Of a stretch of 64,000 nt of DNA, positions 1 to 64,000 are shown piece by piece. The translations under genes and the position numbers were made by a program. The DNA is taken from contig NZ_CP083724.1 of NCBI RefSeq assembly GCF_020150815.1, positions 62,001 through 126,000 on the forward strand, read 5' to 3'. Numbering within the stretch: position 1 is the first letter of the stretch; each line of letters starts with the position of its first letter. The notes beneath the pieces are model-generated. The model saw only the letters and a list, made by a program, of their open reading frames with translations, searched no databases and had not been told where the DNA came from. Source of the stretch: Haloprofundus salilacus (GTDB lineage: Archaea > Halobacteriota > Halobacteria > Halobacteriales > Haloferacaceae).

Positions 1-2
1 CG

Positions 3-296
3 AAGCTAATCGGCATTGACCTGGTGGTAGAGGATTTCGACCGGTACGGCTATCCAGCGTGGTTCCGATTCGTTACTGGTGGCATCGAGGCTTTTGGAGG
101 TCTCGGCTTGCTCGTCGGTCTCGTGTTCGCGCCAATTCTCGCTGTTCTCGGCGGACTGTTAATCGTCGCCACGATGGCCGGGGCCATCCTGACACATCTC
201 TTCCGGGTCGACGATCCGCTCTGGAGATTTGTCGGGCCAGCGATCTATCTCACCGCCGGACTCCTCGTGACGAGATTCCACCTGCTGTCGTTCTAG
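3..296 (+). CDS. DoxX family membrane protein, 5' end outside window
   Basis: The frame is open from the first bases, so the start lies upstream; only the last 97 residues are present. A short soluble stretch (VEDFDRYGYPAWFR) precedes three hydrophobic segments rich in Gly, Ala and Leu, ending in RFHLLSF. This is the usual layout of DoxX-like four-helix proteins (family knowledge). The GTG at 24 could be an internal start, but the preceding in-frame residues KLIGIDLV look like part of the protein. Substrate is unknown; DoxX proteins are linked to quinone or redox reactions in membranes. Confidence 0.7.
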   Translation, partial: KLIGIDLVVEDFDRYGYPAWFRFVTGGIEAFGGLGLLVGLVFAPILAVLGGLLIVATMAGAILTHLFRVDDPLWRFVGPAIYLTAGLLVTRFHLLSF

Positions 297-754
297 CCAT
301 CGAAGTACGAGCAGCAGTACTTGCCCCGGTTTCGGTAGGGATGGGAGTCGTAGGCACGATTCAAGTGGGATGGTCGCCCTCAATAACTATGCGGGCGTAG
401 ATATCGGTGGGTTCGTTATGGCTTCGGATACAAGATACGCGTCCTGTAGTCAGCACAGTCGCTGAAAGCTATTCAAATACTGGCAGAAGCGACGTGCTGA
501 CTACAGAGAGTGTATCGATCATCTTGCTTTGGCAGTTTGACTCCAGTGATGGCCACCCCCGAAAGGGGCTCAGACGGGAAACCAGACTCCAAAATCGTTG
601 AATAGAATTCTCAGTAGGTTTGGGCAGAGAGCGAGACCCCCTCTTTAACTTCGGAAGAGGGATCAGACAGGCACCTCTTGTTGTTTGTTCGAGGACTGAT
701 CTTGGAACTGGTAGAGTCACAATAGACTTATCCAATGTAGCCCATCACAATGGC
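297..754. other. Gene-free stretch before the sensor kinase, holding a long hairpin
   Basis: No credible gene is seen. The stretch contains the hairpin annotated at 444-506 and a small CCCC-GAAA-GGGG stem near 560. The kinase frame stays open back to 620, but those residues do not look like protein of this family, so the start is placed at 755. Confidence 0.5.
444..506. repeat. Stem-loop copy of the dispersed TATTCAGCA repeat
   Basis: CTGTAGTCAGCAC at 444-456 is perfectly complementary to GTGCTGACTACAG at 494-506. Inside it GTCGCT (458-463) pairs with AGCGAC (488-493), giving a 19-bp stem with one bulged A and a 24-nt loop. The right half continues into AGAGAGTGTAT, matching the right halves of copies near 53080, 63460 and 63870. 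It lies about 250 bp upstream of the sensor kinase. It could be a structured RNA, a non-autonomous mobile element or a protein-binding site. Confidence 0.8.
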
Positions 755-2653
755 ATGAGCGATTTAGGGGACATTACAGAAGATGACTATTTATCAGACC
801 CCTATTTCGTCGAAGGAATCGTCGAGACCAATCCGGTCGGAATTGCGGTCGTCGATGCCGACGGGACCGTGTCGTTCGCCAATGAGCGTGCAGAGGAGAT
901 CTACGGGCGTTCCCGCCAGGAGATCTCAGACTTCTCTCACGACGACCCACGCTGGGATCTCGTCGACAGGGAGGGCGATCCGCTCGCGGACGGAGAGGCT
1001 CCCTTCGACTACGTCGTCGCCGAGGAGAAGGAAATTCACAACCAAGTCCTCGGCCTCCGACGCCCCAGCGGGGAACGCGTCTGGCTGTCGGTGAACGGCG
1101 CTCCGCAGTGGAGCGAGGACGGCGAGCTGGCCGGAGCCGTCTTCGCTTTCGAGGACATCACCGAGCAACGGCAGCGCGAGCAGGAGCTTCAGAAGAAAGA
1201 GCGGCGCTATCAGGCTGTCTTCGAGGATCCAAACATTCTCGTGGGGTTGCTCGAACCCAACGGAACGGTCATTGACATCAACCAGACGGCGATGGAGTAT
1301 GTCGACCTGGATCTCGAAGACGTGACCGGCGAGCCGTTCTGGGAGACGCCCTGGTGGGGTAACGATGACGGGATACAGTCAGAGGTGAGGGAGTGGATTG
1401 AGCGAGCGGCAAGCGGTGATTACGTCGACTTTGAAGCCGATCTTACCCAGCCAACTGGAGAGAATTACACAGTGAGTGGATATTTCCGGCCCGTCATCGA
1501 CGATGGCGAGGTTGTCTCGATCATCGTCTCGGACCGCGATATCACAGAGCAGAAGGAGCGCGAGCGTGCTCTCCGCGACGCCAAGGCGCAGCTCGAAGCG
1601 GCAACTGAGGCAGCTGCCGTTGGCACCTGGGAGTGGCACGTTCAGGAGGACATGATGGTCATGGGGCCCTCGTTCGCTACGAGGTTCGGAATCGATCCAG
1701 ACGACGCACGAGAGGGGATATCGCTTGATCGATATGTCTCCGCCATCCACGAAGACGACCGCGAGCGAGTCGAGGCGATGGTCGACGAGGCTCTGGCATC
1801 GTGTGGGGAGTACGAGGAGGAGTATCGCGTCTGGAACGACGAGGGAGAACTCCGGTGGGTTGTCGCCCGCGGCCGCGTCGAGTGCGATGAGGACGGAAAT
1901 CCACTCACATTTCCCGGCGCTGTGACTGACATCACCGAACGCAAGGAGTATCAACACAAACTCGAGGAGTCGAACGAGCGCCTCGAACAGTTCGCATACG
2001 CGGCCTCTCACGACCTCCAGGAGCCGCTACGAATGGTCTCGAGCTACCTCCAGCTTCTCGAACATCGGTACGGCGACGAGCTTGACGAGGACGGTCAGGA
2101 GTTCATCGAATTCGCCGTCGACGGGGCCGGCCGGATGCGCGAGATGATCGAGGGACTGTTACAGTACTCCCGAGTCGATAGCCGCGGAAACCCTTTCGAA
2201 CCTGTCGACCTCGACGCCGTGTTCGCGAACGTGCGTCAGGATCTCCAGGTAAAAATCGAGGAAACCGGAGCGGAGATCACCGCCGAGGATCTGCCCCGCG
2301 TGTACGGCGACCTCAGCCAGCTCAACCAGCTGTTCCAGAACCTGCTTGACAACGCCATCGAGTACAGCGGCGACGCGCCGCCCCGGATTCACGTCGCCGT
2401 CGAACGGGACGGGACCGATTGGGTGATCTCGGTCGAAGACGAAGGCATCGGCATCCCTCGAGAGGATGCAGACCGGGTGTTCCGGGTATTTCAGAGCCTC
2501 CAGGGCCACGAGGATGCCGGGACGGGGATCGGGCTGGCGCTGTGCAAACGCATCGTCGAGCGCCACGGCGGCGAAATTTGGATCGACTCCGTACCCGGCG
2601 AAGGGGCAACGTTCTCGTTCATACTGCCCGCAGCAGGCGAGGCCGATGAGTGA
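755..2653 (+). CDS. PAS-domain sensor histidine kinase
   Basis: A soluble 632-residue sensor kinase, probably cytoplasmic because no membrane segment is seen. Three PAS-type domains lie at about 16-140, 150-270 and 280-398. A HisKA domain at about 408-475 has the motif AASHDLQEPLR, with H419 the likely phosphorylated residue. The HATPase_c domain at about 520-630 carries an N-box (LFQNLLDNA), G1 (EDEGIGIP) and G2 (GTGIGL), so the catalytic core looks intact. ATG 755 is chosen because PAS1 begins soon after. Its 3' end overlaps the receiver gene at 2646 by 8 nt, so the two are probably co-translated partners. The C-terminal half closely resembles the kinase at 60358-63255. The signal is unknown. 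Confidence 0.93.
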   Translation: MSDLGDITEDDYLSDPYFVEGIVETNPVGIAVVDADGTVSFANERAEEIYGRSRQEISDFSHDDPRWDLVDREGDPLADGEAPFDYVVAEEKEIHNQVLGLRRPSGERVWLSVNGAPQWSEDGELAGAVFAFEDITEQRQREQELQKKERRYQAVFEDPNILVGLLEPNGTVIDINQTAMEYVDLDLEDVTGEPFWETPWWGNDDGIQSEVREWIERAASGDYVDFEADLTQPTGENYTVSGYFRPVIDDGEVVSIIVSDRDITEQKERERALRDAKAQLEAATEAAAVGTWEWHVQEDMMVMGPSFATRFGIDPDDAREGISLDRYVSAIHEDDRERVEAMVDEALASCGEYEEEYRVWNDEGELRWVVARGRVECDEDGNPLTFPGAVTDITERKEYQHKLEESNERLEQFAYAASHDLQEPLRMVSSYLQLLEHRYGDELDEDGQEFIEFAVDGAGRMREMIEGLLQYSRVDSRGNPFEPVDLDAVFANVRQDLQVKIEETGAEITAEDLPRVYGDLSQLNQLFQNLLDNAIEYSGDAPPRIHVAVERDGTDWVISVEDEGIGIPREDADRVFRVFQSLQGHEDAGTGIGLALCKRIVERHGGEIWIDSVPGEGATFSFILPAAGEADE

Positions 2654-3098
2654 GCGGGACGGCGATTCGCCCGACGTCCTGCTTGTCGAGGACAACCCCG
2701 GCGACGTCCGGCTCATCGAGGAAGCGTTCAAGGAGGGGAACATCGCCACCACCCTCCACGTCGTGGCTGATGGCATCGAGGCGGTGGACTTTCTCTACCA
2801 GCGTGGCGACCATGAGGATTCTCCACAGCCGGACGTCATCCTTCTCGACCTCAATCTCCCGCGGAAGAATGGCCAAGAGGTACTCGAAGAGCTACGAAAT
2901 GACGACGACCTTCAGATCATTCCGGTTATCATCCTGACTAGTTCGAGGGCCGAAGAGGATGTCGTCAAATCTTACAATCTGTATGCGAACGCCTACCTCA
3001 CGAAGCCGGTGGACCCCGAAAAGTTCATCGAGACCATCCAGCGGTTCAAGATGTTCTGGCTTGAGAGCGTCCGGCTCCCAGTGAGAGAAGATCGGTGA
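2646..3098 (+). CDS. Stand-alone response regulator receiver (Rcp1-like)
   Basis: A 150-residue single receiver domain with no output domain. The acidic pocket is [13 protein letters not shown] (E15, D16), the phosphoacceptor is D68 in LLDLNLP, and the conserved Thr and Lys are T98 (ILTSS) and K120 (YLTKPVD). The start overlaps the upstream kinase in ATGAGTGA, so this is the likely cognate phospho-acceptor. Lacking a DNA-binding part, it probably signals by protein contacts. It is very similar to the receiver at 51144-51605 and to the broken one at 53300-53740. Confidence 0.95.
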   Translation: MSERDGDSPDVLLVEDNPGDVRLIEEAFKEGNIATTLHVVADGIEAVDFLYQRGDHEDSPQPDVILLDLNLPRKNGQEVLEELRNDDDLQIIPVIILTSSRAEEDVVKSYNLYANAYLTKPVDPEKFIETIQRFKMFWLESVRLPVREDR

Positions 3099-3189
3099 TA
3101 GCCGGTGACGAACTTGACGTTCTCATTGAGGATGTCCCGGAGACATCCGCTGTCAAGGCAGTTTAACTCTGACATTTGGAACGCGGGAA

Positions 3190-3282
3190 GCGCTGAATCA
3201 GCGCTGTGTAGTCAGCACAGTCACAACGAACTACCCAGTCCCTGTCAGAAAGAGCGTACGAAACCGAGAGGACAATTCAGCA
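3190..3282. repeat. Degenerate copy of the dispersed TATTCAGCA repeat
   Basis: CTGTGTAGTCAGCACAGTC at 3204-3222 matches the left half of the copy at 444. It is followed by CTGTCAGAAAG and then GAGAGGACAATTCAGCA, a decayed right half. Immediately before it is a small palindrome, GCGCTGA-A-TCAGCGC (3190-3204). It lies directly downstream of the kinase/receiver operon. Confidence 0.6.
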
Positions 3283-3365
3283 ATCAGTCGCCGTTTGAGT
3301 CAGTCTTAGTATCGATATAGTTGACAGTGAGAAAACTAAATACGACTAATGATAATGGGTTGCAC

Positions 3366-4205
3366 ATGGCCCTCCTGGCAGTAATAAAGAAGGACTTCCA
3401 CGACTCCATACGGTCGTTTTCTCTCCTCGCTACCACTTTGCTGTTCGTTGCGTTTGCCACCTTTCTCGCTTCGATACAGTGGATTCCCCTCATGTATCAA
3501 GATAGCACCGCAAACACGAGCACGTTAGCCCTTTTGAATAGTATGAGACAACCCACAGTGTTCATGGTCCCGCTGATCGGGTTAGTTCTCGCCTACGACA
3601 CTATCGCGGGTGAAATAGAAAGTGGGACCATCCGAGTCATATTGGGACTCCCCAATTCGCGGGCAGAAGTCGTATTCGGGAAATTCTTCGGTCGCACTGC
3701 CGTGATCACCGTTTCGATACTTGTCGGATATTCTGTCGCAGGGGTCATCGCCCTGGCGACATACGAGACGTTCAACATCGTCGTATTCAGTCAATACACG
3801 CTCCTTACAGTCTTTTATGGCGCAGTCTACGTCGGCCTTGCGACGGGTTTCTCGGCGGCGATGAAATCGAGAAAAAAGGCGCTCTTTGGCGCGGGAGTGC
3901 TATATTCGATATTCCTGCTGGGATGGGACGTTATGCTTCTCGTCCTTCAGTTGGCGATATACGGAAACGACATCCCGGAAACTGGCTTACCGGACTGGTT
4001 CAAATTCATCGGAATGCTCAACCCCTCGACTGCCTTCATGAAGGCAACGAAAGCGATCATTCCGGAGTACAGCGAGATCACGTTCTATCCGGAAGGGAGT
4101 GCAGTGTACCTCGACGACTGGGTCGGATTCCTAATCCTCGTACTGTGGGGTGCTCTTCCGCTCATACTCGGATATCTTCGATTTGAGGCTGCCGATATCC
4201 AATAG
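3366..4205 (+). CDS. ABC-2 type (NosY-like) transporter permease, orphan
   Basis: A 279-residue permease with about six hydrophobic segments. The N-terminal cytosolic helix (VIKKDFHDSIRS) and the DTIAGEIESGTIRVILGLP motif after the second helix are typical of the NosY/ABC-2 family. ATG 3366 fits the family N-terminus; a TTG at 3321 in frame is less likely. Unlike the pair at 23242-25013, no ATP-binding subunit gene lies beside it, so it either borrows an ATPase from elsewhere or is stranded. Substrate is unknown. It was probably left behind by rearrangement, since the next 1 kb is remnants. Confidence 0.85.
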   Translation: MALLAVIKKDFHDSIRSFSLLATTLLFVAFATFLASIQWIPLMYQDSTANTSTLALLNSMRQPTVFMVPLIGLVLAYDTIAGEIESGTIRVILGLPNSRAEVVFGKFFGRTAVITVSILVGYSVAGVIALATYETFNIVVFSQYTLLTVFYGAVYVGLATGFSAAMKSRKKALFGAGVLYSIFLLGWDVMLLVLQLAIYGNDIPETGLPDWFKFIGMLNPSTAFMKATKAIIPEYSEITFYPEGSAVYLDDWVGFLILVLWGALPLILGYLRFEAADIQ

Positions 4206-4289
4206 CGAGTGAGTTTTCGTCGGCTGGATGTCTCTATTGTCATCCATTGGGCTGAAAGTGCTGTGAGGTTGGTCTCCTGTACTGAATGA

Positions 4290-4508
4290 TTAGTGGATAC
4301 TCTGTACTGGCCGGTCGTACTGATACCCTGCCGCGAAGCCAGCGCTCAGGTACATCAATATTGGGAGAATGACTCCGGGGTCGTGTCCGAGGTCGCGCAG
4401 GCGTTTTATCGTCGCTACGACGCCTGGCCAGACCGCGGCCGGTACGAGGACGGCTGCCAGGACGATCCAACCTTGGCGGTAGAGCCCATAGCAAGCAAGG
4501 ATCCCCAC
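4290..4508 (-). pseudogene. Fragment of a small membrane protein
   Basis: An open frame reads LACYGLYRQGWIVLAAVLV and then VVATIKRLRDLGHDPG and a second hydrophobic stretch. It can be read further back (EFLLAEIARGVG) but no good start is present, and there it runs into the broken arginase gene in another frame. The joint suggests a deletion or recombination that fused two truncated genes. The family is not recognised. Confidence 0.4.
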
Positions 4509-4555
4509 ACCCCGGGCGATTTCCGCGAGGAGAAATTCAGGCCGTCCGATCTCGC

Positions 4556-5318
4556 AAATGTGAGCCCCTCGTTACGGCCACCATTTTCCGATAACGGGAG
4601 ATCGACGAAATCGATTGTGTCGACATCAAAGTGGACGACCAGATGATCAACCTGTGAGTCAAATGCTCGGAGTGCTTCCTCGGCTGCTTCTTCTGGTCCA
4701 GCACCCACCTCGTCTACAGGAATTCCCGCAAGCTCGTGACGCTTCATTACGTCTCGCTCCCAGCTTGTCCGGTTCTCTGGCCCATAGCTGAAGAAGAACA
4801 CATCGTTGTGTTCAAGGAGCGGGAACCGAGGACCGGCGTGACAGAGCGTTTCAACCGTTTAATCTTCCGCCAATCGCGTGCGCGACGCCCATCCAATCGA
4901 GCGCCCCTGCATCGGTGCTCTGCGGGGTATTCAAATCGGGATGCAAATCGAAGTACAGCAACCCAACACGTCCACCCAATGGGATGGTGCCAGCCACCGT
5001 TCCTAACCCAACAGTACAGTCCCCACCGATTACTAGTGGGATTTCACCAGCCGAGAGTGCGGTTTCAACGCGGGCAGCGGTTTCTTCGACGGTCTTGACG
5101 ACCAAATCGCTATTTTGTGAACGGCGATTCTGTGGGTCAGGTCGCCATCGAATACGTTCACTGTCCCCGTGATCTGAAACCGTGATACCCGCCTGCTCAA
5201 TTGCTTCAACGAGTCCAACTTCTCGAAGCACCGTGGGTGTCTTTTCTTGGCCCGGAGCAAAGGCACCCGCACTTGATGGCACTCCAATCAAAGCGATTCG
5301 CTTAATCACTGGTATCAC
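4556..5318 (-). pseudogene. Arginase/agmatinase-family gene, frameshifted and truncated
   Basis: The 5' part (5318 down to about 4856) encodes a ureohydrolase N-terminus: RIALIGVPSSAGAFAPGQ, then VIGGDCTVGLGTVAG and LLYFDLHPDLNTP with metal-ligand Asp/His residues. After GVAHAIGG the frame shifts, and the protein continues in another frame as TLCHAGPRFPLLEH, SYGPENRTSWERDV and HFDVDTIDF. The final third, with the remaining conserved region after EGLTF, is missing. A one-base change near 4856 plus the 3' loss make it inactive. It may once have acted in arginine or guanidino-compound breakdown. Confidence 0.8.
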
Positions 5319-5547
5319 CGCTCGTAGGGGATCGCATGGAGCGAATCGCCTCTCCTCGAAGAGAGCATGTCGAAGGTATCTTGCACAATTTGCTATCGGA
5401 TTCGGAAGTTGTCGTCATTATTTTTGAAGGGGTCGGGGAGGGTGCCTTTGACTGGGGAGCAGCTCAAAGCGAGCCGTGTAGGAAGAATGGGTGTATTTCA
5501 GCATGTGAATACTGCCTCATATTCCTTGTCGATTTATGTCATCCTAT

Positions 5548-5958
5548 TCAATCGTTCACAGATATCGGTTCAAGGGAATGCCGTTCGGTCCAGACGCCGA
5601 GATACCAGAAGACGGGTGCGAGTTCTTTCGCCTTTTCCGTGGCGTCGTACTCAACGCGCGGCGGGATTTCGTTGTACGCAGTCCGTGTCAACAACCCAAC
5701 CCCAGTGAGTTCTCCGAGCCGATTCGAGAGCGTGTTTGGCGCGATATTAACGGCTTCTTCTAAGTCACTGAATCGCAATGGCTTGCCACTGGTGGCAAAT
5801 TGATGGAGGATCACGATGGTGTGTTTCTTCCCCAGCAGGTTGAGGAGCGAAGACATCGTTTTATTGTCTTCCTTTGCTTGTTCAGATCCGGGCGGCCGCG
5901 CTGTTTCATTCGAGAGAATCGTCTCAATGAATTCTTCAGCGTGCGATGGTTCGACCAT
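5548..5958 (-). CDS. HxlR-family winged-helix transcriptional regulator
   Basis: A 136-residue protein whose core (LLGKKHTIVILHQFATSGK, then FSDLEEAVNIAPNTLSNRL and GLLTRTAYNEIPPRVEY) matches the HxlR/DUF24 winged helix, including the EIPPRVEY wing. It lies divergent to the DUF6069/FMN-reductase operon starting at 6087, which it probably controls. HxlR proteins often respond to reactive carbonyls or redox stress (family knowledge). The intergenic region has two similar AACTTGTTTCTTC / AACTTCTAACTTG stretches that could be its sites (inference). Confidence 0.9.
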   Translation of the reverse strand: MVEPSHAEEFIETILSNETARPPGSEQAKEDNKTMSSLLNLLGKKHTIVILHQFATSGKPLRFSDLEEAVNIAPNTLSNRLGELTGVGLLTRTAYNEIPPRVEYDATEKAKELAPVFWYLGVWTERHSLEPISVND

Positions 5959-6055
5959 AACGTAACTATGTCTTCTGAAGTCATATAACTTGTTTCTTCA
6001 AAGTTTGTAAGTGGCTACGTGTTGTGTGAGTTGTTCCATAACTTCTAACTTGATA

Positions 6056-6063
6056 GTATATTA
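6056..6063 (+). promoter_or_regulatory. TATA box for the 6087 operon
   Basis: GTATATTA lies 24-31 nt before ATG 6087, the spacing expected for a leaderless haloarchaeal transcript. The adjoining AACTTCTAACTTG stretch may carry regulator sites. Confidence 0.55.
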
Positions 6064-6086
6064 CTACAGCAGCTGTACTGTTGAAC

Positions 6087-6545
6087 ATGGTATCCACGAC
6101 CGCCATGAACAAAGCGAAATCGAGCAGCTCCGTCGGCACGTTCCAACTCGCAAAATTCGGCCTCTTAGCATTGCTCGTCGCAAGCATCGTTAATATACTC
6201 GTTCTGTACCTCGGGCTAGCCAACGTCGAATTCCCATCCGAATTCGTGGGCGGGCCATTCGGACCACTCGCAGTGGGGCCAGTCATCATTAATTCCGCCG
6301 TTGCTGCCATCGGGGCGACCCTCGTGTACGGAGTGGTCAACCGATATTCAGCCCGACCGAACCGGACGTTCACCATCATCGCGGGGGTTTTCCTGGTGCT
6401 CTCCTTTGCGATGTTCCTCACACCAAACCTGTCCGGCGCGCCACTGAATGTCTTCGCCATCCTCACGGTGATGCACGTGACCACCGCAGTCACCATCATC
6501 GGTGTCTTGACCAGGGCCACGAACCCGGAGGTCGAGTCCCGATGA
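6087..6545 (+). CDS. DUF6069 family four-helix membrane protein
   Basis: A 152-residue membrane protein. Four hydrophobic segments lie at about 20-40, 60-85, 95-112 and 122-142, and the loop between the first two contains VEFPSEFVGGPFGPL. The layout matches DUF6069 proteins, whose function is unknown. ATG 6087 fits the TATA box; a TTG at 6081 is also in frame. It shares an ATGA overlap with the FMN reductase at 6542, so the two are co-translated. A link to redox or detoxification is inferred only from that neighbour and the divergent HxlR regulator. Confidence 0.85.
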   Translation: MVSTTAMNKAKSSSSVGTFQLAKFGLLALLVASIVNILVLYLGLANVEFPSEFVGGPFGPLAVGPVIINSAVAAIGATLVYGVVNRYSARPNRTFTIIAGVFLVLSFAMFLTPNLSGAPLNVFAILTVMHVTTAVTIIGVLTRATNPEVESR

Positions 6546-7147
6546 GCTCTCTCGGACGAGCCAGTCGATCATCGGGGGATGCACAGCCGCACGTCGTGGC
6601 AGTATGCGGAAGCCGACGTGAAGGAAGTCACACCCGACGAGCGCTCCAGGAAGCGCTGGCCAGCGTCGAAGCAGCTGGCGGCACAACCGAGTTGCTCGAC
6701 CTGGCGGAACTGGACCTCCCGCCGCTCAATACAGATGTCAAGGAGGCAGGAGACGGCGACGTGGTGAGACGGATGATCCGTGAGGCTGATGCGGTCATCC
6801 TCGGAACGCCCATGTATCATGGGTCGTACTCGGGCGTGTTGAAGAACGCGCTCGATTACTGCGGCTTCACCGAGTTCGAAGACACGACCGTCGGGCTCCT
6901 CGTTGTCTCGGGTGGGCCGTTCCCCACGCCGGCGCTCACGCACCTCCGCGATGTCTGCCGATCACTGAACGCCTGGGCCCTTCCATATCAGGCGGCGGTC
7001 CCGCAGGCAGGCACCGCGTTTGATGAGGACGGATTCACGGACGAGGGCCTCCGAGAGCGCGTTCGGACGCTCGGCGTGCGTGCTGTCGAGTACGCTGCAA
7101 TCGAACCGAGAGAAGTTCGAGCGGCCCAGCTTCGAGAGGTGAATTGA
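6542..7147 (+). CDS. NADPH-dependent FMN reductase
   Basis: A 201-residue flavodoxin-fold protein. It has the phosphate-binding loop CGSRREGSHTRRAL at about 22-35, and GTPMYHGSYSGVLKNALDY at about 89-107, which is the FMN-binding signature of the NADPH-dependent FMN reductase/azoreductase family. It would reduce FMN or use bound FMN to reduce quinone-like or electrophilic substrates in the cytosol. It overlaps the DUF6069 gene by four bases and is followed within 5 nt by the BNR protein gene. Confidence 0.92.
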   Translation: MSSLGRASRSSGDAQPHVVAVCGSRREGSHTRRALQEALASVEAAGGTTELLDLAELDLPPLNTDVKEAGDGDVVRRMIREADAVILGTPMYHGSYSGVLKNALDYCGFTEFEDTTVGLLVVSGGPFPTPALTHLRDVCRSLNAWALPYQAAVPQAGTAFDEDGFTDEGLRERVRTLGVRAVEYAAIEPREVRAAQLREVN

Positions 7148-7152
7148 GTAAT

Positions 7153-8130
7153 ATGACGTTATTAATCGGTACGCAGGATGGCGTCTACCGTTCTGTGAGT
7201 GGTAGGCTCGACGACGTCGAACGGGTGCTTGACTCGGGAGTGACGCTCGGCGTCCATACGTTTGAGGAGCACGGCTCGTTCGCCGCGTCGAAAACCGGTC
7301 TGTACTGCTCGGAAGATCAGGGAAAGACATGGGACCGGCTTGGAGTACCTCGGACCGAGGTGTACGCCGTTGCGGTCAGTCCCGACGGCAGTCGATTGTA
7401 CGCGGGCACACACCCGGCTCACCTGTACGTCTCGACGGACAAAGGGAGAACGTGGACGGAGCTGGAGGGGTTCCAAGAGCTTCCCTCCCGTGACCACTGG
7501 CATACCCCTCGTCATAGGGGTAAGTCGCACGTCCGAAGTCTTGGCGTCCACGCGGATGCACCGAATCGGATCGTGGCAGGCGTCGAAGTTGGCGGCGTCC
7601 ACGTCAGCGACGACGGTGGTGAGACGTGGACCGAACGACGAGGCGGGCTTGAGACAGAACGAAAGGACGATCTCCAATACGACGTTCACCATGTGCACGT
7701 TGTCACGGCCAACGAATACGTCGTCTCGTGCGGCGGTGGGCTCTTTCGAACCACTGACGCTGGCCATTCGTGGACGCGCCTCGACATGGAGTTACCTGGC
7801 CCGTACTTCCAAGAAGCGTTTTCCCATCGTGGGACGCTGTATGCCGCCGCACAAACGCTTCCACCGACTCTTCCGATGGGCAGCAGGTATAACAAACGGA
7901 GCGTGAATGCGTCACTGTTCGAATCCACGGACGGGGGAGAGACGTTCGAGAGAAAACAGTATCCCGGTGCGCCGAACGAATTCGTTTACGCCTGGACGGT
8001 AACCGACAGGCATGTACTCGCTGGAACGACAGAAGGACAGGTGATGATCCGTGAGAATGATACCTGGATCACGCTCGGACGCGTTCCGGATTGGATTCGA
8101 TCACTATCGCACGGGTACACTGATCCATGA
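7153..8130 (+). CDS. BNR/sialidase-like beta-propeller repeat protein
   Basis: A 325-residue protein with repeated Asp-box motifs (SxDxGxTW): SEDQGKTW, STDKGRTW, SDDGGETW, TTDAGHSW and STDGGETF, spaced as in a propeller of the sialidase/YCF48 type. No signal peptide is seen. ATG 7153 is chosen; a TTG at 7144 overlapping the previous stop is also possible. The propeller family includes glycosidases and non-catalytic assembly proteins, and no catalytic set can be assigned. It is a paralogue of the convergent gene at 8613-9605. Confidence 0.88.
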   Translation: MTLLIGTQDGVYRSVSGRLDDVERVLDSGVTLGVHTFEEHGSFAASKTGLYCSEDQGKTWDRLGVPRTEVYAVAVSPDGSRLYAGTHPAHLYVSTDKGRTWTELEGFQELPSRDHWHTPRHRGKSHVRSLGVHADAPNRIVAGVEVGGVHVSDDGGETWTERRGGLETERKDDLQYDVHHVHVVTANEYVVSCGGGLFRTTDAGHSWTRLDMELPGPYFQEAFSHRGTLYAAAQTLPPTLPMGSRYNKRSVNASLFESTDGGETFERKQYPGAPNEFVYAWTVTDRHVLAGTTEGQVMIRENDTWITLGRVPDWIRSLSHGYTDP

Positions 8131-8198
8131 ATCATCTACACAATCGAGATGAATTTAAAAAATTGAAAGGGTATAATGTATACAAATGAGGACGACTC

Positions 8199-8485
8199 AT
8201 GACAAAAACAAAAAATTCTACGTGGCTCAATGCGCTTATCGGCGCGATCGCCACTGTCGTCTTATCGGTCACTATTGTCTCACCAATCCTCGGTGGGGCA
8301 CTCGCGGGATACGTAAACGACCACGGGTCAGGTGACCCGTGGAACTCTCGCTGTTATCTTTAGAACAGGGTGACGGTGTCCGTGTGGGTGCGATTGCTGG
8401 CATTATTGCCGCATTGCCAGTACTCCTAATCGCTATAGCCATCCTAGGGCTCATTCCTGCAGCTGATGGTTTCTCTGGGATTTGA
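8199..8485 (+). pseudogene. DUF5518 membrane protein split by a 52-bp repeat
   Basis: The first part reads TWLNALIGAIATVVLSV and SPILGGALAGY, and after the repeat the frame resumes as EQGDGVRVGAIAGIIAALP and LIPAADGFSGI. Both halves match DUF5518 proteins. Removing the bases from about 8313 to 8359 restores GYLEQGDG without a gap, so the repeat is an insertion into a formerly intact gene. Without repair the product ends after 55 residues. A TATA box (TATAATG, about 8172-8178) lies 27 nt before the ATG. Confidence 0.85.
8313..8364 (+). repeat. 52-bp hairpin repeat, copy 1 of 2 (IS200/IS605-type end)
   Basis: Identical for 52 bases to 41574-41625. At 8321-8342 it contains CCACGGGTCA-GG-TGACCCGTGG, a 10-bp inverted repeat with a 2-nt centre. 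This looks like a subterminal hairpin of an IS1341-type element, or a palindrome-associated (PATE-like) MITE. No transposase is attached. It interrupts the DUF5518 gene. Confidence 0.85.
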
Positions 8486-8579
8486 TGGCCTGCTGCATTG
8501 CGTGAATTGCAACATCTATCGACATGTTCTCGTCAAATTCTTCATCGGTCAGGATTTGGTACGGTAAATTGTTGTTCAT
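8486..8579 (-). pseudogene. N-terminal fragment of an ornithine cyclodeaminase-like gene
   Basis: From ATG at 8579 the frame reads MNNNLPYQILTDEEFDENM and then SIDVAIHAMQQAIKSQ, resembling the N-terminus of the ornithine cyclodeaminase/mu-crystallin family. Homology stops where the DUF5518 remnant begins on the other strand. Only about 31 residues remain and all catalytic parts are gone. Confidence 0.5.
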
Positions 8580-8612
8580 GAGTTCAATAATCGTGGTTAT
8601 TGACGTGATTCG

Positions 8613-9605
8613 CTATATGTCATCGGGTGCGACTTCTACCCGCCACACCTTCGGAAGCGCCGTGTCTATACGATGCCAGGTCTCACCAGAGCTGGTACTC
8701 AAGTACACAGAGCTCTCCTTCTCGTTCGCGTCGCCAACATAGATGAGAGTGGTAGGGTCTTCAGGATGGAGACGGAGGTTGTCTGCAGGCTTCGCAGTGG
8801 GTAAGCCCTCGCCAATCGCATGCCACGAGTCTCCACTATCTTCGCTTTTGTACAGTGGACTGCCTTCCTGATCCGCATAGGCATACGCGTACCTCGGAGC
8901 ATCGGCATCGAAGATAATCGAATGCAGGTACTTCCCACGAAGGGCTGGCGTTGATGCCCAACTCTCACCAGCGTCATGACTATGGAAAAGCCCACTTCCC
9001 GTTGCAGCCAGAACGCGATCTGGACCGGCTGGATCGACTGCAATGCGGTGGAGATCGTGACCGACGAGCGCATCGTGCCAAGTCTCGCCCCCATCGTGCG
9101 TGTAGATCAGCGCACCATGCTCCACGCCCGCGAAGATTCGCTCCGGACGTGCCGGATGGATAGCGAACCCGTGGATATGGCCCTCATAGAACGGTTCGTG
9201 GAAAAACGTCCACTTCGAACGGCTCGGTAACTCTTCGATACTCGTGATTTCGTCGAATGTATCACCATCATCAACGGATACGTACACCATCGGTGGCTCG
9301 GTCCCAACGTAAACGGTCTCAGGATTACTGGGGTGTTGCGCAACATCCCACACCCATCGATCTTCGAATCCGAGATCCTCGATGGTTCTTCCTGCGTCAG
9401 TTGTCCGATACAGACCCCATCCTCGGAGTCCACACCCGACGTACGCAGCTGCTGGATTCGATGGGTCGACGGCGATTCCGCGGACCGCATTGTCCCTGAC
9501 TCCGCGAGCAATAATCTCAAGCCCGCTGGGAGTAAGACGAGCCACTCGAAACCCATCCCGGGTGCCAAGGTACAGTATACACGAGTCGAATTCGAGTGAC
9601 TCCAT
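8613..9605 (-). CDS. BNR/sialidase-like beta-propeller repeat protein
   Basis: A 330-residue protein with at least five Asp-box type motifs (TTDAGRTI, SVDDGDTF, THDGGETW, SHDAGESW, SEDSGDSW, STSSGETW) on propeller blades that also carry HPSNPETVYVG and HPARPERIFAG repeats. No signal peptide or catalytic residues are evident. It shares blade order and the motif LPSR(S/D)xW with the protein at 7153-8130, so the two arose by duplication. They face each other across two gene remnants. Role is unknown; propellers often bind ligands or partners. Confidence 0.88.
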   Translation of the reverse strand: MESLEFDSCILYLGTRDGFRVARLTPSGLEIIARGVRDNAVRGIAVDPSNPAAAYVGCGLRGWGLYRTTDAGRTIEDLGFEDRWVWDVAQHPSNPETVYVGTEPPMVYVSVDDGDTFDEITSIEELPSRSKWTFFHEPFYEGHIHGFAIHPARPERIFAGVEHGALIYTHDGGETWHDALVGHDLHRIAVDPAGPDRVLAATGSGLFHSHDAGESWASTPALRGKYLHSIIFDADAPRYAYAYADQEGSPLYKSEDSGDSWHAIGEGLPTAKPADNLRLHPEDPTTLIYVGDANEKESSVYLSTSSGETWHRIDTALPKVWRVEVAPDDI

Positions 9606-9891
9606 ACTAGAAGGCTATTCAACAAAACACAAAACCGTTCTCAGAAAAACATTTCAGACAATTATTCTACATTCTTGGTGATGTCAGTGATAGAGAACGA
9701 TTCGTCGAGAGTCACATCCAACTGTTGTGAACCAAGGGGAATGCGGACGAGCGTTTCGAGATTGTCAGAAAAAATCACTCCTACGACGATTGCGATTCCT
9801 TGAACTCCAGACGTTCATTGGGATGGTCGGCTGCGGTACTCCACAGGGATGCCTGAAGCTGGCGGCACGTACGTCTACGGTGTGCCGATTG
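9606..9891. other. Intergenic stretch with a possible 3' gene remnant
   Basis: No convincing gene. On the minus strand a short open frame ending at about 9672 reads DNLETLVRIPLGSQQLDVTL and stops after ITKNVE. It has the look of a protein C-terminus, but no start or family could be found. Confidence 0.3.
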
Positions 9892-10326
9892 CTAGGGGAC
9901 GATTGTCACGGGAACGGCTGATCGTTTCAGGACGCCTCTAGCCACACTTCCAAGTAGTGTTGCTTCAAGACCAGATCGGCCACGACTACCCATTACAATG
10001 TGATCTACACCATTGCGTTCAGCGTACTCAAGGATTTTTTCTGCGGGAGCTCCTGCCTCAATGACGGTTTCGATTCTCCGATTGCCTGCTTCATCCTTAT
10101 TACGGTATCTTTCAAAAATCTGTTCAACATATTCACGTCTCTCCTGCTCATTTTTCTCAGCTTTACCATAATCAAATCCCTCAGCAGTCGGATAGCTGAA
10201 AATGGTGACTGGATTAAGTATGTGCAGGAGGGTTATCTTCTGGCTTGGAATCTCTTCTAAGACATATTCAAAGGCGCTCTCAGAACTGGACGACACGTCT
10301 ACCGGAACGAGAACATGCTGCTCCAT
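9892..10326 (-). CDS. Universal stress protein (UspA family)
   Basis: A 144-residue UspA-fold protein. The N-terminus MEQHVLVPVDVSSSSESAF and the C-terminal nucleotide-binding pattern GSRGRSGLEATLLGS followed by SAVPVTIV fit the ATP-binding branch (G-2x-G-9x-G-S). ATG 10326 is chosen over the longer upstream reading because it starts directly at the fold. No partner gene is adjacent. The middle segment (KNEQERREYVEQIFERYRNK) is unusually Lys/Asn-rich for this genome, hinting at transfer or relaxed composition. Confidence 0.9.
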   Translation of the reverse strand: MEQHVLVPVDVSSSSESAFEYVLEEIPSQKITLLHILNPVTIFSYPTAEGFDYGKAEKNEQERREYVEQIFERYRNKDEAGNRRIETVIEAGAPAEKILEYAERNGVDHIVMGSRGRSGLEATLLGSVARGVLKRSAVPVTIVP

Positions 10327-10638
10327 ACTCCCCAATTCGCTTCTGACAGTCAACAACCTTCCCCTGACTAGGAAACGTACAGCAGACGCGCGCTGCATTC
10401 CTCGCGCCCGTCGGAACGTACTCTGTCCGTCTCAGAAGTCGCGTGCTGCATACAACGGTTGAATTCAGCAATTCGGTATTCATATCGGTGGTCGCTAACG
10501 ATGGTTACAGTAACTGAATCTCAATAAACACGAGAAAAACGGTTCCCATGATACTTCCGCAAATCACTGAGAGTAGAAGAGAATTGTCACCGAATTCGTC
10601 TTCTACTATACGGTATTTTGGCCGAGCAGCACACAGTC
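10327..10638. other. Intergenic stretch with a weak repeat copy
   Basis: No gene supported. At about 10385-10470 are CGCGCTGCATTC, CGTGCTGCATAC and TTGAATTCAGCA, which look like decayed pieces of the dispersed TATTCAGCA repeat. An open frame on the minus strand ends at 10505 in a hydrophobic stretch (VICGSIMGTVFLVFIEIQLL), but it has no clear start separate from the zinc-ribbon gene. Confidence 0.3.
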
Positions 10639-10791
10639 TCAGTTCGACGCGAGGCTGACTTTCGAGAACGTATTTTCGCCACAGATTGGGCACTCTTGAC
10701 GCATAACTGGGAGCACAATGCTGTTGTCAGGCTTTACTCGCGCCGTGCAAACATACCCGCACCGATTACAGCGGACAAATTGCTTTTTCAT
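10639..10791 (-). CDS. Small zinc-ribbon protein (50 aa)
   Basis: A 50-residue protein, MKKQFVRCNRCGYVCTAR and so on, ending KVSLASN. Two knuckles, CNRCGY and CPICGE, about 30 residues apart form a likely four-Cys zinc ribbon. Small CPxCG-type proteins are common and often functional in haloarchaea (family knowledge). No neighbour indicates its role. Confidence 0.6.
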   Translation of the reverse strand: MKKQFVRCNRCGYVCTARVKPDNSIVLPVMRQECPICGENTFSKVSLASN

Positions 10792-11095
10792 TGGAGGTCT
10801 CAGTTACAGCTAATCGGTAGACGATTCTCCTGATGAAGCATCATCAAATTGAGGAGAAGACGACACAACATACTCGTCGGGTCTTGTTGGATTCGGCTAG
10901 TTGCAGAAAGCGACGGACGGAATTAACACTTTGCTGCAGATATCCGACGACTCTTAGGAGACCGTCATAACCGAGGGTCACACACTCTCACCATACTCGT
11001 CGTTTCTGAGCCTACGAAAATGGCGTTGACGCCGAGTCACTCATCAGCTTATAGGAGTCACTTATCACATTACCTCTACAGTTCGTCCATGGAAC

Positions 11096-11677
11096 TTACT
11101 CGACGCTGTCTCCTTGCATATCCCGTTCATCGCGGATTTCATCGTATGGCGTCGTGACATACCTTCCTTCCTCGAATAGAGTTAGTCGACCAGTTTCTTC
11201 GCTGAGCGTAATTGTCGTCACCACTTCGGGCCGAGCGGACGTATCGGCCGCACTCATGTGGCGTGAACCCATCCAGTCTTCATACTCTATGGCGTGTTCG
11301 CTTTGAGGTACCGTGTCGGGGGTAAAATCGAGGAACCGAACCATCTGCTTTTGGATCACTCCGTCGACGCTAATCACCACCGCACCGTCTCGCGACATGG
11401 CAACTTCGCTTGCTGCGTCGTAGAAACTGTCGACGTCTTCGAGAACTTCGTGAGAGATGTCGACCGGCCAGTAATCGTCACCCATCACGTCTGCGTAGTC
11501 TCGAACGGAGTGGCCCGATACAATCGCAAAATAAAGGCCTGGTCCAGTGACGTGCGGTTCGTCCCACTGATCGAATGTCAGACTGATTTCCTCAACACAG
11601 AATCGCACAACATCGATTAACCGCTGCACGCGTTCGTGCGTCAGATACTCGATGTCCAGAGGGTCTTTCGAGGTCAT
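11096..11677 (-). CDS. DisA_N (diadenylate cyclase-type) domain protein
   Basis: A 193-residue soluble protein. The central and C-terminal parts carry DGAVVISVDG and GSRHMSAADTS, followed by LSEETGRLTLFEEG. These match the DGA and RHR-type motifs and the SEETG strand of the DisA_N/DAC domain, which makes c-di-AMP from ATP. The motif is RHM rather than RHR/RHxAA, and the protein is shorter than archaeal DacZ, so activity is uncertain. It stands alone with no exporter or phosphodiesterase gene nearby. It may be an accessory paralogue of a chromosomal DacZ. Confidence 0.75.
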   Translation of the reverse strand: MTSKDPLDIEYLTHERVQRLIDVVRFCVEEISLTFDQWDEPHVTGPGLYFAIVSGHSVRDYADVMGDDYWPVDISHEVLEDVDSFYDAASEVAMSRDGAVVISVDGVIQKQMVRFLDFTPDTVPQSEHAIEYEDWMGSRHMSAADTSARPEVVTTITLSEETGRLTLFEEGRYVTTPYDEIRDERDMQGDSVE

Positions 11678-12057
11678 ACCTAGTACCCCCTCGACGACGT
11701 GTATAAAGGTCGAACCTAAATCTCGCGAATACGATTCTTCGAGAAGTATTCCCTCACCGTATTGTCACACTTAACCAACAACAGAGTGTCTACGGATACT
11801 GTTGGTTAACAGCCTCGCCAACGATAGCGCGCACTTCTTCGAGCAAGTCTGGATGATGCTCACAGAGTACCTGGATATCTTCTGTGAGTTCGTCTCTGAC
11901 GTGTCGGCGAACCCGGGAGGTTGTTTGGTAGCGTCGGCTATTGGCTTGTGTACTTACAAGTTAGTCTTTAAACCGTAGATCAAATCAAGTTGCCGTGGGA
12001 CTGTATGCGATAACTTCTAGCAGGTGAAAATCAGATTGGTAGGGATAGCCTCCGTCT
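11678..12057. other. Intergenic stretch with a short coding-like remnant
   Basis: On the minus strand, from about 11945 to 11793, an open frame reads RYQTTSRVRRHVRDELTEDI, then LCEHHPDLLEEVRAIVGEAV and stops. Composition is protein-like (acidic, helical), but there is no start codon in frame after the preceding stop. It may be the C-terminus of a lost DNA-binding gene. The rest holds nothing recognisable. Confidence 0.3.
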
Positions 12058-12507
12058 CTATTTTTCCGTTATATTTCCCACCCGACACGAACGGACAATT
12101 TCACCAAGAGAACTACCACGGGATTTGAAATGGTATGTTCTTCCTGGTATGTGAATCGTCAATTTACTCGTTCTCTGCCAATATCCTGTCGCCAGAAGGA
12201 CTACACCGACAACAAACGCAAGTATAGTGAGTCCTGAATTAAGCCCACCTCCAAATATACCATAGATGATCGATGCTATACTGGAATAGAGATATGCCCT
12301 TGACCACTTTGGTTCTTGGAATTCGATAGAACTCACATTGTCTGTCGAAATATTGAGGGTATTTTTGCTATCCTCGAACACAATCTGGCTTTCTGTACAA
12401 GCGATCGTCCCGCTCTTCCCAGAAAAGAAGAGAGCATGCGGATCATCGTATACCGGCGCCTCCGCGAGTATCCGCTCATCTGCATCAAAGGAATCCTGTA
12501 AGTTCAT
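12058..12507 (-). CDS. PH-like domain membrane protein, function unknown
   Basis: A 149-residue protein. The first part (about 1-68) has strand-rich sequence (AEAPVYDDPHALFFSGKSG, then IACTESQIVFEDS and NVSSIEFQEPK) resembling a bacterial/archaeal PH-like fold. Two hydrophobic segments lie at about 73-105, and a further strand region (LTIHIPGRTYHFKS) follows. This soluble-TM-soluble layout is common in short haloarchaeal membrane proteins of unknown role. No operon partner is seen. Confidence 0.65.
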   Translation of the reverse strand: MNLQDSFDADERILAEAPVYDDPHALFFSGKSGTIACTESQIVFEDSKNTLNISTDNVSSIEFQEPKWSRAYLYSSIASIIYGIFGGGLNSGLTILAFVVGVVLLATGYWQRTSKLTIHIPGRTYHFKSRGSSLGEIVRSCRVGNITEK

Positions 12508-12971
12508 AGAGAAACTCTATGTAGTGGGTGAAATAAATCTTGAGATCAAACGAAATCTAATTCTCTTAGTTCGCTTAATGTCTCACTCGGGATGCCACAA
12601 CAGATTTCATCTCGAGCTTACGTTCGTGGCCGACGCTTTGCGAGGATATTGTAGGCTTCGTCATGCCGAGCCTCAAACTGCTGGTCGACCTCCTACAAAC
12701 CGTCCGAGATCATCGATGCGGGTGAACCACTCAGGTAGTCGCTGAAGCAGTACCAGACCACGACCTCGACTGCACCTAGTTCGGCTCTATCACACTTGTT
12801 GTGATTAACCTCAATCGCACAGCCACCCAAATCTCGTTACTCCTATGTCTACTACTCCTATCCACGGAGAAGTTTCTTCGAGTACTGTTGCTCTCAATAC
12901 CGCAGACCACCACCTTGGTGTTCACGGACGACGTCCCCGGCCGAGACTAGTCCGCCGTAATCACAGCCCCG
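12508..12971. other. Intergenic stretch, probable decayed coding DNA
   Basis: No intact gene. On the minus strand near 12690-12625 a short run reads EVDQQFEARHDEAYNILAKR and then stops, with an in-frame stop just upstream. This is the only coding-like trace seen. Confidence 0.3.
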
Positions 12972-13610
12972 TTAGCACCACCTCATCACAACGTCCGTGA
13001 TACCACCAGTTGACGACGTACTCGCGAGTTCAGTCACAGCACGTTCTGTGAACACAGCACGCTTGGTCCCACGGCGTTTGACCACCTGCACGTCTTCTTT
13101 CCCAAGTCGGTTGAGGAAGTCCATGACACGACTTACGGTCTGCGTATGGGGTGTCCTGTCTTCTTTGGCTTGCAGGACTTTTCTGATAGTACCGGAGTCG
13201 ATGGCGTATCCTGCGGGAACTTTCTTCGCATAGTCACGGATGTCCTTCGCGATGAAGCGGGCGCGCTCTTGGTTGGCGGTGAGTTTCGAGACGGCTTTCG
13301 AGGGGAGGTTGATGAGTTGCTGCAGTGGCGATTTACCCTGACTCCTCTCATCCGAGTTTACGTCTTGAGAGTCTTCGAGGGCGTGGACGCGCTGTTGGAG
13401 GTGCTTTCGGTGGTCACTCGACACACTGAGTCTCTCCTCGTACTCGACCAAGCGCTCGCGTTGTGTTTTGAGTTGGTCACGCTGGGAGGCAATCGTCTCA
13501 GCTTGTGCTTCGACTGTGTCTTCGAGGTCTGATTTTTCGTCTTCCAAGGCGTCGACACGGTCTTCGAGATCGTCGAGGCGCGAGCGGAGGTCTTCGGCGG
13601 AGTCAGTCAT
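12972..13610 (-). CDS. Coiled-coil protein with C-terminal winged helix
   Basis: A 212-residue protein. Residues 1-85 form a continuous coiled coil (LRSRLDDLEDRVDALEDEK and onward in heptads). Residues about 115-205 look like a winged-helix DNA-binding domain (ARFIAKDIRDYAKKVPAGY, then TVSRVMDFLNRLGKEDVQVV). Similar proteins occur on haloarchaeal plasmids and viruses. The divergent small regulator at 13884 and the palindrome at 13793-13810 suggest shared control. It could be a plasmid maintenance or regulatory protein; function is not proven. Confidence 0.7.
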   Translation of the reverse strand: MTDSAEDLRSRLDDLEDRVDALEDEKSDLEDTVEAQAETIASQRDQLKTQRERLVEYEERLSVSSDHRKHLQQRVHALEDSQDVNSDERSQGKSPLQQLINLPSKAVSKLTANQERARFIAKDIRDYAKKVPAGYAIDSGTIRKVLQAKEDRTPHTQTVSRVMDFLNRLGKEDVQVVKRRGTKRAVFTERAVTELASTSSTGGITDVVMRWC

Positions 13611-13792
13611 TGGGTGACCTCCAGGGTGAGGGGTGGCTGTGCGACGAGAGCTTTTTGCGTAAGGGGTGTGTTCTGTGGCATGCGGAAGGTTCGATACAAC
13701 CGCACCGGATCCGTGTCTTCACCACGGGTCCTTTTGGACTGATACCCGGAGAGCGGCTGTTACGTACAATAGCGACTTCCACCCACATAAGA

Positions 13793-13810
13793 ATAGCACA
13801 TTTGTGCTAT
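13793..13810. promoter_or_regulatory. Palindromic operator ATAGCACA-TT-TGTGCTAT
   Basis: A perfect 8-bp inverted repeat with a 2-nt centre, followed after 4 nt by a half-site-like TGTAGCATATT. It lies between the divergent coiled-coil gene (13610) and the winged-helix gene (13884), so it is likely bound by one of these proteins. AT-rich sequence downstream (CATATTTAGAATG) could hold the TATA element of the plus-strand gene. Confidence 0.6.
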
Positions 13811-13883
13811 GAATGTAGCATATTTAGAATGGGAAATCCAGTCATAGCTTGCACTAATGTAGTTGGGATTCTGGTCTCTGGAG

Positions 13884-14162
13884 ATGCGCCCACGTCCGAA
13901 CTGGATGTCGCTGAAAGATGGGCTTATATTAGAATTTCTCGCAGAGCACAACTTAGAGCTCCCCCCGAAACCACTCTATCGTAATCTCAACCGTCACGGC
14001 CACCAAATCGGCTACTCAACGGTCCGTCAGCGATTGAACGAACTTGAAGCACATGGTCTAGTAAACGAAGTCGAAAGTGGGAGCTATTACGAGATCTCAG
14101 ACAAAGGACAGCAATACTTGGATGGGAAACTCTCACGCTCCGATCTTGAAGATGAGGAGTGA
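13884..14162 (+). CDS. PhiH1 repressor-like winged-helix protein
   Basis: A 92-residue DNA-binding protein. MSLKDGLILEFLAEHNLELP, then IGYSTVRQRLNELEAHGLVN and YYEISDKGQQYLDGKL, form a complete small winged helix like the phage PhiH1 repressor family of haloarchaea. ATG 13884 is chosen over an upstream TTG at 13863. Its end abuts the convergent gene at 14163. It likely represses its own or the divergent promoter through the 13793 palindrome. Confidence 0.82.
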   Translation: MRPRPNWMSLKDGLILEFLAEHNLELPPKPLYRNLNRHGHQIGYSTVRQRLNELEAHGLVNEVESGSYYEISDKGQQYLDGKLSRSDLEDEE

Positions 14163-14396
14163 CTACTCCTCTGACCACCAGACCACAGCGCGGGCACCGA
14201 CGTTCATTTTGCCGACGTCACAGTTTTCGTAAAGTGATTGGAGTTTTTGTCGTGCAGCTTCACTTGAACATCCAAGTTCTTCGGCGATTTGTTTGGCCGT
14301 AAGGACGGGTGTGTCTGCATCTCTGAGGATTTGGAGGACGTTTTCTGGTGTGATTTGTGTGGAGTATCGACCCTCGTCGTCTCGTTTTCGGTCCAT
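14163..14396 (-). CDS. Small helix-turn-helix protein
   Basis: A 77-residue protein beginning MDRKRDDEGRYS, a start shared by several haloarchaeal plasmid HTH proteins. Residues 15-60 (TPENVLQILRDADTPVLTAK, then IAEELGCSSEAARQKLQSL) form a winged helix. Paired palindromes at 14426-14481 lie directly upstream, so autoregulation is likely. It is convergent with the gene ending at 14162, with no gap. Confidence 0.78.
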   Translation of the reverse strand: MDRKRDDEGRYSTQITPENVLQILRDADTPVLTAKQIAEELGCSSEAARQKLQSLYENCDVGKMNVGARAVVWWSEE

Positions 14397-14425
14397 ACTG
14401 GCCAGTTGTGGTTGTGTCAGATAAC

Positions 14426-14481
14426 CCTATTGCTAGGAGGCAATTGGAAACGTTTAAGTCCAATTGCTACGTAGCAATTGG
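14426..14481. promoter_or_regulatory. Tandem 22-bp palindromic operators around a TATA-like element
   Basis: The downstream site (14460-14481) is a perfect 22-bp palindrome with arms CCAATTGC/GCAATTGG around TACGTA. The upstream site (14426-14447) has arms CCTATTGC/GCAATTGG around TAGGAG and matches it at 18 of 22 positions. Centres are 34 bp apart, near three helical turns. Between them is AAACGTTTAAGT, a possible TATA element on either strand. The flanking genes are the HTH protein (14396, minus) and a hypothetical gene (14569, plus). Confidence 0.75.
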
Positions 14482-14568
14482 CAAGGAAGACAGGTCCCTC
14501 TTGGGCTTTCGAGAATGCCCGCGTGCTAGAACACGCGGACCGGTCTTCCAAATGATTCCTGAAGACCA

Positions 14569-14874
14569 ATGTCAACTAGGAAAGCCGCGACACAAGAGCC
14601 TACCGTATCGCTCATCGATCACCTCACTCGAGCACTCGCGCGCTCATTCGCCCTCGGCGTCGACGTCGAAGGCTACACACATCACTACTACCAGCCTGCC
14701 GACGCCGTCGTCGTCCACCGTGGTCGCGAGCTCGACCACTACCAACCACTCAACGGACGCCCACTCACGCACTGGCAGCAATACGTCGCTCACAAACGCG
14801 GCTGGGAGTCGATGGGTCAGCTCGCACACGTTGGACTCAGAGTCGACACACAGCAGAAGGAGGCGCAGGCGTGA
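14569..14874 (+). CDS. Hypothetical protein of plasmid type
   Basis: A 101-residue protein with no recognised domain. It has a short N-terminal helix (VSLIDHLTRALARSFALGV), a His/Tyr-rich centre (YTHHYYQPADAVVVHRG) and LTHWQQYVAHKRGWE near the end. The stop overlaps the next gene (GTGA), so the two are translationally coupled. A decayed copy of part of this two-gene unit seems present near 19265-19332. Confidence 0.6.
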   Translation: MSTRKAATQEPTVSLIDHLTRALARSFALGVDVEGYTHHYYQPADAVVVHRGRELDHYQPLNGRPLTHWQQYVAHKRGWESMGQLAHVGLRVDTQQKEAQA

Positions 14875-15068
14875 GCGCACGCGAAGACCTCCAGATGCAT
14901 CTTTCACAAGCTTTGTCTCGAACGGAAAACCCGGACGTCCAAGCACATCTACATGCGGCACTTGAGTCGTGTGAGGAATTCCCTTCAACGCCGTTAGTCG
15001 AGTGTCCGGTATGTCGGAAGGTGGGGTTGCCAGAGCGAATTAGGGTCCACGACTGTCGGGGGAGATAG
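14871..15068 (+). CDS. Small zinc-binding protein, coupled to the upstream gene
   Basis: A 65-residue protein starting at GTG 14871, which overlaps the preceding stop. The N-terminal half is helical (LQMHLSQALSRTENPDVQAH). The C-terminal half carries CPVCRKVGLPERIRVHDC, a C-x2-C...H-x-C set likely to bind zinc. Function is unknown. The motif TPLVECPVCRKVGLPE recurs degenerately at 19279-19332. Confidence 0.6.
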   Translation: MSAREDLQMHLSQALSRTENPDVQAHLHAALESCEEFPSTPLVECPVCRKVGLPERIRVHDCRGR

Positions 15069-15203
15069 GGCTCACCACCTTACCACGGTGGATAGAGCTT
15101 TTGTAAATCTATATTTGGAGAGTTTAGCACGAGGAGAGCCGGAGAGTTGTAACATAGAGAATTCATCAATACGTTCTAATCGGCGGGCGAAGAATTCCCG
15201 AAT

Positions 15204-16085
15204 ATGTCGTCCCCGGACGCCCCCTCCACACACAAGCAAGCGGTCATGGCTGCCCTGCAGTGGGGTTTGGTTCAGGCATTTCTTCTGGACACACTCGGTC
15301 GGTTTCTCCGTAATTATTTCCGTGCAACGACAGACGCCTTCTTTCCGCCGGGGTGGGTGACATCAATTCAAGTTGCAGCACTACTGGGACTCCTTATCGG
15401 GGGAATTGGTGGCTACCAGTGGATAACAAGCGGTCGAGCAGCAACTTCAACGTCAGCACACAGCACCCGTGTCGTATTCATTGGGTCACTCCTCGTTGGC
15501 TGGGCGCTCGCAATCGTTCCGACAATGACGTTCCAGTGGATGCTTGGAGACCAACTGTTCACCAGACCGTATTTCGTCCTTCCAACCCTCACAGCGGTCT
15601 CGGTATTTCTTGGCGCATATCTGCTCGCGTATCGAGTCGACACAGAGTGGTATCGAAACTGTCGAAGTCGACTTCTAGGCGCAGTCACAGGCGCGTTTGT
15701 AGGGTTGATGCTTGGCATCATTGGGTTCATCGCCTACGGCGGATATCTTGCTGCTACAGAAACCAATTACAGCGTCAGTGGCGCGCCAGGAATCGTTATC
15801 GCTGTAAGTCTCTGTGCAATCGCAGGCTACGTTCTATCTGACACAGAGCGTAGCGCTGACCGGTCTGTAGAATTCATCGTACTCCTGATTCTATCGCTCG
15901 TCATACTCAACTTGGTTACGGCCCTCACCATGGCCGCACTTAGTGCAGTCGGACTACCGCCGCTTGGATTTTCATCCTCATTCATTCTCCCACTCCTATC
16001 AAGTGTGTTAGCGCTTGGATTAGCCAGCTACCTCGCATACGGAGTAAAGACGACCATCTATCAACGAATTACAGGGCGATTGTGA
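15204..16085 (+). CDS. Polytopic membrane protein, function unknown
   Basis: A 293-residue protein with about seven hydrophobic segments (near 15-35, 55-72, 88-110, 122-143, 158-180, 197-215 and 225-280). It has a short hydrophilic N-terminus (MSSPDAPSTHKQ) and no conserved catalytic motif that I recognise. It stands alone between the plasmid-like genes and the threonine-synthase gene. Confidence 0.7.
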   Translation: MSSPDAPSTHKQAVMAALQWGLVQAFLLDTLGRFLRNYFRATTDAFFPPGWVTSIQVAALLGLLIGGIGGYQWITSGRAATSTSAHSTRVVFIGSLLVGWALAIVPTMTFQWMLGDQLFTRPYFVLPTLTAVSVFLGAYLLAYRVDTEWYRNCRSRLLGAVTGAFVGLMLGIIGFIAYGGYLAATETNYSVSGAPGIVIAVSLCAIAGYVLSDTERSADRSVEFIVLLILSLVILNLVTALTMAALSAVGLPPLGFSSSFILPLLSSVLALGLASYLAYGVKTTIYQRITGRL

Positions 16086-16207
16086 GCCTCTGGCCTCGAT
16101 AGCGAATCCGTCTCCAAGACTAAAATGCCCACTGTCTGTGAGAGGCTCTCTTAGACGATGGAGCCGTCTTCGTTCAAACCCCCAACAATGGCTGGTGGTA
16201 ATGTGAT

Positions 16208-17488
16208 ATGGAAGTAGACGCAAGATATCGAATGATGCTCGATCACGTTGAAACCCTCGAATGTACTCTCTGTGGGGCGACGTACGACCCCGACCAGGTC
16301 ATCTACACCTGTCCGGAACACGACGGCGTCGCCGGTGTCCTCGACGTCGTTTACGACTACGATGTCATCCACGACCGGTTCCACGCCCCACTTAACGGCG
16401 ACATCCGGAGCCAGTGGAAATATCGGGCGTTCCTCCCAGTGGACACGGAGGCGATGCCAGTCACGCTCGACGAGGGCGGGACGGACCTACTCGACGCACC
16501 CCGACTGGGCGCGGAACTCGGGGTCGACGTTAGCGTCAAAAACGACGGCCGGAACCCGACGGGCTGCTTCAAGGACCGTGCGACCAGCGTCGCCGTCACC
16601 AAGGCACGCCACGCCGGCCGGAACGTCATCACCTGCGCGTCAACGGGTAACGCCGCCGCATCGCTCGCAGGCTACGCGGCGCGGGCCGGCCTTGACTGCC
16701 GCATTTTCGTGCCCGAGAGCGCACCCGAGGGAAAACTCGTCCAGCCTCGCGTCTACGGGGCGGACGTCCTCGCGGTCGCCGGCAGCTACGACGAGGCGTA
16801 CGATTTGAGTCTCGAGGTAACCAATTCCTATGGGTGGTACAATCGAAACGCCGCGATCAACCCCTTCCAGATTGAGGGCAAGCGGACTGTGGGCCACGAA
16901 CTCGCCGAACAAACCCAGGATTCGATTCCCGACTGGGTCGTCTTCTCTATGGGCGACGGTTGTACCATCGCCGGCTGCTGGAAGGGGCTCCGGGAGTTCG
17001 CCGAACTAGGATACGTCGACGACACTCCCAAGATGCTCGGTGTGCAGCCTGAAGGGGCGAGTGCAATCCATGATGCATTCCACGGCCACGACGAGGTCAA
17101 CGACGTCGCGGATACGCTCGCCGACGCAATCGCCGTCGGTCGACCCCGGAACACGCTCAAAGCCTGCCGTGCACTCGAAGAGAGCGGCGGGACCGCGCTG
17201 ACCGTGACTGACGACGACATCCTCGCGGCAGAAACGCTGCTCGGACGGACAGAAGGGATCTACGCCGAACCGGCGGGTGCCGCCCCCATTGCCGGCATTC
17301 GCCAGGCTCGTGAGCGAGGGATCATCAGCCCCGACGAGTCGGTCGTCGCGGTTGTCACCGGCATTGGACTGAAGGACACCGCCGGTGCGGAGCGAGCAGT
17401 CGGCGATGTGACCCGCATCGAACCGACGCTCGATGACGTTGCGAACCAGTACGGAACGGCGGAAGACGAAACGGAGCCCTCGCTATGA
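16208..17488 (+). CDS. thrC: Threonine synthase-like PLP enzyme
   Basis: A 426-residue fold-type II PLP enzyme. An N-terminal zinc-ribbon-like part (LECTLCGATYDPDQ, then YTCPEH) precedes the catalytic domain. PLP binding is shown by NPTGCFKDRATS (K122 the likely Schiff-base Lys), by ASTGNAAASLAGYAARAGL, and by the glycine-rich FSMGDGCTIAGCWKG. Threonine synthase converts O-phosphohomoserine to threonine, but paralogues with other substrates are common. It overlaps a broken M20 peptidase gene by four bases (ATGA), so the original pair may have served a specific amino-acid pathway instead of core threonine synthesis. ATG 16232 is an alternative start. Confidence 0.82.
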   Translation: MEVDARYRMMLDHVETLECTLCGATYDPDQVIYTCPEHDGVAGVLDVVYDYDVIHDRFHAPLNGDIRSQWKYRAFLPVDTEAMPVTLDEGGTDLLDAPRLGAELGVDVSVKNDGRNPTGCFKDRATSVAVTKARHAGRNVITCASTGNAAASLAGYAARAGLDCRIFVPESAPEGKLVQPRVYGADVLAVAGSYDEAYDLSLEVTNSYGWYNRNAAINPFQIEGKRTVGHELAEQTQDSIPDWVVFSMGDGCTIAGCWKGLREFAELGYVDDTPKMLGVQPEGASAIHDAFHGHDEVNDVADTLADAIAVGRPRNTLKACRALEESGGTALTVTDDDILAAETLLGRTEGIYAEPAGAAPIAGIRQARERGIISPDESVVAVVTGIGLKDTAGAERAVGDVTRIEPTLDDVANQYGTAEDETEPSL

Positions 17489-17778
17489 ATAACGATCCGA
17501 GCGGGTCAAAGCGGTATCCGACCGATCTCCCGTCGCTGGCCGCCGCGCTGGTTCGCATCGAGTCCGAGAACCCTCTCGGCAACGAGAATGCATGCGCCGA
17601 GTACGTCCATGAATGGTTCACATACCACGGGTTTGATTCGACTATGGTCGACAAACCCGATCCTGACCGCCAGTAAGTGGGCGCACGAATCGGAACCGAA
17701 CGCCCCACGTTAGTGTTGAACGGACACCTTGACGTCGTCCCTGCCGGCGACCCCGACGAGTTGACGTTTCTTCCTTAG
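17485..17778 (+). pseudogene. M20-family peptidase/deacylase, nonsense mutation and truncation
   Basis: The frame starts MNNDPSGSKRYPTDLPSLAA and continues through RIESENPLGNENACAEYVH to PDPDRQ, where a TAA at about 17674 interrupts it. In the same frame it continues VGARIGTERPTLVLNGHLDV and VPAGDPDELTF, the metal-binding HxD region of the ArgE/DapE/M20 family, then stops. The remaining two-thirds of a roughly 400-residue enzyme is missing. It overlaps thrC-like by ATGA, so it was the second gene of that operon. Confidence 0.85.
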
Positions 17779-17875
17779 TGAAGAATATGACGCAACAACG
17801 AATCGAAAACTAACTCGCTCTCCCAAGGCCAGTCGCCTGCATAGTATCTTGGTGAATCCAGCCCTTGTGTAGAAT

Positions 17876-18685
17876 ATGGAATACGTCACCGCCGAAGGTG
17901 TGGACGTGCCAGTGCTTGGCTTCGGGACGTGGCCAATGAAAGGAGAAACCTGTCGAACCGCCGTCCAACATGCACTGGATACCGGATATCGACACATCGA
18001 TACGGCGAAGATGTACAACAACGAGGGCGCTGTCGGACAGGCGATAGCCGACTCCGAGGTGCCAAGAGAGGACGTGTTTCTTGTTACGAAAATCCGACGG
18101 CAGAATCTAGCCCATGACGATGTGCTAAGTACAGTCGAGGAGAGTACGCAGCGGTTGGGAACCGAGATCGACTTGCTGCTGATTCACTCGCCGAGTCGAA
18201 CTGTGCCAATCGAAGAGTCAATCAGTGCGATGAACGAACTCCAGGAGCGTGGAATCGTCGAACACATCGGCGTCAGTAATTTTTCTGTCGAGCAGATGCG
18301 ACAGGCGATTGCCGCGTCCGACACCCCGATTTTGACGAATCAGGTGAAGTATCACCCGTTCAAGAGTCAGTCCGAGATACTCGAATTCTGCATCGAGAAC
18401 GGCGTCATTCTGACTGCGTACAGTCCACTTGGCCAAGGAAAAGTCATCGGAAACGAGGTCCTCGAGGGAATCGGAGAGCAGTACGGAAAGAACGCAACTC
18501 AAGTAGCACTCCGCTGGTTGATCCAACAAGAGATGGTCGCAGCGATTCCAAAGGCTTCGAGCCAGACGCATATCGAAGAGAACTTCGAGGTCTTTGATTT
18601 CGAACTCACTGACGAGGAGATGGACCGAATCTTCGACATACAGGGCGGACTTCTCTCTCGACTTCGCTCACTGCTTGGGCTCTAA
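17876..18685 (+). CDS. Aldo/keto reductase
   Basis: A 269-residue (beta/alpha)8 NADPH oxidoreductase. The catalytic tetrad is visible: D42 and Y47 in GYRHIDTAKMYNNE, K72 in VTKIRR and H104 in LLIHSPS. The NADPH-binding end has IPKASSQTHIEENFEVF. It would reduce aldehydes or ketones, or the reverse, in the cytosol, in the 2,5-diketogluconate reductase-like branch. It is monocistronic. The 3' end overlaps the decayed hicA on the other strand by 18 nt. Confidence 0.93.
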   Translation: MEYVTAEGVDVPVLGFGTWPMKGETCRTAVQHALDTGYRHIDTAKMYNNEGAVGQAIADSEVPREDVFLVTKIRRQNLAHDDVLSTVEESTQRLGTEIDLLLIHSPSRTVPIEESISAMNELQERGIVEHIGVSNFSVEQMRQAIAASDTPILTNQVKYHPFKSQSEILEFCIENGVILTAYSPLGQGKVIGNEVLEGIGEQYGKNATQVALRWLIQQEMVAAIPKASSQTHIEENFEVFDFELTDEEMDRIFDIQGGLLSRLRSLLGL

Positions 18686-18889
18686 GTGACACTCGGTTAG
18701 CAGCTCCAGTAGAGAGTTCATGAAATAGTACTGCTGGGTGAGTTCTCGCTGACTCGACCACGACACGGTCAGTAATACCTCGTCTTTCTGCCTCTCGCTC
18801 TGCGAATGCAGCAGCCGTGACTGTGGCTGGTAGCCGAATTTCATTAATACCTTTGCAACGTCTCGACCGGTGAACGTTGTCCGGCCCAC
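18668..18889 (-). pseudogene. hicA: HicA-like toxin, degenerate C-terminus
   Basis: GTG 18889 starts 1 nt after the hicB stop. The N-terminus VGRTTFTGRDVAKVLMKFGY matches haloarchaeal HicA mRNA interferases (a small dsRBD-like fold). Beyond that, the expected GSH catalytic histidine segment and the following strands are not recognisable: the sequence reads QSRLLHSQSERQKDEVL and ends in LLTECHLEPKQ. It overlaps the 3' end of the aldo/keto reductase. A functional divergent toxin cannot be excluded, but decay is more likely. Confidence 0.55.
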
Positions 18890-18890
18890 G

Positions 18891-19151
18891 TTAGGCGTCC
18901 CACGGTGGGTGGCCTTCGCTTCCGAGTTCGTCCTCCACAAGACCGAGCTCCGTGGCTAGCGTGTCTTCGTCGACAGGCTCTGCCTTCCCGTGATAGGCAT
19001 CGAGTGCATCAGTAAGCATACGCAGTGCTTCGGCCCGGTCATCGCCGAAGGAAGCGACACCTGTCTCGATGTCTTTGGCGGTGACTCGCCCATCATCCTC
19101 GTAGATGAACTCAACGCCGCCGTCACCGTTATCACGAGTTGTACTGGCCAT
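18891..19151 (-). CDS. hicB: HicB-family antitoxin
   Basis: An 86-residue protein with the partial RNase H-like HicB core: GGVEFIYEDDGRVTAKDIET, then GVASFGDDRAEALRMLTDAL. The C-terminal helix EDTLATELGLVEDELGSEG replaces the HTH of longer HicB proteins. It would neutralise HicA. Order hicB-hicA with a 1-nt gap is usual. The toxin partner appears decayed, leaving an orphan antitoxin. Confidence 0.8.
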   Translation of the reverse strand: MASTTRDNGDGGVEFIYEDDGRVTAKDIETGVASFGDDRAEALRMLTDALDAYHGKAEPVDEDTLATELGLVEDELGSEGHPPWDA

Positions 19152-19278
19152 CTCTACCAGAACCGGGTCGGTAACTACAAATAAGCATTTGGACAGTCCA
19201 ACAGCGGTCTCTGGCTAATCGTTTGCAGGTTGAAGACAGATACAGAAGGCAGTACTCGTCATTGCTACCAACCCGCCG

Positions 19279-19332
19279 ACGCCAGTAGTCGAATTTCCTG
19301 TCTGTCAGAAGGTGAGGTTACCAGACCACCAA
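19279..19332 (+). pseudogene. Fragment related to the zinc protein at 14871-15068
   Basis: The frame reads TPVVEFPVCQKVRLPDHQIH, matching TPLVECPVCRKVGLPERIRV of the 65-residue protein. Just before it is ATTGCTACCAACCCGCCGAC, which recalls the YYQPAD segment of the gene at 14569. No start or continuation remains. It is a scar of a second copy of that two-gene unit. Confidence 0.45.
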
Positions 19333-19350
19333 ATTCATAATACTATCACC

Positions 19351-19668
19351 TCAGCGATTCACCGCGATGCGTAGTGAGTAGGCGATGAATGCCAGTCCAA
19401 CGAACTGGATTACCCTGACGACCAGTCTGACCACATTTTGCAGATGAATCGGGATGACTCGAAATGCGATGAGTCCCTGTCCGGCGAGTGCGAACACGTA
19501 CGTGATCCCAAAAAGAAGTATCATTCCAATTGAGAGATATCGCATCGAAGGATCGTCGTGACGCCGAAGGCCACGATACGCATGAAAGCCAATATACAGG
19601 CCGATAATGGCGGAAGCAGTGGCGACACCGCCTGCTGCAAGACCAATAGGGGAAGCAAGACTGACCAT
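19351..19668 (-). CDS. DUF7521-like small membrane protein
   Basis: A 105-residue protein with three hydrophobic helices (about 5-30, 42-65, 80-102) separated by HAYRGLRRHDDPSMRYLSIG and a basic loop. This architecture and its place directly after a winged-helix gene match the widespread haloarchaeal regulator plus DUF7521 pair. The gap to the upstream gene is 1 nt, so they form an operon. It may sense a membrane signal for the regulator (inference). Confidence 0.75.
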   Translation of the reverse strand: MVSLASPIGLAAGGVATASAIIGLYIGFHAYRGLRRHDDPSMRYLSIGMILLFGITYVFALAGQGLIAFRVIPIHLQNVVRLVVRVIQFVGLAFIAYSLRIAVNR

Positions 19669-19669
19669 A

Positions 19670-20029
19670 TTAGAACCGTCCCCACATTCGCGTGAGTGCG
19701 TCTGCGACGTCCCTCTCTTGACGGTCGACTTTCCAGTCTACGTCACCCTCTTGAATCGTGAGTTCGAAGCGGTCAAACTGCGTAACATAGACCGTTTCGT
19801 GGTGTCCATCGCGTCGTGGCCGCGTCTGTTCTTGGAGAAGAGACGCAGCTTTGAGTCGTTCCACTCGGCGATAGATTGTAGACGGAGAAACGTCACATTG
19901 TTCGCTAAGTTCGTTCGCCGAAAGCGGTTTTTCACTCGTGACAATGAGAATCGACCGACAGAGGTCGTCGTCGAAGAGGTCAAGGATCTCCGAGAGGTCG
20001 ATATTCTCCGTCACATCTGAATCACTCAT
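19670..20029 (-). CDS. Winged-helix (ArsR-like) transcriptional regulator
   Basis: A 119-residue protein from ATG 20029. The helix-turn-helix is LSANELSEQCDVSPSTIYRR, with the following wing RPRRDGHHETVYVTQFDRF. The last part (IQEGDVDWKVDRQERDVADA) is a helical tail. A longer reading frame extends upstream to 20149 but lacks protein-like sequence. It is in an operon with the DUF7521-like gene. Confidence 0.83.
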   Translation of the reverse strand: MSDSDVTENIDLSEILDLFDDDLCRSILIVTSEKPLSANELSEQCDVSPSTIYRRVERLKAASLLQEQTRPRRDGHHETVYVTQFDRFELTIQEGDVDWKVDRQERDVADALTRMWGRF

Positions 20030-20145
20030 TCTCCCGTGAAATAGGTCAGGTATACAGTGGTTCTCCAGCGTCCTCGGAGAGCTGAAGCTCTGGACTCGAA
20101 AACGAATCGAATTGTCAATTTGGGTGGTGACACACATCTGAGCGT

Positions 20146-21381
20146 TCACTCCAGTCGATACTCGAAGAGGTGGTTGAAGTCACAGCACTCACTCGTTGCA
20201 ATCAAGAGCGTGACAGCATCTGCCGTTGGATACTCACTCAGGTCTATACTCGTGCTATCACCTCGGCTGACCTGCTTCTTCGATGGCCACAGTGGACGTT
20301 TCTCGATTTCGCCTGCGTCATCCGGGGTGCTGATATCGTACCAGAGCCACTCCGAATCAAGGACATCACCAGCTTCATGGCGTATCGTAAGTTGTCCCGA
20401 GTTAGCATCGAATGACGCACCCCACGTTATCTGAGGAGGATCTACTAGCGGTGTGAGCTCTCGTGCGGAGGTTTGCGACACTCTCGTTTCGAGTGTCCCA
20501 AGACGGCCGTCGACTTGTACATCGAATACATCCGCTTCCTCCGTCAATCCATACTCGTCACGGAATGCGTGTTGCAACTGTTTGGTCGTAGGAGTACGCT
20601 GTGCAGAGAAGAGTAATTTGATGACCTGATAAGCGGTGTCATCCTCGAATCTGAAGCCGTCGGCGCCTAGTTTCGCCATCTCAGTGGGGTCAGCAAAGTT
20701 TGGACCGAGGATGAGCATTCGATTTCCACCGATTGCGTTGCAAATTCGAGCGAACTCCTCGTCCACATCGTAGCGTCGTGGATACTCACCTGCCGCCGTA
20801 TGGATGAGTCGCTCAATAGTGGGATTTTCGTGGACTTGAGCACTTGACCAGACGATGACACCGTCGCGAACTGCGACGTTTCGGTTCACGTCTGTTCGAG
20901 AGAACAATTCATACTCGCGATAGGAGCCAGCGGGCTCATAGCCGCTTTCTGTAAGGGTTTGTACGACCGACGATGGTTGGAACGAAGCTTCGATTACAGT
21001 TCCGTAGTCGCAATCGAGTATCCAGTCATACTTCTCGAAGCCGATTCCGAAATAATCTAGGTCACGTTTGAGGGCTCCGCGCCGAAAGAGAAATTCTTCG
21101 GGTTCGGTTCCTTTGATAGTCGTCGGAGTCGCATAGACGAAAGTCTGCCACGAGGGGTTGTCGGTGTCTGGGGAGGGGCGTGGGAGCCAACGCTTGTATT
21201 TGGGGTCTGTCGACGCTGGTACTTCAATTCGTCCGTACGATTGTTTCTGACCGAGTGGAGGAAGTCCGGAAAGACAGCCACTCGTCGTCGCAGAAATTCC
21301 AGACGTCAGCGCAGCGAGACTCATCTTACAAAAATGACGGCGTGTCGGCGTGTTGGAGGGCCGGTTGTTCAGTGGGAACAT
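20146..21381 (-). CDS. Tat-exported lipoprotein, function unknown
   Basis: A 411-residue protein from ATG 21381. The N-terminus carries a Tat-like signal with TRRHFCKMSLAALTSG and a lipobox TTSGC, so it is probably anchored outside the cell. The rest is strand-rich and soluble, with IEVPASTDPKYKRWLP early and SECCDFNHLFEYRLE at the end. No known domain was recognised. It lies alone, divergent from a small membrane protein gene at 21503. Confidence 0.75.
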   Translation of the reverse strand: MFPLNNRPSNTPTRRHFCKMSLAALTSGISATTSGCLSGLPPLGQKQSYGRIEVPASTDPKYKRWLPRPSPDTDNPSWQTFVYATPTTIKGTEPEEFLFRRGALKRDLDYFGIGFEKYDWILDCDYGTVIEASFQPSSVVQTLTESGYEPAGSYREYELFSRTDVNRNVAVRDGVIVWSSAQVHENPTIERLIHTAAGEYPRRYDVDEEFARICNAIGGNRMLILGPNFADPTEMAKLGADGFRFEDDTAYQVIKLLFSAQRTPTTKQLQHAFRDEYGLTEEADVFDVQVDGRLGTLETRVSQTSARELTPLVDPPQITWGASFDANSGQLTIRHEAGDVLDSEWLWYDISTPDDAGEIEKRPLWPSKKQVSRGDSTSIDLSEYPTADAVTLLIATSECCDFNHLFEYRLE

Positions 21382-21502
21382 CACTGCGACTGAAAGAATA
21401 AATGGCATATCTATCATACCACCGAATCAATCGCAGCGGGGTGCAACTCACCAAAGTGTTTATATGGGTGAATTTTGCTGTCAGCTCCTGCTAAACGTGA
21501 GC

Positions 21503-21643
21503 ATGCTGATACTCTACGTCTACACAGCAGTTTACGTCGCGTTTGGTGTCGGATTGTTTTTCAGGCGACGTGAAAGCGTCCAAGGGCTCATCAAGCGTAC
21601 CGTCTCGAATACACGCTCAGCAGTAGGGACTAGTTCGAAGTAA
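21503..21643 (+). CDS. Small single-helix membrane protein (46 aa)
   Basis: MLILYVYTAVYVAFGVGLFF is one membrane helix, followed by a basic tail (RRRESVQGLIKRTVSNTRS). A TATA-like TTTATATG at about 21459-21466 lies too close to the in-frame ATG at 21464 for that start, so the GTG at 21497 or the ATG at 21503 fits a leaderless transcript better. Function is unknown. Confidence 0.45.
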   Translation: MLILYVYTAVYVAFGVGLFFRRRESVQGLIKRTVSNTRSAVGTSSK

Positions 21644-21654
21644 AGACCACTACT

Positions 21655-23110
21655 TGTGAGAGGTGACATCCTCCCCACCGTGAACGGCGGGGCTTCCCGT
21701 TCCGCGTTGGGATATTTACGGTTTGCAGATGCTCACTTGTTCAGCGAACGTCCCCTGTCCACTACTCGGGTCGTGTTCTCCACGACGGAACAGGTTGACT
21801 ACTGGACGTGCCACACGCCCGCTACTCCTATCCTCGGAAAACCGAGGATTCAGAGTTACCTTTTCTGCTTGGTCTAACCGACGCCGAATGTTCTCTGCGC
21901 CATTCGAGTCGGCATTCATCACGGCGTCACATCCACGACAGACGTACAAGCCGCGCTCCACACGATTGGCGTCTCTCCTCTGCCCACAACACGAACACGT
22001 CTTCGATGTGTCTCGCTCGCTCACTACGACCACGGCGATGCCTTCGGCTTTCGCCTTGTACGTGAGTAGGTTCGTGAAGCGGTCGAATGCCCACCCGTGC
22101 AATCCTTCGTTGCCACGGTCGCCCCAGTTTCGAGCCTCGCCAGTTTCACCATCCTCACGGATACCTTCGAGGTTGCCGACAGCAATTGTCCCAACACTCC
22201 GTTCGACGCACTTTGTGACGATGTATCTGGTGACGGCGTGCAGGTAGTGCGACCGTCGTTCGGAACGCTTCCGTCGAAGTCTGAGGGCCTTGTTCGACCG
22301 AGAGGAGTTGCACTTCGCGATCTCCTTGGCGAAGTACCGCTCGTCGGTTTTCAGGGCGTTCCCCGGATACAACTCGTGGTCGCCCGTGGAATACGAGACA
22401 GCGGCGAAGTTCTTGATGCCGAGGTCGATACCAGCGGTTTCGTCGCCGGGCGGTTCGGCCTCGATTTCGTGTTTGCACACGATGTGGAGTTCCCATTCGT
22501 CTTTGGAGCCGTTCCAGATGGTTCGAACGTGGCGGACGTTCTCCACAGTCACGTCTGGTCGAATTTCGATTTCACAGAGGATGAAATCCGACCAGTGGTC
22601 TTTGAGGTTTCGGCCTTTGGAGAGGCGAATCCGGTTGTTGTGGGCGTCGTGTTTGAAGCCGTCTTCTTTGAACGTGACCGTCGAACGCGGGTGGTCGTCG
22701 CCGTGTTTTCTGTACTTCGGTGGGTTTGCGCGGTCGTCCCCGTTTCGGCGCTTGGCGTACCACCCGTTGAACGCTTCAGCGAGTTCTTCGATGACTCGCT
22801 GACTCGACTGAGAATTGAGGTCGGCATAGCGTTCGTGGTTCTTCAGGTATGCCTTGAGCGGGCCATCCTCGGGGATTGTCCCTGTTTCGCTCCAGATACG
22901 GTCACACGTCCAGCGTGCGATATTCCAGAGTTTCGAGGCGGCAAACCCGAGCGAGTCCAAGTCACTCTTGACCTGTTGCTGGTTCCGAATGGAAGCAACG
23001 TAGGTGCGAATGACCTGAATCGCCATACATAGGGTATGTAGATAAACCTATTTAATGAGGCGGATTGACGTTGAATATCCGGCCTGCTATCGGCGGTGGA
23101 CTGTGGAGAA
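21655..23110 (-). mobile_element. IS200/IS605-family (IS1341-type) element with tnpB only
   Basis: The element contains an intact tnpB and no tnpA, the IS1341 pattern. On the minus strand its right end is the hairpin near 21672-21692 (CCCCxCCG / CGGxGGGG) followed by GGAGGATGTCACC (21674-21662), a typical haloarchaeal end. The left end lies in the AT-rich stretch after the tnpB start (CATACATAGGGTATG near 23026-23041); its exact boundary cannot be fixed here. There are no terminal inverted repeats or target duplications, as expected for this family. The right end would also encode the guide-like omega RNA. Confidence 0.75.
21716..23026 (-). CDS. tnpB: TnpB, RNA-guided endonuclease of IS1341 type
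   Basis: A 436-residue protein with all expected parts. The N-terminal helical/OB region has the GWYAKRRNG stretch. The split RuvC catalytic residues are D201 (AGIDLGIKN), E287 (VGNLEGIR) and D373 (NADSNGAEN). The DRDTSK-like motif is ERDTSK, and the zinc finger has C344, C347, C363 and C366. It is therefore probably active. TnpB cuts DNA next to a transposon-specific motif, guided by RNA from the right end, and helps retain the element (family knowledge). It is full length, unlike the remnants at 28959 and 34620. Confidence 0.93.
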   Translation of the reverse strand: MAIQVIRTYVASIRNQQQVKSDLDSLGFAASKLWNIARWTCDRIWSETGTIPEDGPLKAYLKNHERYADLNSQSSQRVIEELAEAFNGWYAKRRNGDDRANPPKYRKHGDDHPRSTVTFKEDGFKHDAHNNRIRLSKGRNLKDHWSDFILCEIEIRPDVTVENVRHVRTIWNGSKDEWELHIVCKHEIEAEPPGDETAGIDLGIKNFAAVSYSTGDHELYPGNALKTDERYFAKEIAKCNSSRSNKALRLRRKRSERRSHYLHAVTRYIVTKCVERSVGTIAVGNLEGIREDGETGEARNWGDRGNEGLHGWAFDRFTNLLTYKAKAEGIAVVVVSERDTSKTCSCCGQRRDANRVERGLYVCRGCDAVMNADSNGAENIRRRLDQAEKVTLNPRFSEDRSSGRVARPVVNLFRRGEHDPSSGQGTFAEQVSICKP

Positions 23111-23160
23111 GTTGTCGGATTCACTCCCGCCGTAAACGGCGGGATTCTCTCCTCGCAGAA
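23110..23160 (-). repeat. Solo IS1341-type right-end hairpin
   Basis: A perfect hairpin, CCCGCCG-TAAA-CGGCGGG at 23126-23143. On the minus strand the flank GAGGAGAGAATCCCG is shared with the copy at 44205-44260, and it runs into GGGAGTGAATCCGAC, an end style common in haloarchaea. It sits just outside the left end of the tnpB element but belongs to a different insertion, because its polarity puts the lost tnpB on the far side. Confidence 0.65.
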
Positions 23161-23168
23161 AGATAGAT

Positions 23169-23185
23169 GCTCTGTAGTCAGCACG
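23169..23185. repeat. Half copy of the dispersed TATTCAGCA repeat
   Basis: GCTCTGTAGTCAGCACG, preceded by AGATAGAT, matches the left arm at 39801. The expected right arm is reduced to GATTGCAGAGGATTCGATCA at about 23198-23217. Confidence 0.55.
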
Positions 23186-23241
23186 CAGTTCTTGTCGATT
23201 GCAGAGGATTCGATCATTCCTCCGTTCGGAGAGACTGGCGG

Positions 23242-24090
23242 TCAGGTAAGGTCGGTCCGTTCGAACTGCCAATAGCCCAAGACGAGCGGCACCACGGCCC
23301 AGACGACCAACACAGCAATGCCGAAGAGTTGCACCTGCAGGTCCCCGAAGTACCCAATTGATGGATCGGCGAGGCTAGCGATGAATTCGCGGCTTCGCAT
23401 AAAGTTCTCCATCGGATTGATGCGCTGGGCGTAGAGATACCACGTCGGCCATGTACCCGGGTCAAGTCGGTTGATGCTCGCTACCGACGTGCTCCCCGTA
23501 GCAACAAGAGCGGCCAGGGGCAGTCCAATGGTCTTCCAGATGGGGAACGGGCCGAACATCATGAACAGTCCAAGCATGATCGCGATCGCCTGCAGCCGAG
23601 AGGAAACGGCTGCCGAGACGCCGACTGTCACCGCAGTCCACACTGCACCGTAAGCCATGACGTAGACCGCCATCGCGACGAATAGCGCAACCGGGAGAGT
23701 TCCGAAGGCCGCGATCACGGCAGCACCGAGCGCGAGCGTTCCGACGAAGAGGACGACTGCGACGAGCGCCGCTCGTCCAAGTACCTTGCCAGCGACGACA
23801 TCCCGACGGGTGACCGGATGGCCGAAGAGCACCCGCAGACTCCCAGACTCGCGTTCGCCGACGACTGCCCGATAGGCGGCGATTATCACGAGCGGCGCAA
23901 CGAAGTTCTGAAAAGCCCCTGGGAGCCACTCGGTGGAGTCGGCGGCACTGTCAAGGAATGAAGAGCTCGTCAAACTGTAAAATGGCGGAACGGTCACGAT
24001 GAGTAAGATCAGGGTGAGACCCCACAGCAACTTCGACCGAGCGGCATCCTCAAACTCCTTTTTCGCGATGGTCAGTGTCGCCGATGTCAT
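23242..24090 (-). CDS. ABC-2 type (NosY-like) transporter permease
   Basis: A 282-residue permease with six hydrophobic segments. The cytosolic start TLTIAKKEFEDAARSKLLWG and the VVGERESGSLRVLFGHPVTR motif after helix two mark the NosY branch. It overlaps the upstream ATPase gene by four bases (ATGA), forming a complete exporter. It is related to the orphan permease at 3366. Substrate is unknown; roles in drug, peptide or copper-centre maturation transport are known for the family. Confidence 0.92.
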   Translation of the reverse strand: MTSATLTIAKKEFEDAARSKLLWGLTLILLIVTVPPFYSLTSSSFLDSAADSTEWLPGAFQNFVAPLVIIAAYRAVVGERESGSLRVLFGHPVTRRDVVAGKVLGRAALVAVVLFVGTLALGAAVIAAFGTLPVALFVAMAVYVMAYGAVWTAVTVGVSAAVSSRLQAIAIMLGLFMMFGPFPIWKTIGLPLAALVATGSTSVASINRLDPGTWPTWYLYAQRINPMENFMRSREFIASLADPSIGYFGDLQVQLFGIAVLVVWAVVPLVLGYWQFERTDLT

Positions 24091-25013
24091 AGTTCTGCCT
24101 CCGGCGTCTCTATTCCGTTTGTGTACTCAACGAAGATGTCTCCCAAGTCAGTCTGCTCAACATCGATATCGGTCACGGTGGCGCCTGTCTGTTCGATCCG
24201 TGAGATGACGCTGGCCTTGATATCTGGAGTTGAACAACCAATACGCAGTGTGGTATCTCTGACTGTTATATCGGTGACACCGTCGATCTCCTGAATATCG
24301 GACATGACCGGTATTTCATCGACGGTGATGATGAGGGTGGATGCCGATCCGGATGCGGCGCGCAGCCCGTCAACCGTGTCGACGGCGACGAGATCTCCCT
24401 CGTTCATGATGCCGACGCGATCACAGACCGCTTCTACCTGCTCCATGATATGGCTGGAGAAGAACACGGTCGCACCGCGGTCCGCCTCCTCGCGGACAAT
24501 CTGCCGCATCAACTGAGCACCGTTAGGATCGAGCCCGCTCGATGGCTCGTCGAGGATGAGCAGGTCGGGCTGGCCGACTAGGGCCATTCCGAGCGCGAGC
24601 CGCTGGCGCATTCCTTTCGAGAAGCCGCCGACTGCACGGCCTGCGGCGTCGGCGAGCCCCACACGATTCAAAATTGCGTCTGGATCATCGTCGCTTTCCT
24701 CCAAGTCGACGGCGAACCTGACGTGCTTTCGGGCTGTCAGCCGGTCGTAGAGACTGTAACCCTCTGGCAAAATTCCGACATGCTCCCGAACAGCACGCGG
24801 TTCACTCCGAGGGTTATTCCCAAGGACAATGATCTCTCCCGACGTCGGGCGGATAAAATCGAGCAGCATATTGATCGTAGTGGACTTACCGGCACCGTTT
24901 GGGCCCAGAAAGCCGAATACCTCGCCCGCTTTGACGGTGAGGTCGAGGTCCTCGACGGCGACGACATCGTCGCCGAAGCGTTTCGTCAGGCCATGTGTCT
25001 CGATGGAGGGCAT
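24087..25013 (-). CDS. ABC transporter ATP-binding protein
   Basis: A 308-residue ATPase. Walker A is GPNGAGKST at about 38-46, the signature is FSKGMRQRL, Walker B with the D-loop is LLILDEPSSGLDP, and the switch His is in FFSSHIMEQ. A C-terminal extension (VMSDIQEIDGVTDITVRDTT) is the usual DUF4162-like tail of CcmA/NatA type exporters. It is the first gene of a two-gene operon with the permease. Confidence 0.95.
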   Translation of the reverse strand: MPSIETHGLTKRFGDDVVAVEDLDLTVKAGEVFGFLGPNGAGKSTTINMLLDFIRPTSGEIIVLGNNPRSEPRAVREHVGILPEGYSLYDRLTARKHVRFAVDLEESDDDPDAILNRVGLADAAGRAVGGFSKGMRQRLALGMALVGQPDLLILDEPSSGLDPNGAQLMRQIVREEADRGATVFFSSHIMEQVEAVCDRVGIMNEGDLVAVDTVDGLRAASGSASTLIITVDEIPVMSDIQEIDGVTDITVRDTTLRIGCSTPDIKASVISRIEQTGATVTDIDVEQTDLGDIFVEYTNGIETPEAEL

Positions 25014-25041
25014 TATCTATTCGTCCGATATTTGTCTGGCT

Positions 25042-25049
25042 ATTAAACT
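25042..25049 (-). promoter_or_regulatory. TATA box of the ABC exporter operon
   Basis: On the minus strand AGTTTAATA lies about 28-36 nt before the ATG at 25013, with A/T-rich sequence (TTTTTGAAAA) just upstream. This fits a leaderless archaeal promoter. The divergent PadR gene at 25297 has its own TATATAC box near 25268-25276, 21-29 nt before its GTG. Confidence 0.5.
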
Positions 25050-25296
25050 TTTTCAAAAATGGGAAGTTATACCGTCGGCACTGTACCCTACTAGATTCAT
25101 ACGGCATGGGACGGAGGTTTTTGGTTTCTCCTGTAGCGAAGTAGCTATACGAGCTACCGAACACCTGCTCCAATGGATTTGACTTGAGTCGATGGAATCA
25201 CCGTGATGAATACAAGCTTCACATCTGACGAACTCCAGAACTGTAAATAATCGTGACACTGCGAAATTCTATATACAGCTTCGTTGGACATGACAT

Positions 25297-25578
25297 GTGA
25301 ACGACTTGAGTGGATTCCAACGCGACCTCCTGTACGTGATAGCGGGGTTCGACCAACCATCGGGACAGGATGTCAAAAATGAACTCGAAGAATACGTCGA
25401 CGGCGAAATCAACCATGGGCGACTCTACCCAAACCTCGACACCCTCGTCAACAAAGAGTACGTCGAGAAAGGACCGCTCGACCGTCGAACGAATTACTAT
25501 GCGGTTACAGAGAAGGGACGAGACGCGCTTCGTGATCGACGAAGGTGGGAAGACCAATATACGGCGATTGAAGCGTAA
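25297..25578 (+). CDS. PadR-family transcriptional regulator
   Basis: A 93-residue winged helix starting at GTG 25297. FQRDLLYVIAGFDQPSGQDV, then INHGRLYPNLDTLVNKEYVE and NYYAVTEKGRDALRDRRRWE match PadR proteins, including the R-LYPNLDTLV recognition helix. It lies divergent to the ABC exporter operon and may control it, as PadR proteins often regulate drug-type exporters (inference). Confidence 0.9.
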   Translation: MNDLSGFQRDLLYVIAGFDQPSGQDVKNELEEYVDGEINHGRLYPNLDTLVNKEYVEKGPLDRRTNYYAVTEKGRDALRDRRRWEDQYTAIEA

Positions 25579-25871
25579 TCTGCTCGGAATTCACTAATAC
25601 AGTCACTGTCGATCAACTACGATTAGTCTCAACTAACAACTGACGGCATAGGGGTTCATCGTTGATGTCATCTACCCCGCCTTACTCAGCAACACTCCGT
25701 CTTGCTTCCTTGGGGGAGGAGACTTAGCACCCTATCTTTCAGCTAAGCGACTGCCGACAAAAGTAACCAGACGAAGAGCCCCTGACCAACAGCTCCGCTT
25801 GCAAAACACAGAATCAATTCTCAGTAACCACCATTAAATTTTTAAATTATTGATGTGAGTGTGTCACACTG

Positions 25872-27128
25872 ATGCGCTCGATGGCTCGACTTCAGACCAG
25901 ACGAGAAGTACTCAAGACGATCGGTGGTACAGCGACTGCAGCCGGTTTCGTCGGTACCGTGAGCGGTCGACAGCGAACCGGAGACAGAAAACAGGGTAGT
26001 GGGACACGCTACGCTGCGTTCAACATAATCGAACTGGAGACCGAGCAGGTTCAAGAGCCGGGCGATTCACAAGCAGAAGCAGCCGCCCGAGTCATCCAAG
26101 AAGTCCGGCCAGACATCCTCGTCGTCAACGAACTCACCAACAATCTCCAGGAGGGCAAATACACCGACAGAGCGAACATCGACGCTTTCGTTGAGAACTA
26201 CCTCAGCGTCCCCCAACGAGACGACCTCAACGGCATTGACTACGAATACACGCTCCAGCCGGAGAGCAATACAGGCGTCCTCCCCGAACAGGACTACGAT
26301 TTCAACAAGGACGGAACGGCTGGTGAACGGCCGGGTGACGCGTTCGGGTTCGGGGAGTATCCGGGTCACTATGCGTTCGCGATTGCGAGCAAGTACCCGA
26401 TCGACGAATCGAGCGTCCGTTCGTTCCAGACGTTTAAATGGGCAGACATGCCCGGGAACCTCATTCCAGTCGCGGGCGAAGAAGGTGTCATCACGGATCC
26501 CGAGGATGACGAAATTGCGATCTACCTCACGGAGGAGGAACTCGATGTCTATCGGCTCTCTTCGAAGACCCACATCGATGTTCCGTTTGAGGTCGAGGGT
26601 GGGACGGTTCACGGCCTGTTCGCGCACCCGACGCCGCCCAGCTTCGACGGTGTGAACAACTTCAACGGGAGGTGGAATCACGACGAAGTCCGGTTCTTCG
26701 CAGATTACGTCGCTGGCGAAGATTACATCTACGATGATAGTGGCGTCCGCGGCGGTCTCGACGACGACGCCTCCTACATCCTGATGGGCGACATGAATGC
26801 GGGGCCAGGTCTGGGTCGGGATGAGCGTCCACTCAACCCCTCCCAGAAGTTCTTTGTCGACAACGACGACTTCTACACTGACCGCCTCCCAAAGAGTCCG
26901 AGCGGGGCGCAACGAGGTCTCCCTACCGCGACACGGGTCGGCGGTGATTTTGAGGGCGTTGTCGAACAGATCGACTATGTCCTCCCTTCACCGAACCTCT
27001 CGCTTCGCGCCTCGTCGGTCGTCTGGCCGAGCAAGAACGCAACGAAGCGAAACTTCGGCGATGACGTCAGTATAGCCTCGGATCACCGACTCGTCTGGGC
27101 CGACATCGCGACCCATCCCCGACACTGA
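25872..27128 (+). CDS. Tat-exported endonuclease/exonuclease/phosphatase family protein
   Basis: A 418-residue secreted protein. The N-terminus carries a Tat signal (QTRREVLKTIGGTATAAGF). The mature part has the EEP fold: RYAAFNIIELETEQ, PDILVVNELTNN (metal Glu), SYILMGDMNAGPG (catalytic D and N) and QIDYVLPS with ASDHRLVWADI (catalytic DH). The family includes extracellular nucleases and lipid phosphatases; which applies here is not clear. ATG 25881 is an alternative start. Being exported, it may scavenge phosphate or DNA (inference). Confidence 0.88.
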   Translation: MRSMARLQTRREVLKTIGGTATAAGFVGTVSGRQRTGDRKQGSGTRYAAFNIIELETEQVQEPGDSQAEAAARVIQEVRPDILVVNELTNNLQEGKYTDRANIDAFVENYLSVPQRDDLNGIDYEYTLQPESNTGVLPEQDYDFNKDGTAGERPGDAFGFGEYPGHYAFAIASKYPIDESSVRSFQTFKWADMPGNLIPVAGEEGVITDPEDDEIAIYLTEEELDVYRLSSKTHIDVPFEVEGGTVHGLFAHPTPPSFDGVNNFNGRWNHDEVRFFADYVAGEDYIYDDSGVRGGLDDDASYILMGDMNAGPGLGRDERPLNPSQKFFVDNDDFYTDRLPKSPSGAQRGLPTATRVGGDFEGVVEQIDYVLPSPNLSLRASSVVWPSKNATKRNFGDDVSIASDHRLVWADIATHPRH

Positions 27129-27322
27129 CGGGAATTCGGCACTTTTACTCTTGACCTCCACCAACGACACGAGCTCTGGCGTCGGAACTGGCGGCGGAGC
27201 TTTCCTTTTGTGACAGGGGGTGTTTGACGATGTTGTTAGTCTGGTCTCGCAGCAAGAGAAAGCGTACTGATGCCAGTGGCTCAGCTGTCAGTACAAAGTG
27301 ATTCCAACAAAGTCTCGTGGCC

Positions 27323-27511
27323 CTATATGCGCGGCGTGAGTCCCACTCCCTCTGCTAGTAGCTCGTGCGACCGGAGTCCCTTGTTATGGTCGTCGACGAC
27401 GTGTTGAATCATTGCTTCGTCAACGTCGACGCGTTCTGCGAGTTGTTCTACGAGACTAGTGAGGGTTTCTGGACTCCCAGAGATCGACCGTGGCCACTCG
27501 TCGGATAACAA
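27323..27511 (-). CDS. Possible small protein, function unknown
   Basis: A 62-residue frame starting at TTG 27511. It is acidic and helical (PETLTSLVEQLAERVDVDEA, then HVVDDHNKGLRSHELLAEG), consistent with real coding sequence, but the start is weak and no family is recognised. It could be the C-terminus of a lost gene, because the G/C-rich stretch upstream (27560-27660) holds no gene. Confidence 0.4.
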   Translation of the reverse strand: MLSDEWPRSISGSPETLTSLVEQLAERVDVDEAMIQHVVDDHNKGLRSHELLAEGVGLTPRI

Positions 27512-27669
27512 CTCGGATTCCGCCCGAGCAGGAGAGGGGTCATTTCGAGTGTTCTTTTTGCCACGTGCCAGACCAGCCCGGACTCCACCGCCCCGCCCTC
27601 CGCTCTGTGCTCGCTCATGTCGTTCGCTGCGCGCGCAGCCACGACCTACTGTTCAGAGCGTGAGCAACC

Positions 27670-28698
27670 TTACTGATCGAGGAGCGGCGTCAGCTCATCG
27701 GCAAGCCGTTCGGCTATCGTCGTCATCGCGAGATCGCCAGGGTGGACCAGATCGGTGGTGATGCCATCGACACTCGGAAGCAGTTCTGGCCCTTCGAGGA
27801 GGTGGACGTTTTCGTGCGGCGAGGCGGCGACGACGTCGCGGAGCACCTCCCTGAACTGCTCGCAGGCGTCGGCCTCCTCGTGGCCCGCGACGACGTCGCG
27901 CGCGTTGCGGAAGAGTGTGAGGCAGACAACGGGTTTGTCCGGATGCGCGCCCGCGACGGTGTCGACGAGGTACGTCGCGCGGTCACGGAACGTCTCTGCG
28001 GAGAACGTTCCGACCATGTTCACGGAGACGGAGAGCGTCGCCACGTCCCAGTCGTCGCGCGCGGCGATGTGATCCGCCATCGCCTCGTCGCAGTAGGCGG
28101 TGCCGCACGACCCGAGGTTGAGAAGGTCGGCGTCTAGCCGGTGGGCGGTCTGGTTCACGTAGGTCAGGTGCTCACCCAGTACCGCTTCGCCCTCAGTGAT
28201 CGAGGTCCCGTAGGCGAGATAGCGGCGATCCGGTAGCTCGGCCTCGGTCGGCGGTCGGCGCGCCCCTTCAGCGCCGTGGTAGACCGTGTAGCCGCTTCGG
28301 TGTTCCCCAGGGAGACAAATGCGACAGACCCGTGGGTCGAATGCGGACGCCGACACGGCGGATGGTCTCAACCGGGTCAGCTTCTCGGGCATCGATACCT
28401 CGACGGTCCGGGGCTCCGCGCCGATCTCGAACTCATCGTACCCCTGTATCGACCCCCAGAACACTCGGACCGTCTCGCTGTCGGCGCTTCCGCCCGGCCG
28501 GACCGAGAGCGTCAGTTCGACCGAGTCCTCGGGAACGAACCTGAGTTCGACACCTGCGGGGTGACGCATCCGCGACCTCGCTCCCTCGTTGAGTCCGCTC
28601 CTGACCGCCTCGGGAACACGTTGGAGTTCGCGACCGTCCCCGTCTTCGACCGGAACGAGAGCGCTGACGTTGTGAAACTGGATGTCGTCCGTTTGCAT
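27670..28698 (-). CDS. SGNH/GDSL-type esterase
   Basis: A 342-residue hydrolase in two parts. Residues 1-150 form a beta-rich domain (VELRFVPEDSVELTLSVRPG). The SGNH domain follows with nucleophile S166 in YGTSITEG, oxyanion NLGSCGTA, and the D316/H319 pair in TTDLVHPGD. This layout is known in acyl-sugar esterases. No signal peptide, so it is cytosolic. With the neighbouring acetylesterase-like hydrolase and pectinesterase it suggests removal of acyl groups from plant-derived oligosaccharides (context inference). Confidence 0.85.
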   Translation of the reverse strand: MQTDDIQFHNVSALVPVEDGDGRELQRVPEAVRSGLNEGARSRMRHPAGVELRFVPEDSVELTLSVRPGGSADSETVRVFWGSIQGYDEFEIGAEPRTVEVSMPEKLTRLRPSAVSASAFDPRVCRICLPGEHRSGYTVYHGAEGARRPPTEAELPDRRYLAYGTSITEGEAVLGEHLTYVNQTAHRLDADLLNLGSCGTAYCDEAMADHIAARDDWDVATLSVSVNMVGTFSAETFRDRATYLVDTVAGAHPDKPVVCLTLFRNARDVVAGHEEADACEQFREVLRDVVAASPHENVHLLEGPELLPSVDGITTDLVHPGDLAMTTIAERLADELTPLLDQ

Positions 28699-28864
28699 GA
28701 TTCGTCGCCGCCGCCGGCGGACATCAAACTACGGACCGTGGCGGAACTGGCCGGCTCCCGAATCGGACGGTCCGCGCATCTCTCCAGTTAGTACTCACCG
28801 GGGACTCGGACTCGTGCTGAGACGCACACTCACCCCCTACTCATAATGAATGCAAGGCGGAAAC

Positions 28865-28955
28865 CCGCGCCTTTAGGCGTCACCAGAACGCTCCGCGTTC
28901 CGGTTGGCGAACGAGATGCAAAGCGTCTCGTCAACGCGGGAGGAGGCTGACAACA
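28865..28955 (+). repeat. Nested hairpin ends of IS1341-type elements
   Basis: AACCCGCGCCTTTAGGCG is the left half of a hairpin whose right half, CGCGGGAGGAGGCTGACA, appears about 55 bp later. Between them are two further hairpins: GAACGC-TCC-GCGTTC, and GAGATGC-AAA-GCGTCTC with one mismatch, the second resembling a left-end structure. This reads as one element end inserted into another. Confidence 0.55.
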
Positions 28956-28958
28956 CAG

Positions 28959-29231
28959 TTGCATCAACGTTGCTCGAAATGTGGTTTCACCCACGAAGAC
29001 AATCGACCACACAACAACGGTCAAGACGAGTTCGATTGTCTGAAGTGCGGATACAACGTACACGCGGATTACAACACGGCGAAGAATATCGGTCTGAAGT
29101 ATCTCCGCGACCAGCAAAAGTCTGGTCGTGGAGGCGCACCCGTAGGCTTGCGCTTGAATCGCGGGACGTTGAACGTGAACGGCGAGTATTCGCCTGCCCT
29201 ACTCACGGGTGAGTACGGGGTTCCACGCTGA
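28959..29231 (+). pseudogene. C-terminal remnant of TnpB
   Basis: The frame holds the TnpB zinc finger and last catalytic block only: [39 protein letters not shown] (the last RuvC Asp) and then the tail [20 protein letters not shown]. All earlier domains are missing. After the stop, CCACGC-CCTTCAGA-GCGTGG (about 29232-29253) forms the right-end hairpin. It is a decayed IS1341-type insertion between the SGNH and acetylesterase-like genes. Confidence 0.85.
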
Positions 29232-29293
29232 ATGCCACGCCCTTCAGAGCGTGGTAGCTTACTAACCCGGCCGCCGTCGCATCCACAGACAAG

Positions 29294-30355
29294 ATGGACC
29301 ACCAGCCTCGAGACGAGACGGACCACCAGCAGTTCGACCCGGCGCGGTGGACGGCGCGACTGTTTCGCGACCACGAGCGTCGGCACGGCTTCGACGGTCA
29401 GACCGGCGAGGCGTTTCGAGAGTGGCAGACGGCGTTTCGCGTGGACCTCCGGCGCGTCCTCGGCCACGACACCATCGCGGATGCCGGCGTCCCGGATCTG
29501 GCCCCGGAGCGAACCGAGAGGGAACAGTGCGGCGGCTTTGAGCGTCAGCGGTGGACAGTCCGGACGGAGACGGGCCTCCGGGTTCCGTTCTACCTCCTCG
29601 TGCCCAACGACGTCGAGCCACCGTATCCCGTGGTGCTCGTCGCACACGGTCACGGCGACGCGGGGAAGGAACTGGTCGTGGGCCGGGCCGACACCGCAGA
29701 ACACCGGCAGCAGATTGACGAGGACGAACGCGACGTGGCGGTACAGGCGGTCGAACGGGGGTACGCGGCGCTCGCACCGGATATGCGCGGGCTGGGCGAG
29801 CTGTCGAACCCCGCAGATGAGGCGCGAGGATATCGCACCTGTCACACCATGCAGTTGCACGCGCAGCTGTTCGGTCGGTCGCTCCTGGGTGATCGCGTCT
29901 GGGACGTGACGCGACTCATCGACTTCGTCGAACGCCGAAACGACTTCGACGCCGACCGAATCGCGCTAACCGGTCACTCCGGGGGCGGCGCAGTCGCCCT
30001 GTTCGCTGCGGCGGTCGACGACCGAATCGACGTCGTCGCACCGTCCTCGTACTTCTGCACGTTCGAGGCGTCCATTGCGGCGGTCGACCACTGCGAGTGC
30101 AACTACCTACCCGGCGTCCTCGGACTGGGAGAGATGTGGGACGTGGCCGGTCTCGTCGCCCCCCGACCGTTCGTCGCCGTTGCCGGACGGCGGGATCGGA
30201 TCTTCCCGGTCGAGGGTGTCGAACGGTCGTTCGAGAGGCTCTCGGAGATTTACGAGGCCGCGAACGCGTCAGAGCGGTGTGAACTCGTCGTCTGCGAGGG
30301 TGGCCATCGCTACTACGCTGACGGCGTCTGGCCATTCGTCGACGAACACCTGTAG
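29294..30355 (+). CDS. Alpha/beta hydrolase, acetylesterase-like
   Basis: A 353-residue hydrolase. The N-terminal 85 residues are helical (cap-like, REWQTAFRVDLRRVLG). The core has VLVAHGHGD (oxyanion), the nucleophile elbow GHSGGG with S229, AGRRDRIFP with the probable acid Asp, and GGHRYYADG with the His. It resembles the acetyl xylan esterase/dienelactone hydrolase group. No signal peptide. Its position between the SGNH esterase and the pectinesterase suggests deacetylation of pectin or xylan oligomers inside the cell (inference). Confidence 0.83.
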   Translation: MDHQPRDETDHQQFDPARWTARLFRDHERRHGFDGQTGEAFREWQTAFRVDLRRVLGHDTIADAGVPDLAPERTEREQCGGFERQRWTVRTETGLRVPFYLLVPNDVEPPYPVVLVAHGHGDAGKELVVGRADTAEHRQQIDEDERDVAVQAVERGYAALAPDMRGLGELSNPADEARGYRTCHTMQLHAQLFGRSLLGDRVWDVTRLIDFVERRNDFDADRIALTGHSGGGAVALFAAAVDDRIDVVAPSSYFCTFEASIAAVDHCECNYLPGVLGLGEMWDVAGLVAPRPFVAVAGRRDRIFPVEGVERSFERLSEIYEAANASERCELVVCEGGHRYYADGVWPFVDEHL

Positions 30356-30545
30356 CGTCTTTCGGCCACTCCGGGGTTGGGTCCGGCGTCGCCTGGTACT
30401 TGGTTCGCACCCACCGGAAGGGTTTGAGGTCGGACTCCGATCCGAGAGTGAAACAGCCCGACGGACCGAACTCCCGCATCTCGTTCAGCGGACCACGAGA
30501 CCGAGCCGAAGAGCATACGAACGGGTAAAGAGTCGAATCATACGA

Positions 30546-31490
30546 ATGCCAGCAGGTGACGGTGAGGGACACGACTACGTCGTCGACAAGAGCGGACGCG
30601 GCGACTACGAGAGCATCCAGGCGGCCATCGATGGGGCGAAGGCGTTCCCCCGAGAGCGGATCACGATCTTCGTCACTGACGACGTCTACAACGAGAAGGT
30701 ACGGGTCCCCTCGTGGAACCCGAAGATCAGCTTGATCGGAGAGAGCGAAGCGAACACGGTACTGACGTACGACGACCACTTCGAAACGATCGAGAGAGGG
30801 CCTAACAGTACATTCTTCACGTACACGCTGAAGGTGTGTGGGAACGATTTCCGCGCGCGTAACCTGACAGTGCAAAACGCCGCCGGGCCGGAGAGGGAAC
30901 AGGCCGTCGCGCTACACGTGGAAGCCAACCGAGCCGTGTTCGAAAACTGCCAGTTCGTCGGGAATCAGGACACCGTCTACGCCGCCGGCGAGGGGGCACG
31001 GCAGTACTTCCGCGAGTGTTACGTTGAGGGGACGACCGACTTCGTCTTCGGGGGCGCCACCGCCGTCTTCGAGCGGTGCGACATCCACTCGAAAGCGAAT
31101 TCGTACGTCACAGCGGCCTCGACGCACCCGAGCGAACCGTTCGGATACGTCTTCAGGGAGTGTACCTTGACCACCGACCCGGAGGTCTCCGACGTGTATC
31201 TCGGCCGACCATGGCGAAACTACGCGCACGTCGCGTTCATCCAATCGTACCTGGGTTCGCACGTTCACCCGACCGGATGGCACAACTGGTCTCGTCCGGA
31301 GGCAGAGGAAACGGTCACGTTCGCCGAGTACGACAATCGAGGCCCCGGTGCACGCGCAGGCGACGAACGAGCGCCCTGGTCCAAGGAGTTGACATCGACG
31401 GAGGCCGAGACGTACGCTACCGAACCCGTCCTCACCGGTGAACACCCTCAGCGGTCCGGCGAACCATGGTATCGAATTACCACCAAGTAG
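30546..31490 (+). CDS. Pectinesterase (CE8 family)
   Basis: A 314-residue right-handed beta-helix enzyme. The catalytic set is complete: Q120 in EREQAVALH, Q141/D142 in NQDTVYAAG, D165 in GTTDFVFGGA, and R221/W223 in YLGRPWRNYAH. It hydrolyses methyl esters of polygalacturonate. ATG 30546 starts directly before YVVDKSGRGDYESIQAAI. No signal peptide is seen, so it probably acts on imported oligogalacturonates. No pectate lyase or transporter lies in the window, so only part of a pathway is present. Confidence 0.93.
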   Translation: MPAGDGEGHDYVVDKSGRGDYESIQAAIDGAKAFPRERITIFVTDDVYNEKVRVPSWNPKISLIGESEANTVLTYDDHFETIERGPNSTFFTYTLKVCGNDFRARNLTVQNAAGPEREQAVALHVEANRAVFENCQFVGNQDTVYAAGEGARQYFRECYVEGTTDFVFGGATAVFERCDIHSKANSYVTAASTHPSEPFGYVFRECTLTTDPEVSDVYLGRPWRNYAHVAFIQSYLGSHVHPTGWHNWSRPEAEETVTFAEYDNRGPGARAGDERAPWSKELTSTEAETYATEPVLTGEHPQRSGEPWYRITTK

Positions 31491-31679
31491 CGAGCGTCTC
31501 GCTGGCCGATCCCCGATGCTTCGTGCAACGACGGCAGTCCACTCTCAACGGCTGACGGACAGGGTCACCGACGGTCGGTCGCGCCTCCCCAGAACGTTAT
31601 GGATAACCGTTCCGAGAGACGGCTCGTGTTCGCGCATTGTCGCTCATGTGCATCGTCGCGTCTCTTCGTGCGGGTCTGC

Positions 31680-31847
31680 GAGGAACGATACAACGGAACG
31701 GCCTATGACTCCGTCTCAGGAGCAGCCGAGGCTACTGACCGCGACATTCGTGGTGAAGATGCGTCTACCTATAACGGGTGGACGTGGTGGAAGTTCCAGA
31801 ACAACTTCGGAGACTGGGTTTCAATCGATACTCTTCGGGAGCAATAA
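31680..31847 (+). pseudogene. C-terminal fragment with DUF4357-like domain
   Basis: The frame reads RYNGTAYDSVSGAAEATDRD, then STYNGWTWWKFQNNFGDWVS and IDTLREQ. This matches the C-terminal DUF4357 domain found on restriction-related and other proteins (family knowledge). The residues before it (from 31599) do not look like coding sequence, so the main part of the gene has been lost. Confidence 0.55.
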
Positions 31848-32003
31848 CCCAAATCACACATCTTCAATAGTAATCTGTTTCTATACGAAGAAATTCAAAC
31901 GAGACCGTTCAATGGTTGTTTTGTACCATCTCTGCACTCGGTATTCGCCATAGTCACTGAAACCCAAACGGTCCAAATTACTTGTAAATAATCTGGGTAG
32001 ATT

Positions 32004-32303
32004 TCACGGATGATCCGAGTGTTCGTCCACGTCTTCACTCGGAAGCCGCTGTGAGAGCCGATTAAACCGGTCTTGCGCACTCTCTTTGCGCTCCTGTGTT
32101 TGCTCTGGGTCGTACTGAAGTTCAGTTACTGTCTCACTCATATGCCGAACTGAAAAGATTGCATCCTGATGCTGCCCGTCGGCCGGAAGCATCGTTTTGG
32201 GGAGGACGATTTCGTCGACGAGGTCGCCATCCTGTTCGACCAATAGGACGGCGTCGTCTTCCTCGAATCGGTCGAGTACAAGTGTGTACGTCTGTTCACT
32301 CAT
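32004..32303 (-). CDS. DUF3006-family small protein
   Basis: A 99-residue protein. The first half, YTLVLDRFEEDDAVLLVEQD and DEIVLPKTMLPADGQH, matches DUF3006, a small beta-barrel domain. The second half is an acidic helix (DPEQTQERKESAQDRFNRLS). Its ATG overlaps the last bases of the ComEC-like gene, and this pairing recurs in bacteria and archaea. It may modulate the partner; no direct function is known. Confidence 0.85.
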   Translation of the reverse strand: MSEQTYTLVLDRFEEDDAVLLVEQDGDLVDEIVLPKTMLPADGQHQDAIFSVRHMSETVTELQYDPEQTQERKESAQDRFNRLSQRLPSEDVDEHSDHP

Positions 32304-33742
32304 CAGTAGCTCTCCTCTAGTACCACGGTCCCCGTATCGTCAGTGGCGATCACCGTATCACCGCCGTTGTTCCAGATTGCACTGCCTGATCCCCAGTAGA
32401 GTTCTGTGTCAGTATTACTCCCACTCCCCGTATAGAGTGTTACTTGCGTTCCAGGCTCAAGAGTGAAGCCTGACGGGACGGTGTACGTATGTCCTGCCTC
32501 GTCTTCGACAGTCCAGCCAGACATGTCAAGCGGGTCGTCACCCGTATTCTCGAAGACGAGATATTCGTCGTTGAGATTCTCGTTATCATTCCCTTCAGCG
32601 TCCGCGTGAACGTCTACGAGCGCCAGTTTAGCACCGGTCGACTCGCTGGGAGTCTCGGTCGGCGTCGAGGTCTCTGTCCCACCATCGGTGACGATTGGCT
32701 CTGGATTGCTGATCCCGCCAGTTATCGTTGTGCGTTCTACAACAGAATCGTCGCTTCCCGGTTCGATTGGGTCTGCAGAGCGTAGTTCGGGTGGATCAGT
32801 CGTCGCGTTCCGTTGCGTCGAGACGGTGAGATTCTCACCATCGCTCGAAATGACTACGTTGCCGTGGACTGCCGTCCAGTAAGCCGGAATCGAACGCTCG
32901 GCGAGTCGAGTGAGCGTCTCATTATGTGGATGTCCGTACTGGGAGTCGTACGCGCTCGAAATTACGGCGACATGTGGCGAACTCGCCTCGAGCAAGGCGT
33001 CACTGCTACTTGACCGGCTTCCGTGATGACCTGCCTGGAAAACAGTCGCGTTGAGTTGTGAAGCGTATTTGTCGACGAGATAGCGTTCGCCTTCAGATTC
33101 CGCGTCCCCGGTGAAGAGGAATCGCTGTTCACCGTGTGTTATCATCAGTGCGATACTGTTCTCATTGCGTTGCCCGCCTGCGAGAGGCTCTTCGGGTGGT
33201 GCAAGGACAGAGACATTTACACCTGCAACGGGGAGTGTGTCGTCCGAGGCAACCTGGTAGAGCGGGACGTTGTACGTTTCTACCGCGTCAAGGTACTCTT
33301 CGTACGTCTGCGAACTTGACGACAATCCAGGATCGTAGACGGCACCAACGCCATCAGCTTGTGTTTCATAGTATTCGATAACAGCTGCGTGGCCACCGAT
33401 GTGATCAGCGTCTGCATGTGAGGTGACGAGGTGGTCGATTCGGGTGATGTTCTGCTGCTTTAGATACTCGAGGACGTACTCACCGTCATTTCGCCAGTCT
33501 CCTGTATCGATGAGTACCGTTTCATTCTGCGGTGTGACAATGAGTGTGCTTGCTGACTGCCCCACGTTGATGTAATGGACTTCTACAGTACCGTTTGCGG
33601 TGGGTGTCGATTCGGTCGCCGTTTGGGCTGGTGAAGTGGTTTGTGATTCTATTGGTGAAACCGTCTCCCCACTTCCTGCACATCCCGATAAAACGACGAG
33701 TATCGCAACGACGAGGGCAAAGAGCGCCCGTTGGCCGGTCAT
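32303..33742 (-). CDS. ComEC/Rec2-like metallo-hydrolase lipoprotein with lamin-tail domain
   Basis: A 479-residue exported lipoprotein (signal ending VLSGCAG). Residues about 50-310 form a metallo-beta-lactamase fold with HADADHIGGH, FTGDAESEG and QAGHHGS, like the soluble nuclease-type domain of ComEC. A Thr/Ser-rich linker (TETSTPTETPSES) leads to a C-terminal lamin-tail domain (about 375-479; DEYLVFENTGDDPLDMSGWT). It probably cleaves nucleic acid or phosphodiesters outside the cell. It is the first gene of an operon with DUF3006. Confidence 0.9.
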   Translation of the reverse strand: MTGQRALFALVVAILVVLSGCAGSGETVSPIESQTTSPAQTATESTPTANGTVEVHYINVGQSASTLIVTPQNETVLIDTGDWRNDGEYVLEYLKQQNITRIDHLVTSHADADHIGGHAAVIEYYETQADGVGAVYDPGLSSSSQTYEEYLDAVETYNVPLYQVASDDTLPVAGVNVSVLAPPEEPLAGGQRNENSIALMITHGEQRFLFTGDAESEGERYLVDKYASQLNATVFQAGHHGSRSSSSDALLEASSPHVAVISSAYDSQYGHPHNETLTRLAERSIPAYWTAVHGNVVISSDGENLTVSTQRNATTDPPELRSADPIEPGSDDSVVERTTITGGISNPEPIVTDGGTETSTPTETPSESTGAKLALVDVHADAEGNDNENLNDEYLVFENTGDDPLDMSGWTVEDEAGHTYTVPSGFTLEPGTQVTLYTGSGSNTDTELYWGSGSAIWNNGGDTVIATDDTGTVVLEESY

Positions 33743-33930
33743 ACTCCTGACTCGGTGGCATCACCGAAAAAGTCTCACAATTATCACCGCAAGAATACGA
33801 TATTCAGTCAGGTAGAGAGAGCACTCCGGTTGGAGAGTACATTCCTAAGTACGTACGGTTGCGTGATACAGTCAGTCAATACGTATTTATTACCTAACAC
33901 GTTGTTCCTTGAGGTAGGAGGCTTCTCCCA

Positions 33931-34500
33931 ATGTCTGCAAACAATATCCCAATCACCACTGCAAATTCCTTCGAGAGCTCTATCGGCGGCTACACCATTC
34001 GGGGCCAGGCCCACAGCCTCAGCGCGTGGTTCGTTCTCGCGCTGCGACTCGTCATCGGCTTCGCGTTCCTCTACTCGGGCGTTGAGAAAGTCCTCGGCGG
34101 CTTTGCCGCACAGGGCTACCTCGCGAACGTCGCCGCAACCAACGGCAACCCGCTAGCGGGGATGTTCCTGTGGATGAGCCAGACGCCGTGGTTCCTCAAC
34201 TTCGTTGACGTCGCCGTTCCGTGGGGTGAGGTCGCCATCGGTCTCGGCATCATGGTCGGTCTTCTGACCCGCCTCGCGGCGTTCTTCGGCGCGCTGATGA
34301 TGCTCATGTTCTACTTCGGGAACTGGGACCTCGCCCACGGGTTCATCAACAGCGACTTCATGTACATGTTGGTGTTCCTCGCGGTCGCGGCGTTCGGCGC
34401 TGGACGCATCCTCGGACTCGACGCGCTCGTCGAGCGCTACGAGATTGACGGTGTCGCGCTCCTCGAAAAGTACCCGAAGCTCGACTACATCCTCGGGTAA
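33931..34500 (+). CDS. DoxX family membrane protein (DoxD-like)
   Basis: A 189-residue protein with four hydrophobic segments. The first is LVIGFAFLYSGVEKVLGGF, the standard DoxX opening, and the segment VPWGEVAIGLGIMVGLLTR follows. A Shine-Dalgarno-like AGGAGG lies at 33916-33921, 9 nt before the ATG, supporting the start. DoxD-type proteins relate to thiosulfate:quinone oxidoreductase subunits. It resembles the partial gene at the window start only in family. Confidence 0.9.
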   Translation: MSANNIPITTANSFESSIGGYTIRGQAHSLSAWFVLALRLVIGFAFLYSGVEKVLGGFAAQGYLANVAATNGNPLAGMFLWMSQTPWFLNFVDVAVPWGEVAIGLGIMVGLLTRLAAFFGALMMLMFYFGNWDLAHGFINSDFMYMLVFLAVAAFGAGRILGLDALVERYEIDGVALLEKYPKLDYILG

Positions 34501-34619
34501 TCTCGCTTCTTCTCTCCTCGTTCTGGTCCTGGGTTTCCTCTTTGCTCCGCAGTTACGGCTGGTCACGTTTGTATCGCTGGAAGTGTTCTGAGAGATTCGT
34601 CTCGAGCCAAATTTTCGCG

Positions 34620-34772
34620 CCCCTGAGGGGCGGAGGCGCACCCGTAGACGTGCGCTTGAATCGCGGGACGTTGACGAGAATGGCGATTACGAGCCTGCCG
34701 CCGACGGTGGCCAGAACGGGAGTCCACGCGAAAGCCCCACTCTCAACGAAGCGAACGGTGGAGCCGTGATCG
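34620..34772 (+). pseudogene. TnpB C-terminal tail scar
   Basis: The frame GGGAPVDVRLNRGTLT is nearly identical to the end of the TnpB remnant at 28959. After one frameshift the TnpB tail continues as NGDYEPAADGGQNG and SPTLNEANGGAVIE. Everything upstream of the tail is missing. A GCGCCCCTGAGGGGCG hairpin lies just before it. It is a deletion scar of an IS1341-type element between DoxX and the phosphotransferase. Confidence 0.75.
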
Positions 34773-34788
34773 AGTAGGGTGGGGTAGT

Positions 34789-37512
34789 TCACTCATCGAG
34801 TACTTGGACGAGACCACGTGTCCCATCAATCCGAATTCGTTGGCCAGTTTCAATGATGTGTGTCGCTTTGGGCACCGAAACGACAGCCGGGATCCCGTAC
34901 TCTCGAGCGACGAGTGCGCCGTGGCTCATTCGACCGCCGACCTCAACGACCATGCCTGCTGCATTCAGAAACAGCGGCGTCCAACCGGGGTCTGACGACG
35001 GTGCGACCAGAATTTCGCCCTTCTCGATGGTTTCCTCTGTGGGATCACGGATGACTCGTGCGACGCCCTCAACGACACCACCCGAAACGCCTGTGCCGAC
35101 AAGCGCACCTTCAGGGACGTCTTCGCGGTCACTATTCCCTGTAGGTGCCTCGCCTTCGCTCGTTAGCACAGGGGGAGCGTCCATCAACTTGTGACGCTCG
35201 AACTCGGCTCGGCGGGCGGCGACGTCGACGTCTATCGACTTGCCGTCGAGTGCAGCGAGCAGTTCGTTGATGCGGAGGAACCAGACATCCGTAGGGTCGT
35301 TGAGGTACCCTTCGGCGACGAGCACATCACCCGCATCGCGAAACGCATCACGCCACGCCGCGAACATGTGCGCGGCCCCCTGCTTCGGGTACTCGCGGGT
35401 CTGAATGTAGCCGCGGTAGGTCCGAATCAGTCGCCGAGTTAGTCGTCGCCGCAGCGGGCCGAAGAAACCGCGGCCGGCCCGCTGATCCAGCCGTTCAGCC
35501 GCCGTGAGTGCCTCCTGTTCCATCTGTTCGACGTGTTTTCGGTGTTCGCCTGTCTCACTGTGGTCGAGATTTGCGCGAATCGTCGCGAGTAACACTGAGG
35601 GGTCTTCCCGCCACCGAGGACGGCTCACGTCAATCTCGCCAGTTGCGCGATGCCCGAACTCGTCGAGGAATCGGTTGAGTTCAGCGCGGAAATCTTCACC
35701 GCCTTCGAGCGACTCAATTGCGTCAAGCGACGCTCCCTCACGGAGCGCGGCCGCGACCGACGGATTGTCGCGGGCTATGTCCGCGAGATCTCCGAGTCCG
35801 AGATTGATTCGAGTCACCACTTCTTTCGGGAATCCCCGTCCGACGGCGTTGACGTTCTCGGGGGCGTCCGGGAACATTCCTTCTAAGACCTCGCCGGCAG
35901 TGAGTGCCGCGAGCAGTGGGCCAGCAGGCGGGAAGTCGATAGCGACGTCCAGTAAATCGAAGACTGTACGGACCCGCTCGGCTGGCGTCTCCTGTTCGCG
36001 AACCTGCGATGCGATGTCCCGACCCCACGCTGTCCACTTTGCTTCCTCGCGTGACGGCGTCGGCACCCCGACAAACGCGCCGAGTAATCCGTCCGTCATC
36101 GCCGACAGGAGTGGCCGACTGGTCGTCAGTCCCCGCCATGTCCCGCGGGCGAGCGCGGGTGTCGCCGCCAGCGTCTCGGCGACCGACCGGTCGGGACGGA
36201 ACTCCTCGCTGCGCCGCTCGAGGATGGTCTCCATCGCGGCCCCCATCGGTTCACTCGTGGCCGCAAGTTGCTTTGGGACCAGGTTACGGAGGACCCCGGT
36301 CCGCAAGAGGTTCGTCGCGTCCATGTACACCCGCCCGCCCGCCTCGACCGCCCATGGTCCGCGATCGCCAAACCCGAACGCCTCAAACGTCGTCTCGGTG
36401 TAGGACATCCAGACGTCTCGTACCAGCGGAGGGAGCGCCTCGGCGAACGCTTGTGCGTGCCCTAGGCTGTAGTAGACGTGGAGTCTGTCGTCCGTCGGTT
36501 CTGGTGTGGGTACGGGAAATAGCGACGTAATCGGCCGTGACTGAACGATCTGGATCGCGCCGTCTTCGAGACACCACTCTACGTCCTGGGGGTGTCCGAA
36601 CAACGCCTCAATCTCGACACCGATCTCGACTAGCGTTCGCACTTGTTCGTCCGTGAGGACGCGAACCGATCGCTCGGTGGTTGAAAGCTCGACCGTCTCG
36701 ACACCTCCCTCGGAACGCGGACGAACCGCCGTTCGCTGGTCGCCCGTCTCGTAATCAATAATCTCACCGGTTCGGGTGTCGAACCGAACGGCATCGGCAG
36801 CAGCCTCACCCGAGACGAACGCCTCACCGAGGCCGATGCCGGCCTCGATAGCGGTGACGCGACGATTGCCGCTCGTAGGGTCGGCAGTGAACAGAATCCC
36901 AGATACAGTCGGGGTGACCATCCGCTGGACGACGACCGAGAGCGCGACGTCATCGTGCGGAATCCCGTTCTTCGCGCGGTAAGAGATGGCACGGTCTGTG
37001 AACAGACTCGCCATGCAGGCCCGAACGCTGTCGACGATCTCCTCAATGCCTCGGACATTGAGAAACGTCTCCTGTTGGCCGGCGAAGGAGGCGTCTGGAA
37101 GGTCTTCAGCCGTCGCCGAAGAACGTACTGCATACGCTGTCTCGGACCCGTCTTCGGTCTCTCTGTCGGCAAGAGCGCCCTCGATAGCCTCCCGGACCGG
37201 TGTCGGCACGTCGAGATCGGCGATGCGAGCGCGAAGAAACGACCCCACGTCGGCGACCCTATCGATGGCCGCTGGGTCAAGGTCCGAGAGGTCGTCGAGC
37301 AGTTCGTCAACTGACTCGTCGTCGACGAGTTCCCAATACGCAACAGTGGTCACACAGAATCCGTCGGGTACCGGCAGTCCTGCCCCAACGAGTCGAGCCA
37401 GGTTCGCCCCTTTCCCGCCGACAAGCGCACGGTCTGTCGCTGCTGGATCGTTTAACGAGACGACGTATGGACCGCCGACTTCGAGGGAGTTCGGATCTCC
37501 AGTGTTACTCAT
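34789..37512 (-). CDS. PEP synthase/rifampin phosphotransferase-like enzyme
   Basis: A 907-residue three-part phosphotransferase. The N-terminal ATP-grasp domain (about 15-330) carries VGGKGANLARLVGAGLPVP and AYAVRSSATAEDLPDASFAG. A long central helical domain (about 350-770) is unlike the TIM barrel of true PEP synthase. The C-terminal mobile domain has the swivelling catalytic His in GGRMSHGALVAREYGIP (H864). The order ATP-central-His matches Rph-type enzymes. It uses ATP to phosphorylate an unknown acceptor; rifamycin is not a drug of archaeal RNA polymerase, so the natural substrate is open. ATG 37512 overlaps the TetR stop by 8 nt, so the two are co-translated. Confidence 0.88.
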   Translation of the reverse strand: MSNTGDPNSLEVGGPYVVSLNDPAATDRALVGGKGANLARLVGAGLPVPDGFCVTTVAYWELVDDESVDELLDDLSDLDPAAIDRVADVGSFLRARIADLDVPTPVREAIEGALADRETEDGSETAYAVRSSATAEDLPDASFAGQQETFLNVRGIEEIVDSVRACMASLFTDRAISYRAKNGIPHDDVALSVVVQRMVTPTVSGILFTADPTSGNRRVTAIEAGIGLGEAFVSGEAAADAVRFDTRTGEIIDYETGDQRTAVRPRSEGGVETVELSTTERSVRVLTDEQVRTLVEIGVEIEALFGHPQDVEWCLEDGAIQIVQSRPITSLFPVPTPEPTDDRLHVYYSLGHAQAFAEALPPLVRDVWMSYTETTFEAFGFGDRGPWAVEAGGRVYMDATNLLRTGVLRNLVPKQLAATSEPMGAAMETILERRSEEFRPDRSVAETLAATPALARGTWRGLTTSRPLLSAMTDGLLGAFVGVPTPSREEAKWTAWGRDIASQVREQETPAERVRTVFDLLDVAIDFPPAGPLLAALTAGEVLEGMFPDAPENVNAVGRGFPKEVVTRINLGLGDLADIARDNPSVAAALREGASLDAIESLEGGEDFRAELNRFLDEFGHRATGEIDVSRPRWREDPSVLLATIRANLDHSETGEHRKHVEQMEQEALTAAERLDQRAGRGFFGPLRRRLTRRLIRTYRGYIQTREYPKQGAAHMFAAWRDAFRDAGDVLVAEGYLNDPTDVWFLRINELLAALDGKSIDVDVAARRAEFERHKLMDAPPVLTSEGEAPTGNSDREDVPEGALVGTGVSGGVVEGVARVIRDPTEETIEKGEILVAPSSDPGWTPLFLNAAGMVVEVGGRMSHGALVAREYGIPAVVSVPKATHIIETGQRIRIDGTRGLVQVLDE

Positions 37513-38131
37513 CAGAAGCCTCTGAGGACTCGGCCTCACGGGTCAGTCCCGCCGCGACGGCGGCGACGAGCGTGTCTCGAACCTTTGGATACCTTTGCTC
37601 GCCAATCTGCTCCTTCTTGAGGGCGATGCGGCTGACCGTTCGAATCGTCTCCGCAACGGTCTCAGGATCTGGACCAACGACCTTCCCTTCGTCGTACCAG
37701 TCCTCGATGTACGGGAGGAAGAACTCCATTGAGTGAGTACGCTTCTCCTGAAGTTTCTCATCCGGAACGCTGTTACGGAGATGATCGACTTCGTTTTCGG
37801 CGAGAACCCGCTGAAGCAGCGGGTTCGACTCGAACTCGTCAAGCGTTGCATTGAGCAGCGCCGCGATGGCTATCTCTGGGTCGTCGTACTTCTGGACAGA
37901 CTCACGCAGGAGTCGAGGGATCAGCGCCTCGTTATACTGCTCAAGAATGTCGACGTAAAGAGCCTCCTTCGAGTCGTAGAATTGGTAGAACGTCCCGGTA
38001 CCGATCCCCGCCGACTCTGTGAGTTCCGAAATTGTCGTCTTCCGCACCCCGTAGCGAACAAACAGTTCACGGCCGGCCTCTCGGAGCGACTCGCGAACCT
38101 GCGCTCGCTTTTCGTCTGTAAACGTTGGCAT
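37505..38131 (-). CDS. TetR/AcrR-family regulator
   Basis: A 208-residue protein from ATG 38131. The N-terminal HTH is REAGRELFVRYGVRKTTISE and then SAGIGTGTFYQFYDSKEALY, a canonical TetR domain. The C-terminal helical domain would bind a ligand. A 9-bp inverted repeat at 38200-38222 upstream is a good operator. It is first in the operon with the Rph-like enzyme, so it likely represses both until its ligand appears. Confidence 0.92.
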   Translation of the reverse strand: MPTFTDEKRAQVRESLREAGRELFVRYGVRKTTISELTESAGIGTGTFYQFYDSKEALYVDILEQYNEALIPRLLRESVQKYDDPEIAIAALLNATLDEFESNPLLQRVLAENEVDHLRNSVPDEKLQEKRTHSMEFFLPYIEDWYDEGKVVGPDPETVAETIRTVSRIALKKEQIGEQRYPKVRDTLVAAVAAGLTREAESSEASDE

Positions 38132-38199
38132 GAGTTGATGATCGCGGCGCTGAGTCGTTCGCTCAGCCACCGACCTAGTAGTCTCCGTCGCTATATGAA

Positions 38200-38222
38200 T
38201 ATTTGAACATATCGTTCAAATA
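38200..38222. promoter_or_regulatory. TetR-type operator
   Basis: TATTTGAAC-ATATC-GTTCAAATA is a perfect 9-bp inverted repeat with a 5-nt centre, about 70 bp before the TetR start codon. AT-rich sequence within it (ATGAATATTTG) could overlap a TATA box, fitting steric repression. Confidence 0.7.
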
Positions 38223-38499
38223 CACACCTTAGATGACCTCGTCAGTTGGCGATATACACGATACCGCCTGCCATGTCAGATCGTCGGTTGGTCCATCTCG
38301 GGACGACTGCGAGAGGGTGAGCAGGCAGTAATGGATTTCAGTATCTATAATTTCAGAGCACTAAAATGGTGAAAATCCTCGATATATCAAGCGTTGATAG
38401 TTTGAAGAGATCGGGCTGAATACAGCGCGCAAATGCAGTATAACCATTGGTCAATCAGACCGACAGCATATTGATTAGGAACGAAGCGCGACCGAATCC
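38223..38499. other. Intergenic stretch with a weak repeat trace
   Basis: No gene seen. GGGCTGAATACAGCGCGC at 38413-38430 resembles the right arm CGTGCTGAAAACAGAGC of the repeat at 39853 and may be a decayed copy. Confidence 0.3.
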
Positions 38500-38859
38500 T
38501 CACTCGGCAACAGAGATCTCCAACTCGGGATCTATCTCAATGATCCTCACTATGTCCGGTTGTAACTGGTCAAGTTGTGGTGTCGGGTTCACCAGTTGAC
38601 GCTCGTGATCGTAATTAACGACCCCCTCATCCATCAATTTCGGAACGTGGACGTGATACACCCGCAGATAGACCTCTTCCAGTTTTTCGTCAGATACGTC
38701 TGTGATGGGGAGGTGGTGGTTGTGATCAATGATCGCTTTTGTCAAGTCGTTCAGTGTTAACGTTCGCTGTTGATTGATGAGTTCGGCGAGGATGATACGT
38801 CGGTGCTGGTTACAACATAACTTGAGTGCCGTATTGAAATCACCCAGATCATCACTCAT
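38500..38859 (-). CDS. DUF7344-like winged-helix domain protein
   Basis: A 119-residue protein. NTALKLCCNQHRRIILAELI, then LRVYHVHVPKLMDEGVVNYD and LVNPTPQLDQLQPDIVRIIE match the haloarchaeal DUF7344 winged helix (HxRRxxL start and H-HLPKL recognition region). It probably regulates nearby genes. It lies upstream on the same strand as nothing obvious; the Bat-type gene at 38966 is the nearest neighbour. Confidence 0.75.
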   Translation of the reverse strand: MSDDLGDFNTALKLCCNQHRRIILAELINQQRTLTLNDLTKAIIDHNHHLPITDVSDEKLEEVYLRVYHVHVPKLMDEGVVNYDHERQLVNPTPQLDQLQPDIVRIIEIDPELEISVAE

Positions 38860-38965
38860 TATCTAACACAGTGCGGGCGCAACGCGTTTGAGCAACTCTC
38901 CTGATATAGAAGGATATTATATAATTCGTAGGATCGTCGATGCGTTATATAGCCTCCTCTTCTTC

Positions 38966-39619
38966 CTAATCTCTAGGCGGCGTGACGACGAGTGTGTTAG
39001 CAATCAGCGACTGATACCCTCGGTGTAGTAACTCCGAGAGTGATTGGGGCGTAATGTCGAGCTCGGTGGCGACCTCCGAAAGGGACACGTCTGCGGAGGT
39101 AAAGTACTCCATTTCCCATGCAGTTACCAGCGCGTCGTGCTGTTTTGGGGTTAAGCCAAACTGGCTTCCTGATTTGGACTGCGTGAGTTCATGGAGTTGT
39201 GTGAGTTTGAATGAAACGTCTTGGTCGTCACAGTACTCTTGAAACTGGTCGAGTTTCTCGTGGTCGTCGAAGCGCATACAGAGTTTCCACTCGTGATGCT
39301 TGCCAGTAGCTTCGAGAATCGTCGCTCCGACCTGGAGATACGCGAACACGATGGCGTCAATGTGTTCGGTCCACTCAGCTCGATACAGAGTGGCTTGCTC
39401 GAACTCGTCTAAGCGACTGAGATTTTGGATGGATGGATCGCTCTCGCTCACGGTTTCAAATTGGTTGAGGTTGTCACTGGATACCCAGAAATACGGTGTA
39501 AGCACCTCGCCAGTGGCAACAACACGCTCTGTTTCGATGGTGGTCTCTGGGAGCTGTTCCAACGTGTAGTTGAGGGCGAACGTCTCAGAAGGGACGAAAA
39601 ATTCCCCGTACAGACTCAT
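38966..39619 (-). CDS. Bat-type HTH_10 regulator
   Basis: A 217-residue protein. The C-terminal HTH_10 domain (about 155-215) reads FGLTPKQHDALVTAWEMEYF, then VATELDITPQSLSELLHRGY. The first 150 residues form the sensory part typical of bacterio-opsin activator homologues (FVPSETFALNYTLEQLPETT). It is expected to be a DNA-binding regulator responding to redox or metabolites; the target is unknown. Confidence 0.88.
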   Translation of the reverse strand: MSLYGEFFVPSETFALNYTLEQLPETTIETERVVATGEVLTPYFWVSSDNLNQFETVSESDPSIQNLSRLDEFEQATLYRAEWTEHIDAIVFAYLQVGATILEATGKHHEWKLCMRFDDHEKLDQFQEYCDDQDVSFKLTQLHELTQSKSGSQFGLTPKQHDALVTAWEMEYFTSADVSLSEVATELDITPQSLSELLHRGYQSLIANTLVVTPPRD

Positions 39620-39800
39620 ATGGGCAGGACGTTGTCCTCGAAGAAAAGACGACAGTATTAGTTCATCGAGAACTCGGTGAATTATTGGGCCGATGGCTCC
39701 GCCGTTGAAATGAACCTATTGGTAATCTGTCGAATCTGTAGCAATTAATTGGCACAAGCGAAAAAGGTAGAAAACAATGAATGTTCCTTGATGGATAGAT

Positions 39801-39869
39801 GCTCTGTATTCAGCACGCCACATCTGACATGGGCTGAGTATGTTCCGACGAACGTGCTGAAAACAGAGC
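39801..39869. repeat. Stem-loop copy of the dispersed TATTCAGCA repeat
   Basis: GCTCTGTATTCAGCACG (39801-39817) pairs with CGTGCTGAAAACAGAGC (39853-39869) with one mismatch over 17 bp, and the loop is 35 nt. AGATGCTCTGTA also matches the half copy at 23169. It lies between the Bat-type gene and the MFS gene; the rest of 39620-39986 holds no gene. Confidence 0.75.
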
Positions 39870-39986
39870 GCGAATCAGTCACTCAGTAGTCGTCATGTGC
39901 TGTGATGACGAATTCGACGTATGCGCTCTTTCGTGAATCGGTAATAACAGAACATACTTGTTAGCTCTCCGTTGGCCAGCACACGC

Positions 39987-41219
39987 ATGGCAGGCCGCCC
40001 AAGTAATGAGGCTCGGTGGGCGCTCTCTGGGAGTATTCTGAAGTACTATCTCTACAAGGCGACGAAAGCAGTCGAGTTCTACCGGCCCATTATGTACATC
40101 TTCTTTCTGGCACAAGGACTTTCATTTACCCAAATTGCGATTCTGGAGGCGCTATACAACCTGACGACGCTGTTCGGAGAGATTCCGACTGGGTATATTG
40201 GTGACCGAGTCGGACGACGCAACAGCCTCCTCATCGGGACATCGCTCATCGCGCTGACGCTTCTCGGTATCGGCCTCTCGAACTCGTTTCTCCCACTGAC
40301 AGGCCTCTACGTCTGCTGGTCGATGGGTTATAACTTCCGCTCAGGCAGTGAAGACGCGTGGCTCTACGACACGCTCACTGACGACCTCTCGGAAGACGAG
40401 TTCGCTCATGTGAGAGGGCGCGGTGAGTCGGTTGCGCTGGCAGTAGGAGCCGGTGCAGCCGTACTCGGTGGGTATCTCGGAAGCATCAACCTCTCGTATC
40501 CATGGTTCGTCGCTGCGGGCGTGACGAGCACCGGGATTGTAGTACTGCTCACTTTCGATGAACCAGAAACGTACAAGCAGACCAACTCGGAGGTCCTGAG
40601 TCTCCGCCGAACGATTGGTATCGTCCGTGATGTCCTCACTCGCCGCCAACTGCGGGCATTTTTGTTGTACTACTACGTCCTGTACGCCGGTATCACGTAC
40701 CTCGTGTTCGTCTTCCTCCAGCCGATTTTTGAGACTGTGGTTCTCGACATTGGAGTCGATCAGTCACAGGTCGAAAGCCTGCTGGGGTGGTTTTATGCGG
40801 CATACAGTATCGTAGGCGCAATGCTCAGCTACTACACTGGAGCTATCAAGCAGACCATCGGGCTGCGAACATGGTTTCTTGTCCTGCCATTTGCCGTCGG
40901 CGGTGCGTTGGTCGGGATGTATTTTGTTCCGCTACTAGCCCTCCCAACGTTCCTGCTGATACGAGGGATCTCGGACGTTACCCGCTCGTTCGCCGGACAG
41001 TACATCAACGACCGCATTGAGACGCTCGGCCGCGCCACTGTGCTGAGTGCAATGGCGATGGTCAGTGGGCTGGCGGTCGTTCCGTTCCAACTCGGAAGTG
41101 GGGTTGTCTCTGACGTAGTCTCGCCGCTCTTTGCACTTGCCATAGGTGGCATTGTGCTCGCTGTGGGGTCAGGGGCCATCCTCCTCTGGGAAGACCCTGT
41201 CGGCGAGAAACTGGGATGA
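39987..41219 (+). CDS. MFS transporter
   Basis: A 410-residue protein with about twelve hydrophobic segments. The signature between helices 2 and 3 is GEIPTGYIGDRVGRRNSLLI, and a second acidic/aromatic motif SGSEDAWLYDTLTDDLSED follows helix 4, as in the small-molecule exporter branch. ATG 39987 is chosen over TTG 39972. Substrate is unknown. It is monocistronic and followed by gene debris on the other strand. Confidence 0.92.
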   Translation: MAGRPSNEARWALSGSILKYYLYKATKAVEFYRPIMYIFFLAQGLSFTQIAILEALYNLTTLFGEIPTGYIGDRVGRRNSLLIGTSLIALTLLGIGLSNSFLPLTGLYVCWSMGYNFRSGSEDAWLYDTLTDDLSEDEFAHVRGRGESVALAVGAGAAVLGGYLGSINLSYPWFVAAGVTSTGIVVLLTFDEPETYKQTNSEVLSLRRTIGIVRDVLTRRQLRAFLLYYYVLYAGITYLVFVFLQPIFETVVLDIGVDQSQVESLLGWFYAAYSIVGAMLSYYTGAIKQTIGLRTWFLVLPFAVGGALVGMYFVPLLALPTFLLIRGISDVTRSFAGQYINDRIETLGRATVLSAMAMVSGLAVVPFQLGSGVVSDVVSPLFALAIGGIVLAVGSGAILLWEDPVGEKLG

Positions 41220-41224
41220 CTCCC

Positions 41225-41420
41225 ATTGTACCCGATGATACACACATTCGGGGGTGTATGCGTCGCTAAACGCCTCTAACTGCAGGTCTGCTGCAGTATG
41301 CTCGAAAAGTGCGCCATGGATGAAGACGATGGGTGAGCCGTTTCCTCGCTGTTCGTAGTAGGTATCGATATCGTTGGTCTGAACCGTGGGAATCTGCCCA
41401 TCTGTACGGTTCTCATCGAA
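41225..41420 (-). pseudogene. N-terminal fragment of an alpha/beta hydrolase
   Basis: The frame reads QIPTVQTNDIDTYYEQRGNG and SPIVFIHGALFEHTAADLQL, the standard start of alpha/beta hydrolases (oxyanion HG in FIHGA). It then runs EAFSDAYTPECVYHR into the end of the MFS gene. No start codon is in place and the nucleophile region is missing. Confidence 0.7.
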
Positions 41421-41573
41421 ATGAAGTTGCCGTGGAGGAATAATACAAAGAGTGAAATTTCACCGAGAGAGGCCATACTGTGGATGGTTTCCTGCCAACT
41501 CCTCAACCGATACTGTAGGTCGCCGTTGTTCTTCCGTACTCGATTCCAGACGCCGTCGCTCTTACCGATACTG

Positions 41574-41625
41574 GTAAACGACCACGGGTCAGGTGACCCG
41601 TGGAACTCTCGCTGTTATCTTTAGA
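41574..41625 (+). repeat. 52-bp hairpin repeat, copy 2 of 2
   Basis: Identical to 8313-8364, with the hairpin CCACGGGTCA-GG-TGACCCGTGG at 41582-41603. Its last bases overlap the stop codon of the SdpI gene at 41621. Upstream sequence differs from copy 1, so the shared unit ends sharply on that side. Confidence 0.85.
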
Positions 41626-42292
41626 GATTGGATTCCGAGCCCGAGCCCGATTGTGACTCGATCTGCTCGTAGAGATAGTATGAGTACACCAGCGTGACTC
41701 CGGCGGTCAGAAGCGCTGGGATGATGAGGAAGTACACAGCGTACTCACCGAACAGGAGACCGATCAACGCGATTACAGCAGTGAGTTTGAAAAGCCGACT
41801 CCCGAGTTCATGCGTCTGGTCCCAGACTTCGTCACTACTGAGCGTCCAGGGTGTCCGGATGCCGATGAACCAGTTACGTTTCGCGCGGCTCAGTAGGATG
41901 CCGGCATAATAGAAGAGGAGGGCGACAGCAGCCAGAACGAACAGCGTGAAGTCGAACTCGTAGCCGAGGTTGAACGCGAGAATCCCGCCGTGAAGAGTCG
42001 CCATGAACGCCGTGAAGACGACGACGAACCAGTCGTAGACGGGGCGAAACGACGTGATGTTCTCTCTGAGGGGGCCGATACGAGGAATGACAGCAAAGAG
42101 TACCAGGAGCGCAGCTGAGAGAACGGGGATGAGGGCCAGAGCCGGGGTTTTAGCCATTGTTCCATCTGGCTGCCCAGCTGCGTTCCAGTGGATCACGAGC
42201 TGCGCTGGGAGCTCTGGGGCTGCGATGACGCTCAACGCACCAGAAATGACGACGAAGAGTGCGGCGGCAGTAAACCTGTGAGTTGAGTTCAT
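41621..42292 (-). CDS. SdpI/DUF1648 family membrane protein
   Basis: A 223-residue protein with about six hydrophobic helices. The DUF1648 start (LPAQLVIHWNAAGQPDGTMA) and the C-terminal SdpI segment (AKRNWFIGIRTPWTLSSDEV, then W-D-TH) are both present. SdpI proteins give immunity to toxic peptides in Bacillus, but the archaeal roles are unknown. The stop codon lies at the edge of the 52-bp repeat, so the last few residues (SGSGSESNL) may be shaped by that insertion. Confidence 0.88.
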   Translation of the reverse strand: MNSTHRFTAAALFVVISGALSVIAAPELPAQLVIHWNAAGQPDGTMAKTPALALIPVLSAALLVLFAVIPRIGPLRENITSFRPVYDWFVVVFTAFMATLHGGILAFNLGYEFDFTLFVLAAVALLFYYAGILLSRAKRNWFIGIRTPWTLSSDEVWDQTHELGSRLFKLTAVIALIGLLFGEYAVYFLIIPALLTAGVTLVYSYYLYEQIESQSGSGSESNL

Positions 42293-42355
42293 AGCAGCTG
42301 ATACACTCGGCCACTAGATAACTTGGCGTATCTCTACAGAAGAACCAAGGCGAGT

Positions 42356-42379
42356 GCCTCGGGGGCTTGACCCCGAGGC
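42356..42379. repeat. GC-rich hairpin, probable IS-end relic
   Basis: GCCTCGGGG-GCTTGA-CCCCGAGGC is a perfect 9-bp stem. The hairpin style resembles solo IS200/IS605-type ends in haloarchaea. It could also act as a terminator for the SdpI-side region, but no U-run follows. The surrounding 42293-42585 holds no gene. Confidence 0.45.
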
Positions 42380-42585
42380 GGTTTACGAATTGGAGACCTC
42401 GTTGATGACCACTCACTATGAGGCCCGTGCCTGCTACAGGAAGAGGATATACTGAGACTGTAGCGAAATCCATTGTCATTCATTCGGGATGACCGGGATG
42501 ACTACGTGAACCAACCCATGGAAAGCTGTTAGCAGTAGGTGGCTGCCACCGCGGCGAGAATACGCTTCTGACGTTCCATTGGCGG

Positions 42586-43401
42586 TCACGTTGGCGATTG
42601 TACACGAGAAGAGGTTTCGTCTACTTCGCTTGCGTATCGTTCCGCGAACCACTCCTCCCAAGTAACTCTCCCGACCCTGTGATCGGGACAGGTCGCTTGG
42701 CCAGTTCGAAACGCTGTCATAGTTTTACCGGGGATGGGGAACCTGATGATAGGACGTCGTAGGCCACGTGCAGCGCGGTACGTCTGTGCGAGTTCGCCTA
42801 CTGAGTGGATTTCGGGACCACCAACGGGGTCGGTCCGACCGCTCGCTGTCAGCGTCGCGTGATCCACAATGACGTCCGCAACCGTGTCGACATCGACCGG
42901 CTGGATTTGCACGTTCGTCGGAAGGGGCCATACCGGAAGTTTCGCCACAGAATCCAGCAGTTCCGCGATGAATGAGTAGAACTGCGTCGCACGGACAATA
43001 GTTGCAGGTATATTGCTTTCCTCGACTGCCTTCTCGGCGACAGCCTTGTGTTCGTAGTAGGAGAAGGGAATATCGTCGATACCGACGATGGAGGGATAAA
43101 GGAAATGCTCCACATCGGCCGCTTCGGCCGCTTTGAGAAGTCGTTTCGTCCCCTGCACGTCAACTGCTGCTGTATCGCCCTGCGGGGCCGTCGCCGTGTG
43201 GATGACGACATCGATGTTTTCGAGCGCCGACCTGATCCTCGTGCCCTCGATCAAGTCAAGTTCAACCCAGTCGAGGTTCCCCTTGGTTTCTTTAGGAGGC
43301 GAGCGGCTCGTCGCCCGGACAGCGTGGCCCCCAGCTGTGAGCCGCGGTCGGAGTGCCGTCCCGAGCGTACCTGTTGCGCCGGTCACCAGCGTTCGAATCA
43401 T
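42586..43401 (-). CDS. NmrA-like/SDR NAD(P)-binding protein
   Basis: A 271-residue atypical short-chain dehydrogenase. The N-terminal nucleotide loop is VTGATGTLGTALRP (TGxxGxxG type). The middle has YPSIVGIDDIPFSYYEHKAV, with a Tyr/Lys pair as in NmrA/triphenylmethane reductase-like proteins, and the end EEWFAERYA is typical. It probably acts as a redox sensor or quinone oxidoreductase-like enzyme. It is divergent from the Bat-type regulator at 43486, a likely regulator-target pair. Confidence 0.88.
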   Translation of the reverse strand: MIRTLVTGATGTLGTALRPRLTAGGHAVRATSRSPPKETKGNLDWVELDLIEGTRIRSALENIDVVIHTATAPQGDTAAVDVQGTKRLLKAAEAADVEHFLYPSIVGIDDIPFSYYEHKAVAEKAVEESNIPATIVRATQFYSFIAELLDSVAKLPVWPLPTNVQIQPVDVDTVADVIVDHATLTASGRTDPVGGPEIHSVGELAQTYRAARGLRRPIIRFPIPGKTMTAFRTGQATCPDHRVGRVTWEEWFAERYASEVDETSSRVQSPT

Positions 43402-43485
43402 ATGGGATGATTTGTTGCATCGACACGAGTGATTATTGCCGAGTGTGCTCGGCGGGTTTAAGTTCTCTATCACATATAATCGCCC

Positions 43486-44142
43486 ATGAAACACGTCCGG
43501 GTGCGCATCACGGCCCGTGGACGGGCGGGTGATATCCACCCGATGTACGGCGTGATGACCGAGGCATCGTTCGTTGAACGAGCGACGGCCATACAGTGGA
43601 ACTATACCGGTGATGCGCTGGGCATCCTCCATTACGTCGTAGGCGACGCCGATGCACTCGAAAGAGCGATGCAAGAGATCCCAGAGGTCGTCGGCTACGA
43701 CATGGAACGCATCGACGAGCGGTCTTGCTATGTGTACGTCCGGGACGCGACGACCGATTCGCTCCAGGAGATGTTCAGCCCGATCTCCTCCGGCGGCATT
43801 ATCGTCGTCCCTCCCATCGAATACGAATCCGATGGGACGGTGGTGTTCTCGATGTTCGGTACTGACGACGAGGTACAGGATGCAATCGAAGGCGTCTCCG
43901 TCCCAGTTGACGTGACTATCGAAGCGGTGGGCGGTCTTGCTGGTACGACGACCGCTATCGAGGCACACCTCACCAACCGTCAGCGCAGAGTTGTCGAAAC
44001 AGCAGTGGAACTGGGCTACTACGACATCCCTCGAACCGCCAGTCAGGAGGACATTGCCGCGAAACTGGACTGTGCACCAAGTACCATTGCTGAACACCTG
44101 CGGAAAGCCGAATCCCGGATACTCCGGGCACAGTTCTCCTGA
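43486..44142 (+). CDS. Bat-type HTH_10 regulator
   Basis: A 218-residue regulator. The N-terminal sensory half (VRVRITARGRAGDIHPMYGV to about 150) precedes HTH_10: LTNRQRRVVETAVELGYYDI, then DIAAKLDCAPSTIAEHLRKA. The divergent NmrA-like gene starts 85 bp away, and an ATATAATC element lies just before this ATG (about 43477-43484). Confidence 0.92.
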   Translation: MKHVRVRITARGRAGDIHPMYGVMTEASFVERATAIQWNYTGDALGILHYVVGDADALERAMQEIPEVVGYDMERIDERSCYVYVRDATTDSLQEMFSPISSGGIIVVPPIEYESDGTVVFSMFGTDDEVQDAIEGVSVPVDVTIEAVGGLAGTTTAIEAHLTNRQRRVVETAVELGYYDIPRTASQEDIAAKLDCAPSTIAEHLRKAESRILRAQFS

Positions 44143-44204
44143 GACCGGTTATTTTCCAAATCAGTGTCCCACCTAATGACTGCGAGCGAGACTCGCATGC
44201 ACTT

Positions 44205-44260
44205 CTATCTTTCTTCGAGGAGAGAATCCCGTCGTAAACGACGGGGAGGAGGTCACACAG
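44205..44260 (+). repeat. Solo IS1341-type right-end hairpin
   Basis: A hairpin CCCGTCG-TAAA-CGACGGG at 44228-44245 is followed by GAGGAGGTCACAC, close to the GGAGGATGTCAC end of the intact element. The preceding flank TCTTTCTTCGAGGAGAGAATC matches the minus strand at 23160-23140. No tnpB sequence accompanies it. Confidence 0.65.
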
Positions 44261-44354
44261 AAATTATTTCTCAGTAACGTCGGTGTCAAAGCAATTTGGC
44301 GTGCAAGATACATGCCCTATTTCTTGCACGTTGAATCCGACGTATATTCGATAG

Positions 44355-44573
44355 CTAAACCCGTTTTAGCAAGGATAACCTGGCCCTGAAGGCCACTTGG
44401 AAACCGAGGAAGAACCCCAATAGTACGCCCGGAGCGAGGTAGACGACGTTGTGCACCTCAGGTGGCGTAAGTAGTACAATCGGTGCCGCCCAGAGGAGAA
44501 ATACCGCCGTCGCCGTCACAACAAATCCGTCGTTTCCGGGCGGTCCATAGCACCCACCACTAAGTCGTGACAC
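44355..44573 (-). CDS. Small two-helix membrane protein
   Basis: A 72-residue frame from GTG 44573 with two hydrophobic helices (FVVTATAVFLLWAAPIVLLT and VVYLAPGVLLGFFLGFQVAF) and a basic tail (RARLSLLKRV). It begins 4 nt after the stop of the next small gene upstream. The start is uncertain and the family is not recognised. Confidence 0.5.
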   Translation of the reverse strand: MSRLSGGCYGPPGNDGFVVTATAVFLLWAAPIVLLTPPEVHNVVYLAPGVLLGFFLGFQVAFRARLSLLKRV

Positions 44574-44577
44574 AAAA

Positions 44578-44691
44578 CTATGGGGTGTAATCGTCCCGTC
44601 GTGTTCGCGTAGTCGGTGTTTCAGCCCGGTCGCGGGTGTCATCCCGGAGCAACAGAGCGGTGACCAACAGAGCTCCCGAAGCGCCCAACAC
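44578..44691 (-). CDS. Tiny single-helix membrane protein
   Basis: A 37-residue frame from GTG 44691: one helix (VLGASGALLVTALLL) and an Arg/Asp/Thr tail (RDDTRDRAETPTTRTRRDDY). It may form a small operon with the gene at 44355, or be the first part of one disrupted gene. The palindrome at 44700-44719 lies right before it. Confidence 0.35.
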   Translation of the reverse strand: MLGASGALLVTALLLRDDTRDRAETPTTRTRRDDYTP

Positions 44692-44699
44692 GATAATTG

Positions 44700-44719
44700 T
44701 GTTGGGTGTGTGCCCAACA
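44700..44719. promoter_or_regulatory. Palindromic operator TGTTGGG-TGTGTG-CCCAACA
   Basis: A perfect 7-bp inverted repeat with a 6-nt centre. It lies 54 bp before the HTH regulator gene (44774) and 8 bp before the minus-strand small gene, so it may serve both. It is probably the autoregulatory site of that regulator. Confidence 0.55.
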
Positions 44720-44773
44720 GACGTTGAATTCGTGCAGGTTAGACTTTTCACGACCGATTGTGACCTTCTGTTT

Positions 44774-45568
44774 ATGCAGGATGCCGCCCGGTTCCTCGCC
44801 GACTCTCCGGACCGGCTCGCCCTCCTCACCCGGCTCCGTGAGGGGGTCGCCGGCCCCGCGACCCTCGCTGACGACCTCAACTGCGCGCGTAGAAGCGTCC
44901 AGCGCAACCTCGCCGCCTTCGCCGAGCGTGGTTGGGTCGAACGCGGCGACGGCGGCTACCGCCTCACCACCGCTGGAGACCTCGCCGCGACGACCCACGC
45001 TGACTACCTTGACCGACTGGAGTGCCTCGACCGCTTTGCCCCACTACTTCGCCACCTCGACGCCGACCACGCCCCGCCACTCTCGATGCTCGGGGACGCC
45101 GACCTCGTCGTCGCCTCGCCGGAGAATCCGCAGGCACCGGTCCACGCTTACGTCGACCGTCTCAAGCGATTCGAGGGCGACACCGTCCGGATGTGTTCGC
45201 CCGTACTCTCACGTATTTTCCACGAAGCCCACGCCTCGCTAGCGATGCGAGGGGTCCACACCGACCTCGTGCTCTCGGAGGCGACAGCTACGAAGGCCCG
45301 CGAACTCAATCCCATGGAGTTTGAGGCCGTCCTCCGCGTCGGCGTCCTTGACCTGTATGTCCACTCCGACTCGGTTCCGTTCGGTCTGACCGTTGGCGAG
45401 GACAACATGTTGCTCGCGGCCTATGACGAGGAGGGGCATCTGGAAGCCTGCCTTGCTTCGGATGACCCCGACCTTCTCGTATGGGCCGGAGACCTCTTCG
45501 AGCGCTATCGTGAGCGCTCAGTAAAGGTTGAACTGTCACGCGGCCTCCCCTTTGGCCTCGGTTCGTAG
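44774..45568 (+). CDS. Helix-turn-helix regulator, archaeal two-domain type
   Basis: A 264-residue protein. The winged helix at about 10-70 reads SPDRLALLTRLREGVAGPAT, then DLNCARRSVQRNLAAFAERG and YRLTTAGD. The C-terminal 180 residues (SRIFHEAHASLAMRGVHTDL, then DNMLLAAYDEEGHLEACLAS) form the sensor part common to large haloarchaeal regulators with a DUF1724-like region. ATG 44774 is chosen; the upstream frame to 44636 covers the palindrome and is not coding-like. Confidence 0.85.
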   Translation: MQDAARFLADSPDRLALLTRLREGVAGPATLADDLNCARRSVQRNLAAFAERGWVERGDGGYRLTTAGDLAATTHADYLDRLECLDRFAPLLRHLDADHAPPLSMLGDADLVVASPENPQAPVHAYVDRLKRFEGDTVRMCSPVLSRIFHEAHASLAMRGVHTDLVLSEATATKARELNPMEFEAVLRVGVLDLYVHSDSVPFGLTVGEDNMLLAAYDEEGHLEACLASDDPDLLVWAGDLFERYRERSVKVELSRGLPFGLGS

Positions 45569-45672
45569 TTGGCGGTTTTCGATACCGATGGCGGCCCGTT
45601 CGCTGGAGGTGACAGCCCCTGTCACGTCTGCTCAGAGGTGACGTAAAGACTCGACAGCACGTTTCTCCGAAC

Positions 45673-46944
45673 ATGAAGGTCCTCGTCGCCGGCGGCACCG
45701 GCTTCGTCGGTACCGCTCTCGTCCAGGAACTGACCGCCCGCGGTTACGATGTGTCTGTCCTCGCGCGCTCGCCTGAGGATGCGAACCTACCCACAGGAGT
45801 CGACCGCATCGCCCTCGACCTGACGAGCGCCGACGCTGACGCGATCCGAATGGCCATCGCTGACCATGACGTCGTTGTCAACCTTGTCTCACCCTCGCCG
45901 CTGTTCACTCCTCCCGGCGGGAACGAAATGCATGAGATGGTCCACCTTGAGGGAACCGAAGCCCTCGTCAACGCCGCCGAGACCGTCGGTGTCTCTCGGT
46001 TTGTCCAGATGAGCGCCCTCGGCGCCGATGCCGACGGTGAAACCCATTACATTCGGGCGAAGGGTCGGGCCGAAACGGTCATCCGCGACTCGGCCCTCGA
46101 CTGGGTCATTGTTCGCCCCTCCGTTGTCTTCGGCGATGGTGGGGAGTTTGTCGGCTTCACCCGCCTGCTAACGACGCCGTACGTCACCGGTCTTCCCGGC
46201 GGCGGGAGCACCCAATTCCAGCCCATCTGGATCGGCGACCTAGCCCCGATGCTCGCCGACTGTGTCGACGACGAGGACCGCGGGGGCGAGACCTACGAAC
46301 TCGGCGGGCCCGATGTATTGACCCTTGCAGACGTGGCTCGCCGGATATACGCCGCCGAGGGGAAATCGCTCCGGGTTCTCCCGATTCCAATGCCGCTGGC
46401 GAAACTTGGCCTCACCGTCGGTGGATACGTCCCGGGGTTCCACATGGGGCCAGACCAGTACCGGTCGCTCCAGTTTGACAACACCGTCAGTGGGGGCGAC
46501 TCCGATACAAACGACGTGCGCGGATTTGTCGTCAGCCCAACGGACCTCCGGACGTTGGATGACTACCTTGCCGACGGCGACGGCGGAGGGTCGATCTCCG
46601 ACCCCGGATCAGTCCTCGTCGGCGTGGAGACGCTCGGTCTGTTCACGTTCCTCTCGCTAGCGTGGTTCCTCCCCGAAGTCGTCGACATCTACTCGATCCC
46701 AGGGCTCGTCCTGCTGTTCATTCCCTCATATCTGGTGAATATAGCATTCTATGACGGTGGCTTTGGCCTCGAAGCTGTCGTCTATGCTCTCGAAGGCATC
46801 GTCGGTGAGTCACCCTTCTTGTGGGACGTTGGCTTGCTGGCCACCTACTACCTGTTCTCGGTCGTCACCGTCGCCCTCGGCCGGGTCCTAAAAAGCAGGT
46901 TCAGATCAACCTCCGCTGACGCAAAGCCCTCCAACACCCAATGA
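45673..46944 (+). CDS. NAD-dependent epimerase/NDUFA9-like protein with membrane tail
   Basis: A 423-residue protein. Residues 1-290 form an atypical SDR (VLVAGGTGFVGTALVQEL, then SRFVQMSALGADADGETHYI and VRPSVVFGDGGEFV), like complex I subunit NDUFA9-type NAD(P)H-binding proteins. After FVVSPTDLRTLDDYLADGD come three hydrophobic segments (about 313-405), so it is anchored in the membrane. It overlaps the next small gene by four bases. It may act on quinone or lipid-linked substrates (inference). Confidence 0.88.
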   Translation: MKVLVAGGTGFVGTALVQELTARGYDVSVLARSPEDANLPTGVDRIALDLTSADADAIRMAIADHDVVVNLVSPSPLFTPPGGNEMHEMVHLEGTEALVNAAETVGVSRFVQMSALGADADGETHYIRAKGRAETVIRDSALDWVIVRPSVVFGDGGEFVGFTRLLTTPYVTGLPGGGSTQFQPIWIGDLAPMLADCVDDEDRGGETYELGGPDVLTLADVARRIYAAEGKSLRVLPIPMPLAKLGLTVGGYVPGFHMGPDQYRSLQFDNTVSGGDSDTNDVRGFVVSPTDLRTLDDYLADGDGGGSISDPGSVLVGVETLGLFTFLSLAWFLPEVVDIYSIPGLVLLFIPSYLVNIAFYDGGFGLEAVVYALEGIVGESPFLWDVGLLATYYLFSVVTVALGRVLKSRFRSTSADAKPSNTQ

Positions 46945-47210
46945 CGCTTCGCTACACTGTCGCCGCTGGTTGTCTACTCGTCGGCCTCTTGCTCGTTGTG
47001 CAAGGTCTCGTTGTCTCCCCGCAGATCACCTCCGTCGAGTGCACCTCGTCGTCCTCGGCGAACACCACCGTACCGAGTCCGACGCCCGACTGCGTCCGGA
47101 CGACCGAACCCGCGACCGGCCAGCGCCTCTACATCCTCGGGCTCGGTGCTGGCATCGCTGGGCTCGGGGTCGCAGTCATTGCCCTCGACCGCCGGTTCGT
47201 TCGACGGTAG
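46941..47210 (+). CDS. Small two-helix membrane protein
   Basis: An 89-residue protein with helices at about 8-28 (CLLVGLLLVVQGLVV) and 66-83 (YILGLGAGIAGLGVAVIAL). Between them is an external loop with two Cys (VECTSSSSANTTVPSPTPDC). It overlaps the epimerase gene by ATGA and is probably its partner. Function is unknown. Confidence 0.75.
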   Translation: MTLRYTVAAGCLLVGLLLVVQGLVVSPQITSVECTSSSSANTTVPSPTPDCVRTTEPATGQRLYILGLGAGIAGLGVAVIALDRRFVRR

Positions 47211-47381
47211 CGTGGTGTCGTTTGGGCGACACCGCCGCCTTGAAATGTAAGAAGGCAGCTGTGTACGGTTTGTTGCTGTTTCGCCCTATGCTTCGACCGA
47301 TGCCGGGAGTGCGATGTGCGGCGTGTCACTGTCGATTCCTGCAGCGAAGACTCGAGCCTCGTTGACGCTAGCTTCCCCTCG

Positions 47382-47768
47382 TTACGGGGCTTGTCCTGTC
47401 TCCTCGCCATCTGGATGGGTGTTCGCCCATCGACGAGCCGCGAGTACGGTGAGCGGAAGTCCGAGAAGAGCAGCGAGTATCGCCCCGCCGACTGTGAAGA
47501 TGAGGATGAGTCCCCAAGGACGGGAGTCGAACGGGACGAACACCATCCCGGCGAGCGCAAGGTTTGCGAGTGCGCCGACGAAGGCAAGCGCCGTCGATCG
47601 CCGGTTGCCATGCTCGTTGGCCTGTGCGACTGCGAGGCCAAACGACTACAAGCGCCCAACACAGTCCCAGAACCCGCTAATTCGATCCCATCAAGTACGG
47701 TGATTCCAAGGCTCTGGCCGTAGCTCGATCATCTTTCGGACGTCGGATACGACGTCTATCGACGCCAT
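47382..47768 (-). pseudogene. Degraded integral membrane protein gene
   Basis: An ATG at 47768 opens MASIDVVSDVRKMIELRPE, which soon stops. A second frame continues SYGQSLGITVLDGIELAGSG. A third ends with FVGALANLALAGMVFVP, LILIFTVGGAILAALLG and RRWANTHPDGEETGQAP. The three pieces in three frames read as one membrane protein broken by at least two frameshifts. The family is not recognised. Confidence 0.45.
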
Positions 47769-47996
47769 GGGCTGATTTTATAAAAACCGACTACCGATGC
47801 GATTTGAGATTCGGTCGAAACAAATTCGTGTGAAAACTGACTGCTGATTTGAAACCGCTCGCCCGATAAACCATCGTCTATCCCCGAATAGGAGTCGGTG
47901 ACGATACTGGCCGCCACGGCCGTCCTCGTAGCCGATTCCCACGAGTTGGGAATCAGACTCTCTCATTATCTTACCGAGTCGCCAACGACTACTTGT

Positions 47997-49145
47997 ATGT
48001 CCGAAATAGGCGCACCCGGACGGGGTATCTCCCGCCGACAGTTCCTCGCTGCGACCGGTTCGACCGGCCTGTTCGCGACGGCCGGTTGCACGACACTGTC
48101 GTCTCCCTCGGCCTCAGTCGTCGACTCGACCGGGGACGGAGTCACTGCGGCCGTCTCGAATCTCCCACCGACGGGTCGTCCTGAGGTCGTCAACCTCGAC
48201 GAACGGAACCACGAGGTTACTATTCGCTCGGTAATGGCCCGTCACGCAATCCACCCCGGCGAATCGATGGGCGGCCCAGTCACCCTTCCAGTCGTCTGGG
48301 CGTTTCAGGCCGACGACGGAACCCCGAGCGTTCCCGGTCCCATCCTCCGGACGACGGAAGGCCACGACCTGAAAATCACGCTCGACAACACGGAGATGCA
48401 GGTTCCGCACACGCTGCACTTCCACGGAGTTCGCAAGACGTGGGAGAACGACGGGGTTCCGACGACGACCGGTATCACCGTGAATCCCGGTGAGAGTCAC
48501 ACCTACACGATCCCTGCAAACGTCCCCGGGACCCACCTGTACCACTGTCACTACCAGACGCCGATGCACATGGATATGGGGATGTACGGTATCCTCCGCG
48601 TCGATCCCGAGGGGTACGAAGAAGCTGACAAAGAGTACTTCATGACGGCCAAGGAGTGGGATACTCGCCTCTCGCGTCAACACGGCGGCGAGAACGTCAG
48701 CTACGACCTGACCAACCGCAAGGCGGACGCGTTCACGCTCAACGGAAAATCCGCACCCGCGACGTTCCACCCTGAAACCGGTTCACCCCTCATCGTCGAG
48801 TCGGGCGATACGGTCCGCATCCACTGGGTCAACGCCGGGTTCATGAGCCACCCGTTGCACACGCACAACCACCGCTTCCGCGTCGTCGAAAAAGACGGCA
48901 GTCCGATGCCCGAGGCACTCCAGTTCGAACAGGATGTCTTGAACATCGCACCCGCCGAGCGCTACACCGTTGAGTTCGAAGCCGACGCCGACCCCGGCAT
49001 CTATCTGATGCACTGTCACAAAGTCGATCACGTCCGCAATGGGTCGTCGTACCCTGGTGGCATGCTCAATGCCATCGTCTACAAGGAAGCGATGGACACT
49101 GACATCTTCCGGGGATTGATGGAGTATGCGGGATACGAGGGGTGA
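47997..49145 (+). CDS. Two-domain multicopper oxidase, Tat lipoprotein
   Basis: A 382-residue exported copper enzyme. The signal has SRRQFLAATG and lipobox TAGC. Copper sites are visible in HTLHFHGVRKTWEND, GTHLYHCHYQTPMHMDMGMY, MSHPLHTHNHRF and YLMHCHKVDHVRNG: types 1, 2 and 3 ligands arranged as in nitrite-reductase/laccase-like proteins with two cupredoxin domains. Its start is ATG 47997. A halocyanin follows after 5 nt, so it likely passes electrons to or from the oxidase. Substrate is unknown. Confidence 0.92.
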   Translation: MSEIGAPGRGISRRQFLAATGSTGLFATAGCTTLSSPSASVVDSTGDGVTAAVSNLPPTGRPEVVNLDERNHEVTIRSVMARHAIHPGESMGGPVTLPVVWAFQADDGTPSVPGPILRTTEGHDLKITLDNTEMQVPHTLHFHGVRKTWENDGVPTTTGITVNPGESHTYTIPANVPGTHLYHCHYQTPMHMDMGMYGILRVDPEGYEEADKEYFMTAKEWDTRLSRQHGGENVSYDLTNRKADAFTLNGKSAPATFHPETGSPLIVESGDTVRIHWVNAGFMSHPLHTHNHRFRVVEKDGSPMPEALQFEQDVLNIAPAERYTVEFEADADPGIYLMHCHKVDHVRNGSSYPGGMLNAIVYKEAMDTDIFRGLMEYAGYEG

Positions 49146-49150
49146 TTGCA

Positions 49151-50125
49151 ATGAATAACACGACACGCCGACGGTTCCTCGCAGCGACGGCTGGCGTAAC
49201 TCTCGGTGCAGGGCTCGTTGCGTCACCAACAGCGGCGCAACCCGACGAGACCGACCTCTCGTCGTGGTTTGTCAACACCGACGGGGTTGCCGAAATCGTA
49301 GACGCTCGTGGACAGTCATCGGTCGACATTACGGTCGGGGCAGCGGGTAACGGCGGTGCATTCGCCTTCGATCCTGTCGCAGTTTACATTGACCGGGGTA
49401 CGACCGTCATCTGGACGTGGACCGGCGACGGCGGAACGCACAACGTCGTCGCGAAAGATGGCTCGTTCGAGTCCGAGTACTATGATTCAAGCGGGGAAAC
49501 CTTCGAGACGACACTCGATACTGAGGGTGTTGTCCGCTACGCGTGTGCGCCCCACGAGTCGATGGGGATGAAGGGAGCGCTCGTCGTCGGTGATGTGACC
49601 GCTACACTCGGTGGAAGCGAAACGGCCGAAGCGACCGAAACCGCATCCAAACCTACCGAAACGTATGACGGGTGGCTGTCGGGAACCGACAACTACCGCA
49701 GGTTAGTTGACCGACGCGGTGAGTCAGAGGTTATCGTCAAAGTCGGGGCACAGGGAAATGGAGGCCAGTTTGCTTTCGACCCGCCCGCAATGCGCGTTGA
49801 CCCCGGGACGACCGTCGTCTGGGAGTGGGTCGGTGACCTGCGTTACGATGTCGTGGACCCAGAGCTCGGATATCATAGCGAACAAATCGCTAGGTCGGGC
49901 CACTATTTCGCTGTCGAGTTTGACGGTCACGGGCTGAGTACCTACGAGTGCACGGAGTACGGTGAGCAGGGAATGCGCGGCGTAGTCGTTGTCGGTGCAG
50001 GCCCGACGAAGCAGCTCTCGACACTTGGGTATACCGTCGTCGGGGGCGGAGCGCTCCTATTCGGTGGACCGCTCGCATACGGAGTTCGTGAGCACTTCCG
50101 GAACGTCAGTATGACCCCCGAGTAA
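49151..50125 (+). CDS. Double-domain halocyanin, membrane anchored
   Basis: A 324-residue exported cupredoxin. The Tat signal is TRRRFLAATAGVTLGAGLVA. Domain 1 (about 35-155) has complete copper ligands: GGTHNVV (His), and Cys, His and Met in YACAPHESMGMKG. Domain 2 (about 178-290) is homologous but reads LRYDVV and YECTEYGEQGMRG, with both His positions changed to Tyr, so it should not bind type 1 copper. A C-terminal helix (about 300-320) anchors it. It is in an operon with the multicopper oxidase. An ATG 9 nt after the GTG at 49142 is the start chosen. Confidence 0.92.
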   Translation: MNNTTRRRFLAATAGVTLGAGLVASPTAAQPDETDLSSWFVNTDGVAEIVDARGQSSVDITVGAAGNGGAFAFDPVAVYIDRGTTVIWTWTGDGGTHNVVAKDGSFESEYYDSSGETFETTLDTEGVVRYACAPHESMGMKGALVVGDVTATLGGSETAEATETASKPTETYDGWLSGTDNYRRLVDRRGESEVIVKVGAQGNGGQFAFDPPAMRVDPGTTVVWEWVGDLRYDVVDPELGYHSEQIARSGHYFAVEFDGHGLSTYECTEYGEQGMRGVVVVGAGPTKQLSTLGYTVVGGGALLFGGPLAYGVREHFRNVSMTPE

Positions 50126-50365
50126 CGTCTGCGAACAAGAACTCACTTGACCTCCTCTCGCGCCTAAAGTCGTGTGAATCCTATTCTTGGATTGATGTCT
50201 CAGGCTCGAATCCTGATTTAACTTTACTTTCTCGTTCGCCGGTCGGTTTGCGCGTACGAACAAAGAGTCGCTTCGAGCGGTCCTCGTCAAGGAATTCGAA
50301 TGCGACTCTAGGATGCGGAAAGCGCTTGTAAAACGTTGTAACCGCCTTCTCCCGGAGGATGACAA
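50126..50365. other. Intergenic stretch with a minus-strand coding-like frame
   Basis: On the minus strand from about 50355 to 50181 the frame reads AVTTFYKRFPHPRVAFEFLD, then RSKRLFVRTRKPTGERESKV. This is strongly protein-like, but no start codon lies before the divergent gene at 50366. It may be a truncated or leader-fused gene; the family is not recognised. Confidence 0.35.
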
Positions 50366-50548
50366 ATGACGAAGCGCTGCAGCATCTGCGACCAGGCTCT
50401 CGACGAGAACCCGCTCTCGGGACCAACTCAGGTGCGACAGCATCGGAACCAGTTCGAGCGAATCGTTGGCCGCCGACCGAAGAACTACGACGAGGTCCGC
50501 GAAACGCTCGCCGACAACGGAGACATCCTGACGCTCGACGACTTCTAG
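50366..50548 (+). CDS. Small protein with CxxC knuckle
   Basis: A 60-residue protein, MTKRCSICDQALDENPLSGP then HRNQFERIVGRRPKNYDEVR and ILTLDDF. One Cys-x2-Cys pair may bind zinc by dimerisation, or with His31. It is a typical haloarchaeal small protein of unknown role. GGAGG at 50355-50359 lies about 7-11 nt before the ATG and may be a ribosome-binding site. Confidence 0.55.
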   Translation: MTKRCSICDQALDENPLSGPTQVRQHRNQFERIVGRRPKNYDEVRETLADNGDILTLDDF

Positions 50549-50712
50549 GGCACCGACGACACGGTTCAGAATCATTCGTGTTTCGGGTTCTTTGCGCAAG
50601 AACCGGATAAATTTCTCCCTCAAAAGCCTCATATGTTACGTTCTATAGGTTCGAAAAGATAAGCCTCCTCGAATATTTATCGGAAGACGATGCCTCTCTA
50701 TATATTCAACCA

Positions 50713-50985
50713 ATGAGCATAACCCACGACACGAATACAAAACTGGAAACTGTCACACCAAGCCAGGCGGTCGTTGAGAGGATTGCTGCTCTCGAAGAAA
50801 CCGATCAGGCGGAACTCGATCCGCTCTATGAGACTATTGATCCAGAGGCTCTAGACACGCTTGTCGAAACAACTGAACGTAGCAACTCTTCCCTTCAGAT
50901 CCAGTTTACTTACAACGACTATGAGGTGACCGTCACTAGCGATGGCATAGTCTCCGTCGACGAGAACGCAGATTCGGAGAGATAA
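50713..50985 (+). CDS. HalOD1 output-domain protein
   Basis: A 90-residue protein. VTPSQAVVERIAALEETDQA, then LDPLYETIDPEALDTLVETT and IQFTYNDYEVTVTSDGIVSV match the haloarchaeal HalOD1 domain (an output domain of signalling proteins). It is followed after 7 nt by a small Cys protein and then by a receiver gene, so it may act in the same signalling path (inference). Confidence 0.88.
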   Translation: MSITHDTNTKLETVTPSQAVVERIAALEETDQAELDPLYETIDPEALDTLVETTERSNSSLQIQFTYNDYEVTVTSDGIVSVDENADSER

Positions 50986-50992
50986 CGTTGTG

Positions 50993-51139
50993 ATGTCGTG
51001 CCACAAACTGGAATGTACTGACTGTTCAATTCAAAGAACGGCGATTAGTGAGTTTGAGAAGGTGTTCGACGCGATTGAGGTCCACAGAGAGTTGCAGTCT
51101 GCCAGCCCACCGAACAATTTGTCAACGTCCATCACGTGA
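50993..51139 (+). CDS. Small Cys-containing protein, 48 aa
   Basis: A 48-residue protein, MSCHKLECTDCSIQRTAISE then EKVFDAIEVHRELQSASPP. It resembles small haloarchaeal proteins with a CTDC-x-x-R start and a helix FEKVFDAIEVHRE. It lies 7 nt after HalOD1 and 4 nt before the receiver gene, suggesting a three-gene operon. Confidence 0.55.
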   Translation: MSCHKLECTDCSIQRTAISEFEKVFDAIEVHRELQSASPPNNLSTSIT

Positions 51140-51143
51140 TTAG

Positions 51144-51605
51144 ATGACAAGTGAGCATAGAAGTTCCAAGCCGGTCGACATCCTCCTCGTCGAGGATAAT
51201 CCTGGCGACGTCCGTCTTACGAAAGAGGCATTAAACGACGGGCAGATCGCGAATACACTCCACGTCGTCAAAGACGGGGTCGACGCCCTCGATTTCCTCT
51301 TTCAACGAAACGACTACGCCGACGCACCTCGGCCCGACCTCGTGCTGTTAGATCTCAACCTCCCCCGAAAGAACGGGGACGAGGTACTCGGAGAACTTCA
51401 CGAGGACCCTGACCTCCGGTTCATTCCGGTTATCGTCCTCACGAGTTCGGAAGCCGAAATGGACATCGTCAAGTCCTACAAACTGTGTGCGAACGGGTAC
51501 CTTACGAAGCCGGTTGATCCCAACGAATTTATCGACATGATACTAGAGTTAGAGCGGTTTTGGCTCTCAATCGTGCGGTTGCCGACTGACACAGATCCTG
51601 ATTGA
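51144..51605 (+). CDS. Stand-alone response regulator receiver (Rcp1-like)
   Basis: A 153-residue receiver with all key residues: E17/D18 in VEDNPGDVRL, D70 in LLDLNLP, T100 in VLTSSEAE and K122 in YLTKPVDPNEF. It closely resembles the receiver at 2646-3098 yet has no kinase next to it. Its partner may be the kinase at 60358 or one outside the window. A repeat copy follows directly after the stop. Confidence 0.94.
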   Translation: MTSEHRSSKPVDILLVEDNPGDVRLTKEALNDGQIANTLHVVKDGVDALDFLFQRNDYADAPRPDLVLLDLNLPRKNGDEVLGELHEDPDLRFIPVIVLTSSEAEMDIVKSYKLCANGYLTKPVDPNEFIDMILELERFWLSIVRLPTDTDPD

Positions 51606-51611
51606 GAAACG

Positions 51612-51745
51612 CACTCTATTCAGCACAGCTACTCTCGGCCCCTCCAAATCCTGTCAGATTTCGAATACTGCATACAGAGGATGTATCCATCACGGAGACC
51701 TCGTTTCTTTCGTCTTCCCGACGCTGAACTAGCCGCTAAGTAGCG
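51612..51745. repeat. Dispersed TATTCAGCA repeat, extended form
   Basis: Left part CACTCTATTCAGCAC (51612-51626), then CTGTCAG (51651-51657), then right part GCATACAGAGGATGTATCCA (about 51670-51689). The similarity with the copy at 53021 goes further: both continue with CTCGTTT and, about 40 nt later, CCGCTAAGTAG. So the repeat unit may be about 130 bp. It sits directly after the receiver gene. Confidence 0.7.
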
Positions 51746-52003
51746 CGTGCGTACTGACCGCCGATAATTCTATCATGACATAGTGATGTTTGGAATGGTG
51801 TGTTAAATACTGAGCCTTATTGAGTAGGTTCTCAGCACAGAGTCAGATATCATTCTATTGGAGATATTCGGAGTGCATCTGGTTGTTCGCCAGCACTGCC
51901 GAAAGCTGAACTCCCGATACAGTACTCATCACATGTCGTATAATTACAGTAATGAGGAAATCACACGCCCACCATCCTCTATGGTATTTGCAATTGGAAC
52001 GGA
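51746..52003. other. Intergenic stretch, nothing recognised
   Basis: AT-rich sequence between the repeat and the end of the DUF2270 gene. No open frame, hairpin or promoter stood out. Confidence 0.4.
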
Positions 52004-52720
52004 TCAATGACGTTCATCGTCTGTCTCCTTCCAATCGCCGGGGTCAACGCCGTGGATTTCTCCTTTCGCCTCACGTTTACCCGGCCAGAACGCAATCAAA
52101 AAGACTCCGATATAGAACAAAGCCAGCACTGTTGCGACGACCAGGCCAGGGATCCCCGGGAGCTCTGCGGCCTCAGTCCACTGTACTTCGGGGCTAAAGA
52201 GAGTGACCTTAGAGGCCCAGGCGAGCCCGACGACAACAAACAGTAACGCGTACACCCGACGGACCCGACGAGACAGAGCATTGAAGTATGAGACCTTGAA
52301 TGTCGGTTGACGGAGATCGTCGCTAATTTTTTCTCTCCAATTTGGATGATATTCGACGCCTGCAGGATTGAAGGCGTTTGCGAAGATGTTCTCCTCAACG
52401 AACCGGACTTGAGACCGCCAGACGTCGTAGAACCGATAGCGTCGGACTTCAAAATAGAGGAACATACCCAGCAGTATCAGTCCAATCAGTAGGAGGTACG
52501 CCGGCATAGCCTCGCTTGCAAACACTACCGAGAGTAAGGCGGCGATCAAGGTGATTGCCCAGTCGGTTGTTCGGTCGAGACGATCTTGTGCGTTTACCGC
52601 CTGAGTCACACTACCTCGATAAAAGTGCGGGAGGAGCGAAAGGAACTCCTCCGGATTAGCGCCGGCCTCGGCCGCAATCTTCTCATCTTCCGTATCGAGT
52701 TGGTCGGATGTCTCGTCCAT
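52004..52720 (-). CDS. DUF2270 membrane protein
   Basis: A 238-residue protein with four hydrophobic segments in two pairs (about 57-95 and 158-215). The conserved DUF2270 parts are LPHFYRGSVTQAVNAQDRLD, then RRYRFYDVWRSQVRFVEENI and PTFKVSYFNALSRRVRRVYA. Function is unknown. It is monocistronic. Confidence 0.92.
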   Translation of the reverse strand: MDETSDQLDTEDEKIAAEAGANPEEFLSLLPHFYRGSVTQAVNAQDRLDRTTDWAITLIAALLSVVFASEAMPAYLLLIGLILLGMFLYFEVRRYRFYDVWRSQVRFVEENIFANAFNPAGVEYHPNWREKISDDLRQPTFKVSYFNALSRRVRRVYALLFVVVGLAWASKVTLFSPEVQWTEAAELPGIPGLVVATVLALFYIGVFLIAFWPGKREAKGEIHGVDPGDWKETDDERH

Positions 52721-53020
52721 GTCAATTGTACCCCTCTAACCGGGATAAGTTCTCTACGTGCCCAATACAGTTAGACAAGTATCATTTCCTCTGCCATCGG
52801 TTTCAGTTTTTAGTCTATGACTTCTACATTGAATAAAGGAAAATTTCATCGAAATAACAGCGACGATGTGCTGGATGCATCCTCTGTGCCTTGTTTAGAT
52901 ATTCAGCAGGCCAGTCCTGAGAACATCCAGAGAGACAGAGTCCTACCTCAATAACTGTACTACCTGTACCTACCGACTTGGTTAGCTCACATTGAGTGGC
53001 GAGCCAGTAACCGACACGCG
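52721..53020. other. Intergenic stretch with a doubtful small frame
   Basis: A 45-codon frame at 52817-52954 (MTSTLNKGKFHRNNSDDVLD and onward) is open but has no family and no clear promoter. Nothing else is seen before the repeat at 53021. Confidence 0.25.
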
Positions 53021-53160
53021 CGCTGCATTCAGCACAACAGCTGAAATCTACCACTCCCTTGTCAGGATCAGCGTACGAGATACAGAGGATGTAGTCAGCA
53101 AGACTCCCTCGTTTATTCCGGAAAATTTGTGGCGAAACGGCCGCTAAGTAGGATGTCATA
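53021..53160. repeat. Dispersed TATTCAGCA repeat, extended form
   Basis: Left part CGCTGCATTCAGCACAACAG, then TTGTCAGGATCAGCGTACG, then GATACAGAGGATGTAGTCAG (to 53099). Farther on are CTCGTTT and CCGCTAAGTAG, as in the copy at 51612. It lies next to the broken receiver gene at 53300-53740. Confidence 0.7.
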
Positions 53161-53235
53161 TCTAACACCCAAACAGCGAGTGCACTGGGAGAAGGATACC
53201 GAGAAGTAACGGGTTGATCACGGAAAATTCGAGGT

Positions 53236-53275
53236 GAAAGCCTCGCCCGTCAGCAGCGGGAGGATGTGGATATGT
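53236..53275 (+). repeat. Solo IS1341-type right-end relic
   Basis: AAGCCTCGCCCGTCAGCAGC is followed by GGGAGGATGTGG. The stem is CCCG/CGGG at 53246-53260, and the GGAGGATGT tail matches right ends of IS1341-type elements in this window. No transposase remains. Confidence 0.5.
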
Positions 53276-53299
53276 CCTCTTCCATAGCAATCACACTGT

Positions 53300-53740
53300 T
53301 CAGTGTGTAGATGGGAGTTCTGCGAGGGAGAACCAAAACTCCTCGACCGTTCTCGCCAGTGAAACGAACTCGATCGGATCGACGGGTTTGATGAGATACG
53401 CGTTTGCGCAGTGGGCGTAGGCGTTGCTGATGTCCTCTTCGCTGGCCGAACTCGAGAGGATGATTACGGGAATCCGTCGCACGTCAGGGTCCTCTGCAAT
53501 CTCTGTGAGGAGTTCGCCACCATCCTTGTTCGGGAGATCCAGATCGAGCAGGATGAGGTCGGGGCGGTGGCGTCGGCGTACGCGCCCCGTTGATACAGGA
53601 AGTCCGTGGCTTCCTCCCCATCCCGCGTAACGTGGATTTGGCAATTGGTTTTGCATTCGTTAAATGCCTCCTGTGTGAGGCGGATACCTCCCGGATTATC
53701 TTCGACCAGCAGGCCTGCAACCGATTCGGTATTCGCTACT
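53300..53740 (-). pseudogene. Third response regulator receiver, frameshifted
   Basis: Frame one holds [20 protein letters not shown], then [20 protein letters not shown] and ADAT. A shift of one base near 53565 moves to frame two, with [31 protein letters not shown] and ANAYLIKPVDPIEFV. No start codon is present before LLVEDNP, and the conserved Asp of DNPGD is Gly. It is a decayed paralogue of the receivers at 2646 and 51144. Confidence 0.88.
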
Positions 53741-53793
53741 CTCAGTCCCTCTACAGTGCATAATCTTGGCCGTGAATTTTGTCGACATTGTTG

Positions 53794-54186
53794 TCACTCG
53801 AGTGTTAGTTTGTCGAGATGCAGTCCGCGCCGCTCAACCGTCTCGTAATAGTCACTGAGCACATCACTCGCTAATTTCGACCACGAGCGACCCATCTGGC
53901 CAATAACCTGCGTGAGCGCACGGCGATTCTTCGATTCAACTAACTGTGAATTCTCGTCGAGGAACCTCTGGGTCACTTTCTCGCAGTCGTGGTCTTCGAG
54001 GTAGGCAATGCGCGTCACTACACCGTTGAATCGCTTCGCGGGTCCACCTCTGACGACGAAGAATCGGAGCCCGGCCTCTTGATGGCGACTCAGTGGGGTC
54101 GTTGGCAGATCGTCTTCTGGTGAGGGTCCATGTGATTGGAGGTAGGCGATGTTGCGGGTGGGTTGGATGGGATAGAACCAATGCAA
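53794..54186 (-). CDS. Hypothetical protein
   Basis: A 130-residue frame. The C-terminal two-thirds looks helical and coding (RFNGVVTRIAYLEDHDCEKV, then RALTQVIGQMGRSWSKLASD and YYETVERRGLHLDKLTLE). The first 40 residues (FYPIQPTRNIAYLQSHGPSP) are less convincing, and the start may lie further in. No family is recognised. It faces the AT-rich gene at 54304. Confidence 0.5.
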   Translation of the reverse strand: MHWFYPIQPTRNIAYLQSHGPSPEDDLPTTPLSRHQEAGLRFFVVRGGPAKRFNGVVTRIAYLEDHDCEKVTQRFLDENSQLVESKNRRALTQVIGQMGRSWSKLASDVLSDYYETVERRGLHLDKLTLE

Positions 54187-54303
54187 AATTCTACAAATCG
54201 TACTTATATTGTGACATTATGGGAGCATAATATAAAATCGTAAGACAGTGTTCTATAGAAAGGAAAACTAAGAATTATATCTATATTTCACATTGAGTAT
54301 TGT

Positions 54304-55425
54304 ATGGCAAATGACAAACATGAATTGGTGGTGAAGACGAACATGGATAATCTGTCTCCCCATGCAGTGGGACTGAATTCCTCTTTTATGGAAAAAAGTG
54401 ATATCCAGATTGGTAACCGGCTCGTAGTAAAAGGTCGTGACTATACCTCTGCTGAAGCTCAAAGAGCTGATGCTGATATTAGTGAAGATGAAATATGCCT
54501 GGGCTCACTTGTTGAAAAAAACTTGAAGGCCAAAAATAGAGATGTCATTACAGTTGAGAAACGTCAACCAAAGGATGCTGACTTAGTTGTCTTTAACAAA
54601 TCTACAGAGGGAAGGAATGAGGAGACAGAGGAACAGTTGAAGAGGCTATTTAGACACAGGGTGGTAACAACTGGTGATTTGGTACGAAGCGATGGTGACG
54701 AATCATCAGCTGGGACACGTCTAGAGGGGTCGACTAATGAACAAATAGAAGTAACTGTTAGGCAAGTTGATTCGGCTTCTCCTTTAGAACTGGGCGATAT
54801 TGCTTGGAGCCTCACTCCACAGAAAATAACGGATGATACTCGAGTTTTACTACGAGAAAAACCCTCAGATAAGGTACAACAACTCCTATCCGAGGAAGCA
54901 AACGACATTTTCAGACTTTCGCTTGAACGGCGAGTACAAATGGAAGATGCTGCATTGCGACTTACTGAACAAAACGCAGTGATTCTTGGTATTACATTTG
55001 CGGGATTAACACTCTGGGCAGACCTTCGATCGGGGGGAGGCGGAGGAACACTTCTGTCAGCGTTTGAGCATCCAGTGATGTTGGTGGCTGGGCTTCTGTC
55101 TATACTTGGCTCTATCGCGTATTCCTTTGTGACTTTTGCAGACTATCACTATAAATTGCGAATTGGATGGCCATTTGAGAAGAAAAGCCGCGCTGGAGGA
55201 TTAGATTGGGAAACCACTCGAAGGGCTCTCAATAGCGGTAACGAAATCCCAGAAATCGAGGCGAGGTTATTAGAGGGCAAGATGAAATGGAGTAAATTCA
55301 ATACCAAATATAATAATAATATGAAAAAGAGACTAATATATTGCCAAACCTTACTTGTATTAGGTTTATCACTAATTGCTGTGGCCCTTTTCTGGCAATT
55401 TCTCAACGATTCTGGGGCTCTTTAA
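54304..55425 (+). CDS. Membrane protein with Cdc48/VAT-N-like domains
   Basis: A 373-residue protein. Residues about 7-98 resemble the Cdc48/VAT double-psi barrel: SDIQIGNRLVVKGRDYTSAE, then EICLGSLVEKNLKAKNRDVI and TVEKRQPKDADLVVF, aligned with the IGD...RKNAGV...VRK pattern. Residues about 108-183 resemble the second Cdc48 subdomain (LKRLFRHRVVTTGDLVR, then DTRVLL). No AAA+ domain follows. Instead come a coiled coil (about 188-222), two membrane helices (about 225-241, 255-280), a cytosolic segment and a third helix (345-367). It is clearly AT-richer and more Lys/Asn-rich than its neighbours, so it is probably recently acquired. The role is unknown; a membrane-bound sensor or adaptor is a guess. 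Confidence 0.6.
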   Translation: MANDKHELVVKTNMDNLSPHAVGLNSSFMEKSDIQIGNRLVVKGRDYTSAEAQRADADISEDEICLGSLVEKNLKAKNRDVITVEKRQPKDADLVVFNKSTEGRNEETEEQLKRLFRHRVVTTGDLVRSDGDESSAGTRLEGSTNEQIEVTVRQVDSASPLELGDIAWSLTPQKITDDTRVLLREKPSDKVQQLLSEEANDIFRLSLERRVQMEDAALRLTEQNAVILGITFAGLTLWADLRSGGGGGTLLSAFEHPVMLVAGLLSILGSIAYSFVTFADYHYKLRIGWPFEKKSRAGGLDWETTRRALNSGNEIPEIEARLLEGKMKWSKFNTKYNNNMKKRLIYCQTLLVLGLSLIAVALFWQFLNDSGAL

Positions 55426-55763
55426 AAATTCTGTGTTATCCAGTCGTGATCGGTATGGCTAATTTGAGGACGAACACTAACAACACTCGCCCAGCGCCGT
55501 GCAAAAGAGACACTTCAGTACCTTTCTCTCAATGACTCTTCCTCTCGTTCTGATTTACCGCTGCGGTGGTCGACAACTATATCAATGAAATGACTCTATC
55601 TGTCATCTACTGTCCGTTGTGTGAAACGGAATATGGCAGCCAGCACAGTTTTAGTTCTATGAAGGTTAAGCTTGTAGCCATAACTGTCCGAATTCGCTCA
55701 CTGGCTAAAATTAATGAAAAATAGATATCATCTTCTGCATCGTATAGCTCTTGGCGAACTTAA
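55426..55763. other. AT-rich intergenic stretch with a doubtful small frame
   Basis: A 44-codon frame at 55590-55724 starts MTLSVIYCPLCETEYGSQHS. The CPLC knuckle followed by His recalls a truncated C2H2 finger. It has no support beyond that. The end, about 55745-55763, serves as the promoter region for the next gene. Confidence 0.3.
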
Positions 55764-56489
55764 ATGTCAGTAAATAGCAATTTAACGCCAGTTGAGGGTG
55801 CAGTCATCGCAGAAGCCCTTACGAAGAAGGAAGGGACCTTCGTTGATATTGAAAAACCAGAAGATTTCGTATTTACGAAAGCCGATGAAACTCGGTCTGT
55901 AACCTCAGAAACCGTAAGCGAGGCGGTCAAAGTAGTCGTTGCAGAACTTGAAAGTCAGGGAGTGGAAATCCCGGCATCTCTCCGCGAATCTAATTTAGAT
56001 GTCGTTGTTGGTGACACGCTCCCTGAATCTGCACTGGAGACAGTTCTTATCCATACGGCTAGAGAAAAATCAGGAATGTTCCTCGACTTCGAGGTACACC
56101 CCATCTTAGATCTCTACACTCTCCAAAGGGATGCGAAATTCACGTTTTTCGTAGAAGGGAGCCCAAGCTACAGCTTTGATGCTGTGATCACCTTCAAGGT
56201 AGCCGGAGGCGGCGTAGCAAAGTACAAAACGTACACTATCACCCTTTCTCCGCAGGAGGGCCTCAAAATCGAGCCCAAATCTCACACCTCGTGGGCAGTG
56301 AATAACGTGAATGCTGGGTGGTCAATCCGATACCTTGCTGAAGGTCGAGTTGGTTTCCCGAGCCGAATTGGCCTCAGCGTATTGGGAAAACCGCTTCTGA
56401 AGCGCTTGGACCAACACCTCTACGGGAAACTAGAGGTTGACCAAAAGCCAGAGTTCAGGCTGATCGAGCCAAGCGAGGTGCCCGCATAA
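55764..56489 (+). CDS. Hypothetical protein, 241 aa
   Basis: A soluble protein with no recognised domain. The N-terminal half is helical and acidic (VEGAVIAEALTKKEGTFVDI, then VSEAVKVVVAELESQGVEIP). The second half is strand-rich (FTFFVEGSPSYSFDAVITFK, then YKTYTITLSPQEGLKIEPKS). No signal peptide. It lies between the Cdc48-N-like membrane protein and the convergent Orc1/Cdc6 gene, and shares the more relaxed codon use of that region. Confidence 0.6.
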   Translation: MSVNSNLTPVEGAVIAEALTKKEGTFVDIEKPEDFVFTKADETRSVTSETVSEAVKVVVAELESQGVEIPASLRESNLDVVVGDTLPESALETVLIHTAREKSGMFLDFEVHPILDLYTLQRDAKFTFFVEGSPSYSFDAVITFKVAGGGVAKYKTYTITLSPQEGLKIEPKSHTSWAVNNVNAGWSIRYLAEGRVGFPSRIGLSVLGKPLLKRLDQHLYGKLEVDQKPEFRLIEPSEVPA

Positions 56490-56505
56490 ACCGAATACTA
56501 GGGAC

Positions 56506-57588
56506 TCAGTGCCGCTGAACCTCGTACTGGGTCCACCGCCCAGATCCCTTCGACCGAATGAGTTTGTAACGAGCGAGTCCGTTGAGATACTTCCGCTGCA
56601 TCCGTGGAGTCTTCGCATTACTCCCTGAACGCTCTTCGTACCGTTCACGAAGCTCTCCAGCGCCGAGTTCACCGGCATCTTTGATAATCTCGTAAAGCAT
56701 CCGCTGGTGGGTGCTTAGAGCGTCGACGTGGCGCATATGTAGCTCGTCACGAGCGTCGTCCCGAATCTCGTCGACGACATCGGTCGTAATCTGACTGCGC
56801 TGCATCTCGATAGCCCACCGCGCCGACCGGCGCAGTAGCGCGATACCGAACCGAGCGTCGCCCGTAGCGGTGTCGGCGATGTAGTCGACCGCTTCGTCGG
56901 AGACGGTGTTTGGCCCCAAGCCTGCGCTGATCCGTCCACGGAGGATGTCGACCATCTCGTCGTGGCTGTACTTCTCAAGTCGTACCTTCCCAGCGCCTCG
57001 GAGTCGACTCTCGACACGAGAATCGAGATCAGCAAAGAGATCGTCCTCGTAGACGGTGATGAGAATCATCGTCACGTTCGGAAGATCGTTGAGTGCGAGT
57101 AACGTCGTCAAATCTTCGAGGACGTCAACCTCGTCGAGGACAGCGACGAACTGCCCGTCGAGTTCTCGCAGACGGTCGATGAACATCGACGCCGGAGTAC
57201 CCTCGATACGAAGGTCCGCAGCCCGACCTGCGTGCCTAGCGAGAGCGTGCAAAACTGCGGACTTCGAGGAGTCACTCATACAGTTGACGTAGCCCCAGCG
57301 AATACCGAGAGCCTCGCGTTCGAGCTGGCGGAGGACGAACTTCGCTGTCGTCGTCTTGCCAACTCCACTCGGCCCAAAAATGAACGCATCTTCTCCAACA
57401 TCGCCGTGCGTAATCGGTCGAAGTACTGAGGAGAGCTGCGTAATCTGCCCCTCTCGGTGATAGAGTTCCTGGGGTAGATACTCCGGTCGGAGCGCACGAG
57501 CGTCAGTTATCACATTCACAGTCAAATCAAGAGGCGAGCGGTCACTCTGTGTCCTCTCCCGCGTCGAGTTTCTCTTCGAGCGCTGCAA
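56506..57588 (-). CDS. Orc1/Cdc6 replication initiator
   Basis: A 360-residue AAA+ ATPase. Walker A is FGPSGVGKTTTAK, Walker B is FVAVLDEVD, sensor 1 lies in NVTMILITVYED, and sensor 2 in TGDARFGIALLRRSARWAIE. The C-terminal winged helix ends KYLNGLARYKLIRSKGSGRW. These are hallmarks of archaeal initiators. The ATG overlaps the small gene at 57542 by 47 nt; a GTG start further in is possible. It is the last gene of the minus-strand operon and may initiate replication of a plasmid or provirus integrated here. No origin repeats were seen beside it. Confidence 0.9.
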   Translation of the reverse strand: MQRSKRNSTRERTQSDRSPLDLTVNVITDARALRPEYLPQELYHREGQITQLSSVLRPITHGDVGEDAFIFGPSGVGKTTTAKFVLRQLEREALGIRWGYVNCMSDSSKSAVLHALARHAGRAADLRIEGTPASMFIDRLRELDGQFVAVLDEVDVLEDLTTLLALNDLPNVTMILITVYEDDLFADLDSRVESRLRGAGKVRLEKYSHDEMVDILRGRISAGLGPNTVSDEAVDYIADTATGDARFGIALLRRSARWAIEMQRSQITTDVVDEIRDDARDELHMRHVDALSTHQRMLYEIIKDAGELGAGELRERYEERSGSNAKTPRMQRKYLNGLARYKLIRSKGSGRWTQYEVQRH

Positions 57589-57802
57589 TCCGTTTCTCCT
57601 GTGCTAGCGCGATAGAGACGAGAATCGGAATCTCGACGTATTGGTGGTTGAAGTAGCCGCTGGCGTCAGCGTAGGTTCGGGCGTGCTCGAACAACCGATC
57701 GAAGTGCGGTTGATCCTGCCGTCTGAGCGCCCGTCGATATTCTTCCCACCGATTCTCGGCCGCTCGTAGCATATCGCGGTAGGTCGGATTAGTTCGCCCC
57801 AA
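57542..57802 (-). CDS. Small helical protein of plasmid/provirus operon
   Basis: An 86-residue protein, MGRTNPTYRDMLRAAENRWE then YRRALRRQDQPHFDRLFEHA and ALAQEKRIAALEEKLDAGED. Similar short proteins starting MGRTNPTYRD are found on haloarchaeal plasmids, often next to RecA-like and Orc genes. The C-terminus is a short coiled coil. Overlaps on both sides show a tight operon. Function is unknown. Confidence 0.75.
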   Translation of the reverse strand: MGRTNPTYRDMLRAAENRWEEYRRALRRQDQPHFDRLFEHARTYADASGYFNHQYVEIPILVSIALAQEKRIAALEEKLDAGEDTE

Positions 57803-58613
57803 GGGCGATCACCTCCGGTGTGGTCGTAGATGCGTTCACCCTCGGGTGGCGTGCGGCGAGGATGTGGTTCCAGAACGAAATCGTCGTCTGGACCATGCCA
57901 TTCTCGAGGGGATAGACGAGCGTCTCGAACGAATTTCCGGCGAACCGCGGCCCATACTTTGTGAGCTCACAATCGAGGGTCTCCGAAACGACATCGAGGA
58001 CGGGTTCGCTGAACTCGTCCCTGTTCGAGAGCGTGACGAGTATCGGAAGATCGACGATGTCGAGGATTTCCGTAAGTCGTGTGACCACCTCCGAAAGCAT
58101 CCGCTTGCCTTCCCCACGTCGGAGATCGTCCATCCGATAGAACCGGCCGAACTCTGGAAGGACAACGAGCGATGTCTCCTCTGATATTAGCTCGGGGAGC
58201 GCGTCAAGGAGCGAGTAGTGTTGCCAAGGTGTGAAGCCGCGAGCGATGTGGATTCGCTCGAGTATCCGGAGGTTCGGGACGAGCCGGCAGAGATGTTCTG
58301 TCGTCCCGTGTCCGTTCACGTCAACCCAAGCAGCGTCTCCGTCTTCCAAGAGGAGATGGTCGAGTACGAGCGATTGAAGTGCGCCAGTCGTCCTGCCGTC
58401 GACTTGAAGTAGCGTTACTCCATCCCGTAACGTCGGGAGCGTCGGTTGAAGTCCGTGCCTGCGTTTGTCGCAAGCTCCTGGAGCGAGCGCTGGAGGACGT
58501 AGAGGTACTCGTCGTAGGTAAGGTTCGAGCCCTGGACGTGGATTTGCACGCCCTCGCCACCGCACCACGGCCGGCGCATTTGCTCGCCGTCGAGCTTCTT
58601 CTGGTCGTCCCAT
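57789..58613 (-). CDS. RecA/Rad51-like P-loop family protein, start unclear
   Basis: The convincing part runs from about 58450 down to 57789: RDGVTLLQVDGRTTGALQSL (degenerate Walker A), then LPELISEETSLVVLPEFGRF (Walker B-like), and NGMVQTTISFWNHI near the end. It resembles RecA-fold ATPases of haloarchaeal plasmids. No ATG, GTG or TTG lies near the domain start; the nearest in-frame ones (ATG 58613) are about 200 nt inside the upstream gene, giving an Arg/Pro-rich, unlikely leader. Either an unusual start is used or a base change has joined it to the upstream frame. Confidence 0.6.
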   Translation of the reverse strand: MGRPEEARRRANAPAVVRWRGRANPRPGLEPYLRRVPLRPPALAPGACDKRRHGLQPTLPTLRDGVTLLQVDGRTTGALQSLVLDHLLLEDGDAAWVDVNGHGTTEHLCRLVPNLRILERIHIARGFTPWQHYSLLDALPELISEETSLVVLPEFGRFYRMDDLRRGEGKRMLSEVVTRLTEILDIVDLPILVTLSNRDEFSEPVLDVVSETLDCELTKYGPRFAGNSFETLVYPLENGMVQTTISFWNHILAARHPRVNASTTTPEVIALGAN

Positions 58614-58915
58614 CGCGGCGAGAAGACGAAGTCGGCCTTCTGCTCTCCAGGACCATCGGCGTGAACCTTGAACTCGTAGGCTCGATTGCTACCGATTGGG
58701 TCGGAGTCGCGCGGAGCGATACCCGTCTCGGCGTTGTAATTGAGGCGGATTCGCCAGTCACCGTCTCCAAGATCGGCGAACACCTCTCCGTAGCCGTCGT
58801 AGGCGTTGATACAGAGGTTTCCGATGGCCCAGTACGGTGAGAGCCCGTGTTCGGTGAACCAGAGGAACATGTCGACCTCGTGGAACGCTGTGCCGACGTG
58901 TTCGTTCTGGCTCAC
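58415..58915 (-). CDS. DUF7845-like protein, possibly truncated
   Basis: A 166-residue protein. TAFHEVDMFLWFTEHGLSPY then WRIRLNYNAETGIAPRDSD, AYEFKVHADGPGEQKADFVF and SPRWDDQKKLDGEQMRRPWC recall the N-terminal region of DUF7845 proteins from haloarchaeal plasmids and viruses. Those are longer, so this may be a shortened form. It overlaps the upstream zinc protein by four bases and the RecA-like gene at its end. Confidence 0.55.
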   Translation of the reverse strand: MSQNEHVGTAFHEVDMFLWFTEHGLSPYWAIGNLCINAYDGYGEVFADLGDGDWRIRLNYNAETGIAPRDSDPIGSNRAYEFKVHADGPGEQKADFVFSPRWDDQKKLDGEQMRRPWCGGEGVQIHVQGSNLTYDEYLYVLQRSLQELATNAGTDFNRRSRRYGME

Positions 58916-59175
58916 GGCTCATCACCGTCTTCTTCGGCGTCGATCAGCCCGCGAAGAACCGCGATGACGTTCCACCATGTGACGCACTTGCAGCGCCGGC
59001 AGACGTGCCGGAACGACGGGACGAAGTCAGGGTCCGGCTCGTCAATTGACGCACGCTTGACCGTGACGCACTTACAGCAGGTACACATGGCGTCGACGGG
59101 GACGCCGTGTTCTCCTGCTTCCGGGCGGTCGAGTTCCGCTTCAAGGTCACGCACGTTGTCGGAGTCGGAACTCAC
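58912..59175 (-). CDS. Small protein with four CxxC-type cysteine pairs
   Basis: An 87-residue protein with Cys pairs in AMCTCCKCVTVKRASID and RHVCRRCKCVTWWNVIAVLR, spaced for one or two zinc sites. The C-terminus is acidic. It overlaps the next gene by ATGA. This is the zinc-finger type common in haloarchaeal provirus operons; it could bind nucleic acid. Confidence 0.7.
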   Translation of the reverse strand: MSSDSDNVRDLEAELDRPEAGEHGVPVDAMCTCCKCVTVKRASIDEPDPDFVPSFRHVCRRCKCVTWWNVIAVLRGLIDAEEDGDEP

Positions 59176-59206
59176 CGCTGGTCACCTCCCTCGACCGCTT
59201 CAACGG

Positions 59207-59746
59207 TCATCGCGGTTCCTCCGGGTACATCGTCTCGCGAACCTCGGGGTTCATACGGACGAACCCGCGATTCAGCCGCAGGTGGTCGATGAACTTGCCG
59301 ACCTGACCGAGACGAATCTCCTTCGTCGCCCGTGTCTCGAGGCGGCGGTCGACGGCCTCGAAGGTGACGAGACCGTCGTTGTCGGGGTCACCGTGGTAGA
59401 TAGCGAGGCCGAGCACGTCGAGGCCGACCAGATACTGTTCCTCTCGGACTTGCTCGGGGGCGTCGTCGAAATCGACGAACCGGTCACCGCTATCGGTGTA
59501 GAACTTCGGATCCGGGATGTCGGCGCTGCGGATCTTGCGCCACACCTCGGGATGCTCGGCTTTGAACAGCGCGAGGTGGAACGGACACTTTGCAAGGTCG
59601 GCACCGAACGAGTTCGGATGCGGCACCGAGTAGACGGCCGTCTCGTCACAGATTCCGAGATGGCAGTCGGTGTCGTCGTCCTCGAGGAGACCGACGTAAG
59701 GCGTGAGTTGCGTGGCGATCGAGCGTCGGAAGCGTTCCGACGACAT
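59207..59746 (-). CDS. Hypothetical protein, plasmid/provirus operon
   Basis: A 179-residue protein from ATG 59746. DTDCHLGICDETAVYSVPHP and FGADLAKCPFHLALFKAEHP contain Cys/His pairs (C...C...H, C-x2-H) that may bind zinc. The C-terminal half (TRATKEIRLGQVGKFIDHLR) is helical. Its ATG overlaps the stop of the gene at 59746-60021 by one base (TGATG). Confidence 0.7.
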   Translation of the reverse strand: MSSERFRRSIATQLTPYVGLLEDDDTDCHLGICDETAVYSVPHPNSFGADLAKCPFHLALFKAEHPEVWRKIRSADIPDPKFYTDSGDRFVDFDDAPEQVREEQYLVGLDVLGLAIYHGDPDNDGLVTFEAVDRRLETRATKEIRLGQVGKFIDHLRLNRGFVRMNPEVRETMYPEEPR

Positions 59747-60021
59747 CACCGACCGCCTCCAACTGGATCGGGACCTTTTCCCGAACCCCACGTTTTCCCG
59801 GGTCGGTGGTAGTTACCGCCGCTGGAAGCACTGCGACGAAGCGATTTGGGCCGGCTCGGACAGCCGACGCGATGGCCGTACTCGGTTCCGTTCCGAGGGT
59901 CTTCTGTGCAGCGTGCGTTGCACTCGTCGCAGCGGAACTCTCCAGGTCCGTCGGTCCTGAGCGGGCCGCTGTAGGCGAGCGTTGAGAGGTCTGTTGTCTC
60001 GCCTTCGTCGGTAGCGGCCAT
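59746..60021 (-). CDS. Zinc-ribbon protein with Gly-rich tail
   Basis: A 91-residue protein. FRCDECNARCTEDPRNGTEY and HRVGCPSRPK give C-x2-C...C...H...C positions, a small zinc ribbon. The tail (SGGNYHRPGKTWGSGKGPDP) is Gly/Pro-rich and disordered. It overlaps both neighbours by one base, so it is part of a tightly packed operon. Confidence 0.68.
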   Translation of the reverse strand: MAATDEGETTDLSTLAYSGPLRTDGPGEFRCDECNARCTEDPRNGTEYGHRVGCPSRPKSLRRSASSGGNYHRPGKTWGSGKGPDPVGGGR

Positions 60022-60245
60022 CAGTTCTGCCCTCCGTGGCGACCGGCGGACGTTTGCGGGTCAGGGATTTTGACAGAGAGACCGACAGCGCTACCGCGAC
60101 TGATTCGAGCGTGTGTATCGCAGCGCGGACAGCGATGTACCCTATCGCGATGATCCCCGAAGACACGGGCGAACTGCTCGGTGATGTGGCTGTCGCAGTG
60201 GAGACAGCGACGCTCTCCAGCGACCGACGAGAGGTCGGTCGCCAT
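60021..60245 (-). CDS. DUF7563-like zinc-finger protein, operon start
   Basis: A 74-residue protein. RRCLHCDSHITEQFARVFGD then RVHRCPRCDTHARISRGSAV matches the DUF7563 four-Cys finger of haloarchaeal plasmids and viruses. It is the first gene of the minus-strand operon that ends with Orc1/Cdc6. The 112-bp gap before it, up to the kinase end at 60358, must hold the promoter; an AT-rich GTTTTATTCGG lies at about 60312-60322. Confidence 0.78.
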   Translation of the reverse strand: MATDLSSVAGERRCLHCDSHITEQFARVFGDHRDRVHRCPRCDTHARISRGSAVGLSVKIPDPQTSAGRHGGQN

Positions 60246-60357
60246 CAGACAACACCTCCGAAAGAGAAGAGGCTCTGTAGGTCGTTAGAACCGGTAAGAA
60301 GCTCCGCAATAGTTTTATTCGGTATGGGACCGCCCGGATCTAGATTTTCTCACTCAC

Positions 60358-63255
60358 CTACGAATCACCATCTACGTACTCCTTTGTATCGGGAACCGTG
60401 AAGGAGAAGGTCGACCCCTCACCGGGTTTTGAATCGACCAAAATGCGGCCGTCGTGAATATCGACGATCCGTTGGCAGAGTGCGAGACCGATGCCAGTGC
60501 CCGCAAACTCGTCAGTGGTATGGAGGCGGTTGAACACCCTGAAGATACCGTCGGTCTTGTCTGGATCAATCCCGATCCCGTTATCACGGACGGACAGCAC
60601 CCACTTACCGTTCGGCTTCTCGGCGGTGACGTGAATACGCGGTGGTTCATCGCCGGCGTACGTGATGGCGTTATCGAGCAGGTTCTGGAACAACTGGATC
60701 AGCTGTTGTTTGTCACCCATGACCGTCGGAAGTGAGTCCGAGGTGATCTCGGCGTCGTTCTCCTCGATGGCGATCTGGAGATTGCCCATGGCCTCATCGA
60801 GGACAACGGCACAGTCAACTGGTTCAAATTCGTCGCCGTCCCAGTCGAGCCGCGAGTATTTGAGGAGCGCGTCGATCATCTCGCGCATCCGATCGGCACC
60901 ATCGACGGCGAACTCGATGTAGTCCTGTGCGTCGGCGTCGAGATCGTCCGCATGGCGGTGTTCGAGGAGTTGCAGATAGCTGGATACCATCCGTAGTGGT
61001 TCCTGAAGATCGTGGGAGGCGGCGTAGGCAAACCGCTTCAATTCGGTGTTCGACCGCTCAAGTCGTTCGTTCGAGCGTTCCAGTTGAGCGTTGGTTTGTT
61101 TGAGTTCCTGCTCATACTCTTTGCGCTCGGTGATGTCTCTCGCCATCCCGATCCATTCGTCGATAATACCGTCCTCGTCAAGCATCGGGACCGCACGCCA
61201 GTACGTCCAACCTAGGCTCCCATCGACTTGCTCCACCTGAGATTCCAACTCAAAGATGCTCTTGGTCTGGATCGCTTCGTCGATGGCCTCCATAACTCGC
61301 TCCTGGTCGTCTGGATGAATGTATTTATCAAGCCAATCGGTGGTCGATTCCTGCGTATCGGGGATGAACTCCTTGCCTTCGAGATAGTACATTTCACTCC
61401 AATCAGGGCTCATGCGATATACGACATCCGAACTCGCGGAGACCAACGCACGGAATCGCTCCTCGCTTTCGCGCACCGTTTCATACAGTCGAGCGTTATC
61501 AATGGCTACGGCTGCTTGAGCAGCAATCCCGGTGATGATGCTTTCATCCTTCTCGGTGAATATACCCGGCTCCGAATGGCCGAAGAAAAGGCCGCCGTGT
61601 ACTTCACCGGAGTTCGAAATTACAGGAACCGCCAGGTAACTGCATACGGGCAGATGGCCTTCGGGCATCCCCTTGTAGGGCGCGTTATTACCGTAGCGCG
61701 GATCTTTGGTGATGTCGTCCGAACGGACGACCCCCTCGCCGTGAAAGGTCGGACCGAAGACCTCCGTATTGCGCGGCATCGGGAAGTCCTCGAATGCCTC
61801 ATCAGGAACTCCTGAGAGGGTATAAAGCGTGTAGGATTCGCCCTGATCATCGATGACGTTATAGAAGAAGGCACCAAACTCCGCGTCGGTTATTTCCGTA
61901 CCGGCGTCTGTAACCTCCTGCACCAGATTCTCGAGGTCGAGTTCGGCGGCCAGTGAGTTGCCCACCTCGTTGATTGTTTCGAGGGTGTGGGTATGTTCGC
62001 GCAGTGCCTCCGCGGCCTGCCCGCGTTCAAGTTCGTACTCTACCCACTGGCCCATCAGGCGGTGGAACGTGCGTTCCTCGTCCGAGAACTCCCGGTCCCG
62101 TGGCTCAGTCGAGACGAAGAAGAGCATCCGGTCGACATCGCCGTCGACTTCGACGTGGGTCCCAAGGTAGGCTCTCCCGCCGAACTCCTCGTAGGCTTTC
62201 GTGTCTTCGAACCCGCTGTCTACGGGGTCTGAGTCGCCAGCCGTCCGCTCACCGCCAGCAATTACTCGACAGTAGGTCTCCGAAAGCTCGACTTTGGCTC
62301 CCGGAACGAGGTGTTCATGGTCTCCGCTCATGACTTCCACCTCGAAGAGGTCGGTCGCCGGATCTACGCAGGCCATCCCGCCCAGTTCGAGGTCGAGCCG
62401 TTCGTACCCGAGGTCGAACAGTGCCTGAAGTTTCTCCTCGAACGTCTGGTCGGAGCCGGCCACAATCTCGTACAACGTTCGCTGAGCCTGCTTGTGATCC
62501 TGGAGTTCCGTCTTCGCCTCAGTCAGATTACGCAGCGTCTCCATCATCCGGTCGACTTTGTGGGCCGATTTCTCGGGACCGAAGAATTCCTCGGGCGGTG
62601 TGTAGTAGACGTTGTGACTGACCCTGTTGCCGTGGATGATGTGGGGATGGGTGCTGATGACGTCGTGGATGACCCCCGGCGAGAATCGCGCGCAGTTGTA
62701 CTGACAGAGCGCGATGCCGTCCACGTCATTGAAGAGGTAGTTGGCCTTGGCCTCGCACCTGATGAGATCCTCACCGTCGGGGTCTTCCTCCAAGACACTA
62801 CTCATCTCGCCGGTCACCCGGAGCGCCTCGTACTCCTCGGTAGCCTCCTCGATGGCCTCGTCGAGGAACGCAATCGTATCGTCTGGGTCGAATGTCCCGT
62901 TCCGGAGGTAGCTGTCCTGGGCGGTGTGGATGGAGAATGCGCCCGATTCGAGTGCGGCGTCGACATCAATGCCATCGGCCCGCATGGCCTCAAGGACCTC
63001 TTCTCTGGAGTTCTCATAGGTGATGTACAGGCACCGTTCGCCCCGTTCAAACCCCTGGCGCATGAACGGGATGGCGGCTGCAAACTGCTCCTCTTGGGTC
63101 TCGTAGAGGAGTGCGAAATGGTCGTTCGCGTGGGTATGATCGTCGAGGGGTTCGACCGGGCCGCGAAACTCCGAACTCTGACGCAGTGCTTCGAGTCCCC
63201 GCTCGATGTTCACTTTCCCTTGGTCCCTCGGCTCGCTCCTTCGGCTCACTGCCAC
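60358..63255 (-). CDS. MEDS/GAF/PAS sensor histidine kinase
   Basis: A 965-residue soluble kinase. The N-terminal MEDS domain (about 38-205) reads HFALLYETQEEQFAAAIPFM then GERCLYITYENS and RVTGEMSSVL. Two GAF domains follow (about 265-420, 435-590), then PAS (about 600-725). HisKA carries AASHDLQEPLRMVSS, with H748 the phosphoacceptor. HATPase_c has LFQNLLDNA, RDNGIGI and GTGIGL. The core is closely similar to the kinase at 755-2653. No receiver is adjacent; the receivers at 51144 and 2646 are candidates. MEDS domains occur in methanogen/methylotroph-type sensors for hydrocarbon derivatives (family knowledge). Confidence 0.93.
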   Translation of the reverse strand: MAVSRRSEPRDQGKVNIERGLEALRQSSEFRGPVEPLDDHTHANDHFALLYETQEEQFAAAIPFMRQGFERGERCLYITYENSREEVLEAMRADGIDVDAALESGAFSIHTAQDSYLRNGTFDPDDTIAFLDEAIEEATEEYEALRVTGEMSSVLEEDPDGEDLIRCEAKANYLFNDVDGIALCQYNCARFSPGVIHDVISTHPHIIHGNRVSHNVYYTPPEEFFGPEKSAHKVDRMMETLRNLTEAKTELQDHKQAQRTLYEIVAGSDQTFEEKLQALFDLGYERLDLELGGMACVDPATDLFEVEVMSGDHEHLVPGAKVELSETYCRVIAGGERTAGDSDPVDSGFEDTKAYEEFGGRAYLGTHVEVDGDVDRMLFFVSTEPRDREFSDEERTFHRLMGQWVEYELERGQAAEALREHTHTLETINEVGNSLAAELDLENLVQEVTDAGTEITDAEFGAFFYNVIDDQGESYTLYTLSGVPDEAFEDFPMPRNTEVFGPTFHGEGVVRSDDITKDPRYGNNAPYKGMPEGHLPVCSYLAVPVISNSGEVHGGLFFGHSEPGIFTEKDESIITGIAAQAAVAIDNARLYETVRESEERFRALVSASSDVVYRMSPDWSEMYYLEGKEFIPDTQESTTDWLDKYIHPDDQERVMEAIDEAIQTKSIFELESQVEQVDGSLGWTYWRAVPMLDEDGIIDEWIGMARDITERKEYEQELKQTNAQLERSNERLERSNTELKRFAYAASHDLQEPLRMVSSYLQLLEHRHADDLDADAQDYIEFAVDGADRMREMIDALLKYSRLDWDGDEFEPVDCAVVLDEAMGNLQIAIEENDAEITSDSLPTVMGDKQQLIQLFQNLLDNAITYAGDEPPRIHVTAEKPNGKWVLSVRDNGIGIDPDKTDGIFRVFNRLHTTDEFAGTGIGLALCQRIVDIHDGRILVDSKPGEGSTFSFTVPDTKEYVDGDS

Positions 63256-63401
63256 TCCTTACTCACGGGGAACGTTTAAGATTAGGCATCATCGTCACCG
63301 GGGGGTGATACGTCCTCATATTCCTCTCGTTTGAGTGAGCGATCGGTAGATATACACCCTATATGTAACACTGAGATCGGGGAGTCCACATGACCGAGAA
63401 G

Positions 63402-63486
63402 CGCTATCTATTCAGCAGCACCTCTACGAACTACCAAGGTTCAGTCAGAAACGCCGTGCGAGATACAGAGGGTGTATTCAGCACTG
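63402..63486. repeat. Dispersed TATTCAGCA repeat
   Basis: Left part CGCTATCTATTCAGCAGC, then TCAGTCAG, then CGTGCGAGATACAGAG and GGTGTATTCAGCACTGG. The middle GATACAGAG is complementary to CTNTATTC of both flanks, so two alternative hairpins are possible. It lies about 150 bp upstream of the kinase start. Confidence 0.75.
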
Positions 63487-63526
63487 GTTCAAACCACATA
63501 CTCCGATGAGTCTGGACTGTGTGAAT

Positions 63527-63694
63527 TCAGGACGTAGAGACGAAACGAATCGCAGAGTAGAGGGAAGCACCTCCACCAACGACGAGTAGGATTAGATGCC
63601 AGACCAGTCCCGGCGGAGACCAAGTTTGGTTAATCATCCCGAGAGCAACTAATATGACGAGAAGAGAGAGGAGGCGTTCTATATGTTCTGACAT
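63527..63694 (-). CDS. Small two-helix membrane protein (55 aa)
   Basis: A 55-residue protein from ATG 63694: MSEHIERLLSLLVILVALGM, then WSPPGLVWHLILLVVGGGAS and YSAIRFVSTS. Two membrane helices flank a short polar turn with NQTWSPPG. It lies between two repeat copies. Function is unknown. Confidence 0.6.
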   Translation of the reverse strand: MSEHIERLLSLLVILVALGMINQTWSPPGLVWHLILLVVGGGASLYSAIRFVSTS

Positions 63695-63802
63695 ACTACG
63701 TCTTTAGATTCAATCGCAGTATAATTTTCGCATTTACCTGCTGAACAAAGCCAATTCAGTAGGATTTAACCAGAATCTCTAGCTCAATCCTTTGCAACAC
63801 AC

Positions 63803-63884
63803 GCGCTCTCTATTCAGCAGCCGCTGAGTGAACCCCTCGACAGCTGTCAGTAATGACGTGCGAGATACAGAGAGTGTATTCAGT
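63803..63884. repeat. Dispersed TATTCAGCA repeat
   Basis: Left part CGCGCTCTCTATTCAGCAGC, then AGCTGTCAG, then ACGTGCGAGATACAGAGAG and TGTATTCAGTAAGG. It aligns end to end with the copy at 63402. After it, up to 64000, no gene could be identified. Confidence 0.75.
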
Positions 63885-64000
63885 AAGGGTGCGAGAATTC
63901 TTTCGTGATAAACCTCGCTAGAACATATCGAAGTAGATGGTTTCAGAATATGCCGATACCTGTCCGTAGCGGCTCAACGGTCGTCACCGCGTTTGAGCAG

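Follow-up and report, generated by a model that had tools for sequence, protein, structure and literature searches.

A 52-bp hairpin repeat of Haloprofundus salilacus combines the outer parts of both ends of an IS605-type element with a single hairpin

Introduction

In the window analyzed here (a stretch of 64,000 nucleotides of Haloprofundus salilacus, contig NZ_CP083724.1, positions 62,001 to 126,000), a DUF5518 gene on the plus strand (8199-8485; coordinates are those of the window unless another locus is named) is broken by a short repeat that forms a hairpin. This raises the question of what kind of unit was inserted, from what it is derived and whether it is able to move on its own. A sequence-only reading had regarded the repeat as a discrete mobile unit in its own right, a view that the following results modify.

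Results

The 52-mer (GTAAACGACCACGGGTCAGGTGACCCGTGGAACTCTCGCTGTTATCTTTAGA) is located at 8313-8364, and the identical sequence that had been reported at 41574 was recovered as an exact match at 41574-41625. It contains two 10-bp arms (CCACGGGTCA and TGACCCGTGG), in agreement with the hairpin already recognized, and its folding as single-stranded DNA yielded a z-score of -3.97. The 30-bp core of the repeat, with up to three mismatches, was matched in none of 100 dinucleotide shuffles. The search of the whole genome that the sequence-only reading had proposed (46 bases, up to three mismatches allowed) revealed four exact copies. Contig C2 (0.49 Mb) carries three of them, two of which lie in the window, and contig C1 (3.24 Mb) the fourth. 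The bases adjoining the repeat differ among all four copies, and alignments of one copy and its surroundings with the others stop at 52-55 bp. In the window, no known RNA family was matched at the Rfam gathering score.

As to the extent of the insert, removal of about 47 bp had been suggested to restore the DUF5518 reading frame. The frame (GYLEQGDG) is restored by taking out exactly 47 bp, but not 46, 48 or 52 bp. The joined protein of 79 aa scored 48.4 bits and covered positions 1-81 of the Pfam DUF5518 profile, compared to 30.2 bits and positions 1-46 only for the interrupted protein. A second empty site was provided by the copy in locus L002, which interrupts a tnpB gene. The joined peptide of 189 aa aligned in one piece with each of the two best named plasmids (92% coverage, 86.8% and 82.2% identity), and the DNA alignment of L002 with the tnpB genes of these two haloarchaeal plasmids contained a 47-bp gap with the same boundary as in DUF5518. 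Because both empty sites place the boundary at 47 bp, TTAGA, the last five of the shared bases, is the pre-existing target. It reads TCTAA on the minus strand and stays on one side of the insert; a target duplication was not seen. The comparison of occupied and empty sites thus yielded a clean insertion with definable ends and a target preference; the inserted length had to be corrected from 52 to 47 bp. The plasmid homologues of DUF5518 (three records) aligned over about the first half only; the empty site at the DNA level therefore rests on the tnpB copy. For the DUF5518 region, the search across the family did not reveal an orthologous site spanning the insert; neither did that of four sister genomes of the genus with the chromosomal copy. 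In L002 (G000:C2:646-3691, about 953-1860), the interrupted tnpB gene belongs to another IS605-type element, which in turn is broken, one mobile element being nested in the other.

In copy 1, the inserted 47 bp (8313-8359, minus strand) comprise a left end, a hairpin of 22 bp (8321-8342, no strand assigned) and a right end, and border on the target at 8360-8364 (minus strand). Copy 2 occupies 41574-41620 (minus strand) with its hairpin at 41582-41603 (no strand assigned) and its target at 41621-41625 (minus strand). Since the TAA of this target serves as the stop codon of an ORF encoding 223 aa (41621-42292, minus strand), the ORF, whose stop is abutted by copy 2, was left whole. The statement that the repeat is far smaller than an insertion sequence and carries no gene holds, as 47 bp are too short for a transposase gene. 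The DUF5518 gene is flanked at 7144-8130 (plus strand) and 8613-9605 (minus strand) by two genes that look related and encode repeat proteins containing SxDxGxTW-type motifs, which we take to be beta-propeller/BNR-like.

A looser search (26 bases, three mismatches) revealed a fifth place in the same genome, C1:2937883, where an IS605-type element has its left end. In this element (locus L024), a gene for a Y1 transposase (tnpA) points to the left end and tnpB runs in the opposite direction; the Pfam matches were Y1_Tnp and Cas12f1-like_TNB, respectively. The left hairpin (3900-3921 of L024) agrees in 21 of 22 bases with a second one at 5768-5789, which is followed by TCGTTTAC. With genes for a Y1 (HUH) TnpA and TnpB between hairpin ends, the element falls into the IS200/IS605 family, even though the 5′ part of its tnpA is out of frame. 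The 52-mer corresponds to the left outer part, a single hairpin, which is common to both ends, and the right outer part of an element of this type. Its right outer part (TCGTTTAC) is identical to the right end in L024, its left outer part matches the left end save three linker bases. A longer element with the linker of the four copies was not found in this genome. A second IS605-type element, at L093 3470-5094 (G000:C2:152500-160000), has different flanking repeats (CCCCTGTCTTTAGGCGGGG-like). The second Y1 tnpA gene of the genome (C2:155990) is open, overlaps tnpB and is set between these other repeats.

To read the ends, the pairing of guides and cleavage sites known from IS608 was applied. 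In IS608, the third pair joins base 4 of the guide with the last base of the site, which agrees with both ends of the element. Two of the pairs, together with the guides and sites of both ends, are given in the available part of PMC5934647, according to which the cleavage site is recognized by a guide of four bases immediately 5′ of each hairpin. Parallel pairing of the guides was considered and rejected, as the pairs stated there show another topology. For nine end types, read by eye and with a left boundary set by empty sites only for the element family of the 52-mer, all 27 of 27 guide/site pairs were Watson-Crick pairs (shuffle mean 13.7, p 2e-05; shuffle within sides p 0.00135). At no fewer than two places (G332, G313), a left end that resembles those of this family in all else reads TCTAT/AGTA instead of TCTAA/AGTT, a change that is matched in guide and site.

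By this rule, the left guide AGTT of copy 1 (8343-8346, minus strand) pairs with CTAA of the target. The terminal-only form, hereafter called scar, also holds the right cleavage site TTAC (8313-8316, minus strand), whereas the right guide AAAG is gone. In each of four fusion combinations examined, the remaining guide formed one of three pairs with the right site of the scar. The 47-bp unit hence does not possess both guides of a complete IS200/IS605 element. Since the right guide was lost with the core, a scar would be cut at its left end but poorly at its right end, and the pairing predicts that it moves poorly on its own.

The repeat is not confined to this genome. Matches within three mismatches were detected in 9 of 170 genomes of the family, and a pattern for left ends or scars matched 82 places in 47 of 392 genomes of the order. 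On the basis of the sequence to the left of the hairpin, 48 of these places were classed as scars and the remaining 34 as left ends of longer elements, where "longer" does not imply a complete element; in a few scars (e.g., G361, G420) the right part is degenerate. The right end on the tnpB side was found at 28 places in 17 of 51 chosen genomes, i.e., the 47 mentioned and four from the family search. Exact scars are present in 12 stretches of named records, including Haloquadratum walsbyi J07HQW2 (four), Halogranum, Natronomonas and Haladaptatus. Of 25 matching plasmid records, 17 span at least 80% of the 52-mer. The repeat was unmatched in the 'phages' search and its 31-base core had no exact match in viral contigs, and a virus-borne repeat was rejected on these grounds. 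Among the matches listed, there are also fused-looking forms with other outer parts, such as GTGAATTAC...AATTCTGC and GTCAACGAC...AATCCTGCC, for which reason core loss seems to be spread over more than one element family. Short elements devoid of genes, in which a left end and a right end (GTAAAGTAC...CGTTCG) are 300-460 bp apart, were observed at G081:C5:22222-22625, G351:C37:24378-24747 and G424:C6:130277-130740 and occupy an intermediate position between full element and scar. At G439:C1:2405095-2405154, a left end is flanked by TGTTTAC, not TTCTAA, and was possibly inserted beside the right end of another element.

Discussion

The repeat has the anatomy of two element ends around one hairpin, clean empty sites and a fixed target; a longer relative is present in the genome of H. 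salilacus, and counterparts exist in many others. It is probably a terminal-only PATE, i.e., an element of the IS200/IS605 family whose core was deleted by collapse between its 22-bp hairpins, and we infer that each of the copies, or its ancestor, collapsed from a longer element. An element of IS605 layout with divergent tnpA and tnpB would have entered the DNA 3′ of TCTAA, leaving the target unduplicated, and the core and one hairpin would have been lost via recombination or slippage between the near-identical hairpins of the two ends. The product would consist of the outer left end, a single hairpin and the outer right end, and this fusion would retain the left guide (AGTT for TCTAA) but drop the right one (AAAG for TTAC). 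The family and genus searches, in which each species was represented by one genome, did not reveal an orthologous pair of a full-length and a collapsed element.

The loop of the hairpin provides information on how often such a collapse may have occurred. Loop A predominates among the left ends of longer elements (30 of 34) and loop G among the right ends (25 of 28), the latter counted by eye and with a search pattern that favoured A or G at the loop. The 48 scars are divided into 25 with loop G, 21 with loop A and two others. Since crossovers to the left and to the right of the loop would yield both types, the presence of left-type and right-type loops suggests that collapse recurred. Among the six all-scar groups (same genome and linker), the loops are mixed in G098, G233 and G368 and uniform in G000, G277 and G282. 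Mixed loops are expected from separate crossovers, but could also stem from gene conversion or from one A/G exchange. The four copies of H. salilacus are identical and all contain loop A, which decides little since, with A and G about equally frequent, four alike would occur in about one of eight cases. At G098:C3:105043-105102, the loop of a scar is extended by a repetition of GGTGA, which looks like an off-register collapse junction. Of 11 groups of the same genome and linker, 10 consist either of scars only or of long forms only (4.3 expected, p 5e-05). Whole genomes were uniform no more often than by chance (9 of 20, 7.5 expected, p 0.31). The uniform groups are compatible with self-copying of scars, but likewise with entire families collapsing as they age or at the moment of insertion. 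Collapse is not automatic, since G337 contains long ends (three left and two right) which all bear loop A, and no scars.

The rival that survives best is that the terminal-only form is itself mobile, so that, following a single collapse, a TnpA acting in trans brought the 47-bp unit to its four sites. We regard this as possible, though doubtful. It is consistent with four identical copies of one loop type in a genome lacking a longer element of the same linker, and with the uniformity of the linker groups. Moreover, in the available part of PMC3119063 (Dyall-Smith et al. 2011), six strain-specific insertions of ISHwa23 in Haloquadratum are described which are all terminal-only (52 bp), and the authors suggest that the short form may move. 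On the other hand, the poor fit of the sole guide to the right cleavage site argues against autonomous scars, the only tnpA gene with such ends in this genome is broken in its 5′ part, the repeats that flank the other Y1 tnpA are of a different kind, and loop types are mixed in three of the six all-scar groups.

The latter groups (G098, G368, G233) would be explained without mobile scars if collapse was coupled to transposition, as would the strain-specific insertions of PMC3119063. In that case, copying across the two near-identical hairpins of the single-stranded moving form would often drop the core, and insertions would often land as 47-bp scars devoid of the right guide. This idea overlaps with the collapse proposed above, but appears rather improbable because G337 and G253 hold several long copies and, in the order and right-end searches, no scars.

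Very little speaks for a repeat of the REP type that owes its movement to a REP-associated TnpA and has no relation to a two-ended insertion sequence. REP sequences and REPINs are likewise short palindromes tied to Y1 transposases, and the repeat studied here is small, has one hairpin and involves this transposase family. However, its outer parts are the two defined ends of a longer element, the insert has a fixed boundary of 47 bp and a fixed target, and four copies do not amount to the high copy number of REP sequences. Marks of REP elements are a conserved tag resembling GTAG or CGTC, a tag named in the title of PMC3733652, and linkage to a REP-type TnpA. Finally, pieces of longer duplicated segments, the alternative raised by the sequence-only reading, were looked for and can be dismissed with near certainty, gene duplication being excluded by the unrelated flanks of the four copies, which share nothing past 52-55 bp.

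The collapsed element has its closest general model in IS608 and the IS200/IS605 family, with which it shares subterminal hairpins, Y1 TnpA, TnpB, guide/cleavage pairing and insertion 3′ of a short target that is kept at the left flank. What separates the 47-bp unit from these elements is the single hairpin and the lack of genes and of the right guide.

The more specific counterpart has been described for Haloquadratum walsbyi. According to the available part of PMC3119063, PATEs are IS605-type elements that were cut by repeat-mediated deletion to terminal-only forms of 52 bp; four elements are complete in one Haloquadratum strain and terminal-only in the other, and HqIRS46 constitutes a full-length/collapsed pair at the same site between strains. 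The term PATE also occurs in PMC10544981 (2023); judged by titles and the opening of abstracts, no paper on terminal-only forms other than PMC3119063 was found. Thus, instead of representing a free-standing class of repeats, the scar is a known kind of fused IS605-type ends in a new place. Like HqIRS46 and ISHwa23 in that source, it comprises IS605-type ends joined through one near-terminal palindrome within 52 bp, with a short target, no duplication and, as proposed for the scar, a core deletion mediated by a repeat (22 bp in HqIRS46).

The class known from Haloquadratum is hereby extended to many haloarchaeal genera. The present analysis contributes the boundary at 47 bp, a longer relative within the genome itself, the breadth across the order, the test based on loop types and the absence of the right guide. 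The loop type can be used as a marker to count independent collapses, and the question raised in 2011, whether the 52-bp form can move, becomes testable: failure at the right end is expected of a scar to which no right guide is supplied. Should collapse indeed be coupled to transposition, core loss would be part of the element's own life cycle, in which transposition leaves short scars. Compared to HqIRS46 and ISHwa23, to which the repeat is likened by description and not by sequence, the scars of H. salilacus occur in another genus, are accompanied by a longer tnpA-tnpB relative and have been analyzed with respect to the loss of the right guide.

Follow-up and report, generated by a model that had tools for sequence, protein, structure and literature searches.

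The open reading frame at 54304-55425 of the window (the whole stretch of DNA that was analysed, 64,000 nucleotides) starts with a real Cdc48-type N-domain and contains no AAA+ ATPase; a membrane module follows instead. This combination had been proposed in a preliminary description of the DNA, and evidence from sequence, profiles and fold upholds it. The gene and its immediate surroundings comprise the following features:

54304-55425, + strand: ORF encoding the fusion protein (373 aa, open frame)
54304..54861, + strand: Cdc48-type N-domain, residues 1-186 (Nn ~6-98, Nc ~108-187), from Pfam, profiles, hhalign and Foldseek
54868..54969, + strand: long polar helix/coiled coil, residues ~189-222, from the AF2 helix 189-243 and alignment with standalone relatives
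54964..55038, + strand: most conserved block, TEQNAxIxGxxFAGLTLWADLRSGG, residues 221-245, spanning predicted TM1, from comparison with the Natronobiforma relative
55072..55161, + strand: predicted TM2, helix 257-286, from AF2 and hydropathy
55162..55329, + strand: basic loop between TM2 and TM3 plus helix, residues ~287-342, from AF2 and hydropathy
55333..55422, + strand: predicted TM3 (residues ~344-368) and short C-terminus, from AF2 and hydropathy
55764..56489, + strand: downstream orphan ORF of 241 aa, 338 bp from the fusion gene, no family

A Cdc48-type N-domain without its ATPase

Both subdomains of the Cdc48 N-region are present, as had been suspected. Pfam CDC48_2 scored 25.3 bits at residues 109-188 of the window protein, above its cut-off of 22.4, and CDC48_N was matched weakly (15 bits at 22-86); in the relative from Natronobiforma cellulositropha (see below), CDC48_N scored 31.4 bits (E = 2e-7; cut-off 35.1). 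A profile of nine aligned canonical haloarchaeal Cdc48 N-domains, drawn from loci that the N-half had matched (below), found the window ORF with E = 4.5e-20 (67.0 bits, the runner-up among the window ORFs reaching 6.9 bits) and the Natronobiforma relative with E = 8e-20. In a shuffle control (n = 2000), the best score was 10.6 bits, compared with 70.4 bits for the real N-half. Alignment of the N-half with hhalign covered residues 6-130 at 99.0% probability (E = 6e-18), a probability obtained from two profiles only and without library calibration. When PDB sequences were searched with the N-half profile, all 60 matches listed were Cdc48/p97-type ATPases.

The fold comparison recommended in the preliminary description was made with a low-confidence model of the relative's N-domain (AF2, pLDDT 57). 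The best 50 Foldseek matches were without exception of the p97/Cdc48/VCP/PEX1/NSF/SPATA5 type (probability 0.98-1.00), at E-values just above 1e-3, and consisted of N-domain-bearing ATPases or isolated N-domains, including a VCP-like double-psi barrel from Methanopyrus. Matches of the full protein (AF2 from a two-row input, N-half pLDDT ~40) were mostly BAR domains (E at least 0.045); they reflect the long helices and were discarded.

The window N-domain terminates in ITDDTRVLLREKP, which parallels VTEETEVVLREKP at the equivalent place of canonical Cdc48 (L006); the fusion junction therefore corresponds to the N-D1 linker. Neither a Walker A motif nor a Pfam AAA domain was found in the window protein, which thus lacks the tandem AAA+ domains that define a Cdc48 ATPase. 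A broken Cdc48 with its ATPase encoded in the adjacent gene was rejected, as the neighbour at 56509-57588 is an Orc1/Cdc6-like gene on the opposite strand.

Relatives, origin and setting of the fusion gene

A protein search of 391 genomes of the class returned one full-length relative, that of N. cellulositropha (32% identity, E = 2e-42, residues 18-367); in the same search, the N-half matched several ORFs of ~740-780 aa and the C-half two membrane proteins. A two-row fusion profile searched against 170 genomes of the family repeated this picture, and Cdc48-type ORFs of ~700-800 aa proved widespread there. The two families holding fusions were searched with n exceeding the genomes that each gave back (170 and 125), and class, order and phylum were sampled; no third fusion was found in those two families or in the class, order and phylum samples. 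Natronobiforma was also the only relative in an alignment-based scan, and single-protein pattern scans of genome contigs and viral contigs returned none. Plasmid records yielded just weak Rhizobium N-domain matches (E = 0.03) and phage records no match, so that the fusion protein is not encoded in any virus, phage or plasmid record searched. With 2 genomes among several hundred haloarchaeal ones, the fusion is very rare.

Conservation over the full length in a second haloarchaeal family supports that the frame is coding. A fortuitous junction between a decayed Cdc48 paralogue and a membrane gene, with a functionless product, would fit the few relatives and the long branches seen in the N-domain tree (below), yet the open frame, full-length conservation at 32% identity in the second family and the near-invariant TM1 block make it extremely improbable.

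In a tree of C-halves, the two fusions group together as a clade (support 100/100) that takes an outgroup position relative to a family of standalone membrane proteins (next section). Because this clade is fully supported, a single fusion event is likely. In the N-domain tree, the N-halves of the fusions sit on long branches among divergent Cdc48 paralogues, and a sister relationship between the two has low support (26% of bootstraps). Double-psi barrels bind varied ligands, which, together with the long branches, would agree with a membrane signalling protein that reuses the N-domain simply as a fold and binds a non-Cdc48 ligand such as a nucleotide, metal or peptide. Retention of both subdomains and of the linker end, and best matches that fall specifically within the Cdc48 family, render this improbable.

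The fusion gene sits on the smaller, 488-kb contig (C2) of a genome of 3.73 Mb in two contigs. Its GC3 of 0.36 is the lowest among all called window ORFs (median 0.64), which suggests that it was acquired horizontally, and recently. One might think of a Cdc48 decoy or inhibitor, encoded for example by a mobile element, whose motor-less N-domain competes at the membrane for adaptors and clients. The lack of an ATPase, the low GC3 with its probable horizontal acquisition, and the location on a secondary contig near the Orc1/Cdc6-like gene speak for it. A decoy should preserve its binding surface, though, and the N-domains are highly diverged (26% identity between the fusions); furthermore, none of the searched virus, phage or plasmid records encodes the fusion. 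This explanation is considered decidedly improbable.

No defence gene was recognized beside the fusion gene in the window, and a pyrimidine cyclase gene (PycC) was absent among the scanned neighbours of both the window gene and its Natronobiforma relative. At the Natronobiforma locus, the relative has a methylase/restriction gene of the Eco57I type ~2.8 kb downstream. The survey of homologues and their neighbourhoods that had been suggested thus produced one full-length relative, and the two fusion loci have no neighbour in common. No relatives of the orphan ORF at 55764-56489 turned up in the plasmid collection or among 60 genomes, and it could not be assigned to a family; an operon with the fusion gene was ruled out by the 338-bp gap and the lack of co-occurrence, and the orphan is a possible partner of the fusion protein. 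A start-truncated response-regulator-like ORF and a short family-less ORF (53303-53656 and 53797-54186) are probably gene remnants.

The membrane half and its haloarchaeal family

A coiled coil and three membrane helices had been described as replacing the AAA+ domains, and AF2 helices and hydropathy bear this out. The predicted helices span residues 189-243 (coiled coil running into TM1), 257-286 (TM2) and 315-370 (with TM3 at ~344-362), with pLDDT mostly 60-88; hydropathy is clear for TM2 and TM3 and moderate for TM1 (peak KD 1.3). The loop between TM2 and TM3 (residues 286-344) contains 14 K/R and 7 D/E and, by the positive-inside rule, would be cytosolic. Identity between the window and Natronobiforma proteins is 38% in the membrane half and 26% in the N-domain, and conservation along the whole protein peaks at residues 221-245, where 21 of 25 columns are identical. 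This better conservation, above all of the 221-245 block, argues that the module does more than anchor.

The same comparison bears on a serious rival, proteostasis tethering, in which the N-domain would gather Cdc48 adaptors or clients at the membrane for the cell's Cdc48 or proteasome and the membrane part would be a mere anchor. Among Cdc48-type proteins, it is usually the N-domain that binds adaptors or substrates (PMC6017811), and Cdc48-type ORFs are widespread in the haloarchaeal family, so a Cdc48 system to work with is generally at hand. On the other hand, a housekeeping tether should be widespread and not confined to 2 genomes, and one would not expect a mere anchor to be conserved better than the N-domain, as the C-half is; the tether is regarded as somewhat less likely than the effector described below.

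Profile and pairwise searches matched the C-half to standalone haloarchaeal membrane proteins, and the similarity of the profiles shows that the two are related; the polar helix of the fusion aligns with the pre-TM1 helix of the standalone relatives. The module-family profile found members in 106 of 242 genomes, distributed patchily and with up to 15 copies per genome, the number reached in one of them (G175; L056-L058 and others). Three members directly follow type IIG (Eco57I/TaqI_C) genes at a distance of 2-4 bp, these being a whole RM gene (L070) or an ORF with the C-terminal part (L065, L068); such module genes may be an undescribed accessory of haloarchaeal type IIG systems. A Fic-domain gene is located a few ORFs from the member at L056, and one member (L082:1971-3065) carries a C-terminal nuclease-like extension (DUF2130, E = 1.8e-4, below cut-off). 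Housekeeping genes occur as neighbours as well (argininosuccinate-synthase-like ORFs, read from the ORF sequence, at L071 and L072).

The layout had been likened to SLATT effectors. This has indirect support from the family with which the C-half groups: among 15 module members, PADLOC PycTM models matched nine (best E = 4.9e-6), the CBASS 2TM effector model two and the SLATT model one, all weakly. The window protein itself shows no such resemblance to the models, as neither fusion matched a PycTM, SLATT or 2TM model. Pfam PycTM (PF18967) likewise matched neither fusion, and its sole match in the genome that contains the window lies elsewhere (13.3 bits, cut-off 27.2). That the C-half is a genuine PycTM was rejected because the module profile does not recognize genuine haloarchaeal PycTM (E = 0.5-0.7); given this and the weak matches of the relatives, the C-half is best called PycTM/SLATT-like. 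Apart from this family, haloarchaea also have PycTM proteins above the Pfam cut-off, two of them adjoined by a cyclase-like ORF (read from sequence), at L094:146-1482 and L095:571-1827; these two are probable haloarchaeal Pycsar pairs.

Possible function and comparison with known systems

The explanation tentatively preferred here is a single-gene, membrane-anchored effector with a cytosolic Cdc48-N head as its binding or sensing part. The N-domain, facing the cytosol in the topology outlined above, would bind a partner, which might be an adaptor of Cdc48 or else a protein that is unfolded, modified or foreign; binding or oligomerisation would be relayed through the coiled coil to the three-helix module, which, being related to PycTM/SLATT-like effectors, may then perturb the membrane. 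We infer from this a role in defence. The homology of the N-domain, kinship of the C-half with a patchy multi-copy family, the type IIG neighbours, the DUF2130 extension, the PycTM matches, the low GC3, the Eco57I-type gene in Natronobiforma and the better-conserved membrane half were counted in favour of the effector. Counted against it were the failure of the fusions to match any effector model and of the module profile to find genuine PycTM, the housekeeping neighbours, and the loci themselves, with no defence gene in the window and no common neighbour. The more specific proposal, in which a single archaeal gene would encode an effector of immunity or quality control that senses misfolded, modified or foreign proteins through its N-domain and opens or disrupts the membrane directly, appears quite unlikely.

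No description of a Cdc48-N plus membrane-module architecture was found in the open-licence literature searched. That two families of haloarchaea carry on a membrane module an N-domain that is normally the accessory of a motor suggests that its binding function is usable alone, and the fusion offers a small, testable protein for what archaeal Cdc48 N-domains recognize. The finding also draws attention to PycTM-like membrane proteins as a large haloarchaeal family that has been little described and part of which accompanies type IIG restriction enzymes.

The Pycsar effector PycTM disrupts membranes (PMC11224242). A D-x-KA helix before TM1 is common to it and to the relatives of the C-half, which match PycTM models weakly; in contrast to Pycsar, the fusion has no adjacent cyclase gene, and the fusions themselves are unmatched by PycTM models. 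SLATT domains are predicted nucleotide-responsive, pore-forming effectors that occur in fusions with other proteins of conflict systems (PMC7159879). Like SLATT and CBASS 2TM effectors, the fusion has a long helix ahead of two closely spaced membrane helices, but it has a third predicted membrane helix and no direct model match, and a counterpart of the Cdc48-N head on such effectors was not found in the literature searched. The standalone family (L042-L051, L056-L075), proteins of 170-300 aa, aligns along the C-half with 19-24% identity and, unlike the fusion, lacks the Cdc48 N-domain. With Cdc48, VAT and p97, finally, the fusion has in common the N-region with its two subdomains, CDC48_N and CDC48_2, in order and ending at the N-D1 linker, whereas the D1/D2 AAA+ ATPase has given way to the membrane module.
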